DNA from: Clostridiales bacterium
GTDB taxonomy: Bacteria > Bacillota > Clostridia > Christensenellales > SZUA-584
NCBI GenBank assembly: GCA_029265435.1
Contig: JAJUJH010000009.1
Location: 1-37,274 of the forward strand
Length of the DNA stretch: 37,274 bases
Direction: 5' to 3'
A program made the position numbers and the translations under genes. Positions 1 to 37,274 of the stretch are shown one piece after another. The notes under the pieces were generated by a model, which searched no databases, was not told where the DNA came from, and saw only the letters and a list, made by a program, of their open reading frames with translations. Positions within the stretch are counted from its first letter, which is position 1, and each line of letters starts with the position of its first letter.

Positions 1-2
1 AA

Positions 3-89
3 GCGCTTTCACGCATCACGCATCGGGACGTGACGGAGGCGTACATCTATTATCTGGAGACAGGAGAAGCCGTGCGCCTGAACGGCTGA
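3..89 (+). CDS. C-terminal end of an unidentified protein (partial)
   Basis: An open frame enters from the left edge and stops with TGA at 87-89, giving 28 residues that end in AVRLNG. Codon use is GC-rich at third positions like the neighbouring genes, which favours this frame over the arginine-rich alternative frame. I do not recognise the protein and too little is visible for a family assignment. A short GC hairpin (93-107) follows the stop but has no T-run. Confidence 0.45.
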   Translation, partial: ALSRITHRDVTEAYIYYLETGEAVRLNG

Positions 90-152
90 AGCCCCGCTGC
101 AAGCGGGCGCGCGGACGGATTGGTTATGACGTGAAAAAAGCGACAGAAGGCT

Positions 153-180
153 TTGCCGCGTGGAAGATATGTGATATAAC
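153..180 (+). promoter_or_regulatory. Possible housekeeping (sigma-A) promoter for the ybjQ-family gene
   Basis: TTGCCG (153-158) and TATAAC (175-180) are separated by 16 bases. They match the -35 consensus at 4 of 6 and the -10 consensus at 5 of 6 positions. The site lies about 30 bases before the start codon and behind the stop of the upstream gene. It is inferred from consensus only. Confidence 0.4.
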
Positions 181-212
181 ATAATAGAAAAACGATAATC
201 GGAGGGAAAACG

Positions 213-521
213 ATGATCATCATGACGGTTGAAAACGTCGGCAAACCATACGAGATACTGGGGCTTGTGAGAGGGTCGATGATTCAGAGCAAGCATATCG
301 GCAAAGACATGATGGCAGGATTTAAAACGATTGTGGGGGGCGAGCTTAAAGGCTATACGGAAATGATGGAAGAATCGCGCGAAATCGCGCTGAAACGCAT
401 GACGGACCAGGCTGAACTGCTGGGCGCCGACGCCGTGATCGCGATGCGTTTTACGTCGAGCTCGGTGATGCAGGGCGCCGCCGAAGTGACCGCTTACGGA
501 ACGGCGATCAAATTCAAATAG
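213..521 (+). CDS. YbjQ/UPF0145 family protein
   Basis: This 102-residue protein is full length for the YbjQ/UPF0145 (DUF74) family, small proteins that assemble into rings and whose role is poorly defined. Supporting features are the GLVRGSMI motif near residue 18, the stretch GGELKGYTEMM near residue 47, the LGADAVIAMRF motif near residue 70 and the closing YGTAIKF. The start at 213 has GGAGGG about six bases upstream; in-frame ATG codons follow but lack as good a site. It is flanked by its own promoter-like sequence and a terminator, so it looks monocistronic and unrelated to the flagellar genes. No transmembrane segment or catalytic motif is visible, and its function here is unknown. Confidence 0.88.
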   Translation: MIIMTVENVGKPYEILGLVRGSMIQSKHIGKDMMAGFKTIVGGELKGYTEMMEESREIALKRMTDQAELLGADAVIAMRFTSSSVMQGAAEVTAYGTAIKFK

Positions 522-561
522 CGAAACATCAAAAACTGTCGAAGGTTTTTCAACAAGCAGA

Positions 562-585
562 AGCATGCCGCCGGCGTGCTTTTTT
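562..585 (+). terminator. Rho-independent terminator after the ybjQ-family gene
   Basis: AGCATGCC and GGCGTGCT (562-580) form an eight-pair stem, one pair being G-U, with a three-base loop. A run of T follows directly. It sits between convergent genes. In the minus-strand direction no T-run follows, so it mainly serves the plus-strand gene. Confidence 0.8.
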
Positions 586-587
586 CT

Positions 588-1664
588 TCAGCTTATGTTG
601 ACGATCTCTTTGATTGTCACATTGAGCAGCGAACGGTCGTGCGCGAGGTCCAAATACGTTTCGGTGGGCTTGCCGTTCACGATGAGCTTGACGACCGGAC
701 GAAGGCTTGCGGTTTCGTGGTTTTTGGTCACGATTGCCGTTTCGCCGGTGCTTAAACGCACGCATGTCCCGACGGGATACGGCGCGACTTTTCGGGTGAG
801 CGCGCTGACAATGCTTGGATCGAACATCGAGTTGTAGCCGCCCATGATATACTCGATGGCGTCGGAAGGAAGCATGGCTTTCCGGTAAGGCCTGTCTGCG
901 GTCAGCGCGTCAAAAACGTCCACCACGCCTACGATGCGTCCGAACAGATGGATGGATTCGCCCGAAAGCCCCTGCGGATAGCCCTTGCCGTTAAACTGCT
1001 CGTGGTGCTGCAGCGCCGTGAGACGCGCGGCGTCGGGTATATCCATATAGTCGCATAAATAGATATAGCCCCGTTCGCTGTGTTTTTTGATCTCCTCGAA
1101 TTCTTCGGGCGTCAGCCTCGAAGGCTTGTTGAGGATATCCTTTTCAACAAACATTTTGCCCGTATCATGAAGCAGCGCGCCCAAAGCGAGCTGATGGAGC
1201 ATCTTCTTGTTGAGCCCGAGCGTAATGCCGACAACGACGGACAATATGGAAACGTTGAGGCTGTGGCTGTAGGTATAGTCATCGTAGGTTCGAAGGTCGA
1301 TCATGTTGACCATGACCTGATTGGAGTGCAGTATTTCATCGATCGTGCATTCCAGAAGCTTGTTAATGGTCTGCATGCGGGAACGGAAAGCGGAGGGTCT
1401 GCTTAACTGTGTGTTGTCGAGCAGCGCCTCCAGCTCGTTTTTCATCGTCATTTTCAGCTCTGAGCTGACGATGTCGTCCACATACAGACCTTGCGAGAGT
1501 TCATCGTCGATATAAAGCCCCTGATAACCAAGATTTGTTATTTTTCGGATAAAGGCATCGGTCAACACACGGCCTTTGCGCAGCAAAATGCGGTTTCTCG
1601 AAAGCACAAGATCTGAGGCCAGCTTATAGCCGGGTTTCAGGTGGTTAATCGGCACATATCTCAT
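588..1664 (-). CDS. HD-GYP domain c-di-GMP phosphodiesterase
   Basis: The 358-residue protein has an N-terminal region resembling the DUF3391-like leaders of such enzymes (residues 1-110) and an HD-GYP domain at about 125-300. The metal-binding HD pair is H166-D167 in LLHDTGK, followed by the HHE triad at 220-222 and GYP at 228-230. A short C-terminal beta-rich tail (about 305-358) ends the protein. Family members with these residues hydrolyse cyclic di-GMP to pGpG or GMP, usually lowering c-di-GMP and favouring motility. The gene starts three bases after the cheA stop, so it is the last gene of the cheC-cheD-cheY-cheA transcript. That placement suggests chemotaxis and c-di-GMP turnover are produced together. 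No transmembrane segment is seen, so it should be cytoplasmic. Activity is inferred from motifs. Confidence 0.9.
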   Translation of the reverse strand: MRYVPINHLKPGYKLASDLVLSRNRILLRKGRVLTDAFIRKITNLGYQGLYIDDELSQGLYVDDIVSSELKMTMKNELEALLDNTQLSRPSAFRSRMQTINKLLECTIDEILHSNQVMVNMIDLRTYDDYTYSHSLNVSILSVVVGITLGLNKKMLHQLALGALLHDTGKMFVEKDILNKPSRLTPEEFEEIKKHSERGYIYLCDYMDIPDAARLTALQHHEQFNGKGYPQGLSGESIHLFGRIVGVVDVFDALTADRPYRKAMLPSDAIEYIMGGYNSMFDPSIVSALTRKVAPYPVGTCVRLSTGETAIVTKNHETASLRPVVKLIVNGKPTETYLDLAHDRSLLNVTIKEIVNIS

Positions 1665-1667
1665 ACA

Positions 1668-3671
1668 TCAGCTCATCAGCCCATTCACGTCGAGAATGAG
1701 ACTCACACTCCCGTCTCCAAGTATCGTACATCCCGCAATGCTCTTGGATAACCCGAGTATATTTGCGATATATATGGGCAAGGGTTTCACCACCGTTTGC
1801 TGTTCGCCTATCAGCTCGTCAACAAACAGGCAGTATGTCATCGTCTGGGTTTCCAGCAATACCAGTATGCCGTCTTCAAAAGAAGTGGCTTTCGGCTCGA
1901 TGTTGAACACCTTATGCAGCCTCAATATCGGGTAACAGCTGCCGCGCATGGTGATCATTTCGTTGCCGTCCGGGTCTTTGGCGATGTCGTGGATGTTTTT
2001 CGGCTTGAAAGCTTCCTTGATGGAAAGCAGCGGAAGAATGAAAATGCTGTTTCCGACACTGACCTGCATACCCTCGATGATGGCGAGCGTGAGCGGTATG
2101 CGGATTTGCACCGTCATTCCCTGCCCCGGCTTGCTTTCAACTTCGAGCGAACCGCCAAGCTTGTGTATGTTTTGCTGCACCACGTCCATGCCGACGCCGC
2201 GTCCCGAAAACTCCGTCACCTGTTCTTTGGTGGAAAAACCGGGCGCGAAAATCAGAGAATAAATCTCCTTGTCGCTCATATCGGCCGGATTTTTCTTGAC
2301 AAGCCCTTTTTTGACGCCCTTGTCGAGAATCGCTTCACGGTTGAGACCGCGCCCGTCGTCGGATACGCTGATAAGCACATCGCTGCCCGAGTTGTGCGCC
2401 TCAAGCGTAATCCGTCCTGTGGGGTTTTTGCCGAGCTTTTCGCGCTCCTCCGGCGTTTCAAGGCCGTGGTCCATCGAATTGCGGATGATGTGCATGAGAG
2501 GATCCGACAGATTGTCGATCACGTTTTTATCAAGCTCCGTGTCTTCCCCGATGATGATAAGCTCCGCCTGCTTGCCGAACTTGTTGGCCATATCCCGAAC
2601 GATGCGCTCCATCTTATGGAACGTGGCCGATACGGGAATCATGCGGATGGCCATCACGATATCCTGAAGCTCGTCGGTCAGCTTGCGCAGCTGGCGCGAC
2701 GCTTTCTCGAAGCTGTCAAGATTCAGCTTCAAAACCTCGGGGTTTTTGGTGACGGTCGATTCGGTAATAACGATTTCGCCGACGATATCCATGAGCGCAT
2801 CGAGCTTGCTCAGGTTGACGCTCATATAATTCTGCTTGATATTATGCGACGAATCCGACGCCTGCACCGCGCTTCCGGCGGCTTTGGCTTCGGCGCTTTT
2901 TCCTGACGCACGTTTTTCGGCTTTTTCGGTTTTCTCGATCTCCTCAAAATGAAGCTCGCTGATAAAAAACGCTTCCTTGATTTTGCTGTGGATTACGCTG
3001 GCGGGCTGGTCCGATTCGATAAACAGATCAAAGCCGTTGGCCGTAATCTCGTCGTCGCTGTGTTCGCCCAACAGGTCGGCCGGAACGGTTTGGATGCTTC
3101 GGCATAACGACTCGAGCGATTTCACGACGCCGAGCGCGCGGATGTTTTCCATTTTGCTGTCTTTGTGGAATTTGACATGCGCCTTATAAAGGTGCATGCC
3201 CGGCTCGTCGGATGCAAAAGCAAAAGGCGTTTTGTCTCCGGCCGTTTCTTCTTCTTTTTGAACCCGGTCGGAAGAGGTCAGAATCTTATAGAAGTCGTGC
3301 ACTTTCCCGGTGATATGCGACAGATCGCCGTCGGGAAGGCCGCTTGTTTGGATTTTTGCAAATTCCGATTTGATTGCGTCCACGGACGAGAAAACAAGGT
3401 CGCTGATTTTTCTGTAATCCCGCTTTCGCGCTTGATGCTCGCGAAGAAATCCGAACAGGTCTTCAAGCGCATGAGAGAGTTCGGTGATGTTGTCAAAATT
3501 CATCATCGCCGAAGACCCTTTGATCGTATGCAGTATGCGGAAAATATCTCCGATCTGGTCGGCCGTAAAAGAACTGTTTTTTTCGCAGGTCAAAAGCAAA
3601 GACTCCAGATTGTCGAGCAGCTGACCGTTTTCATACAAATAAACATCCAATATCGAATCGTTTGCTGACAT
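1668..3671 (-). CDS. cheA: Chemotaxis histidine kinase CheA
   Basis: CheA autophosphorylates under receptor control and passes phosphate to CheY and CheB. At 667 residues it has the standard five-domain order. The P1 phosphotransfer domain has H48 in LHTIKGSS. A P2-like CheY/CheB-docking region lies at about 165-245. The P3 dimerisation helices (about 280-345) begin VNLSKLDALMDIVGEI. The P4 ATPase has an N-box (IIRNSMDHGLE), a G1 box (VSDDGRGL) and a G2 box (FSGRGVGMDVV). A CheW-like P5 domain occupies about 530-667. An acidic and alanine-rich linker (about 245-275) precedes P3. The start has AGGGGAG a few bases upstream. It follows cheY by 47 bases and the HD-GYP gene is three bases downstream. 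All key residues are present, so it should be active. Confidence 0.97.
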   Translation of the reverse strand: MSANDSILDVYLYENGQLLDNLESLLLTCEKNSSFTADQIGDIFRILHTIKGSSAMMNFDNITELSHALEDLFGFLREHQARKRDYRKISDLVFSSVDAIKSEFAKIQTSGLPDGDLSHITGKVHDFYKILTSSDRVQKEEETAGDKTPFAFASDEPGMHLYKAHVKFHKDSKMENIRALGVVKSLESLCRSIQTVPADLLGEHSDDEITANGFDLFIESDQPASVIHSKIKEAFFISELHFEEIEKTEKAEKRASGKSAEAKAAGSAVQASDSSHNIKQNYMSVNLSKLDALMDIVGEIVITESTVTKNPEVLKLNLDSFEKASRQLRKLTDELQDIVMAIRMIPVSATFHKMERIVRDMANKFGKQAELIIIGEDTELDKNVIDNLSDPLMHIIRNSMDHGLETPEEREKLGKNPTGRITLEAHNSGSDVLISVSDDGRGLNREAILDKGVKKGLVKKNPADMSDKEIYSLIFAPGFSTKEQVTEFSGRGVGMDVVQQNIHKLGGSLEVESKPGQGMTVQIRIPLTLAIIEGMQVSVGNSIFILPLLSIKEAFKPKNIHDIAKDPDGNEMITMRGSCYPILRLHKVFNIEPKATSFEDGILVLLETQTMTYCLFVDELIGEQQTVVKPLPIYIANILGLSKSIAGCTILGDGSVSLILDVNGLMS

Positions 3672-3718
3672 GAATGCTCCCCTTCTTTCGTAATAATGGC
3701 GTGAAGAAAATCAGCCAA

Positions 3719-4075
3719 TCAGGGCAGGTTGTTAAGCGCCGCAACAATGACGTCTTCTTTGAACGGCTTCACGATAAAGCCTTTGGCGCCCGAAAGAACG
3801 GCCTCTCTGACCATGCTTTCCTGGCCCATGGCGCTGATCATCACAATGCGGGCGCCGGGGTCCATTTCCAGTATCTTTTTAAGGCTGGTCAGCCCGTCCA
3901 TCTCCGGCATCGTGATATCCATCGTCACGATGTCGGGGCCGAGCTCCTGATATTTCTGCAAAGCGACTTTGCCGTTTTCGGCTTCGCCGATGACTTCATA
4001 GCCGTTTTTTGTCAGCATGTTTTTGATGGAAACACGCATAAACGCTGCGTCGTCGACGATCAGTACTTTCTTCAT
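3719..4075 (-). CDS. cheY: Chemotaxis response regulator CheY
   Basis: This is a single receiver domain of 118 residues. It has the acidic pocket D8/D9, phosphoacceptor D53 in TMDITMPEMDG, the switch serine S81 in MISAMG and the invariant lysine K103 in VKPF. Phosphorylated CheY binds the flagellar switch to change rotation. The start at 4075 begins MKKVLIVDD and has AGGAGG about 12 bases upstream. The open frame extends further upstream, but that part is basic, unlike receiver domains, and has no better ribosome site. It lies between cheD (59-base gap) and cheA (47-base gap). In Gram-positive chemotaxis CheY-P typically promotes smooth swimming and activates CheC; this is family knowledge, not visible here. 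Confidence 0.95.
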   Translation of the reverse strand: MKKVLIVDDAAFMRVSIKNMLTKNGYEVIGEAENGKVALQKYQELGPDIVTMDITMPEMDGLTSLKKILEMDPGARIVMISAMGQESMVREAVLSGAKGFIVKPFKEDVIVAALNNLP

Positions 4076-4134
4076 GGTTTTGAGTAACCTCCTGTTTTTG
4101 CGGATAAATTTATCGGTTTTGCCCTGTCGCGGCG

Positions 4135-4620
4135 CTATATCACCTTGACGGCTCTTGGAGATACGGTTCTGATGGAAAGCGTGCAGCTCTCGCAGCAAAA
4201 TTCAATGGAGCGGCCGCTGCTGCCCCCCGTATCCTCGCCGTCAATGACGATACGGTTTTCTCCTAATATTTTGTGGCACATGGCAATGTTGCGCTGCCCC
4301 ACGTTCATAATGTCAACCGCTCCAGTTGTATGGAACATGTGTGCGCCGCCCGCAAATTTGGCGCGAAGTCTCTGGCGGGAGGCGCCGGCCTTTGTGACCA
4401 GCTCGATCATGTCCGTTATCGCCGTATCCGCAAACTTGAACCTGTTTGTGACTTCGGAACGAATGGACGCGGTAGGCAGCATGATATGAACCATGCCGCC
4501 GATTTTTGCGACCGGGTCGTAAAGGACGAGGCCGATACAGGACCCAAGCCCCAGCGTAACCAATTTGTCGGGCGATTGCGCAACTTTTTGCTCCGCAACG
4601 CCAATCGTATATATTCTCAT
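4135..4620 (-). CDS. cheD: Chemoreceptor glutamine deamidase CheD
   Basis: CheD deamidates specific glutamines on chemoreceptors and partners with CheC. The 161-residue protein has the catalytic set expected from the family: T22, C28 in LGLGSCIG and H45 in GGMVHIMLP. The later motif KFAGGAHMF is also typical. The start codon overlaps the cheC stop (ATGA), so the two are translationally coupled, matching their physical partnership. Length and motif order are normal for CheD. The presence of both CheC and CheD marks the adaptation system as the type known from Bacillus and Thermotoga rather than the enteric type. Confidence 0.95.
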   Translation of the reverse strand: MRIYTIGVAEQKVAQSPDKLVTLGLGSCIGLVLYDPVAKIGGMVHIMLPTASIRSEVTNRFKFADTAITDMIELVTKAGASRQRLRAKFAGGAHMFHTTGAVDIMNVGQRNIAMCHKILGENRIVIDGEDTGGSSGRSIEFCCESCTLSIRTVSPRAVKVI

Positions 4621-5240
4621 GCAAGCCCCATCTGTGCCATCAAACGCTTATACGACTCAACCTCCGGTATCAAAAAGAAATGGCCGTATATGCTGTGTTC
4701 GTTTTCAACAAATTCCGTTTCCATAAACAGCACTTTGTCGCTGTATTCCCCGTAGGCCGATACCAAAAGATTGAGCACGGCCCCCGCCATATCCATCACG
4801 AGCTCAGGCACAGACGCATCGATACGCAGTCCGGTGAGCGATGAAATGGCCGAAATGTAAGAGCCGATCAGTATATTCGATAGCTCTTTGAGAGCGCTTA
4901 GCTGCATCTCGTTGAACTCGCCGCTTTCGTCCACCTCTCCGCCCATCTGAGAAATGATCGCTTTTGTGAGCGAATAAGCGTCGTCATGGTTCAATACGAG
5001 AAGAATGTATCCGTCCAAATCGTCCGAGATGCCGACCAGCAGGCCGGCCACAACGGTTTCCGGACCGTCGAGTATGTCGCATATTTTTTCATACTCGCAA
5101 AACTGCGCATGCGGCACCTGGATATTGACCTCGTGCCCAAGCATGGAAGCAAGAGCCGTTGCCGCGTGACCGGCGCCGATGTTTTCAAGCTCCTTCAAAA
5201 AATCAAGATGGTCGCTTGATACCCCACCCAAATCAAACAT
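4617..5240 (-). CDS. cheC: CheY-P phosphatase CheC
   Basis: CheC is a CheY-P phosphatase that also regulates CheD. Two copies of the phosphatase helix motif are visible, ELENIGAGHAATAL near the N-terminus and ALKELSNILIGSYISAI in the middle, each keeping the E-x2-N pair. The start is set at 5240 (MFDLGG, 207 residues), because GGGAG lies five bases upstream and the length fits known CheC proteins. An upstream in-frame ATG at 5285 adds 15 residues but has no ribosome site. It is the first gene of the leftward operon and overlaps cheD by four bases. It lacks the flagellar switch domain seen in FliY, so it is not FliY. Confidence 0.94.
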   Translation of the reverse strand: MFDLGGVSSDHLDFLKELENIGAGHAATALASMLGHEVNIQVPHAQFCEYEKICDILDGPETVVAGLLVGISDDLDGYILLVLNHDDAYSLTKAIISQMGGEVDESGEFNEMQLSALKELSNILIGSYISAISSLTGLRIDASVPELVMDMAGAVLNLLVSAYGEYSDKVLFMETEFVENEHSIYGHFFLIPEVESYKRLMAQMGLA

Positions 5241-5283
5241 AACATCTCCCATTTGCCGATGAGCTTTCATTATAGACGAAAAC

Positions 5284-5310
5284 ACATCGGCGCGCTGTTT
5301 TTTTTATTGA
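5284..5310 (-). promoter_or_regulatory. Weak sigma-D-like promoter candidate for the cheC operon
   Basis: Read on the minus strand, TCAA (5310-5307), 15 bases, then GCCGATGT (5291-5284) differ from TAAA-N15-GCCGATAT at one -35 and one -10 position. A transcript would begin near 5277, about 37 bases before the cheC start. A TATAAT at 5274-5269 is closer but has no matching -35. Consensus-based only. Confidence 0.35.
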
Positions 5311-5358
5311 GCGCTCCGATATCCGCTTCATTATATATCGAACCGAATAATAAAACTG

Positions 5359-5384
5359 TTAAGCTTTTTCAAAAAATCCGATAT
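5359..5384 (+). promoter_or_regulatory. Sigma-D-like promoter candidate upstream of the FliK-like gene
   Basis: TTAA (5359-5362), 14 bases, then TCCGATAT (5377-5384) match the sigma-D consensus with one mismatch in each element. It lies about 100 bases before the FliK-like start, inside the AT-rich divergent gap between cheC and that gene (5241-5486). Apart from this and the cheC promoter candidate, the gap holds only a GAGCGCTC palindrome near 5310. Confidence 0.45.
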
Positions 5385-5486
5385 ATCATATAGAAAGCGA
5401 TACGCCAAAACGCATTAAACATATAACCCGAATCGAATCGGTATAAACGCAAAAAGTTGCGAAATTTATCAAAAAAGGCGAAAGAG

Positions 5487-7262
5487 ATGCGAGTTGAGAA
5501 CATCGGCGCACAAAAAAGCATACCGGACAGCCCCCAGCGCCCCGGCCTGTCCGAAGGGGACGTGCTGATAGCGGAAGTGACGGATATCAAGGGTGACAGG
5601 GTCATATTGAAGAATCAGAACGGCGGCGGCGTCCTGACCGCGAAGCTGCTTGGCGATATCAATGTGGCCGTTGGTGATTTTGTGGAGACGGTGGTGGACG
5701 AAGCGAGCGGAGGCCGCTATGTGCTGCGCGTTTTGGACATTTCGCGTCAGGCGCCGTTTGAGACGGATGTGCCGATCGCGGCGGATATGGGGGTGCAGAG
5801 TCAGGCGGCACGTGCGCAGGCGCTGCTTGGCGCTTTGTCCATGCTCAAAAACAATCCGGGCGCCGATCCGAAAGCGGCGGCGTTTTTGTCGCGGCACGGG
5901 CTGGCCGGCTCGGCCGAGAATATGGAAGCGGTGTCTTCGATGGCCAAAAGCCCGTCGCCGCTCATCGCGCTGCTCACGCAGATTATCAAGGGCTTCGGCG
6001 CGGAAGAGAAGCTTCAGGACTCTTCGCCAGCGTTTGGAGAGGGCGCCGGGATATCGCGGCCCGACACGGCGAAGCCGTCAAACGGTGCGGCGGATCCAAT
6101 ACGGCCTCTCGGCGACGCCGATGAAGCCGTACGGCAGGACACGCAGCAGACGGAGACGCCGCACGTGCAGACAGCGCCGGCGGACGCTGTGCAATACGCA
6201 AAGACTGTGGCGGCGCACGCCCCGACCGAAAACAATACGCTTCAAAACGGCGGTCCGACAGTACGCGGCGGCGCCGGAGCCGTTTTGGGCAATGAACTGC
6301 CGGTTGAAACGCAAACGCCGCCGCCGGGCGGGGCGGCAAACATGTCCGCAGCCGCTGAAGCGCCTTCGCAGACGGAGCCGGAGACTCAAAACCGCGATGC
6401 AGCGCAGCCGGATGGTCCGATTGCGGCGAATGCGGATACGATGCCGCAGAGCGGGCGGGAGACGGTTTCAAGCCCGTTTGTTCCGGCCGAACAAATGCCG
6501 CTTTCGCAGGGAGAGAAGGTGCATAACCCGGCGTCTGCACAGCCGCTTCCGGAAAACGCGGAGGCTGCCGCTGTGCCGCGAGCTTTCGCATCTGACGCGG
6601 ATGAGCCGGCGCAGAAGCCCGGGACCAATGAAGAAGCAAAGACGCAAAGGGGAGAAATGGCGCGGAAGGCGCTTGAAATGTTTGTCCGGTTGGAAGACGC
6701 CGACAGTTTGGCGGCGAATATCAAAAAAGCCGTCGAGAAATTGCCGGAACAGCTAAAAGAACTAAAGCTTTTGACGGATAAAGCCGATAATACAATAAAG
6801 GAAGCTGTCGGGCAGAAGCTTGACCATATTGAAAAGCAGATGTCGCTGATAAGCGAAGTGAAGCGTTTCGACTGCTATCAGATACCGCTTCAGACGTCCG
6901 CACAGCGGCAGACCACCGCGGAGCTCTATGTATACCGGTACCGCAGCGGTAAAAAAGCGGTGGATCCCGACAACATTTTGATATTGCTCGGGCTTGATAC
7001 GCAGTACATGGGCCGAGTGGAAACGCTCGTAAAAACGAGCGGCAGGAACCTGTCCGTAGAGTTCAATCTGGAAGACATGCGGCTGGCGGAAGAGGTAATG
7101 ACGGAGGCGGACGGTCTCAAAACGGCGGTCCGGCAGTCGGGATATACGCTGACGGGGATCGGCGTCAAACAGCTTGCCGCCCGAACTTCGGTGCTGAACG
7201 CCGAGGAACGGTTTGAAAAAGAGGCGGGCGGCAGCGCGGGAAACCTGGATGTGCGGATATGA
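5487..7262 (+). CDS. FliK-like hook-length control family protein (YlqG type)
   Basis: This is a 591-residue protein. Residues about 20-80 form a compact beta-rich domain (SEGDVLIAEVTDIKGDRVIL). A long low-complexity middle rich in Ala, Pro, Glu and Gln (about 170-390) follows. The C-terminal domain (about 400-580), with YVYRYRSGKKAVDPDNILILLGLDT-type sequence split by short linkers, resembles the substrate-switch domain of FliK. The architecture of ordered ends with an extended middle is that of a molecular ruler. Its stop overlaps the start of the FlhB-like gene, the same pairing as ylqG-ylqH in Bacillus. The start at 5487 (ATG, weak AAGG upstream) is preferred over an in-frame TTG at 5457 with no ribosome site. 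A classical fliK may also exist outside the window. Confidence 0.72.
   Translation: MRVENIGAQKSIPDSPQRPGLSEGDVLIAEVTDIKGDRVILKNQNGGGVLTAKLLGDINVAVGDFVETVVDEASGGRYVLRVLDISRQAPFETDVPIAADMGVQSQAARAQALLGALSMLKNNPGADPKAAAFLSRHGLAGSAENMEAVSSMAKSPSPLIALLTQIIKGFGAEEKLQDSSPAFGEGAGISRPDTAKPSNGAADPIRPLGDADEAVRQDTQQTETPHVQTAPADAVQYAKTVAAHAPTENNTLQNGGPTVRGGAGAVLGNELPVETQTPPPGGAANMSAAAEAPSQTEPETQNRDAAQPDGPIAANADTMPQSGRETVSSPFVPAEQMPLSQGEKVHNPASAQPLPENAEAAAVPRAFASDADEPAQKPGTNEEAKTQRGEMARKALEMFVRLEDADSLAANIKKAVEKLPEQLKELKLLTDKADNTIKEAVGQKLDHIEKQMSLISEVKRFDCYQIPLQTSAQRQTTAELYVYRYRSGKKAVDPDNILILLGLDTQYMGRVETLVKTSGRNLSVEFNLEDMRLAEEVMTEADGLKTAVRQSGYTLTGIGVKQLAARTSVLNAEERFEKEAGGSAGNLDVRI
6763..6790 (+). promoter_or_regulatory. 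Internal sigma-D-like promoter inside the FliK-like gene
   Basis: TAAA (6763-6766), 16 bases, then GCCGATAA (6783-6790) match the -35 fully and the -10 at seven of eight positions. GCCGATAA is itself the enteric FliA -10. It would transcribe the FlhB-like gene, fliD and fliS. It lies in coding sequence, so chance is possible. Confidence 0.35.
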
Positions 7263-7567
7263 CAGAAGAGAACGAAAAAGAAAAGGCTTCCGAAGCCGCG
7301 GCGCTGAAATATAACGCGGAGGACGATAATGCGCCGTATATCGTCGCGCTGGGCAGAGGGTATGTCGCCAAACGCATGGTGGAAACCGCGCGTGAAAACA
7401 ATGTTCAGGTGGTGCAGGACAGGAAACTGTCCTCTGTGCTGCAGAAGATGAGCGTGGGCGACGAGATACCCGAGGAGCTTTACAAAGTGGTTGCCGAGAT
7501 ACTCGTATTTGTCAGCCACATGGATTCAAAATACGGTTCGCGGTTTGGACTTGATAAAAAACGCTGA
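7259..7567 (+). CDS. FlhB C-terminal-domain-like protein (YlqH type)
   Basis: The 102-residue protein matches only the cytoplasmic C-terminal part of FlhB and lacks the four membrane segments. Segments KYNAEDDNAPYIVALGRGYVA and SVGDEIPEELYKVVAEILVFV align by eye with the end of the full FlhB encoded at 17377-18450, which ends CEVGDEIPEDMYKAVAEVLAYV. The NPTH autocleavage motif is absent, so it corresponds to the cleaved FlhB-CC fragment. It overlaps the FliK-like gene by four bases, suggesting the two proteins act together in export specificity. The full role of YlqH-type proteins is not settled; it may substitute for or compete with FlhB-CC. Homology is clear, function is inferred. Confidence 0.85.
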   Translation: MTEENEKEKASEAAALKYNAEDDNAPYIVALGRGYVAKRMVETARENNVQVVQDRKLSSVLQKMSVGDEIPEELYKVVAEILVFVSHMDSKYGSRFGLDKKR

Positions 7568-7679
7568 TATATATGCAAATATAAAACGGGAATTGATTCA
7601 AGCATCAAACGAATCAAAACGATACGGCGGGCATAAGCGATGGGCGCCTGCCAACGGTGAATAAGAGGAGGTATTTAAA

Positions 7680-9209
7680 ATGGCTGTATCTTCTGTGACA
7701 ACAAACCGGCTGTCCGGCATGTCTTCCGGATTGGATACGGATTCTATCGTCAAAAGCATGCTTTCCACATATCAATCGCGGATAGACAAGCAAAACCAAA
7801 CGACCACGAAGCTGCAATGGAAGGCGGACGCGCTGCGTTCGGTGAATTCGCTGATCAAAACCTTCCGCTCAAACAACATGAGCGTGCTGAACGCGTCGTC
7901 CAATATGCTTTCCGCCTCGGCGTACAAAGCATATAAGGTGACGATGCTGACCAGCACCAATGCGGTGACGGTTGCGGCGGGGTCGTCCGCCGTCGAAGGC
8001 AAGGTGACCATCAACAGCATTACGCAGCTTGCGGAAGCAGCAAAGCTCTCGAGCACGGATGTGTTTTCATCTGAAATCGATACAAGCACTAAGCTCGGCG
8101 AGCTGGCGTTCAGAAACGATTTGTTCGGCGAAGGCGACGAAATCAGCTTTTCCATCAACGATGTGGATTTCACGTTTACGAAGGACACGACGCTCAACGA
8201 AATGCTCAACCAGATCAACGCCTCGAGCGCGAACGTCAAAATGAGCTACAGCAGCTTGAAGGACGGTTTTACGATCACTTCGAAGACGATCGGCAGCTCA
8301 AGCAGCATCAATATCGTCAACAAAACGGGCAATGCGTTCGCGGCGGAAAACAGCGCGTTCGGCATTGCGGAGCAGAACATGAGCGGCAAGGACGCGATAC
8401 TGAAAATTGACGGCTACGATGTGGTTAAATCGAGCAACACGTTTACAATCGACGGAATCACCTATACGCTTAACGACACGTACATTCCCCAAAGTGAAAG
8501 TGACGCGGGGATTTCGTTCACAGTCACCAATGATGTGGACAGCGTCGTTGATAAAATCTCTAAATTTGTGGATTCCTATAACGAGCTGATCGGAAAGCTG
8601 CAGGATATGATCGGTGAAACGGTTTACCGTGATTATACGCCGCTGACGGATGCTCAAAAAGAGGAGATGACCGAGAAAGAGATTGAAAAATGGGAGGAAA
8701 AGGCGAAAAGCGGCATCATTCGCAACGATTCAAATATCCAATGGCTGCTGACTACGGTCAGGAACGCGCTTTATACCAAGGTGGAAGGGACCGGAATGAG
8801 CCTTTCGGATATCGGATTGACGACGGGTGCATATACGGATGGGGCCAAGATAACGCTCGATAAGGATAAGCTGAAAACGGCGCTTGAGAACAATCCCGAC
8901 GCGGTGGCCAGCCTGTTCACAAAGTCCTCCAATTCTACGGACGAAGCCACAAAGTTCAAGGAATCGGGTTTGGTGACGCGCATTTCAAACGCGATGCTGA
9001 ACTATACAAAGAAGGCCACGGATATCTCGCTCGCGACGCTGGACAAGAGCATTTCCGATTCCAAAGAGGCGGTTGAAGAACTGGAAGAAAAGATGAGCGA
9101 CAAATCGGAGGCGCTTTATAAGAAATTCGCCGCGATGGAATCGGCGCTGGCCAAGCTGAACAGTCAGCAAAGCTGGCTGACATCGTTGTTCTCTTCGTCG
9201 AAATCTTGA
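7680..9209 (+). CDS. fliD: Flagellar filament cap protein FliD
   Basis: FliD (HAP2) forms the cap that folds exported flagellin at the filament tip. The 509-residue protein begins with the conserved NRLSGMSSGLDTDSIVKSML motif and ends in a long coiled-coil region (about 430-500). The variable domains occupy the middle. GAGGAGG lies ten or so bases before the start. It is followed at once by fliS and a FliT-like gene, the usual export-chaperone context. The 112-base gap before it (7568-7679) contains a few short CGAATC/CAAACG repeats but no convincing terminator or promoter. Length and termini are normal. Confidence 0.96.
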   Translation: MAVSSVTTNRLSGMSSGLDTDSIVKSMLSTYQSRIDKQNQTTTKLQWKADALRSVNSLIKTFRSNNMSVLNASSNMLSASAYKAYKVTMLTSTNAVTVAAGSSAVEGKVTINSITQLAEAAKLSSTDVFSSEIDTSTKLGELAFRNDLFGEGDEISFSINDVDFTFTKDTTLNEMLNQINASSANVKMSYSSLKDGFTITSKTIGSSSSINIVNKTGNAFAAENSAFGIAEQNMSGKDAILKIDGYDVVKSSNTFTIDGITYTLNDTYIPQSESDAGISFTVTNDVDSVVDKISKFVDSYNELIGKLQDMIGETVYRDYTPLTDAQKEEMTEKEIEKWEEKAKSGIIRNDSNIQWLLTTVRNALYTKVEGTGMSLSDIGLTTGAYTDGAKITLDKDKLKTALENNPDAVASLFTKSSNSTDEATKFKESGLVTRISNAMLNYTKKATDISLATLDKSISDSKEAVEELEEKMSDKSEALYKKFAAMESALAKLNSQQSWLTSLFSSSKS

Positions 9210-9241
9210 AGCGAAAAAGGCGGGGAAAGGAACGGATTAAA

Positions 9242-9649
9242 ATGAGTGCGACGATGAATTCATATCAGCAATACAAAAAGAGCAATGTCATGATGGCCAA
9301 TCCGTTGGAGCTTGTCGTTATGCTCTATAACGGCGCCATCAAGCATTTGCATCTGGCCGAAATCGAAATCGGCAACAAAAACATGGAATCGGCCAATGCG
9401 CATCTTCAAAACGCGCAGGATATCGTGATGGAACTCATGATGGGGCTTGATTTGAGCTATGGCATTGCGCAGGATCTGCTGAAACTGTACGAGTTTATCC
9501 ATCGGGAAATTCTCGGCATTAACGCGACGAAGAACGCCGGCGCGATTGGACCGCTGGTGAAAATCTTATCGGATCTTCGGGATGCCTGGGAGCAGGTTCA
9601 CAAGGAATATAAGGGCGGTCTTTTTGCGGCCGGACAGGAAGCCGAATGA
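9242..9649 (+). CDS. fliS: Flagellin export chaperone FliS
   Basis: FliS binds the C-terminus of flagellin in the cytoplasm and prevents early polymerisation; in Bacillus it also bridges to FliW. The 135-residue all-helical protein has the family start NSYQQYKKSNVMMANPLELVVMLYNGAI, split here over residues 5-33, which includes the conserved Y and LYNGAI. The start at 9242 is chosen because GGGGAAAGG precedes it and the sequence upstream is lysine- and arginine-rich and uncharacteristic. It begins 33 bases after the fliD stop and overlaps the next gene by four bases. Confidence 0.95.
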   Translation: MSATMNSYQQYKKSNVMMANPLELVVMLYNGAIKHLHLAEIEIGNKNMESANAHLQNAQDIVMELMMGLDLSYGIAQDLLKLYEFIHREILGINATKNAGAIGPLVKILSDLRDAWEQVHKEYKGGLFAAGQEAE

Positions 9650-10065
9650 GCGCGGAAAACACTGAAAAACTTCTTGAAATCTTGCAGGAAAAAATCGAAT
9701 GGCTGACGAAAATGCGTGATATCACCGAAAAATGTGGTATAATGTTGGAGAACGATGATGTGGACGCGTTTTTGCGCAGCCTTGAAAAGCGCGAGGACAT
9801 TATCGGAAAGATCGATGCCTGCTCACAGATTGAGTTGCGTCTGCCGATTTCGGACGATGAACGCGTAATCAGAAAGAAACAGGCGATCCGCGATCTGACG
9901 GCCGATATCATTCGCATGGACGATCAAAACACGGCGGCGGCGGCGGAAATGCTGGAGAGCTATAAGAAACAGCTCAAGAATATCAACGAAAAGAGACACG
10001 GCATCGGCAGGTATACAAACGCATATCAGCAAAGCGAGGCTTATTATTTCGACGAAAAAAAGTAA
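9646..10065 (+). CDS. FliT/FlgN-like flagellar chaperone
   Basis: The 139-residue protein is predicted to be almost entirely helical, with heptad-like patterns at about 5-60 and 85-120. It lies directly after fliS with an ATGA overlap. In many Bacillota this slot is held by the FliD chaperone FliT. The weakly conserved pattern LTKMRDITEKCGIML and LRSLEKREDIIGKID near the N-terminus resembles FlgN/FliT-type helical hairpins. A true FlgN candidate is encoded at 26855-27355, so this one more likely serves FliD. Assignment rests on position and fold type rather than a diagnostic motif. Confidence 0.6.
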   Translation: MSAENTEKLLEILQEKIEWLTKMRDITEKCGIMLENDDVDAFLRSLEKREDIIGKIDACSQIELRLPISDDERVIRKKQAIRDLTADIIRMDDQNTAAAAEMLESYKKQLKNINEKRHGIGRYTNAYQQSEAYYFDEKK

Positions 10066-10089
10066 ATCGGCCAATCAGGGGACGGTCTT

Positions 10090-10542
10090 ATGAAAGTATC
10101 CGATGTCAATCGCGTCGTTGCCGATAATGTGGAGCGCTATGCAGTGGCAGACAGGCAGACGGTCATGAATTCGGGCATGAGCTTTCAGCGTCAGATGACC
10201 ACGCTGAGCGAGTCGCAGTATCAGCTTTATTTGGCCGATCTGCAGGAGAAGATTTACAAGAAGGGCGAGAAGATCAAAGAAAAGGCCGATATCAAGGCCT
10301 TTCAGGAATACAGGATGCTGATCGCCGAACTGCTTGGGGAAGCGGCCAGCAATGCGTACGCCTGTGTGAAGTCCAGCGTATTTGACGCAAGGGGAAGGCA
10401 CAAGGTGTTTTTGGTGATTCGGAACGTCAATATGAAGCTTGACGAGCTTGCGAGAGAGATATTGTCTGACCAGAGCGACAACTTGAAATTGCTGCAGATG
10501 GTCGATGATATAAGGGGAATGTTGGTGGATCTGTTTCTATAG
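10090..10542 (+). CDS. YaaR family (DUF327) protein
   Basis: The 150-residue protein matches the YaaR/DUF327 family. It has a central KAFQEYRMLIAELLGEA segment, KVFLVIRNVNMKLDELAREIL, and the family-defining end LLQMVDDIRGMLVDLFL. The function of the family is unknown. It is widespread in Bacillota, and here it sits in the late flagellar group between the FliT-like gene and cheW, which ties it to motility by context. No membrane segment or catalytic motif is seen. It starts 24 bases after the upstream stop and has GGGGACGG before the ATG. Confidence 0.85.
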   Translation: MKVSDVNRVVADNVERYAVADRQTVMNSGMSFQRQMTTLSESQYQLYLADLQEKIYKKGEKIKEKADIKAFQEYRMLIAELLGEAASNAYACVKSSVFDARGRHKVFLVIRNVNMKLDELAREILSDQSDNLKLLQMVDDIRGMLVDLFL

Positions 10543-10580
10543 GGACACTTGACAGTATATTATTAGGGGAGGATTGCAAG

Positions 10581-11072
10581 ATGAACATGGAAAATGAATT
10601 GTTTGAGCAGGAAGAAGATACTCAGCACGGCAGATTTTTGACATTTAATCTTGGCGAAGAGATCTACGGCATTGAAATCGAATACGTCACGGAAATTATC
10701 GGATTGCAGCAGATAACCAAAATACCCGAAGTGGCCGAATATATCAAAGGCATTATCAACCTGCGCGGCAAAATCATACCGGTTATCGACATGCGCCTGA
10801 AATTCAACAAAGAGCCTATCGAATACGACGACAGGACGTGCATTGTGGTTGTGGATACGCAGGAAATGGTGGTTGGCCTGATTGTGGACAAGGTGGCTGA
10901 GGTCCTGAGCATTGAGGATGAGGATATTGCGCCGCCGCCGAGCTATAAGTCGGGCATTCGCAACCGCTATATTCGCGGCATCGGTAAGATCGGCGAACAG
11001 GTTACGCTGCTTCTCGATTGCAAAAAGCTTTTTGATGAACGGGAAACGCAAGAGATCGGCGAGATCGAATAA
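10581..11072 (+). CDS. cheW: Chemotaxis adaptor CheW
   Basis: CheW couples CheA to chemoreceptors in the signalling array. The 163-residue protein is one CheW domain. It has an acidic leader (residues 1-14), FLTFNLGEEIYGIEIEYVTEI at the first strands, the conserved KGIINLRGKIIPVIDMRLKF core and the C-terminal GEQVTLLLDCKKLF. GGAGG lies about eight bases before the start. It is the last gene of the FliK-like to cheW group; a strong terminator follows directly. Its separation from cheA, which is on the other strand about 7 kb away, is unlike the Bacillus order. Confidence 0.96.
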   Translation: MNMENELFEQEEDTQHGRFLTFNLGEEIYGIEIEYVTEIIGLQQITKIPEVAEYIKGIINLRGKIIPVIDMRLKFNKEPIEYDDRTCIVVVDTQEMVVGLIVDKVAEVLSIEDEDIAPPPSYKSGIRNRYIRGIGKIGEQVTLLLDCKKLFDERETQEIGEIE

Positions 11073-11080
11073 TCCGCAGA

Positions 11081-11104
11081 ACCGGCATATTTTGCCGGGT
11101 TTTT
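11081..11104 (+). terminator. Rho-independent terminator after cheW
   Basis: CCGGCA (11082-11087) pairs with TGCCGG (11093-11098) around a five-base loop, and a run of five T begins at 11100. It ends the FliK-like to cheW operon and separates it from cheR-cheB. Confidence 0.88.
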
Positions 11105-11130
11105 GTATATGACGGAAAATCTGATATGAA
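11103..11130 (+). promoter_or_regulatory. Weak promoter candidate for cheR-cheB
   Basis: TTGTAT (11103-11108), 16 bases, then TATGAA (11125-11130) preceded by an extended TG. The match is poor (3 and 4 of 6). It is listed because a promoter is expected here, directly after a strong terminator. Confidence 0.25.
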
Positions 11131-11132
11131 AT

Positions 11133-11159
11133 GCGAAAGGGGGTCAGCCCCTCTTTTGC
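11133..11159 (+). repeat. Imperfect hairpin in the cheW-cheR gap
   Basis: GCGAAAGGGG (11133-11142) can pair with CCCCTCTTTTGC (11148-11159) through ten pairs, with one G-U pair and a two-base bulge around a GTCAG loop. It is not followed by a T-run. It lies in the likely cheR leader, 15 bases before the start codon. Confidence 0.5.
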
Positions 11160-11174
11160 GTCAATGGGTAAATA

Positions 11175-11990
11175 ATGATAACCATAAACGACAAAGAGTT
11201 TCATATTTTGGTTGATTACATGCAGAAGCATTACGGCATCAACCTGATAAAAAAACGCACGCTGATTGAAAGCCGGCTCAACAATTACTTGCTGGCTGCC
11301 GGATACAGCGATTATTCAACATTTCTTGATCAGGCGCTCAACGATCCGACGGGTGAACAGCTTAACCAGATATTAAACCGGCTGACCACCAATTATTCGT
11401 ATTTTATGCGCGAATGGGATCATTTTCAGTTTTTTAAGGATCATGTTTTATTTGAGCTTAGCAGGTCCGTTAAAGACCGTGACCTGCGTATCTGGAGCGC
11501 CGGATGCTCAACGGGACAGGAGCCGTATACGCTGGCCATGCTGATCGGCGACTATTTCGGAGGCGAGAAAAGCAAATGGGATTCAAAGGTGCTCGCGACG
11601 GATATTTCGCTCAAGGCGCTGGATGCGGCGATGAAAGGCGTATATGACGACGACTGTCTCAAAGCCGTGCCCGCAAGCTGGAAGATGGCTTATTTTAGAA
11701 AGACGGACGACGGCAGGTGGAAGGTTTCCGACGAACTGAAGAAAGAAGTGATCTTCAGGCGTTTCAACCTGATCGAGCAGGTGTTTCCGTTCAGGAAGCC
11801 GTTTCACGTGATATTCTGCCGCAATGTGATGATCTATTTCAACGAGCCCACAAAAAAGGCGCTGATACAGAAGTTCTACGATGCGCTCGCCCCCGACGGA
11901 TATCTGTTTGTCGGACAGTCCGAGACGGTGGACAGGGCGGAGTTTAATTTCAAAAGCGTGATGCCGTCCGTATATAAAAAGGTAGGGTAA
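11175..11990 (+). CDS. cheR: Chemoreceptor methyltransferase CheR
   Basis: CheR uses S-adenosylmethionine to methylate receptor glutamates. The 271-residue protein has the helical N-terminal domain (about 1-75) with TLIESRLNNYL and NRLTTNYSYFMRE. It then has the methyltransferase domain with the SAM-binding WSAGCSTGQEPYTLAM, the acidic LATDIS strand end and the FCRNVMIYF motif. Length is typical. The region before the start is a poor ribosome site (AATGGG), and the strongest purine run (AAGGGGG, 11137-11143) is buried in a hairpin 30 bases upstream, so translation may be weak or regulated. cheB follows after four bases. Confidence 0.95.
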   Translation: MITINDKEFHILVDYMQKHYGINLIKKRTLIESRLNNYLLAAGYSDYSTFLDQALNDPTGEQLNQILNRLTTNYSYFMREWDHFQFFKDHVLFELSRSVKDRDLRIWSAGCSTGQEPYTLAMLIGDYFGGEKSKWDSKVLATDISLKALDAAMKGVYDDDCLKAVPASWKMAYFRKTDDGRWKVSDELKKEVIFRRFNLIEQVFPFRKPFHVIFCRNVMIYFNEPTKKALIQKFYDALAPDGYLFVGQSETVDRAEFNFKSVMPSVYKKVG

Positions 11991-11994
11991 AGAT

Positions 11995-13035
11995 ATGGCG
12001 ACAAAAGCAGTCAGAGTGTTGATTGTGGACGACTCCCTGTTTATGAGGGAGTATATCGCGTCCGCATTGTCGGGCGACCCCGGCATAGAAATCGTCGGCA
12101 AGGCCGGAGATCCGTATGAAGCCAGAGACAAAATACTCGAGCTCAAGCCCGATGTGATGACGCTCGATATCAATATGCCCAAGATGAGCGGCATTGATTT
12201 TTTGAAAAAGCTCATGCCGCAGTATCCGCTGCCGGTCGTGGTTATCAGCGCGGTCTCAAGCAGCGTGTTCGACGCGCTTGACGCGGGCGCCGTTGATTTT
12301 ATCACAAAGCCGGAGCTGAAAACGGAGCGCGACAAGCAGCAGTTTATTTCGGAAATGACGGTGAAAATTAAAATCGCGTCGATCGCGAAGGTGGGCCAGT
12401 TCAAGCACAGCCACGAAAGAACGGTGGCGCTGGCAAAAAAGGCGGCGCAGTCGGCCGACGGCCTTATCGCAATCGGCGCTTCCACAGGCGGAACGGAAGC
12501 CACGCTGAGCATTCTTCGCGAGCTTGGCAGCGATCTTCCCGGCATAGTGATCGTTCAGCATATGCCGCCTGTGTTTACAAAGCTTTATGCGGAACGCCTC
12601 AACAACATCTGTCAGATGGAAATCAGGGAAGCGAAGGATAAGGATGAAATTAAGCCGGGAACCGTGCTGATCGCACCGGGGGGGCTGCATATGGGCGTCG
12701 TTAAGCGCGGGAACGGGCTTGCGGTGGAATGCCGCGAGGGCGAAAAAGTGAGCGGGCATTGTCCGTCTGTCGATTATTTATTTGATTCAGTCGCCAAATT
12801 AAAGGGTATTAAACGCTTGGGCATTATCATGACGGGCATGGGCAGCGACGGTGCGAAGGGGCTGCTCGCCATGCGCCAAAGCGGTGCGTCAACCATCGGC
12901 CAGGATCAAAAGACATGCGTGGTGTACGGCATGCCCGCCGTGGCTTATCGGATCGGGGCTGTTGAGAAAGAAATGGCACTGGGGGATATCGCCCGCGGAA
13001 TTTACGATTGGCACAGCCGCGCGGCCGTAATGTGA
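11995..13035 (+). CDS. cheB: Chemotaxis methylesterase CheB
   Basis: CheB removes methyl groups from receptors when phosphorylated by CheA. The 346-residue protein has a receiver domain (1-120) with D12/D13 and phosphoacceptor D58. A linker follows, then the methylesterase domain (about 150-340) with the catalytic triad S163 in IGASTGG, H189 in VQHMPP and D285 in GMGSDGA. All catalytic residues are present. It is four bases downstream of cheR, so the opposing adaptation enzymes are co-expressed. The next gene starts 45 bases after its stop, with a sigma-D promoter in the gap. Confidence 0.97.
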   Translation: MATKAVRVLIVDDSLFMREYIASALSGDPGIEIVGKAGDPYEARDKILELKPDVMTLDINMPKMSGIDFLKKLMPQYPLPVVVISAVSSSVFDALDAGAVDFITKPELKTERDKQQFISEMTVKIKIASIAKVGQFKHSHERTVALAKKAAQSADGLIAIGASTGGTEATLSILRELGSDLPGIVIVQHMPPVFTKLYAERLNNICQMEIREAKDKDEIKPGTVLIAPGGLHMGVVKRGNGLAVECREGEKVSGHCPSVDYLFDSVAKLKGIKRLGIIMTGMGSDGAKGLLAMRQSGASTIGQDQKTCVVYGMPAVAYRIGAVEKEMALGDIARGIYDWHSRAAVM

Positions 13036-13044
13036 AATAACAGC

Positions 13045-13071
13045 TAAAGAAAACGCGCGATCGGCCGATAT
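13045..13071 (+). promoter_or_regulatory. Consensus sigma-D (sigma-28) promoter upstream of the transglycosylase-flgB operon
   Basis: TAAA (13045-13048), exactly 15 bases, then GCCGATAT (13064-13071) match the Bacillus sigma-D consensus at every position. It lies between the cheB stop and the ATG at 13081. The expected transcript start, some six to eight bases after the -10, falls within about three bases of that ATG. Confidence 0.8.
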
Positions 13072-13080
13072 TATAACCGT

Positions 13081-13710
13081 ATGGACATTGTTGAGAACAT
13101 TTATTTGGAAAAGCTGTCGAAGTTTCAAAGCGTTCTTAAAAGCAAGGCCGCAATGTGCGGCGGCGCAACGGGAGCGTTTGCAGAGGTGCTCGGCCAATTG
13201 GAGCAGCGTATGTCGCTTGATGCGGATGCGCAGGCCGGCAGTGCAACGGATACGGAAAGCGGCGAAAACCTGAGGGTGTCCGCATCCACAGGACAAATCG
13301 ACTCGGCGGTGAGCTGCGCTTCGCGGGCGACAGGACTTCCGGAGGCGCTGATCAAAGCGGTGATACAGGTAGAGTCGTCGTTCCGCACCGACGCGGTGTC
13401 CGGCTGCGGCGCACAGGGTCTGATGCAGCTGATGCCCGGCACGGCAAGGTCGCTCGGCGTGACGGATTCGTTCGACGCGTATCAGAACGTAATGGGCGGC
13501 AGCACGTATCTGGCGCAGCAGCTTGAGCGTTTCGGGGATATACGCCTTGCTCTGGCGGCTTACAACACAGGGCCGGGGCGCATCGGAAGCCTTGGCATCA
13601 CGGATGCGGACGATCAGAGCCAATATGCGAAGATTTCGGAGGGCGTGCGCGGATATGTGGACAAGGTGCTTGCGTACTACAAACGGTTTTCGGCGGCACA
13701 GGAGGTTTAA
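13081..13710 (+). CDS. Flagellar-locus lytic transglycosylase (SLT family)
   Basis: SLT-type transglycosylases cleave peptidoglycan between MurNAc and GlcNAc. In this 209-residue protein the SLT domain spans about 75-205, with catalytic E98 in IQVESSF, the motif GAQGLMQLMPGTA and the AAYNTGPGRI motif. The N-terminal 70 residues are helical then polar, with no signal peptide, so export may use the flagellar apparatus itself. It is directly upstream of the rod gene flgB (gap of 3 bases), which suggests it opens the wall for the rod, as the muramidase half of FlgJ does in Proteobacteria. The first ATG (13081) lies ten bases after a sigma-D -10 and has no ribosome site. M25 at 13153, after AAGG, is the alternative. 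Confidence 0.87.
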   Translation: MDIVENIYLEKLSKFQSVLKSKAAMCGGATGAFAEVLGQLEQRMSLDADAQAGSATDTESGENLRVSASTGQIDSAVSCASRATGLPEALIKAVIQVESSFRTDAVSGCGAQGLMQLMPGTARSLGVTDSFDAYQNVMGGSTYLAQQLERFGDIRLALAAYNTGPGRIGSLGITDADDQSQYAKISEGVRGYVDKVLAYYKRFSAAQEV

Positions 13711-13713
13711 AGG

Positions 13714-14112
13714 ATGATCGATAAGCTGTTCGACAATGTGAACCTGCTTCAGAAAGGGCTTGATGCCTCATGGCTCAAAAATCAGGTGATTGCCAACAAT
13801 ATCGCAAACGCGGAAACGCCTAATTTTAAAAGCTCGTCCGTATCGTTTGAAAACGCGTTTAAGACCGCTCTGGCGCAGGACGGTTTTACCGCGAAAAAGA
13901 CGGAGGAAGGGCATATCGATTTTCCGTCGCGAGATGTCAAGGCCGTCGTTCAAAAGAATACGGACACGTCGGAGGGGCTGGACGGCAACAATGTGGATAT
14001 CGATTACGAGAACGCCGAACTGGCCAAAAATTCGATTTTGTACAATACGCTGATCGAGCAGGTTTCCAGCGAGTTCAGAAAGCTTGACGCAGCGATTAAT
14101 AATGTGGAGTAA
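13714..14112 (+). CDS. flgB: Flagellar proximal rod protein FlgB
   Basis: FlgB is a proximal rod subunit that joins the export gate and MS ring to the rod. The 132-residue length is normal. It has the rod/hook N-terminal motif VIANNIANAETPNFK near residue 25 and the C-terminal helix YENAELAKNSILYNTLIEQV. AGGAGG precedes the start. It lies three bases after the transglycosylase and three before flgC, so these are one transcript. In Bacillus flgB heads the fla/che operon and is followed by flgC and fliE as here. Confidence 0.95.
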   Translation: MIDKLFDNVNLLQKGLDASWLKNQVIANNIANAETPNFKSSSVSFENAFKTALAQDGFTAKKTEEGHIDFPSRDVKAVVQKNTDTSEGLDGNNVDIDYENAELAKNSILYNTLIEQVSSEFRKLDAAINNVE

Positions 14113-14115
14113 AAT

Positions 14116-14538
14116 ATGGGATTTTTATCGTCTATTGATATCAGCGCTTCGGCCTTAACGGCCCAGCGCATGCGCATGAACGTCATCAGCCAGAATATTG
14201 CCAATGCGGATACCACGCGGACGGCGGACGGCGGGCCGTATCGCAGACGGGTGGTGGAGCTTGGGGAAAAGCCGTCCGCTTTTTCGGACGCGCTTCATTC
14301 GGCGACGGGCGGCGGCGTGATGGTAACCGGCATTGTGGAAGATGCGTCGGACTTTGAATACGAGTACGACCCGACGCATCCGGACGCGAACGAGGACGGC
14401 TATGTCGCTTATCCAAACGTGGACGAAACCGAAGAGATCATTGATATGATGGCCGCGACGCGGTCTTTCTCAGCGAATGTGACGGCGCTCAACGCGACGA
14501 AAAGCATGGCCATAAAGGCTTTGGAGATCAACGGATAA
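14116..14538 (+). CDS. flgC: Flagellar proximal rod protein FlgC
   Basis: The 140-residue protein has the N-terminal rod motif (LTAQRMRMNVISQNIANADT) within residues 14-33, interrupted by nothing unusual. Its C-terminal half (YVAYPNVDETEEIIDMMAATRSF, around residues 95-118) is characteristic of FlgC. It is three bases after flgB and 23 bases before fliE. Together with FlgB, FlgF and FlgG from this window it completes the rod set. No anomaly is seen. Confidence 0.95.
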   Translation: MGFLSSIDISASALTAQRMRMNVISQNIANADTTRTADGGPYRRRVVELGEKPSAFSDALHSATGGGVMVTGIVEDASDFEYEYDPTHPDANEDGYVAYPNVDETEEIIDMMAATRSFSANVTALNATKSMAIKALEING

Positions 14539-14561
14539 TTGAATAAAGAGGGGGCTTAAAA

Positions 14562-14855
14562 ATGCAGATCAGCGGAATAACCGGCGGGACAACGGGCCTT
14601 AATTCTGTCGAAAGCGCCGGCAGATCATCCGGTTCGGGCAGTTTTACGGACATACTCAGCGAGGCCTTGAGCAATGCGGCCGATACGGAAGAAAGCGCGC
14701 AGGAAGCAAACGCCTCGATACTGACGGGCGAGGCGGACGATTTGCACACGCCGCTCATCGAGGCGCAGAAAGCCGAGCTGGCGCTCGACCTCGCGATACA
14801 GATACGGAACAAAGTGATCACCGCATACAACCAGATTATGAATATGCAGGTGTAA
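14562..14855 (+). CDS. fliE: Flagellar hook-basal body protein FliE
   Basis: FliE links the MS ring and export gate to the rod and is the first rod-type substrate exported. The 97-residue protein has the polar N-terminus and the conserved C-terminal helices, including DLHTPLIEAQKAELALDLAI and RNKVITAYNQIMNMQV. Length is usual. A 73-base gap with no terminator separates it from fliO. In this genome it is followed directly by fliO rather than by fliF as in Bacillus. Confidence 0.94.
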   Translation: MQISGITGGTTGLNSVESAGRSSGSGSFTDILSEALSNAADTEESAQEANASILTGEADDLHTPLIEAQKAELALDLAIQIRNKVITAYNQIMNMQV

Positions 14856-14928
14856 TTTGCCGTACTCATAAAACTGTTTCACGTATATCAATAAGGGTTA
14901 TTAAAGTGTAGGCTGAAAGGGGTGTCTC

Positions 14929-15429
14929 ATGGGGGACAATATCTGGTCTACACTTTTTTATATTTTCGTGATGGTGGCCGTGCTGCTGGCGGCTTATTAC
15001 ACCACGAAATATCTGTCCGGCAGAGCGAGGCGCATCATCAAAAGCCGGCATATCATCGTGCTTGACCGCATGGCTATCGCGAGGGACAAGATGCTGATGG
15101 TGGTAAAGGTGGGCGGCAAGAGCCTGCTCATCGGCGTCACAAACCAAAGCATACAGTCGCTCGGCGAGGTGGAGGTCGGCGAAGCAACTGAAACGCAAGA
15201 CGAACAAAGCGCTCCGTCCAACACGCTGTCCAAATTTGCACGGATTTTTTCCAGCGTCAGAAACGCTCCCGATGAGCTTGCAAAGGCAAGGCGAGAAGCC
15301 AAGATGAATATGCGCGGCCAAAGCGAAGCGGAGAATGCCGAAAAAGACGATTATTTGGAGCGAATGACGCGCGCGATGGAAAGCAGAAAGAACGCGAAAA
15401 GCCGTGACAACGAGGCAAAGGATGAATAA
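14929..15429 (+). CDS. fliO: Flagellar export gate assembly protein FliO
   Basis: FliO is a membrane protein that assists assembly of the FliP ring. The 166-residue protein has one N-terminal membrane segment at about 6-23. A short beta-rich domain follows with RRIIKSRHIIVLDRMAIARD and VKVGGKSLLIGVTNQSIQSL, the FliO/FliZ family pattern. A charged, poorly conserved C-terminal tail (about 90-166) rich in Lys, Glu and Ala completes it. GAAAGGGG precedes the ATG. Its stop overlaps the likely start of fliP by eight bases. Confidence 0.88.
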   Translation: MGDNIWSTLFYIFVMVAVLLAAYYTTKYLSGRARRIIKSRHIIVLDRMAIARDKMLMVVKVGGKSLLIGVTNQSIQSLGEVEVGEATETQDEQSAPSNTLSKFARIFSSVRNAPDELAKARREAKMNMRGQSEAENAEKDDYLERMTRAMESRKNAKSRDNEAKDE

Positions 15430-16273
15430 TCTGACAGGACAGCCGCCGCTCAAAAAACGGCGGCGTTATCGGTTTTATATAAAGCTCATCGCAGTTGTCG
15501 TATTATGCGCCGCGTTTGCGACGGTGCTGGCGGGCTGCTCGGCCATAACGGGAAACGCGGAAAAAACCACAGGCGCCCAGACAGATACGCAGGCGGGGAC
15601 GGATGTGCAAACCGACAGCGACGCGCTCGGCGGCCTGCTCGGAAGCCGCAGCAGCACGATAGATATCGTTCTGCTGCTCACCATATTGTCGCTGCTGCCG
15701 TCGATACTCATCATGCTGACGTGCTTCCCGAGAATCATCATTGTGCTGTCGCTCGTCAGAAACGGTCTCGGGCTGCAGCAGATGCCGCCCAATCAGGTGC
15801 TGATCGGTCTTGCGCTTTTCCTTACGTTTTTTGTGATGTCTCCGGTGATCAACGATATCAATGAGAACGCTTACAAGCCGTATGTCGCGAATGAGATATC
15901 GCAGGACGAAGCGTTTGAACGCGCGATGGAGCCTGTGCGGGAGTTTATGCTCAAGCAGACGTTTAAGGACGATTTGAAGTACTTCATGTCGGTATCCGAT
16001 GCGGATAAAGATGTGCAGGACGTCAGGGATGTGTCGAATACCGCGTTGATTCCCGCTTTTATCACGAGCGAAATCAAGCGCGGATTCGAGATCGGCTTTT
16101 TGCTGTATATTCCTTTTATCGTGCTGGATATGATCGTGGCGAGCGTGCTGATGGCGATGGGCATGATGATGCTGCCGCCTATCGTGATATCGCTGCCGTT
16201 TAAGGTGCTGCTGTTTGTGCTTGTGGACGGCTGGTCGCTGACCGTGCAGACGCTGATAGGAAGCTTCGGATAA
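15422..16273 (+). CDS. fliP: Flagellar export gate protein FliP with lipobox-like leader
   Basis: FliP forms the core of the export gate with FliQ and FliR. The 283-residue protein has the conserved segments PRIIIVLSLVRNGLGLQQMPP, ALFLTFFVMSP, FITSEIKRGFEIGF and MMMLPPIVISLPFKVLLFV, with about four membrane helices after residue 75. The N-terminus is unusual. A basic stretch KKRRRYRFYIK (11-21) and a hydrophobic run end in VLAGC, a textbook lipobox with Cys39. A polar Thr/Gly/Asp-rich linker of about 40 residues follows. The start at 15422 has GAGG six bases upstream; an in-frame GTG at 15404 is possible. Gate function is certain, lipidation is inferred. Confidence 0.93.
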   Translation: MNNLTGQPPLKKRRRYRFYIKLIAVVVLCAAFATVLAGCSAITGNAEKTTGAQTDTQAGTDVQTDSDALGGLLGSRSSTIDIVLLLTILSLLPSILIMLTCFPRIIIVLSLVRNGLGLQQMPPNQVLIGLALFLTFFVMSPVINDINENAYKPYVANEISQDEAFERAMEPVREFMLKQTFKDDLKYFMSVSDADKDVQDVRDVSNTALIPAFITSEIKRGFEIGFLLYIPFIVLDMIVASVLMAMGMMMLPPIVISLPFKVLLFVLVDGWSLTVQTLIGSFG

Positions 16274-16315
16274 CGATGCGAGGCACTGTGAGTATGAAAA
16301 CAAGGAGGGCATGAG

Positions 16316-16585
16316 GTGGATCAGGCGGAGGTCATAACCGTTATACAGGATGGCGTCATGACGATCATCACCGTGGCCGCGCCGATTTTGATTGTGGCGA
16401 TGGTGGTGGGCGCTATCATTTCGATTTTTCAGGCGACGACGCAGATCAACGAGCAGACGCTTGCCTTTGTGCCCAAAATCGTGGCGATATTGGTTGTTCT
16501 GCTCATTTTCGGCGGCATGATGCTGACGAATCTGACTGATTTTGCACATCGTATGTTTGGCTATGTGAATACGATGCTGAAGTAG
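16316..16585 (+). CDS. fliQ: Flagellar export gate protein FliQ
   Basis: The 89-residue protein has two membrane helices (about 15-38 and 53-76) and the family motif ISIFQATTQINEQTLAFVPKI between them. The start is GTG at 16316, eight or so bases after AAGGAGGG. An ATG at 16311 is out of frame, only one or two bases from that site, and stops after eight codons, so it is not the start. FliR follows nine bases downstream. Confidence 0.95.
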   Translation: MDQAEVITVIQDGVMTIITVAAPILIVAMVVGAIISIFQATTQINEQTLAFVPKIVAILVVLLIFGGMMLTNLTDFAHRMFGYVNTMLK

Positions 16586-16594
16586 AAGGAAACG

Positions 16595-17380
16595 ATGGAA
16601 CAGATAATCGGCGCGGTGACGGCCAACATCGATTATTTTATGCTGATGTTTATAAGGGTGAGCTCACTGCTGATGGCTTCGCCCATATTCGGCAGAAAGG
16701 CGCTGCCCAATCTGGTCAAAATCGCATTCAGCCTTGTGGTGACATATGCCGTATTTGCGGCAAAGCCGGAAACGCACACCATTGTCTACAGCGGCGTGAT
16801 CGAATACGGGCTGATGTGCGTCAAAGAGCTTCTGTTCGGGCTGGTGCTCGGGTATGTGACGACGTTGTTTTTCTCGGTGGTGCAGACGGCGGGGCAGATG
16901 ATCGATATGCAGATGGGCTTCGGCATGGTGAACGTGTTCGATGTGAACAGCAATATCAGCGTTCCCGTCAGCGGCAATCTGCTCAACGTGGTTTTGCTTG
17001 TGGCTTTTTTCGGAGTGAACGGCCATCTGCATCTGATCAGACTGCTGGTGGGGACCTTCGGCAGTATTCCGCCGGGGCAGGTGGCGCTGAACCCTATCAT
17101 CGGAATGACGGCGCTTGAGGTTTTCACGCTGACGTTTATGCTTGCCGTGAGCGTGGCCCTGCCGCTTCTGGCGTCGGGGCTTCTTGGCGAAGTGGCGCTG
17201 GGGTTCATCGTGCGCGCCATACCGCAGATGAATATATTCGTGGTGGGCATACCGCTGAAAATACTGCTGGGGTTCATGATGCTGCTCATCATCATGCCGG
17301 TTTTCGTATCGTTTTCGGATGTGCTGTTTGAGCGTATGTTCGATTCGATCAATCATATGATGGCGGGGCTTGCGCCATGA
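16595..17380 (+). CDS. fliR: Flagellar export gate protein FliR
   Basis: FliR is the single-copy subunit that closes the FliP-FliQ gate. The 261-residue protein is strongly hydrophobic with about six membrane segments. Typical segments are RVSSLLMASPIFGRKALPNLVK near the N-terminus, the QTAGQMIDMQMGFGM motif near residue 102, and AIPQMNIFVVGIPLKILLG. It overlaps flhB by four bases (ATGA), the normal coupling. Length and motifs are standard. Confidence 0.95.
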   Translation: MEQIIGAVTANIDYFMLMFIRVSSLLMASPIFGRKALPNLVKIAFSLVVTYAVFAAKPETHTIVYSGVIEYGLMCVKELLFGLVLGYVTTLFFSVVQTAGQMIDMQMGFGMVNVFDVNSNISVPVSGNLLNVVLLVAFFGVNGHLHLIRLLVGTFGSIPPGQVALNPIIGMTALEVFTLTFMLAVSVALPLLASGLLGEVALGFIVRAIPQMNIFVVGIPLKILLGFMMLLIIMPVFVSFSDVLFERMFDSINHMMAGLAP

Positions 17381-18450
17381 GCCAGCAGCCCTCCGGAGAA
17401 AAGACAGAAAAAGCCACACCAAAGCGAAAACGGGAAGCGAGGGAAAAGGGGCAGGTATTCAAAAGCGTCGAGGTCAATACGGCCTTGTCGATGCTCGTGC
17501 TTTTCGGTGTGCTGTCCGTTTTCGGGCAATCGATCGTTGAAAACATCAAAAAGCTGATGACGTATTTTTTTAAGATGGATGCGCCCGCAGAGATGAACGC
17601 GGCGGCGGTTTCGGCGATGTTCGGCAACGCCATCCTGATGTTTATCGGCATTATCGCGCCGGTTTTGATTGCGGCTTTTGCGGTGGGCGTGGTGAGCAGC
17701 GTGGTGCAGACGGGCTTTGTATTCTCCACGAAAGCGCTGGCGCCCAAATTTGACCGGATCAATCCGCTTTCGGGATTCAAACGCATATTCTCCAAAAGGA
17801 CGCTGCTTGATCTTTTAAAATCGATCATCAAAATCACGATACTCTGTGTGGTGGCGTATAACGAGTATCGGGCGCATATGGAAGATTTTAAGGGGCTTAT
17901 GGGACAGGATGTGCCGACGGCCACGGCGGCCTGCGTGGATATGATACTGTCGGTGGCGTTTAATCTGGCGATTGCGTTTGCGCTGTTTGCACCGTTTGAT
18001 TATATGTATCAGCGGTGGAAGTACAACAAAGACCTCATGATGACAAAGCAGGAGGTCAAAGATGAATACAAGCTGACCGAGGGCAATCCGCAGATTAAGG
18101 GAAGGATTGCGCAAAAGCAGCGCCAGATGAGCCGGATGCGCATGGTGCAGGCGGTAAAGGATGCGGATGTGGTGATCACGAACCCGACGCATTACGCGGT
18201 GGCGCTCGAGTATAAGGAAGGAAAAAACACAGCGCCGAAAGTGGTTGCCAAAGGCAAGGATTATCTCGCGCAAAAAATCAAGGAAAAGGCAAAGGAACAC
18301 AACGTGGAGATCGTGGAAAACAAGCCGCTGGCGCAGGCGCTTTACTTTTTTTGCGAGGTGGGGGACGAGATCCCCGAGGATATGTATAAGGCTGTTGCGG
18401 AAGTGCTCGCATATGTATACAAGATGCGGAAGAAAGGAGGGCGCGCTTGA
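17377..18450 (+). CDS. flhB: Flagellar export switch protein FlhB
   Basis: FlhB controls the switch from rod/hook to filament-type export. The 357-residue protein has an N-terminal tail (EKTEKATPKRKREAREKGQV), four membrane segments (about 35-205) and a cytoplasmic domain with the autocleavage motif N269-P270-T271-H272 in VITNPTHYAVAL. Cleavage after N269 is expected from the family. The C-terminal part is duplicated in spirit by the stand-alone FlhB-like protein at 7259-7567. The start overlaps fliR, and the stop overlaps the TTG start of flhA. Confidence 0.96.
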   Translation: MSQQPSGEKTEKATPKRKREAREKGQVFKSVEVNTALSMLVLFGVLSVFGQSIVENIKKLMTYFFKMDAPAEMNAAAVSAMFGNAILMFIGIIAPVLIAAFAVGVVSSVVQTGFVFSTKALAPKFDRINPLSGFKRIFSKRTLLDLLKSIIKITILCVVAYNEYRAHMEDFKGLMGQDVPTATAACVDMILSVAFNLAIAFALFAPFDYMYQRWKYNKDLMMTKQEVKDEYKLTEGNPQIKGRIAQKQRQMSRMRMVQAVKDADVVITNPTHYAVALEYKEGKNTAPKVVAKGKDYLAQKIKEKAKEHNVEIVENKPLAQALYFFCEVGDEIPEDMYKAVAEVLAYVYKMRKKGGRA

Positions 18451-20489
18451 AGGTTACGGACATTCTTGTGGCCGTGCTGATACTGGCCATTATACTGCTT
18501 ATTATCATACCGTTATCGCCGGGTATCATGGACATACTGCTGATTGCCAATATCACGATGTCGCTCATGATACTGCTGATTACGCTGTATACAAAGCGGA
18601 CTCTCGATTTTTCCACCTATCCCACGCTGCTGCTGATTGTGACGCTGTTCCGGCTGTCGCTCAATATTTCGTCCACACGGCTGATCCTCGGCAACGGCGG
18701 CAACGCGGGCAGCGTGATCAAGGCGTTCGGCTCGTTTGTTGTGGGCGGCAATCTTGTGGTCGGCTTCGTCGTGTTTCTGATCATCGTCATTGTACAGTTC
18801 GTGGTTATCACAAAGGGCGCCGAGCGCGTGTCGGAAGTGGCCGCGCGCTTTACGCTGGATGCGATGCCCGGAAAGCAGATGGCGATTGATGCGGATTTAA
18901 GCTCCGGCCTGATCAATGAAGACCAGGCGCGCGAGCGGCGCAGCGATATCCAGCGTGAAGCGGATTTTTACGGCGCGATGGACGGCGCGTCGAAGTTCGT
19001 CAAGGGCGACGCCATAGTAGGCATCATCATCACGATCGTCAACGTGGTGGGCGGCATTCTTGTCGGCGTGCTGGGCGTGGGCGGAAAGACGATGGATTTC
19101 GGACAGGTGGTGCAGGTTTACACGCTGGCGACTGTGGGGGACGGCCTTTGCAGCCAAATACCCGCACTGCTTGTCTCGACGGCGACGGGCATCATCGTCA
19201 CCCGCGCGTCCACAAAGACGAGCTTCGGGCAGGATCTTTCAAAGCAGCTTTTCAACCAGCCGTATGTGTTTTATATCCTGGGCGGCTTGCTTTTGCTGAT
19301 CAGCTTTATACCGGGACTGCCGGTTATCCCGCTGCTGATTGCGGCGGTTGCGCTGCCGATTATCGGGTATATGAGAACGCGCAGCGAAAAGAAGAAGCAG
19401 GAGGCGGAGATCCAGTCCGAAGCGGAGATTACCGCGTCCGAAAAGCGCAAGCCGGAGAACGTGACGTCTCTGCTGCATGTGGACCTCATCGAAATGGAAT
19501 TCGGCTATGGCCTGATATCGCTTGTGGACGCGTCCCAAGGGGGAGACCTTTTGGACCGCGTGGTGATGATCCGGCGGCAGTGCGCTCTCGATCTCGGCAT
19601 TATCGTGCCGATCGTGCGACTGCGTGACAATATACAGCTAGGAACAAAAGAATATGTGATCAAAATAAAGGGGCTGGAGGTGGCGCGCGGCGAAGTGATG
19701 CTGGGGCGGTACCTTGCGCTGAAGCCGGAAGACGTGGATGAGCCAATCGACGGCATTGAAACCGTGGAGCCGGCCTTTGGGCTTCCGGCACTTTGGATCG
19801 CGGAGAAAGACCGTGAAAAAGCGGAGCTTAAAGGATATACGACGATCGACGTTCCCTCGGTGATATCCACGCATCTGATGGAGATTATCAAACGGCATGC
19901 GGACGAGCTGCTCGGACGCCAGCAGGTTCAGACGATACTTGACAATTTAAAGAAAACACAGCCCGCGCTTGTGGACGAAGTGGTTCCGAAGCTGTTTTCA
20001 GTCGGTGAGGTGCAGAAGGTGCTTGCCAATCTTCTGCGCGAAAATGTGTCGATTCGTGACATCGCTTCCATATTGGAAATATTGGGCGATTATGGTACGA
20101 TAACAAGGGATACGGATGTGCTGACCGAATATGTGCGTCAGAAACTCAAGAGGGCAATCACAAGAAGCTTTATACCCGACGGCAAAGCCCGCGTGATGAC
20201 GCTGAATCCGAGCGCCGAAAAGGTGATATCGGACAGCCTGCGGCAGACGGACAGAGGGGTGAGCGCGGCGATGGAGCCTTCGCAGATTCAACAGCTTCTG
20301 ACAAGCATAAAAAAAGGGGTCGATCATTTCATAAGCATTGGAATCGCACCGATTTTGATCACGTCGCCGCAGATCCGCCGGCACATCAAAAACCTGTCGG
20401 CTCAGGTTTATCCCGAGCTTGTGGTGCTTTCGTATAACGAGATAGAGCCAAACGTAGAAATTTTTTCGGACTGGACGGTGAGTATATAG
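18447..20489 (+). CDS. flhA: Flagellar export gate protein FlhA
   Basis: FlhA is the large gate subunit. Its cytoplasmic ring docks chaperone-substrate complexes and its membrane part uses the proton gradient. The 680-residue protein has about eight membrane helices in residues 1-310. The FHIPEP motif region is at about 130-195, including RFTLDAMPGKQMAIDADL and QREADFYGAMDGASKFVKGD. The cytoplasmic domain (about 350-680) ends in VVLSYNEIEPNVEIFSDWTVS. The start is TTG at 18447, about six bases after AAAGGAGGG and overlapping the flhB stop. Length is normal. Confidence 0.96.
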   Translation: MKVTDILVAVLILAIILLIIIPLSPGIMDILLIANITMSLMILLITLYTKRTLDFSTYPTLLLIVTLFRLSLNISSTRLILGNGGNAGSVIKAFGSFVVGGNLVVGFVVFLIIVIVQFVVITKGAERVSEVAARFTLDAMPGKQMAIDADLSSGLINEDQARERRSDIQREADFYGAMDGASKFVKGDAIVGIIITIVNVVGGILVGVLGVGGKTMDFGQVVQVYTLATVGDGLCSQIPALLVSTATGIIVTRASTKTSFGQDLSKQLFNQPYVFYILGGLLLLISFIPGLPVIPLLIAAVALPIIGYMRTRSEKKKQEAEIQSEAEITASEKRKPENVTSLLHVDLIEMEFGYGLISLVDASQGGDLLDRVVMIRRQCALDLGIIVPIVRLRDNIQLGTKEYVIKIKGLEVARGEVMLGRYLALKPEDVDEPIDGIETVEPAFGLPALWIAEKDREKAELKGYTTIDVPSVISTHLMEIIKRHADELLGRQQVQTILDNLKKTQPALVDEVVPKLFSVGEVQKVLANLLRENVSIRDIASILEILGDYGTITRDTDVLTEYVRQKLKRAITRSFIPDGKARVMTLNPSAEKVISDSLRQTDRGVSAAMEPSQIQQLLTSIKKGVDHFISIGIAPILITSPQIRRHIKNLSAQVYPELVVLSYNEIEPNVEIFSDWTVSI

Positions 20490-21644
20490 GTGTTTGTGAA
20501 AAGATTTACCGCGCGGGATATGCAGGACGCGATGAAGAAAATCAAAAAAGAATTCGGGCCCGACGCGGTGATTCTGGACAGCAAGACGGTGCGAGGGAAA
20601 GGACTTTTCGGCATGTTCAGGAAAAGCCTTGAGGTGGTGGCGGCATACGAGCCGAAACGGAGCTTTGAGCCGAATCCGCCCAAAAGCGTGCAGCCTCCCG
20701 CCAAAGCCGAAGTTCAGCCGGACGCCGAAAATATCGCGGCGGCCGCGGCGGATATCAAGATTGCGCCGCTTGCCGCACAAATTGAATCTTTAAAAGGTCT
20801 TGTGACCGACATTTCCAACAGGATGAGGGTGGGCGCCAGAGACGACTGGCAGTCCCTTGCGCCCGAAGCGCAGGGGCTTTACGGCGAAATGGTGGAAAGG
20901 GACGTCTGCGAGAATATCGCGAAGGAAATCGCGGCACAGGCGCATACCGTATCACAGAAACAAGGCATGGACGTCGGCGCGGTGGCCCGCCAGATCGTGA
21001 TGGACAGGCTCGGCGAGCCGGCGCCGATCAAAGTCAAAAAGTACGCGCAGACGGTGCTGCTTTTTGCGGGGCCCACGGGCGCGGGCAAAACGACCACGCT
21101 GGTCAAGCTTGCGGGACGGCTTGCGCTGGATCAGAATTTGAGCATCGGACTTGTCAATATGGATACTTACAGGGTGGGCGCGATGGAGCATATGCGCATT
21201 TACGCCGAAATCATGGATATTCCGATGAGGACCGCATACGACGCGAGGGATCTGCACGATGCGGTTGAGGAGATGGCGGACAGGGATGTGATTCTGATCG
21301 ATACGGCGGGGCGCAGCGTCGCGGATCCGTCTTACCGCAAGGAGCTGGAGGAATATATAGAAGCGGCGCATGTCGACGAGGTGTTTCTTGTTCTCAGCAT
21401 TGTGACAGGCAGCAAGGTTTGCCGCGAGATCATCCGTCATTATGCGTTTATTCCCAACTATAAGCTGATCGTGACAAAGCTCGACGAAGCGGGCGCGTGG
21501 GGGAACATATTGAATATTGCGGAATACGCAAAAAAACCGCTGTCCTATATCACGGTGGGGCAGAATGTTCCCGACGATATCAGCCAAGTGGACACAGGAA
21601 TGCTCGCGGAGAAAATCGTGGGAATGCGAGAGGTCGCGCAATGA
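20490..21644 (+). CDS. flhF: Flagellar GTPase FlhF
   Basis: FlhF is an SRP-type GTPase that sets flagellar position and is countered by FlhG. The 384-residue protein has the FlhF start VKRFTARDMQDAMKKIKKEFG, a variable Pro/Ala-rich B region (about 50-95) and the NG GTPase domain with P-loop GPTGAGKT at 194-201, DTAGRS and a TKLDEAG guanine-specificity motif. A start at GTG 20490, directly after the flhA stop, is given. GTG at 20496 would also fit and gives the more usual VKRFT start. It overlaps flhG by four bases. SRP itself is excluded by the missing M domain and the FlhF N-terminus. Confidence 0.94.
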   Translation: MFVKRFTARDMQDAMKKIKKEFGPDAVILDSKTVRGKGLFGMFRKSLEVVAAYEPKRSFEPNPPKSVQPPAKAEVQPDAENIAAAAADIKIAPLAAQIESLKGLVTDISNRMRVGARDDWQSLAPEAQGLYGEMVERDVCENIAKEIAAQAHTVSQKQGMDVGAVARQIVMDRLGEPAPIKVKKYAQTVLLFAGPTGAGKTTTLVKLAGRLALDQNLSIGLVNMDTYRVGAMEHMRIYAEIMDIPMRTAYDARDLHDAVEEMADRDVILIDTAGRSVADPSYRKELEEYIEAAHVDEVFLVLSIVTGSKVCREIIRHYAFIPNYKLIVTKLDEAGAWGNILNIAEYAKKPLSYITVGQNVPDDISQVDTGMLAEKIVGMREVAQ

Positions 21645-22507
21645 AGGATCAAGCGGAAAGACTTCGTATGCTGATGGGCATGCAGAAAAAACAGATGAAG
21701 ATATTCACTGTCACAAGCGGCAAAGGCGGTGTCGGCAAATCCAGCCTTGCGCTTAATTTCGGCATTGCTTTCAACAGGCGCGGAAGGCGGAGCCTGATTA
21801 TCGATACGGATTTTGGATTCTCGAATATCGACGTGATGCTTGGCGTGAGAACCCCGTTTGATCTTATGGACGTGGTGAAAGGCCGCAAGGAAATCAATGA
21901 AGTCATTGAAACGGGGCTTGAGGGCGTGCAGTTCATATCGGGAGGCTCAGGCGTATATGAACTGACGAAGCTGGGTTCTGCCCAATTGATGGGCATTGTG
22001 GAAAAAGTTTTGTCGCTTGAAAGCGTTTGCGATACGATCATTTTCGATACGGGCGCGGGCATTAACGATAATACGCTGCGGCTGATTCGTGCGAGCGACG
22101 ATACGGTGCTTGTGACCACGCCGGAGCCCACGTCCGTCGTGGACGCTTACGCGCTTTTGAAAATCGTCAACGAGCAGGGCGTCCGTCCCAACGTCAGCCT
22201 CGTGCTGAACAAAGTGGAGGATAAACGCGAAGCCGTATCCGTGATGGACGGCCTTATCCGCATTGTAGAGAAAAACACGGATATCAAGATGAAAAAGCTC
22301 GGCGTAATATCGCGGGACGCCAATATGCTGAGCGCCGTGAAAAAGCAGGTGCCGATACTTGTCAGCCATCCGCTGTGCGCGGCTTCGGCGGACATCAATC
22401 AAATTGTGGGCTCAATGCTCAATATTTCCGCGCAGGAGCGCAAAAAGCCCGGGCTAGCGGGGTTTCTGGAGCGTTTCATATCCAGAAGCGATATGGTGAA
22501 GGAGTAG
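21641..22507 (+). CDS. flhG: MinD-like ATPase FlhG (FleN/YlxH)
   Basis: FlhG is a ParA/MinD-family ATPase that stimulates FlhF and limits flagellar number. The 288-residue protein begins with the activator helix QAERLRMLMG (residues 4-13). The deviant Walker A motif TSGKGGVGKSS (25-35), IDTDFGFSNIDVMLG and the FDTGAG switch follow. A C-terminal amphipathic segment AGFLERFIS may bind membrane. The start at 21641 overlaps the flhF stop; the open frame extends upstream inside flhF but that part has no FlhG-like sequence. The PilZ gene follows in five bases. Confidence 0.95.
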   Translation: MKDQAERLRMLMGMQKKQMKIFTVTSGKGGVGKSSLALNFGIAFNRRGRRSLIIDTDFGFSNIDVMLGVRTPFDLMDVVKGRKEINEVIETGLEGVQFISGGSGVYELTKLGSAQLMGIVEKVLSLESVCDTIIFDTGAGINDNTLRLIRASDDTVLVTTPEPTSVVDAYALLKIVNEQGVRPNVSLVLNKVEDKREAVSVMDGLIRIVEKNTDIKMKKLGVISRDANMLSAVKKQVPILVSHPLCAASADINQIVGSMLNISAQERKKPGLAGFLERFISRSDMVKE

Positions 22508-22512
22508 TTGCT

Positions 22513-23166
22513 GTGTATTTTGATGAGATTGTAACAATCGGAGAAATCATGGAGATGCAGATAGGAGAGATCACCGTAAAGACGAAGCTTCAGGATATTC
22601 TCGATGATCGGCGATTTCTCGTGTTTCATCCCACGGTAAAGGGGGTACCTATTTCATTGACAAGGGGCGATTTGGCGAAGGTATGCTTTTACCGTCCGAA
22701 CGGCGTTTTCTCGTTTGAGGCGAGCGTCGCCGACTGGTACGTGAAAAACGATATACAATTGTGTGAATGGAAAGCCGTCACCGAAGTGACGAAATTCCAG
22801 CGCCGCCGCAGCTACCGTCTGCCGATTGTGCTCAACGTCACACTCAAGCCGCTAAGCGGCAACGACGAGGAACGGAGCAAAACGTATCGCGCAAAAACGA
22901 TCGACATTTCCGAAGACGGGATGCTGCTCAGCTGCTTTCACAGCTTTCCGCCCGGGACGCCGATCAGCGCGGAGGTGAAGCTGCCGGACATGCAGACCCG
23001 TATGTTCACGACGGAGGTTTTAAGATGCGAAACACCGTTTAACGATAACGATCCGCATAACATGGTGCTGCTGTTTTTGAATTGTTCGCATCACGACCGT
23101 GCATTTTTGGCGCGATTTATCATGCGCCAGCAGATTATCGCGAGGAAAAAAGGATCCAGGAAGTGA
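22513..23166 (+). CDS. PilZ-domain c-di-GMP-binding flagellar brake protein (YcgR/MotI-like)
   Basis: The 217-residue protein has an N-terminal beta-rich YcgR-type domain (1-90) and a PilZ domain (about 95-215). Its c-di-GMP-binding residues are visible: RxxxR as R98 and R102 in QRRRSYRLP, and DxSxxG at 131-136 in DISEDG. Relatives (YcgR, Bacillus MotI) slow or stop the motor when c-di-GMP is high. It lies between flhG and sigD in a tight run, where Bacillus has chemotaxis genes. The start is GTG at 22513, eight bases after GGAG. It is the likely effector matching the HD-GYP enzyme at 588-1664. Confidence 0.9.
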   Translation: MYFDEIVTIGEIMEMQIGEITVKTKLQDILDDRRFLVFHPTVKGVPISLTRGDLAKVCFYRPNGVFSFEASVADWYVKNDIQLCEWKAVTEVTKFQRRRSYRLPIVLNVTLKPLSGNDEERSKTYRAKTIDISEDGMLLSCFHSFPPGTPISAEVKLPDMQTRMFTTEVLRCETPFNDNDPHNMVLLFLNCSHHDRAFLARFIMRQQIIARKKGSRK

Positions 23167-23170
23167 TCAT

Positions 23171-23956
23171 ATGAACGTAGGCTCCGATGTGCTTCAGACT
23201 TGGGAACGGTATGCGAAAGAAAAAACCGTCGAACTGAAGAACCAGCTTGTATTGCACTATCTTCCGCAGGTGAAGAGCATAGTGCTTCGTTTGATGCCGA
23301 CGTATAAGGCGTACAGCAATTACGACGACATGCTGAGCTGCGGGATATTGGGGCTGATGGACGCCATCGAAAAATACGACTTGAAGCGTGACGTCAAATT
23401 CGAATATTATGCAGCAATGCGCATAAAGGGCGAGATCATTGACAGCATACGCAAACAGGATTGGGCGCCGACGAGCCTGCGGAGAAAAATTAAAGCCATC
23501 AGCAACGCGTATTACGAGCTCGAAAACCGGTTCGGACGCGAGCCGTCGGATATGGAAGTGGCCCGGCATCTCGATATGGAAGAGGACGATCTTCAAAATA
23601 CGCTTGGCAAATCGCAGATGTTCAATATCATTCATTTTGAGGAAATGATTCAAAACGATATGTGGGAGCAGAGCCTGCATCTGCAGGACGGTTCGCTCGA
23701 AGAAGAGATCGAGAACAAGGAAATGGTCGAGCTGCTCGGCAATATCATTGACAACCTGCCCGAGAAGGAAAAGCTCGTGATCACGCTTTACTATTACGAG
23801 GAGATGACTTTAAAAGAAATAGCGGGTGTACTGGGTGTATCGGAATCGCGGGTTTCACAGATTCATTCAAAAGCGGTGATGAAAATAAGAACGAAGATGC
23901 AGTTTGCGGGAATGTATGAAGCGCCCGCATACCAAAAAAAGATAATGGAGAACTAG
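23171..23956 (+). CDS. sigD: Flagellar sigma factor sigma-D (FliA, sigma-28)
   Basis: The 261-residue sigma-70-family protein has region 2 (SCGILGLMDAIEKYDLKRDV-type sequence, around 60-85, then YYAAMRIKGEIIDSIRKQDW), region 3 (about 110-145) and region 4 with the helix-turn-helix MTLKEIAGVLGVSESRVSQI near the end. It lacks region 1.1, as expected of FliA/SigD. It transcribes late flagellar, chemotaxis and autolysin genes and is held by FlgM, encoded at 26564. The ATG at 23171 follows the PilZ stop by four bases. An upstream consensus sigma-D promoter at 13045 covers this operon, so sigma-D may amplify its own expression. Confidence 0.96.
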   Translation: MNVGSDVLQTWERYAKEKTVELKNQLVLHYLPQVKSIVLRLMPTYKAYSNYDDMLSCGILGLMDAIEKYDLKRDVKFEYYAAMRIKGEIIDSIRKQDWAPTSLRRKIKAISNAYYELENRFGREPSDMEVARHLDMEEDDLQNTLGKSQMFNIIHFEEMIQNDMWEQSLHLQDGSLEEEIENKEMVELLGNIIDNLPEKEKLVITLYYYEEMTLKEIAGVLGVSESRVSQIHSKAVMKIRTKMQFAGMYEAPAYQKKIMEN

Positions 23957-23957
23957 C

Positions 23958-24515
23958 ATGGATCTATCAATTTATCTGTTCGCGACATATGTGTTCATGC
24001 TGTTGTGCGCGACAATATGGTTATGGGGAAGGGTCTTAAGAAAAATCAGAAAAACGTCCGCAGGCGGCAAAGCCGAGTACGACAAGGAGCAAAAGCTTTT
24101 TACGCTGTATCAGAATGTGGAAGATCTGCTGGCGGGTTTTGAGGAGTATGTGGAGGAATCGCAGACGGACGCCGCAAAGACGATGGATGAAATGAAGCGA
24201 ATGCTTGAGGAAGTCAAACGCATAGCGGCGGAGCTGAGAACGCAGGAGCATCCGCTTTCGGCGCCGGAACCCGGAATGCCGGAACGGGCGACGCGCGAAG
24301 AAATCACAGAAGGCCTGCACATCGTACCGGCGCTGCCGGTTAAAAATACCGAAGAGGCAAAGCGGCCTGGGAACAGACTGTCAAAAACGGGAAGCAAGGT
24401 GCTGGAGCTTCGGGAAACAGGGCTGGATCAAAACGAGATTGCGCGAAGGCTCGGCATTTCGGTCAGGGAAGTGTCGCTGATGGAAAAGATTGCGGGAGCT
24501 TCGCAGGCTAAATAA
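23958..24515 (+). CDS. SwrB-like membrane protein (YlxL/DUF6115 type)
   Basis: The 185-residue protein has one N-terminal membrane segment (about 4-23), a coiled-coil region (about 40-95) and a variable linker. A C-terminal helix-turn-helix-like segment follows (SKTGSKVLELRETGLDQNEI, then ARRLGISVREVSLMEKI). This architecture and its position one base after sigD match swrB (ylxL) of Bacillus, whose product promotes assembly of the export apparatus and basal body. The C-terminal segment is the DUF6115-type part. It is unlikely to be a DNA-binding regulator because the helix-turn-helix is membrane-tethered and short. Sequence similarity outside the C-terminus is weak. Confidence 0.75.
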   Translation: MDLSIYLFATYVFMLLCATIWLWGRVLRKIRKTSAGGKAEYDKEQKLFTLYQNVEDLLAGFEEYVEESQTDAAKTMDEMKRMLEEVKRIAAELRTQEHPLSAPEPGMPERATREEITEGLHIVPALPVKNTEEAKRPGNRLSKTGSKVLELRETGLDQNEIARRLGISVREVSLMEKIAGASQAK

Positions 24516-24519
24516 AGCC

Positions 24520-24547
24520 TAAAGTATGCGGTCATTTGTGCCGATAT
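24520..24547 (+). promoter_or_regulatory. Consensus sigma-D promoter upstream of flgF
   Basis: TAAA (24520-24523), 16 bases, then GCCGATAT (24540-24547) match every position of the consensus within the allowed spacing. It lies just after the SwrB-like gene and about 60 bases before the flgF start. It would drive flgF-flgG-yvyF-flgM-flgN-flgK-flgL-fliW-csrA, putting the anti-sigma factor and late structural genes under sigma-D. Confidence 0.82.
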
Positions 24548-24549
24548 GT

Positions 24550-24595
24550 AGTAAGAGGGCTTTCCGGTTAGACGGCCGGAGCGTTTCTCTTTACT
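24550..24595 (+). repeat. Two-part stem-loop in the flgF leader
   Basis: AGTAAGAG (24550-24557) pairs with CTCTTTACT (24587-24595) with one bulged base. Inside it TCCGG (24563-24567) pairs with CCGGA (24576-24580). It begins at about the predicted sigma-D transcript start and ends just before the GAGGAGG ribosome site. No T-run follows, so it is not a terminator. Confidence 0.55.
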
Positions 24596-24608
24596 ATGAG
24601 GAGGCCGT

Positions 24609-25364
24609 ATGATACGCAGTTTCTATATTGCCGCCACGGCGATGGCCACGCAGGCTCAACGGATGGACGCCCTGGCCAACAACATCACGAATGTGGACAC
24701 AACGGGTTACAAGAAAGACATGCTTGTTTCACGTTCGTTTTCGGATGTGCTGATGGAGCGGCTCAACGATCCTTATGTGATCAGCGCAACCAAGCAGATC
24801 GGGTTGCAGAATAACGGTATTCATATTGATGAAATCGTGACGGATTTCAGCCAGAGCGGTTTTGATGAAACGGCGCGGCTTTCCGATTTGGCGTTGGAAG
24901 GTTCGGGCTTTTTCGTGCTTGAAACGCCCGACGGCCCAAGGTATACGCGCGACGGCAATTTCTTCGTAAATGCCGACGGATATCTTGTGAGCGCCGACGG
25001 CTATTATGTGTCGGGAACAAGAGGCCGCATCCATGTGGGGGCGGACGATTTTTCGGTCAACCGTTCGGGAGACGTAAGCGTCAACGGACAAGTCGTCAAT
25101 ACGCTGAGGCTTGCCGCATTTGACGATTTGACAGGCCTTCGCAAGGACGGCAACAATCTATATTATAATTATACAAACCAGGCGGTCAGGACGCCCGATG
25201 ATATCGAAGTGAAGCAGGGGTACCTTGAAACCTCCAATGTGGATACGGCGGAGGAGATGGTGCGGATGATGGAGCTGACACGGTCTTTCAGCTTCAATCA
25301 GCGAGTGTTGTCCATGATAGACCAGTCGCTTGAAAAATCGGTCAGTGAAGTGGGAAGGATATAG
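24609..25364 (+). CDS. flgF: Flagellar rod protein FlgF (FlhO type)
   Basis: The 251-residue protein belongs to the FlgF/FlgG/FlgE family. It has the rod motif ANNITNVDTTGYKK at the N-terminus, ALEGSGFFVLETPDGPRYTRDGNF in the centre (residues about 95-118) and the C-terminal helix AEEMVRMMELTRSFSFNQ. It is followed by a second family member, matching the flhO-flhP pair of Bacillus, where the first is the more proximal. GAGGAGG lies just before the ATG. FlgF versus FlgG is assigned by order; the two could be swapped in name. The length excludes a hook protein FlgE. Confidence 0.85.
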   Translation: MIRSFYIAATAMATQAQRMDALANNITNVDTTGYKKDMLVSRSFSDVLMERLNDPYVISATKQIGLQNNGIHIDEIVTDFSQSGFDETARLSDLALEGSGFFVLETPDGPRYTRDGNFFVNADGYLVSADGYYVSGTRGRIHVGADDFSVNRSGDVSVNGQVVNTLRLAAFDDLTGLRKDGNNLYYNYTNQAVRTPDDIEVKQGYLETSNVDTAEEMVRMMELTRSFSFNQRVLSMIDQSLEKSVSEVGRI

Positions 25365-25367
25365 CAT

Positions 25368-26120
25368 ATGCAAACGATCTATACAGCCAAGCTCGGCTTG
25401 CAGGCGCAGCAGCAGCGTGTGAACATTATCGGGAGCAATCTCGCCAACAGCCAAACGACCGCGTATAAGGCGCAGCGCGCCGATTTCAAAGACGCTCTCT
25501 ATACGGCGATGATCGATCCGTCCAATACAAAGAGTACGCTCAACCTGCAAAAGGGCAGCGGAACGCTGATTGCTTCCACGCCGAGGAATTTTGATAAAGG
25601 CGATCAGAAGATGACGGGATACGTGCTTGACTTTTATCTGGACGGAGACGGCTTTTTCACGGTATCCGACGGCAGCGGCGGTTACTTGTATACGCGGGCA
25701 GGAAACTTCACGGTCTCGAGCGAAAACGACGGCGCTTATCTGACGACGTCATCGGGACAGTATGTGATGGACGTCAATATGAACCGCATCAAGCTGCCCG
25801 CCGATGTGTCGTCTGTGGAGGCAAGTCCGGAGGGCGTGCTGACAGCCGGCGGACAGGTGCTCGGAAGGCTCAGCATCGTGGATTTTCCGAACAAGGACGG
25901 TTTGCTTCAAAAGGGCGCGGGATGTTACGGCGAATCGGCTTCGTCGGGTGCGGCTGTGGGTTCGACGGCTTCCGTACTGCAAGGCGTGCTGGAGGAATCC
26001 AACGTGGATCTGACGGTGGAGACCACAAGGCTGATTCGTGCGCAGAGGGCGTTTTCTCTCGCTTCGCGCGCGCTGACATCCTGGAACGACATGACCGAAA
26101 AGGTATATAATCTGAGATAA
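25368..26120 (+). CDS. flgG: Flagellar distal rod protein FlgG (FlhP type)
   Basis: The 250-residue protein is a second rod/hook-family protein, three bases after FlgF. Motifs are VNIIGSNLANSQTTAYKAQRADF near the N-terminus (residues about 18-40), DGDGFFTVSDGSGGYLYTRAGNF (about 87-109) and LEESNVDLTVETTRLIRAQRAFSLAS near the C-terminus. The closing NVDLTVE..RLI.AQRAF pattern is the classical FlgG ending. The stretch around residues 165-200, before that pattern, is Ser/Gly-rich. It is the likely distal rod. AGCATATG leaves a weak ribosome site, so translation may be coupled to flgF. Confidence 0.87.
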   Translation: MQTIYTAKLGLQAQQQRVNIIGSNLANSQTTAYKAQRADFKDALYTAMIDPSNTKSTLNLQKGSGTLIASTPRNFDKGDQKMTGYVLDFYLDGDGFFTVSDGSGGYLYTRAGNFTVSSENDGAYLTTSSGQYVMDVNMNRIKLPADVSSVEASPEGVLTAGGQVLGRLSIVDFPNKDGLLQKGAGCYGESASSGAAVGSTASVLQGVLEESNVDLTVETTRLIRAQRAFSLASRALTSWNDMTEKVYNLR

Positions 26121-26134
26121 TAAGGAGTTCTTTC

Positions 26135-26542
26135 ATGGGAGCGACGATCGTACAATGCAAAAAGTGTTCCAAACTGTATCAGTCTTTCGGGAACGCGCCA
26201 TACTGTCCGGCTTGCATGGACGAGCTTGAGAGGAATTTTGAATTGGTCAAAGAATATATCTACGAGCATCCGCAGGCCAACGCTGTGGAGGTTTCGAAGG
26301 AGACGGGCGTGCCCGAGAAGGATATTTTCTATTTTCTGAGGGAAGGGCGGCTTTCCGTGAACGAGGGCAGCGGCATGCTTCTTTGCGAAAATTGCGGCCG
26401 TTCGATCACGACGGGGCGGTATTGCGAGGCGTGCAAAAAAAGCCTGGAAAGAGAGCTCAGCGCGACGCTCGGCAATGCGGCTGATAAAAGGGGCCAGACA
26501 ACAGGGCTTGGCAAAATGCACGTGGATTTCAAGAACAGGTAA
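26135..26542 (+). CDS. yvyF: Flagellar operon protein YvyF (zinc-ribbon)
   Basis: The 135-residue protein has two zinc-ribbon-like Cys clusters: C8xxC11 with C24xxC27 at the N-terminus, and CENC with CEAC in the C-terminal half. Between them is a helix-turn-helix-like segment (ANAVEVSKETGVPEKDIFYFLREGRL, about 45-70). This is the architecture of YvyF proteins that precede flgM in Bacillota, as here. Its biochemical role is not established; it may act in regulation of flgM or flagellin genes. AAGGAG precedes the ATG. Confidence 0.88.
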   Translation: MGATIVQCKKCSKLYQSFGNAPYCPACMDELERNFELVKEYIYEHPQANAVEVSKETGVPEKDIFYFLREGRLSVNEGSGMLLCENCGRSITTGRYCEACKKSLERELSATLGNAADKRGQTTGLGKMHVDFKNR

Positions 26543-26563
26543 TTCATTTTGAGGTGACGATAT

Positions 26564-26836
26564 ATGAAAATTGATTCGATTAATCCAAGCGAATTGATGA
26601 GGCAGTATGTGGTACGGCCTAAAATGACCGTGCAGCAGCAATCGCCCGCATCGGATAAAACGGAACTGACGGAAGGCGCAAAGACATTTTCCGTGGCGCT
26701 TAAAGCGGCGCAGGAGCTGATGGATACTCAAACGTCTGAACATGCGGCGCGCATCAACGAAGTGACGGAGCAGATAAGAAACGGAACGTATTCGATTTCC
26801 GGGTACAAAGTGGCTGAAAAGATTCTCGGCCGGTAA
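26564..26836 (+). CDS. flgM: Anti-sigma-D factor FlgM
   Basis: FlgM binds sigma-D until hook completion, when it is exported. The 90-residue protein is typical: a flexible N-terminal half and a helical C-terminal half. TFSVALKAAQELMDTQ and the ending IRNGTYSISGYKVAEKILGR carry the sigma-binding helices. GAGGTGA precedes the ATG. It sits in the usual order yvyF-flgM-flgN-flgK-flgL. With the upstream consensus sigma-D promoter it forms a negative feedback loop on sigma-D. Confidence 0.93.
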   Translation: MKIDSINPSELMRQYVVRPKMTVQQQSPASDKTELTEGAKTFSVALKAAQELMDTQTSEHAARINEVTEQIRNGTYSISGYKVAEKILGR

Positions 26837-26854
26837 AATGGGAGGCTGCGCTTT

Positions 26855-27355
26855 ATGATCAGGGTTTTGAACGCGCTCAAGTCGGTGCTCGAGCTTGAAG
26901 CGGCCGAATACAAAAAAATGCTGGTTCTGGCCGCCGAGAAAAGGGATGTGCTGTTTAAAAACGACGTGAAGGGCTTGGAGCTGATTGTGGCTAAAGAACT
27001 GTCCGTGCTCAAAGAGATCAAACATCTTGAAGCCCAGCGCGAGGAACTGATCGGAAAAGCGGCGGTTTTGAGCCACAGAGCCAAAGATACGATGCGTTTG
27101 ACGGATATCATTGAGATATTGAACGGGGATCTGAAAGAGGAATTTATCCGTATCCGCGGGGAATTAAGCGGCTTGGTGGCGGAGCTGAAAAAAAGCTGCA
27201 AAGCCAATAAAGGGCTCATTGAGACACAGCTTCAGTATGCGAGCTTCTGCGTGAATCTGCTGTCGGGGCAGGCCGGGCCTTTGAGCCTGTATTCTCATGA
27301 GGGCGAGATAAACAATAAAGAAGAAATCACGTATCTGATTGACCGGTCGGTATGA
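26855..27355 (+). CDS. flgN: FlgK/FlgL export chaperone FlgN
   Basis: The 166-residue all-helical protein lies between flgM and flgK, the constant place of FlgN. FlgN chaperones the hook-filament junction proteins FlgK and FlgL to the FlhA ring. The N-terminal stretch LKSVLELEAAEYKKMLVLAAEKRDVLFKND, read across residues 7-36, is the FlgN pattern, with a Lys/Glu-rich coiled coil after it. GGGAGG precedes the start. It ends eight bases before... the flgK ribosome site overlaps its stop region and the true flgK ATG is at 27366. Confidence 0.88.
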   Translation: MIRVLNALKSVLELEAAEYKKMLVLAAEKRDVLFKNDVKGLELIVAKELSVLKEIKHLEAQREELIGKAAVLSHRAKDTMRLTDIIEILNGDLKEEFIRIRGELSGLVAELKKSCKANKGLIETQLQYASFCVNLLSGQAGPLSLYSHEGEINNKEEITYLIDRSV

Positions 27356-27365
27356 AAGGGAGCAT

Positions 27366-28832
27366 ATGTCGAGTTTATTTTACGGTTTGGAAATTGCGAA
27401 AACGGGATTGACGGTTGCCCAGCAGGGAATCAGCCTGACGGGACACAATATTTCAAACGCCAATACGGTGGGTTATACGCGTCAGCGCATCATACAAAAC
27501 AGCATCGACCCGAGCAATACGCTGACCCGCATATCAAAAATCAATAAGGGGACGATCGGCGGCGGCGTTGAGGTGACGAAAATCGATCAGATACGCAGCG
27601 ATTATCTGGACAGGCAGTACCGCAGCGAGAACGCGACGCTCAGCAATTACACCACAAAGGCCGAGGAGCTTGAATACATTGAGAACATGATGAACGAGCT
27701 GTCCGACAACGGCTTGTCGGCATGCATGGCCGATTTTTTTGACAGCCTCAGCGAGTTTTCGAGCGATACGGTCAATGACGAGGTCCGCACGAGCGTACAG
27801 CAGAATGCGCAGAAGATGATTGAGGCGTTTCACCATTATTACAATCAGCTGACCGATCTTCAGACAACGTATAACGAAAACATGAAAGTGACGGTCACCG
27901 AAATCAACGATCTTCTCAAATCCATCGCAAGCTATAACGACCAGATATCCGCTTACGAGCTGTCCGGCGAACAGGCAAACGACCTGCGCGACAAGCGCAA
28001 CCTGCTGCTTGACGATTTGTCGGGGCTTATCAACATCAGCTATTATACGGACGCGGATAACCATTTGGTCGTCACATGCGAAGGCGTCGAACTGATCAAC
28101 CATACGAACACGACGCTGCTTGAAACATCCGCAAACGCCACAACGGGCATGTACGATATTTACTATGAAGGGACGACCACGGATTTCAGCTATAGCGACG
28201 GCAAGCTGATGGCTTTGAAGAATTTGAGGGACGGAAACACAGCCAGCAATGTCGGCGTGCCGTATATCATCAGCAACCTGAACAAACTGGCGCGGAGCAT
28301 GGCCGAGGCGTTCAACGCCATACATGAGACCGGCTATACAAAACCGATCGGAACGGGAACATCCCAAACGGGCATCGATTTTTTCGAAGTGCCTGCAGGA
28401 GGATATACCGACATCACCGCCGGAAACATATCGCTCTCAAGCGAGGTGCTGACCAGCGTCAGGAATATAGCCGGCTCAAGCGTCGCGGTCACGAGCACAA
28501 ATTCGGGCAACAACGAGATTGCGCTCAAGCTGGCCGAGCTTTCATCAAGCAAAAATATCACGGATGTCGGCAATTTCGAGGAGTTTTTAAACAGCATCGT
28601 GGTGGAGCTTGGGGTTGACAGCTCTACGGCGCAGACGCTTCAGGCGAGCCAGCAGGCGATTGTGGACAACCTGACGGAAAGGAAAAACTCGATCTCCGGC
28701 GTTTCGCTGGATGAAGAAATGGTACAGATGATGACATACCAGCATGCGTACAGCGCGGCATCGCGTGTGCTGACGGCGCTTGACGAGGCGCTGGATGTTT
28801 TGATTAACCGTACAGGCCAGGTGGGGCTGTAA
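27366..28832 (+). CDS. flgK: Hook-filament junction protein FlgK (HAP1)
   Basis: The 488-residue protein has the FlgK N-terminus SSLFYGLEIAKTGLTVAQQG followed by GHNISNANTVGYTRQR. It has a middle segment with a pair of coiled regions (about 55-185) and the FlgK C-terminus SGVSLDEEMVQMMTYQHAYSAAS..VLTALDEALDVLIN, in which the conserved NxxG/SGVSLDEE pattern is visible. The start at 27366 follows AAGGGAG; an in-frame upstream ATG at 27339 would add nine residues, overlap flgN and lack FlgK similarity. FlgL follows 22 bases on. Confidence 0.95.
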   Translation: MSSLFYGLEIAKTGLTVAQQGISLTGHNISNANTVGYTRQRIIQNSIDPSNTLTRISKINKGTIGGGVEVTKIDQIRSDYLDRQYRSENATLSNYTTKAEELEYIENMMNELSDNGLSACMADFFDSLSEFSSDTVNDEVRTSVQQNAQKMIEAFHHYYNQLTDLQTTYNENMKVTVTEINDLLKSIASYNDQISAYELSGEQANDLRDKRNLLLDDLSGLINISYYTDADNHLVVTCEGVELINHTNTTLLETSANATTGMYDIYYEGTTTDFSYSDGKLMALKNLRDGNTASNVGVPYIISNLNKLARSMAEAFNAIHETGYTKPIGTGTSQTGIDFFEVPAGGYTDITAGNISLSSEVLTSVRNIAGSSVAVTSTNSGNNEIALKLAELSSSKNITDVGNFEEFLNSIVVELGVDSSTAQTLQASQQAIVDNLTERKNSISGVSLDEEMVQMMTYQHAYSAASRVLTALDEALDVLINRTGQVGL

Positions 28833-28854
28833 CGAACAGGAAGGAGAGATTGCA

Positions 28855-29790
28855 ATGAGGGTAACGAACAGCATGCTGCTCAGCAATTACCTGAAAAATC
28901 TCAACAGGAATCTGGACTCCGTCGGCGATATGCAGCAGCAGATGGCCACGGGCAAAAGGATCAACAAGATATCCGATGATCCGATAGGCGCCATTTCTGT
29001 GATGCAGATGCGCGCCAAGCTTTACAAGACGGAGCAGTACAGCAAGAACGTGGACAAGGCGCTATCGTGGCTCGACGAAACGGAATCGTCTGTGCTGGAG
29101 CTTAACGAGGTGCTGAAATCCGCATACGATACCGCCGTCGCCCAATCGTCTGGCACAATGAATGCGCAGAGCAAGGCCGCCGCGGCGGAGCTGATCAAGC
29201 AGCTTCGGGACCATGTGGTATCGATCGGAAATTCAAAATCGGGCGACAAGTATATTTTCGGCGGCTATAATGTGACAAACGCGCCTTTTGAGGTGGACGC
29301 GTCGGGGAATATTTTGTATAATGGCATTGATTTGACAAACGATTCGGATCCGGCGCTGATCGCCATGGCGGAAGACAGCGTCAGCTATTCGGTGGGCTTC
29401 AACATCACGCTGGATATTTCAATCAACGGCGCAAAACTTTTCGGCACGGGCGAGAACAATATTTACACCATTCTTGACGATTTTTACCAAGCGCTTGAAA
29501 GCGACGCGTCGACCGATGAGCTCGGCGTCTTCATCACAAAAATCCAGAATGCCCAAAGCAGCGTTTTGGCGGTCGACTCGGAGATCGGCGGCAAAACAAA
29601 CCGTCTTGAGCTGATACAGAGCCGGTTTGAAGACGATGTGCTCACATACACCGAGCGCAAGTCGAAACTGGAGGATGTGGACGAGGCGGAAGCCATCATG
29701 AACTATAAGATGGCGGAAACGGTATATGAGGCGTCGCTGCAGATCGGCTCTCAGATCGTTCAGCTGTCGCTGGTGGATTTTCTCAAATAA
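28855..29790 (+). CDS. flgL: Hook-filament junction protein FlgL (HAP3)
   Basis: The 311-residue protein has the flagellin-like N-terminus MRVTNSMLLSNYLKNLNRNL and QQQMATGKRINKISDDPIGA (about 23-46). Its C-terminus, AEAIMNYKMAETVYEASLQIG, then SQIVQLSLVDFLK, is typical of FlgL. The core IFGGYNVTNAPF (about 138-149) is diagnostic. It forms the second junction between hook and filament. AAGGAGAG lies before the ATG. FliW follows after 26 bases. Confidence 0.95.
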   Translation: MRVTNSMLLSNYLKNLNRNLDSVGDMQQQMATGKRINKISDDPIGAISVMQMRAKLYKTEQYSKNVDKALSWLDETESSVLELNEVLKSAYDTAVAQSSGTMNAQSKAAAAELIKQLRDHVVSIGNSKSGDKYIFGGYNVTNAPFEVDASGNILYNGIDLTNDSDPALIAMAEDSVSYSVGFNITLDISINGAKLFGTGENNIYTILDDFYQALESDASTDELGVFITKIQNAQSSVLAVDSEIGGKTNRLELIQSRFEDDVLTYTERKSKLEDVDEAEAIMNYKMAETVYEASLQIGSQIVQLSLVDFLK

Positions 29791-29816
29791 CCGGATTATA
29801 GAGGAGGGTATGGTCG

Positions 29817-30302
29817 GTGCTTATCGATACGGATCGTTTCGGGACCTTTGATACGAAGGACAGCAAGCTGATTGAGTTTCCGCAGGGGATTCCGGGCTTT
29901 GAAGACCTGCATTATTTTATTATTCTTGAGGTTTCTCAGACAAAGCCGATTTACTGGCTTCAGTCGACGGAGAACAAGTATATTGCACTGCCCGTCATAC
30001 TGACGTTTGAGATCCTCGACGATTATTACATCGATATTCGTGACAACGAGCTCGAGGAGCTTCATGTGGAGAGCCAGAACGATCTGCTGATTATGAACGT
30101 TGTGGTGATTCCCGAAACGATCGAGAAGATGACGGTAAATCTGGCGGCTCCTCTTGTCATCAATGCGGTTCGCGGAATCGGCAAGCAGATCATCGTGGAC
30201 GCAAAGACGATGCCCATCCGTATGCCGATTTACGAAGCCATCATGAAGAGCTTAGCCAAAGGGGGTCAGGACGATGCTGGTGCTGTCGAGAAAAACGGGT
30301 GA
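29817..30302 (+). CDS. fliW: Flagellar assembly factor FliW
   Basis: FliW binds flagellin and, when free, sequesters CsrA so that flagellin mRNA can be translated. The 161-residue beta-barrel protein shows GIPGFEDLHYFIILEVSQ and YWLQSTENKYIALPVILTF near the N-terminus and a C-terminal part with VVVIPETIEKMTVNLAAPLVIN, split around residues 93-120. The start is GTG at 29817, eight bases after GGAGGG. An ATG at 29810 is out of frame and too close to that site. It overlaps csrA by 29 bases, tying expression of the pair, and the flagellin gene it controls is next door on the other strand. Confidence 0.95.
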   Translation: MLIDTDRFGTFDTKDSKLIEFPQGIPGFEDLHYFIILEVSQTKPIYWLQSTENKYIALPVILTFEILDDYYIDIRDNELEELHVESQNDLLIMNVVVIPETIEKMTVNLAAPLVINAVRGIGKQIIVDAKTMPIRMPIYEAIMKSLAKGGQDDAGAVEKNG

Positions 30303-30480
30303 AGGGATTGTGCTTGACCAGAATATCGAGATCGAAGTGCTGGCTATTGAGGGGGATCGCGTTCGCATCGGCATCAAAGCGCCAAAGGAAATGCGCATTT
30401 ACCGCAAAGAATTGTTTGAAGAAACCATTGATTTAAACCGCGCGGCTTCCAAGACGCCCGCGATCACATTCGGCAAATAG
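30274..30480 (+). CDS. csrA: RNA-binding translational repressor CsrA
   Basis: CsrA dimers bind GGA motifs in mRNA leaders and block ribosomes. The 68-residue protein has the full family sequence: MLVLSRKTGEGIVLDQNIEIEV (residues 1-22), GDRVRIGIKAPKEMRIYRKELFEE (about 28-51) and a short polar tail. The RNA-binding residues at the start (L4, R6) and the arginine in the later RIYRKE segment are present. AAAGGGGG precedes the ATG inside fliW. A strong terminator follows. In Bacillus the target is the flagellin mRNA, and the fliC leader in this window has matching GGA motifs. Confidence 0.96.
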   Translation: MLVLSRKTGEGIVLDQNIEIEVLAIEGDRVRIGIKAPKEMRIYRKELFEETIDLNRAASKTPAITFGK

Positions 30481-30491
30481 AGAAAGGCGGC

Positions 30492-30519
30492 AAAAGGGCC
30501 CGGCAGCGGGCTCTTTTTT
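30492..30519 (+). terminator. Rho-independent terminator after csrA
   Basis: AAAAGGGCCCG (30492-30502) pairs with CGGGCTCTTTT (30507-30517), eleven pairs including one G-U, around a GCAG loop. The 3' arm runs into a T-tract. It ends the flgF-csrA operon. Confidence 0.9.
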
Positions 30520-30601
30520 GATGGAACGGCGCAAGCCGAAAGGCGGTTCATGGCTGAAACGCCGCGTTTTGCAGTCTGAAGAATGAGATTTCCGTTCGAC
30601 A

Positions 30602-30631
30602 TAAAAACAACCGCCGGCATAAAGCCGGCGG
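30602..30631 (-). terminator. Second, distal terminator downstream of fliC
   Basis: On the minus strand CCGCCGGC and GCCGGCGG form an eight-pair stem with a five-base loop, followed by TTGTTTTTAT. It lies about 50 bases beyond the fliC stop, after the UUCG hairpin. It also blocks read-through into csrA antisense. Confidence 0.82.
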
Positions 30632-30656
30632 CTGATCGTTTTGGCGCCTTTTTCTG

Positions 30657-30674
30657 AAAAGCCCGAAGGCCTTT
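30657..30674 (-). terminator. UUCG-loop hairpin directly after fliC
   Basis: On the minus strand AAAGGCC-TTCG-GGCTTTT forms a seven-pair stem (one G-U) capped by a UUCG tetraloop, ten bases after the fliC stop. The trailing T-run is short. It may terminate weakly or protect the 3' end of the flagellin mRNA. Confidence 0.6.
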
Positions 30675-30683
30675 CGAAACGGA

Positions 30684-31820
30684 TTACTTGAGCAGCGAAA
30701 GCACGTTCTGCGGAGCGGAATTCGCCTGAGCCAGCATCGCCGTGGCGGCCTGGACCAGTATGTTCTCCGTTGTGAACTTGGTCATCTCCTGAGCCATGTC
30801 GATGTCGCGGATGCGGCTCTCGGCAGCCTGCAGGTTTTCGGCCGACGTGTCAAGGTTGTTGATCTTGTGATCAAGCCTGTTCTGGATAGCGCCGAGTTTG
30901 GCACGCTGAGTCGACACGGTGTTGATCGCAGTCTGAATGGAAGTGATGGCGGTTGACGCGCCGTCGCGAGTGCTGATATCAAGCGTGTCAAGACCAAGAT
31001 CGTCCGACTGCATCGAGCCTATGGAGATATCCAGCGTCTCAGCCTCGTTCGCGCCCGTCTGGACTTTCGCGGCAGCCTGGCTGACGGTGAAATCAAGCGT
31101 ATCGCCGTCGGTGAAAGCCGCGTGTGTTGCATCGAACTCGAAGGTGACGGATCCGTATTGACCGTTGGCTCCGAAGCTGATCGTCAGGCTCTTTGCAGCC
31201 GCACCGGTCGGGTTTGCGCCTGTGAATACTTCATTACCCGCAAGATCGCCGCCCGACAGCGTATAAGTGCCGGCGCCGGAATCGTAAGCGATGCTGTAGG
31301 CCGTAGCGCTGGACGCAAAGCCTTCGAATTTGATCGATTTGATGCCGTTGTCGAATGCCTGGATCTCACTGTTCGTCGTATCGACTGTGGCGATTGTTCC
31401 GAACGAACCGTCAAGAAGCTTCTTGTTGTTGAACGTCGTCTTGTTGGCGATGTCGTTGATTTCGCTGCGCAGAGCGTCAAACTCATCCTGCAAAGCGTTG
31501 CGGTCGATGCCTTCGTTCGTGTCGGAAGCCGACTGAACTGCCAGCTCGTTCATACGCTGAAGAATGGAATGCGTTTCTGTGAGCGCGCCTTCGGCGGTCT
31601 GCACGAGCGAGATCGCGTCCTGGCTGTTTTTGGAAGCCATGTTGAGGCCGCGGATCTGGGCTCTCATCTTCTCGGAGATCGCAAGACCGGCGGCGTCGTC
31701 ACCGGCGCGGTTGATCTTGTAGCCCGAGGACAGTCTTTCCGTCGACTTCGCGACGTTGTTGTTGTTGATCGCGTACTGGCGATGGGTATTCATCGCCATA
31801 ATGTTGTTGTTGATTCTCAT
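30684..31820 (-). CDS. fliC: Flagellin FliC (Hag)
   Basis: Flagellin is the filament subunit. The 378-residue protein has the conserved N-terminal domain MRINNNIMAMNTHRQ, then SGYKINRAGDDAAGLAISEK (about 30-50). A variable surface domain lies at about 150-290. The C-terminal domain ends NILVQAATAMLAQANSAPQ, then NVLSLLK. The start at 31820 follows GGAGG by eight bases; the open frame extends upstream but that stretch is the leader RNA, not flagellin. It stands alone on the minus strand, convergent with fliW-csrA and divergent from fliF. It has its own sigma-D-like promoter, a structured leader and two downstream hairpins, fitting a highly expressed, checkpoint-controlled gene. Only one flagellin gene is seen. 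Confidence 0.97.
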   Translation of the reverse strand: MRINNNIMAMNTHRQYAINNNNVAKSTERLSSGYKINRAGDDAAGLAISEKMRAQIRGLNMASKNSQDAISLVQTAEGALTETHSILQRMNELAVQSASDTNEGIDRNALQDEFDALRSEINDIANKTTFNNKKLLDGSFGTIATVDTTNSEIQAFDNGIKSIKFEGFASSATAYSIAYDSGAGTYTLSGGDLAGNEVFTGANPTGAAAKSLTISFGANGQYGSVTFEFDATHAAFTDGDTLDFTVSQAAAKVQTGANEAETLDISIGSMQSDDLGLDTLDISTRDGASTAITSIQTAINTVSTQRAKLGAIQNRLDHKINNLDTSAENLQAAESRIRDIDMAQEMTKFTTENILVQAATAMLAQANSAPQNVLSLLK

Positions 31821-31828
31821 TTCTTTTT

Positions 31829-31836
31829 CCTCCATG
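31829..31836 (-). promoter_or_regulatory. CsrA-type motif at the fliC ribosome site
   Basis: CATGGAGG on the minus strand (31836-31829) contains the GGAGG ribosome site of fliC within a CATGGA motif identical to the two upstream copies. Binding here would block translation directly. Confidence 0.6.
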
Positions 31837-31847
31837 AAAATGTTTTT

Positions 31848-31863
31848 AGAGCATCCATGCTCT
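31848..31863 (-). promoter_or_regulatory. CsrA-type hairpin in the fliC leader (proximal)
   Basis: AGAGCA-TGGA-TGCTCT on the minus strand is a six-pair stem with GGA exposed in the loop, the preferred presentation for CsrA. The sequence CATGGATG matches the core of the known CsrA consensus (ACARGGAUG) at most positions. The GGA lies about 20 bases upstream of the one in the ribosome site. Confidence 0.65.
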
Positions 31864-31883
31864 TGTAACAACCACACCGGACG

Positions 31884-31913
31884 ATGGCGCCACGATCATC
31901 CATGTTTGGCCAT
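31884..31913 (-). promoter_or_regulatory. CsrA-type hairpin in the fliC leader (distal)
   Basis: On the minus strand ATGGCCA pairs with TGGCGCCAT (two bulged bases) around a 14-base loop holding CATGGATG (31904-31897). It lies close to the predicted 5' end of the transcript. It is a second copy of the motif in the proximal hairpin. Confidence 0.5.
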
Positions 31914-31923
31914 TACATCATAT

Positions 31924-31950
31924 ATATCGTCACATTTGGCGGCGACTTAA
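31924..31950 (-). promoter_or_regulatory. Sigma-D-like promoter of fliC
   Basis: On the minus strand TTAA (31950-31947), 15 bases, then GACGATAT (31931-31924) differ from the consensus by one base in each element. The predicted leader is about 97 bases. Flagellin genes are the classical sigma-D target, which supports the call. Confidence 0.65.
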
Positions 31951-31988
31951 CAAAAAAATGATTCATCGGGACGAAAAAGTTTATAAAT

Positions 31989-32012
31989 AGATCGACACTA
32001 AGATCGACACTA
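31989..32012 (+). repeat. Tandem 12-bp direct repeat between fliC and fliF
   Basis: AGATCGACACTA occurs twice head to tail with no mismatch (31989-32000 and 32001-32012), in an otherwise AT-rich 231-base gap. It sits 39 bases before the fliF start and could be a regulator-binding site. The first TCGACA (31992-31997) is also a possible -35 with TATATA at 32014-32019. Confidence 0.7.
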
Positions 32013-32019
32013 ATATATA
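31992..32019 (+). promoter_or_regulatory. Possible housekeeping promoter of fliF
   Basis: TCGACA and TATATA are spaced by 16 bases and match consensus at 5 and 4 of 6 positions. The tandem repeat overlaps the -35 and spacer, so a factor bound there would affect it. No sigma-D match is seen for fliF, as expected of an early gene. Confidence 0.35.
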
Positions 32020-32051
32020 TATTATCATTTATTTATGGTTTAGGAAGAACT

Positions 32052-33635
32052 ATGGCGAATGCGATAACAAAATTACCTTCAAAAATTGCGGAATCCTACA
32101 AAAAACTGACCAAAGGGCAAAAGGTTCGCCTTTTTGTGCTGATTGCCATCATTCTTGCGATCATCATCGTCGTTTCGATATTTCTCAATCAGAAAAATTA
32201 CGTTGTGGTTTTTGCGGGAAGCGCCGCGGATGCGGGCGAAGTGATGACGGCGCTCGACGACATGGGCGTAAGCTACAAGACGCAGGGCACCGGCACGATA
32301 CTCGTTGAAGAGAGCGCGGCTTCGGGCGTGAAGATGGAGCTTGCGGCGAAAGGGTATCCGAGCGGCGGCTACAGCAACGATATATTCCAGAGCGCATCCG
32401 GCCTTGGCGTGACGGATATGGAGAAGAAAAAATACTGGGTGCTCCAGCAGCAGGAGAACATCAGGCGGAATCTGAAAACGCTGAACAAGGTTGACGACGC
32501 GCTTGTGAATCTGGACATTCCGGATGAGAGCGCTTTCGCGCTGTCGGACGACGAGAAAAAGCCGTCGGCGTCGGTGACGCTGGTATTGAAAGACGGTCAA
32601 AGCCTTACCGAGAGCGAAGTGCAGACGGTGTGCGATATTGTGACAGGCGCCGTATCGGGAATGGAGCCCGAAGATGTGCGGATTGTGGACTCTCAGATGC
32701 GCAATTACAGCACGGGCAGCGACAGCACGTCGGCCAATGTGGACACACAGCTTGGGCTTCAGGATGCCGTCGCGCAGAATCTGCAGTCGCAGGTCATCAA
32801 TCTGCTGACGCCTGTTTTCGGCGCGGACAACATTCGCGCGACGGTCAACGTTACGCTGAATTTTGACGACAAGACAACCGAAACGGTGGAATTCGCGCCT
32901 CCCGCCGGCGGAACGGAGGGGCTTGCGGTCAGCATGTCGGATCTTGTCGAGGCGATCAAAAACAACGGCAGCGGCAGCGTGGCGGGAATCGACGCAAACG
33001 GCACCGCGTCGGAATATCTCAATTCGCTTCAGGACGACGCGGACAATTCGGTCTATTACCAGGCGTCGCATGACGTGAACTACGAGCTGAACAAGACGAA
33101 CAAAACCATTGTGGAAGCCAAAGGCAAAATCGAAAAGCTGTCCGTCGCCGTGCTGATCAATGAAGATTCGGCGGATGACTACACCGACGAGGTTACGGAG
33201 CTTGTCGCGACGGCGCTTGGGGTGGACAAAGAGCATATCACCGTCAGCATGCTGCCGTTCGCGAAGGTTGACGAAACGGCGGTTCAGGACGCTCTGGCGG
33301 ATCAGCAGGACGCGCTGAACCGCATACAAAGCGCGGAAACAACGCGCATGCTCATCATACTTGCCACGGTGCTCGTGGTGATGATATTCCTTTTCATGAT
33401 ATTCAAAATGTTTAAAAAGAAGCCCGAGCCGGCGCTTGCCGAGGGAGGGTTTGAGTATATTGCGGACGAGGAGATCATACCGGGCGAACCGGAACAGGTA
33501 ATACAGTCGTTTGACGACATTAAGCTTGAGGATTTTGAAAAAACGGACAACAAGCTTGCCATACTTGAAGACTATATCGGCAAAAATCCCGAATCCGTGG
33601 CAAACCTGCTGCGCAACTGGCTGAACGAGGATTAG
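32052..33635 (+). CDS. fliF: Flagellar MS-ring protein FliF
   Basis: FliF forms the MS ring, the base on which the flagellum is built. The 527-residue protein has membrane segments at about 26-46 and 432-453. Between them is the extracellular ring-building region with SGVKMELAAKGYPSGGYS-type sequence near residue 96, QEN(I)RRNLKTLNKVDDALVNLDIP (about 134-157), and a long variable loop. The C-terminal tail AILEDYIGKNPESVANLLRNWL binds FliG. It heads the fliF-fliG-fliH-fliI-fliJ run. AGGAAG precedes the ATG. Unlike in Bacillus, flgB-flgC-fliE are not upstream; they lie 18 kb away. Confidence 0.96.
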   Translation: MANAITKLPSKIAESYKKLTKGQKVRLFVLIAIILAIIIVVSIFLNQKNYVVVFAGSAADAGEVMTALDDMGVSYKTQGTGTILVEESAASGVKMELAAKGYPSGGYSNDIFQSASGLGVTDMEKKKYWVLQQQENIRRNLKTLNKVDDALVNLDIPDESAFALSDDEKKPSASVTLVLKDGQSLTESEVQTVCDIVTGAVSGMEPEDVRIVDSQMRNYSTGSDSTSANVDTQLGLQDAVAQNLQSQVINLLTPVFGADNIRATVNVTLNFDDKTTETVEFAPPAGGTEGLAVSMSDLVEAIKNNGSGSVAGIDANGTASEYLNSLQDDADNSVYYQASHDVNYELNKTNKTIVEAKGKIEKLSVAVLINEDSADDYTDEVTELVATALGVDKEHITVSMLPFAKVDETAVQDALADQQDALNRIQSAETTRMLIILATVLVVMIFLFMIFKMFKKKPEPALAEGGFEYIADEEIIPGEPEQVIQSFDDIKLEDFEKTDNKLAILEDYIGKNPESVANLLRNWLNED

Positions 33636-33645
33636 GAGGGCGGAT

Positions 33646-34653
33646 ATGGCGCGTGAAAAACTGACCACAAAAGAAAAGGCGGCCGTTCTCATGATTACGA
33701 TGGGCAAGGACTATGCCGCCAAAGTATTCAAATACTTAACTGAAGAAGAAGTCGAGCAGCTCACGCTCAGCATCACGAGCATGAGGCGCGTTGAGCCCGA
33801 GGTCAAAGAAGCGGTCGTCGACGAGTTCATGCAGATGTGTATTGCACGAAAGTATATTTCGGAAGGCGGCATCGATTACGCACGGGACATTCTGAACAAG
33901 GCGTTCGGACAGGACCGCACCGACGATCTTATCGGCAGGCTGTCCGCCTCGCTGCGCGTCAAGCCGTTCGACTTTATACGCAAAGCCGATACCACACAGG
34001 TGCTCAATTTCATTCAGGGTGAGCACCCGCAGACGATCGCTCTGATACTTTCATATGTCGATCCTAAGAATGCGGCGCAGATTCTTTCCGCGCTGCCTCT
34101 TGAGAAACAGACCAGCGTGATTGCGCGCATTGCGAACATGGGCATCACTTCACCGGAATACATCAAGGAAACGGAGCGTGTTTTGGAAAAGAAGCTCTCC
34201 ACGCTGAGCGTGGGAGACCACACCGTAACGGGCGGCATCGACAGCCTTGTGAGCATATTGAACAGTGTGGACCGCGGCACGGAACGTCATATTCTGGAAG
34301 CACTCGAGGAAACGGATGCGGAGCTTGTGGAGGAGATCAGGAAGCGCATGTTCATATTCGAAGACATCGTGAAGCTCGGCAACCAATCCATACAGCGCGT
34401 TCTCAAGGAGATCGACAACCGCGATCTTGCCATTGCGCTGAAGGGCGCAACGAACGAAGTGGCCAAGGTGATATTCGACAACATCAGCAAACGTCTGCAG
34501 GAGATGATCAAAGAGGACATGGAATATATGGGCCCGGTCAGGGTAAGAGACGTGGAGGAGGCCCAGCAGAAGATCGTGAACGTGATCAGGCGGCTTGACG
34601 ACGCGGGTGAGATCATCATCGCGCGGAACTCGGAGGATGAGCTGATTGTATAA
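33646..34653 (+). CDS. fliG: Flagellar motor switch protein FliG
   Basis: FliG is the rotor protein that interacts with the stator and with FliM. The 335-residue protein has the N-terminal FliF-binding domain (about 1-100) and middle domain with the EHPQTIALILSYVDPKNAAQIL motif (about 125-146). The C-terminal motor domain has FEDIVKLGNQSIQRVLKEID and NRDLAIALKGA, where the charged ridge for torque generation lies. Length is normal. GGAGGG precedes the ATG. The stop overlaps the TTG start of fliH. Confidence 0.97.
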   Translation: MAREKLTTKEKAAVLMITMGKDYAAKVFKYLTEEEVEQLTLSITSMRRVEPEVKEAVVDEFMQMCIARKYISEGGIDYARDILNKAFGQDRTDDLIGRLSASLRVKPFDFIRKADTTQVLNFIQGEHPQTIALILSYVDPKNAAQILSALPLEKQTSVIARIANMGITSPEYIKETERVLEKKLSTLSVGDHTVTGGIDSLVSILNSVDRGTERHILEALEETDAELVEEIRKRMFIFEDIVKLGNQSIQRVLKEIDNRDLAIALKGATNEVAKVIFDNISKRLQEMIKEDMEYMGPVRVRDVEEAQQKIVNVIRRLDDAGEIIIARNSEDELIV

Positions 34654-35377
34654 GATCGATAAAACGCTGATCGACAATATGAATCTGAACAGGTCATGCA
34701 TCGTCATTACCCCGAAAGAGACGGTGCGGCGCGATGATAAACTGCTTGAAAAGTCGTTGAGCGCGGAAAGCGAGGAGCAGATTCCTCCGGCTGTGCGCGA
34801 AATGGCACGCGCATATATTGAGGATGCGGGCGAAAAGGCAAAGCAGATCATTTCCAACGCGCGGCTGGAGGCGGAGCGGATTAGGGAGGCGGCGCGTGAG
34901 GAAGGCTTTGAGCAGGGTTTGGAGGAAGGCCGCCGGCAGGCCGCCGATGAGCTTGCACAGAGCCGCGAGCATGTGAGCAAAGTGCTCTCAGGGGTGGAAG
35001 CCTACCGGAAGGATCTTTACAATATGCTTGAATCCGACGTGCTGGCGCTTTCAATGGACGTGGCCGAAAAAGTCGTCAGCATCGTATTAAAAAGAGACGA
35101 TCAAGTTTTCAAAGACATTGTGAAAAAAGCGATACTCAGCGTCAGGCATGCGGACGATTTTTCTCTGTATGTGAGCAAGGCCGATTATGAAAGGTATTTT
35201 CAGGACGGCACACAATGGCTGTTTGATGAGGCCCAGGGCGTGTCCGTGGACGTGACGGCCGACGGAAGCCTTCCGGAAGGAAGCTGTATTATCGAAGCCG
35301 GCAGCGAGACGGTTGACGCGGGGATACCGATGCAGCTGAAAAAGATCCGCCGGTATTTGGGCGAGCAGGAAGATTGA
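34646..35377 (+). CDS. fliH: Flagellar export ATPase regulator FliH
   Basis: FliH dimers bind and restrain the ATPase FliI and link it to the C ring. The 243-residue protein has a helical coiled-coil middle (about 55-115) with EEGFEQGLEEGRRQAADELA, in which the Gly-x3-Gly-type repeats of FliH are seen. A C-terminal domain (about 120-243) resembles the ATP synthase delta subunit. The start is TTG at 34646, nine bases after GGAGG and overlapping the fliG stop. An ATG at 34637 is out of frame and stops after two codons. The next in-frame ATG (34679) has no ribosome site. Confidence 0.92.
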   Translation: MYKIDKTLIDNMNLNRSCIVITPKETVRRDDKLLEKSLSAESEEQIPPAVREMARAYIEDAGEKAKQIISNARLEAERIREAAREEGFEQGLEEGRRQAADELAQSREHVSKVLSGVEAYRKDLYNMLESDVLALSMDVAEKVVSIVLKRDDQVFKDIVKKAILSVRHADDFSLYVSKADYERYFQDGTQWLFDEAQGVSVDVTADGSLPEGSCIIEAGSETVDAGIPMQLKKIRRYLGEQED

Positions 35378-35378
35378 T

Positions 35379-36701
35379 ATGTTTGCGAAAACGCAGCGGT
35401 ACATAAACGCGCTCAAAGAGAGGGATTTTTTTGAATACGGCGGCAGAGTCAGCCAGATATACGGGCTGACGGTCGAGGCGGCGGGGCTTTCCGCCAAGCT
35501 TGGCGATATTTGCCGCATTTATACCGATGACAAATCGACATTCGTATTGTCTGAGGTGGTGGGATTCAAGGAAAAAAAGGTGCTGCTGATGCCTTTCGGC
35601 GAGCTTTCGGGCGTGGGGCCAAGCAGCTATGTGGTATCCGACGGCCGGTCGCTTCAGGTGCCGGTGGGCAGCGCGTACCTTGGGCGCGTGCTGGACGGCC
35701 TTGGAAATCCGATGGACGGCCTGGGGCCGGTAAAGCCGGAAGGCTGGTATCCCATCATGAACAATCCGCCCAGCCCGCTTGAGCGCAGGCGCATCACAGA
35801 GAAACTGCCGCTCGGCGTGAAGGCGATCGATGCGATGCTGACGCTCGGGAAGGGGCAGAGGATCGGTATATTCGCCGGCAGCGGCGTGGGAAAGAGCACG
35901 CTGCTCGGCATGATCGCGCGAAACACATCGGCGGACATCAACGTGATTGTGCTGATCGGCGAAAGAGGCCGCGAGGTGCGCGACTTTATTGAAAAAGACT
36001 TGAAGGAAGAGGGCTTGAAAAGGTCGATACTCGTGATCGCGACGTCGGACCAGCCCGCGCTGGTTCGCCTCAAATCCGCGATGGTGGGTACGGCGATCGC
36101 GGAATACTTCCGCGACCAGGGCCTTGACGTGATGCTGATGATGGATTCGCTGACGCGTTTTGCCATGGCGCAGCGCGAGATCGGAATGGCCATCGGAGAG
36201 CCGCCCGTATCGCGCGGATTTACGCCCTCCGTTTACGCCATATTGCCAAAGCTTCTCGAACGCGCGGGCATGTGCAGCAAAGGCTCCATCACGGGTCTTT
36301 ATACCGTGCTGGTGGAGGGCGACGATCTGGACGAGCCCATATCCGATACCGTCAGGGGCATACTGGACGGGCACATCGTGCTTTCGCGCAAGCTCGCAAA
36401 CAGCAACCATTATCCGGCCATCGACGTGCTGCAAAGCGTGAGCCGTCTGATGCCCGACGTGATGGAAAAAGACGCGCTCGGCAAAGTCTCTTATCTGAAG
36501 GGCGTGATGTCAACTTACCGGGACGCGCAGGACCTGATATCGATCGGCGCGTATAAGGCCGGCTCCAGCGTCAAAATCGACGAAGCCATCAGGCTCAACG
36601 ACGCGATAACCGCCCTTTTGCGCCAGCAGGTGGACGAACGGTTCTCGTTCGAGCAGACGATGGACATTGTGGATCAAATATACGGTATGCGAAGCGAGTG
36701 A
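35379..36701 (+). CDS. fliI: Flagellum-specific ATPase FliI
   Basis: FliI is the F1-beta-like ATPase that unloads chaperones and feeds the export gate. The 440-residue protein has the N-terminal domain (1-95), then the ATPase domain with Walker A AGSGVGKST at 166-174. The catalytic region GERGREVRDFIE, the Walker B strand VMLMMDSLTRFAMAQREIG and SGRGFTPSVYA-like PVSRGFTPSVYAILPKLLER follow. The C-terminal helical domain holds the FliJ-facing part. Only one base separates it from fliH, and it overlaps the region of the next start. Length and motifs are standard. Confidence 0.97.
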   Translation: MFAKTQRYINALKERDFFEYGGRVSQIYGLTVEAAGLSAKLGDICRIYTDDKSTFVLSEVVGFKEKKVLLMPFGELSGVGPSSYVVSDGRSLQVPVGSAYLGRVLDGLGNPMDGLGPVKPEGWYPIMNNPPSPLERRRITEKLPLGVKAIDAMLTLGKGQRIGIFAGSGVGKSTLLGMIARNTSADINVIVLIGERGREVRDFIEKDLKEEGLKRSILVIATSDQPALVRLKSAMVGTAIAEYFRDQGLDVMLMMDSLTRFAMAQREIGMAIGEPPVSRGFTPSVYAILPKLLERAGMCSKGSITGLYTVLVEGDDLDEPISDTVRGILDGHIVLSRKLANSNHYPAIDVLQSVSRLMPDVMEKDALGKVSYLKGVMSTYRDAQDLISIGAYKAGSSVKIDEAIRLNDAITALLRQQVDERFSFEQTMDIVDQIYGMRSE

Positions 36702-36703
36702 TT

Positions 36704-37144
36704 ATGAAGAAATTTGTGTTTAGCCTTCAGTCATGGTACGACATGCAGCTGGGCCTTGAAAAACAGCATAAGCTTCAGATCGGTATGCTCGACGCGCGCA
36801 TTGCCGCAAGCCGGGATCAGCTGGCGGCACTGGACAGCCGTTTCCATAAAAACGGATGCGAATTCAACAGCGAAGTGTCGCAGGGCATGGCGGTGCATCG
36901 CGCGCATGACTACGGCGCATATTTCGACAGTACAAAGGCGGCAATGGCGGCGCTCCGCCAGCATATTGCGCAGCTTGAAGAAGAAAAGGACGAGTGGATG
37001 CAAAAGCTTGTGCAGGTGCGCAGGGAGATCAAGCTGCTCGACAATCTGCGCGACAGCCAGTATCGGGAATACATGACGGAAAGCAAAAAGCAGCAGGCAA
37101 AGTTCATAGACGATCTGGTCTCATTCAAAGTATCAACAACGTAA
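36704..37144 (+). CDS. fliJ: Flagellar export protein FliJ
   Basis: FliJ is a coiled-coil stalk-like subunit that sits in the FliI hexamer and contacts FlhA. The 146-residue protein is almost wholly helical, with MKKFVFSLQSWYDMQLGLEK at the start, the family pattern, and a long Lys/Glu/Gln-rich coiled coil to the end. An ATG at 36704 is chosen; a GTG at 36698 overlapping the fliI stop would add two residues. It is the last complete gene of the fliF run in the window. Confidence 0.9.
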   Translation: MKKFVFSLQSWYDMQLGLEKQHKLQIGMLDARIAASRDQLAALDSRFHKNGCEFNSEVSQGMAVHRAHDYGAYFDSTKAAMAALRQHIAQLEEEKDEWMQKLVQVRREIKLLDNLRDSQYREYMTESKKQQAKFIDDLVSFKVSTT

Positions 37145-37154
37145 GGAATGAATT

Positions 37155-37274
37155 ATGGATGAAATGAAAAGGGTCGAAAGACCGGACGGCACCGAGGAAC
37201 GCTCCGACAAGGGAAAAACGGGCAAGGCTCAAAAAACGCCGAAGGCCGCAGCAACACCGGCAAAGGCGCCTTCC
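37155..37274 (+). CDS. N-terminal part of a Lys/Ala-rich protein, possibly MotE/YlxF or FliK (partial)
   Basis: An ATG ten bases after the fliJ stop, preceded by AAGGAA, opens a frame that stays open to the window edge (40 codons). The visible part is hydrophilic and Lys/Ala/Thr/Pro-rich (GKTGKAQKTPKAAATPAKAPS at its end). In Bacillota fliJ is usually followed by ylxF (MotE-like) and then fliK, so either is possible from position. A polar linker-like start does not decide between them. No domain can be named. Confidence 0.6.
   Translation, partial: MDEMKRVERPDGTEERSDKGKTGKAQKTPKAAATPAKAPS

Follow-up and report, generated by a model that had tools for sequence, protein, structure and literature searches.

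The window analyzed here, namely the whole stretch of 37,274 nucleotides from a Clostridiales bacterium, is a flagellar gene region with flgK- and flgL-like genes, fliW, csrA, a flagellin gene, and fliF (Table 1); fliW, csrA, and the flagellin gene were identified by Pfam, and the identities of flgK, flgL, and fliF were read off the translations only. The flagellin gene is convergent with csrA, and fliF starts at 32052 on the plus strand, divergently from the flagellin gene. This flagellin is the single close match in the genome, and the other match to Flagellin_N is flgL-like. The adjacency of the fliW-csrA pair to its flagellin target, which had been claimed in an initial annotation, is borne out by the Pfam matches to FliW and CsrA. 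Also, the CsrA protein of the window retains Asn at position 55 (as counted in the translation), and the N55D change renders B. subtilis CsrA deficient in binding FliW (PMC6529632).

Table 1. Genes and regulatory elements of the flagellin locus in the window.
Feature	Position	Strand	Basis or remark
fliW, CsrA antagonist	29817-30302	+	Pfam FliW 1e-37
csrA	30274-30480	+	Pfam CsrA 4.3e-23
flagellin gene (fliC/hag), regulated gene	30684..31820, ATG 31820-31818	-	Pfam Flagellin_N 1.1e-47, Flagellin_C 2e-29
CsrA site BS2 CATGGAGG, overlapping the ribosome-binding site	31829..31836	-	sequence, conservation
proximal hairpin AGAGCAUGGAUGCUCU presenting CsrA site BS1 (CATGGATG at 31859-31852)	31848..31863	-	sequence, fold, conservation
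distal long imperfect hairpin carrying the palindromic apical loop	31864..31917	-	fold -23.7 kcal/mol, z -3.0
GGCGCC self-complementary hexamer, apical loop, proposed kissing-loop contact	31886..31891	-	position conserved, letters vary, palindrome kept
distal CATGGATG	31897..31904	-	within the stem of the distal hairpin; GGA pairing probability 1.0
sigma28-type -10 element GACGATAT	31924..31931	-	sequence; inferred from consensus
sigma28-type -35 element TTAA	31947..31950	-	sequence; inferred from consensus

The putative promoter of the flagellin gene has a spacing of 15 nt between TTAA and GACGATAT, and the transcript is expected to start near 31921-31917; the same promoter type precedes the flagellin leaders of the relatives. 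In the interval that separates fliF from the divergent flagellin gene, we also noticed a tandem direct repeat, two copies of TTAGTGTCGATC at 32013-31990 (minus strand). Just 5' of the flagellin promoter (about 31967-31951, minus strand) lies a TGAATCATTTTTTTG stretch, which is kept in three genomes of the same genus (the window, L004, and L005) and may be part of the fliF or flagellin promoter.

For comparison, flagellin leaders were gathered by flagellin homology, blind to any motif, from relatives of the window at the level of genus, family, order, and class and from two further groups, namely the class to which a Cohnella genome belongs (referred to here as Bacilli) and the phylum that includes a Caldanaerobacter genome. 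The set used for the statistics consists of the 238 Bacillota flagellin leaders with a recognizable promoter. In G002, a genome of the same genus as the window, the leader was identical in sequence to L065, which is on a Christensenellaceae MAG contig. Two group I introns (Rfam RF00028) were furthermore seen near the flagellin gene of G537 (L162, 36-373 and 496-841, minus strand).

The B. subtilis hag leader has two CsrA sites, BS1 and BS2, and is regulated by CsrA with FliW as the antagonist (Yakhnin 2007, via PMC8523840, PMC7652899). As in leaders of this hag type, a motif at the ribosome site, an upstream site in a hairpin loop, and both csrA and fliW with Asn55 were found in the window. 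The three motifs pointed out in the initial annotation, two copies of CATGGATG and one of CATGGAGG on the minus strand, are located where it had placed them, all 5' of the flagellin ATG; every one of them matches the core CANGGANG, and CATGGA occurs 20 times in the window, with 20.7 expected, and thus shows no enrichment. Its description of the proximal copy as the loop of a perfect hairpin is also correct: the hairpin is GAGC[AUGGAU]GCUC with an ANGGAN hexaloop, and the predicted pairing probability of GGA is 0.0 there and 0.02-0.03 at the ribosome site. The two sites are 23 nt apart, which is inside the range of 10-63 nt bridged by a CsrA dimer (PMC7652899). Among the 238 leaders, a BS1-type ANGGA in a hairpin 5' of the ribosome site is present in 203, and CANGGAGG at the ribosome site in 211. 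This conservation strongly supports the earlier proposal of a leader controlled by CsrA and FliW, in which the proximal hairpin site and the ribosome site would be the canonical CsrA pair. In terms of CsrA, the leader is of an already known kind, an ordinary two-site switch.

CsrA-like sites were also found in flagellin leaders of Spirochaetes and the Desulfovibrio phylum. A genome-wide DNA pattern scan gave 116 matches, most of them by chance, and its loci were left out of the statistics because the GGSSCC part of the pattern biased the loops; the scan showed the two-site CsrA layout 5' of flagellin in many phyla. Specifically, GCANGGAYGC followed by CANGGAGGA was observed before flagellin in Actinobacteria, Desulfovibrio, Spirochaetes, Myxococcales, and Hydrogenedentota (e.g., L034, L042, L052, L059, L074, L076, and L081). 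The occurrence of this layout in so many phyla suggests that the control of flagellin by CsrA is very widespread.

Upstream of the two CsrA sites, the first 58 nt of the window leader are taken up by a long imperfect hairpin, and the upstream feature that is conserved among the near relatives is GGCGCC in its loop, not GGA. The loop of the window is among the weaker ones, with 3 nt before the hexamer, 0 after it, and, in the predicted fold, weak pairing of two letters of the hexamer. In unconstrained folds of four of the seven window relatives (L005, L006, L008, and L024), the hexamer is wholly unpaired in the apical loop; the unconstrained fold of L004 differs from these four. When the hexamer was held open, it became apical in 155 of 171 leaders, compared with 118 of 625 random positions. 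A search of the window leader against Rfam 15 gave no match above the gathering score (at E<=10, two matches, far below the gathering scores), and the leaders at 16 loci of relatives had no Rfam family either.

A hairpin with a palindromic loop is present across Clostridia, Bacilli, and other Bacillota, and its hexamer is positioned approximately 20-40 nt past the promoter, at a median of 34 nt 5' of BS1. The letters of the hexamer vary with the palindrome kept: namely, CGGCCG, GGGCCC, GGCGCC, GCCGGC, UGGCCA, and CGUACG were found class-wide, to which Bacilli and the wider phylum add CGCGCG and CCCGGG, and Caldanaerobacter subterraneus (L040) has ACAGUU-GGCGCC-AACUGU. Typical loops are AG-CGGCCG-G (9 nt), A-GGGCCC, and, in Bacilli, G-CGNNCG-A (8 nt; NN is GC, CG, or UA), and the hexamer in AG-CGGCCG-G and G-CGNNCG-A is flanked by unpaired purines. 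In the genus g178, L206 and L220 have CGGCCG and the otherwise similar L211 has CGUACG, corresponding to a compensatory switch. Two genomes are equipped with two separate flagellin leaders that have the same hexamer on different stems (CGGCCG in L164/L198 of G413, and UGGCCA in L200/L201 of G501). The tandem flagellins of G405 (L148) have GGCGCC in one leader and AGGUGCU in that of the paralogue; GGUGCU in the latter is a G-U wobble palindrome and, by its letters, could pair with GGCGCC as well.

In the 113 Clostridia leaders, GC-rich perfect palindromes within nt 8-60 were found in 83, whereas 200 dinucleotide shuffles gave 22.8 (sd 4.1, max 35); palindromes with a flanking stem numbered 49, against 2.5 in the shuffles (max 7). 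In this test, 30 of 37 families were positive. We also chose the best hairpin of each of the 238 leaders by its stem alone and read the loop afterwards, by which a palindromic hexamer was found in 54 of 140 loops, while 12.8 (max 21) were obtained by permuting the loop letters and 4.1 (max 9) in shuffled leaders. In another test, one hexamer per leader was picked on the basis of a flanking stem and the two outer G/C pairs, with the inner letters hidden. The inner pair proved self-complementary in 95 of 104 cases against an expectation of 26, in 22 of 23 when one leader was taken per Clostridia family, and in 59 of 65 after removal of leaders with similar flanks, this de-replication being the only adjustment of the P values for the tree; a similar count of inner pairs 5' of promoters, as a control, gave 15 of 44. 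On the results of the loop-permutation and inner-dinucleotide tests, we reject mere GC-richness as the source of the palindromes.

The stems covary, furthermore. In 26 Bacilli leaders with 8-nt loops (A1), 83.7% of the cells are paired with a score of 0.510 (at most 0.216 with slid partners), and in 11 leaders with 9-nt loops, nearly all from Clostridia (A2), 91.9% are paired with a score of 0.541 (at most 0.193). The hexamer helix, which is 100% in A1 and A2, is not independent evidence because both sets were selected by the hexamer; the window itself, with its 3,0 loop type, is outside both sets. In these comparisons, what is conserved is the hairpin at its position together with a loop that remains self-complementary, whereas the sequences of the loop and stem change.

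Outside Bacillota, palindromic loops are near background, with 3 of 18 in Spirochaetes (1.2 expected) and 1 of 13 in the Desulfovibrio phylum (0.4 expected). Even within Bacillota, the Clostridia family f72 and part of f58 either lack the hairpin or have a non-palindromic one, and L507-L509, the three leaders nearest to B. subtilis hag, have no hairpin with a palindromic loop; the hairpin is therefore not essential to the control of flagellin. Also, the hexamer depends only loosely on the CsrA site, since it occurs in 151 of the 203 leaders that have BS1 and in 20 of the 35 that lack it.

Since the palindrome in the loop is unable to pair within its own loop, selection for it suggests that a second copy is its pairing partner; the dimerization initiation site (DIS) of HIV-1 and oskar mRNA operate on this principle (PMC7357161). 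We infer dimerization, and every functional consequence of it described here, from the comparison of sequences. The element has an apical self-complementary hexamer, a palindrome kept under sequence change, and covariation of the stem, as is expected of a kissing loop. The duplex energies of the hexamers are favorable (-6.4 to -12.5 kcal/mol), as scored for a duplex and not by a kissing-loop model, and cofolding of the leaders gave an extended duplex, with kissing loops being outside the model. In the downstream part of the leader, we propose, a CsrA dimer bound to the BS1 loop and BS2 would block translation, and FliW would take CsrA off the leader. Near the 5' end, the apical hexamers of two flagellin mRNAs (GGCGCC in the window) would pair to form a kissing-loop homodimer; in genomes having two leaders with the same hexamer, such as G413 and G501, a mixed dimer would be possible. 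The flagellin mRNA is very abundant, so that the contact between the loops would be made at high concentration and might then tune the binding of CsrA, the stability of the mRNA, or its clustering. Candidate roles thus include altered binding of the CsrA dimer, concentration-dependent control, stability, and clustering of flagellin mRNA; the flaA mRNA of C. jejuni is known to gather at the poles (PMC4894983). We lean, by a narrow margin of belief, toward flagellin mRNAs throughout Bacillota forming homodimers via a kissing loop in the 5' leader directly 5' of the CsrA switch.

Alternatively, a dimeric protein might bind the hairpin RNA, or a DNA inverted repeat just 3' of the promoter, and the palindrome would then mirror the symmetry of the protein. 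A palindrome with a constant spacing to a promoter is a typical operator feature, the G-hexamer-A loop of Bacilli is symmetric with its stem, and an unexplained binding of FliW to the hag leader has been reported (PMC6529632). A protein, however, would conserve sequence, whereas the hexamers differ widely and the stems pair without any common sequence; the axis of the hexamer is off that of the stem in the 9-nt and 7-nt loops of Clostridia, and the B. subtilis-group leaders have no hexamer even though the binding of FliW was reported for hag of B. subtilis. We thus regard a protein partner as unlikely; a DNA operator, in particular, is disfavored by the variable sequences and off-axis loops. 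A little less likely again is an ordinary 5' stabilizer of an abundant mRNA, namely an inverted repeat that is near-perfect up to its center and leaves a palindromic loop with no role of its own. While the location of the hairpin close to the start of a highly abundant mRNA and the perfect inverted repeats in some cases (hexamer offsets 0,0) would suit such a stabilizer, it does not account for the central letters, which are unable to pair intramolecularly and yet are complementary in 95 of 104 leaders, for the palindromes in loops flanked by unpaired purines past the end of the stem, or for the 54 palindromic loops against 12.8 by permutation of the loop letters. The loop might also pair in trans, mainly with the same palindrome on other transcripts (for example, of another flagellin gene or another sigma28 gene) rather than with itself; G413 and G501, each with one hexamer common to two flagellin leaders, would fit, but the window genome has one close flagellin match, and we consider this improbable. 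A pattern scan of the same genome for further GGCGCC leaders gave 136 matches, swamped by those in coding sequences.

In the initial annotation, the three CsrA sites were considered to constitute a stronger or stepwise CsrA/FliW switch, with a second hairpin holding the distal copy in its large loop. The distal CATGGATG does fit the CANGGANG core and is 45 nt from the next site, within the bridging range of 10-63 nt (PMC7652899). Its GGA is, however, paired in the predicted fold with a probability of 1.0, and not in a loop; a 5-bp AUGGC/GCCAU stem can be drawn around the copy, but the long imperfect hairpin is predicted instead. Alignment of the leader across relatives, which had been suggested as a check, showed BS1 and BS2 to be kept and the distal copy to be missing in the same-genus leaders L004 and L005 and in L006-L008. 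Nor is there an excess of distal ANGGA among the 238 leaders (73 vs 68.4 expected); a distal CANGGANG is found in 11 of the 238, five of which are from one genus, compared with 3.3 leaders in shuffles. Three or more GGAs are furthermore not new, given the four CsrA sites of glgC (PMC7652899), and C. jejuni flaA likewise has a third GGA to which CsrA gives no protection (PMC4894983). A three-site switch in the window species, which we find very hard to believe, is rejected on the grounds of conservation (absence in L004-L008 and no enrichment) and masking of GGA in the stem. The distal CATGGATG is probably not a CsrA site, and one extra copy of CATGGA in a leader is, roughly and by our own estimate, a 1-in-50 chance event. 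In the genus g167 of the family f58, the leaders L229, L232, L238, L240, and L245 have a common distal CCATGGAAG, which, on its sequence, might serve in these leaders as a true third CsrA site; other g167 leaders have a non-palindromic GCCAGCA loop in its place. With regard to the window, the motifs and the CsrA leader recognized earlier are real, and the lesson drawn from the third motif is wrong.

Taken as a whole, the explanation we hold to be probable is a two-site CsrA switch plus an upstream hairpin that would dimerize the flagellin mRNA, together with a distal CATGGA that would be a chance or lineage-specific copy within the stem of that hairpin. The loop of Hag, FliW, and CsrA is a textbook example of a homeostatic circuit and has been worked out mainly in B. 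subtilis; since the B. subtilis-like leaders examined lack the hairpin, the model organism would not have revealed it. If the loops kiss, paired messengers would be involved in the translation, decay, or placement of flagellin mRNA in most Bacillota, and the stoichiometry of CsrA (one dimer per leader) would need to be reconsidered. Homodimers are a rarity among natural RNAs (PMC7357161), and the dimer, if true, would be widespread in the mRNA leaders of bacteria, evolution having already sampled many natural palindromes. Such an element would be conserved by self-complementarity, not by sequence, and would escape sequence-based searches for RNA families. In the openly licensed literature, we found no paper on a palindromic or dimerizing flagellin leader, and no flagellin motif was found in four surveys of structured RNAs. 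The distal hairpin thus appears, in its anatomy and covariation, to be of the kissing-loop kind, for which no prior description or Rfam family was found; the value of the region is in the self-complementary hairpin holding the third motif, not in the third motif itself.

Among the known flagellin leaders, flaA of C. jejuni is similar in that CsrA binds two GGA hairpins, of which the second covers the ribosome site, and in having a further GGA without protection (PMC4894983). Its 45-nt leader has, however, two stem-loops only, and no hairpin with a self-complementary loop is described (PMC4894983). Like B. subtilis hag, the window has an upstream CsrA site plus one at the ribosome site, a fliW-csrA pair, and flagellin as the target; unlike the hag-like leaders L507-L509 with no palindromic-loop hairpin, it has the hairpin and an extra, non-conserved GGA.

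In the DIS of HIV-1, the palindrome is placed between unpaired purines, and the sequence of the loop varies with its self-complementarity kept. The flagellin hairpin resembles DIS in having a six-letter GC-rich palindrome in the loop (PMC7357161), whereas DIS belongs to a retroviral genome RNA and serves in packaging, and the flagellin hairpin, a putative dimerization element, is in a bacterial mRNA leader. OLE, ROOL, and GOLLD are likewise bacterial RNAs and form homo-oligomers, but they are large non-coding RNAs of unrelated structure and not mRNA leaders (PMC12286853). The kissing loop in the 3' UTR of oskar mRNA likewise presents a GC-rich palindrome of six letters, also within a messenger RNA, and its homodimerization supports localization (PMC7357161); in contrast to the eukaryotic oskar element in a 3' UTR, the flagellin hairpin is bacterial, resides in the 5' leader, and adjoins a CsrA switch.
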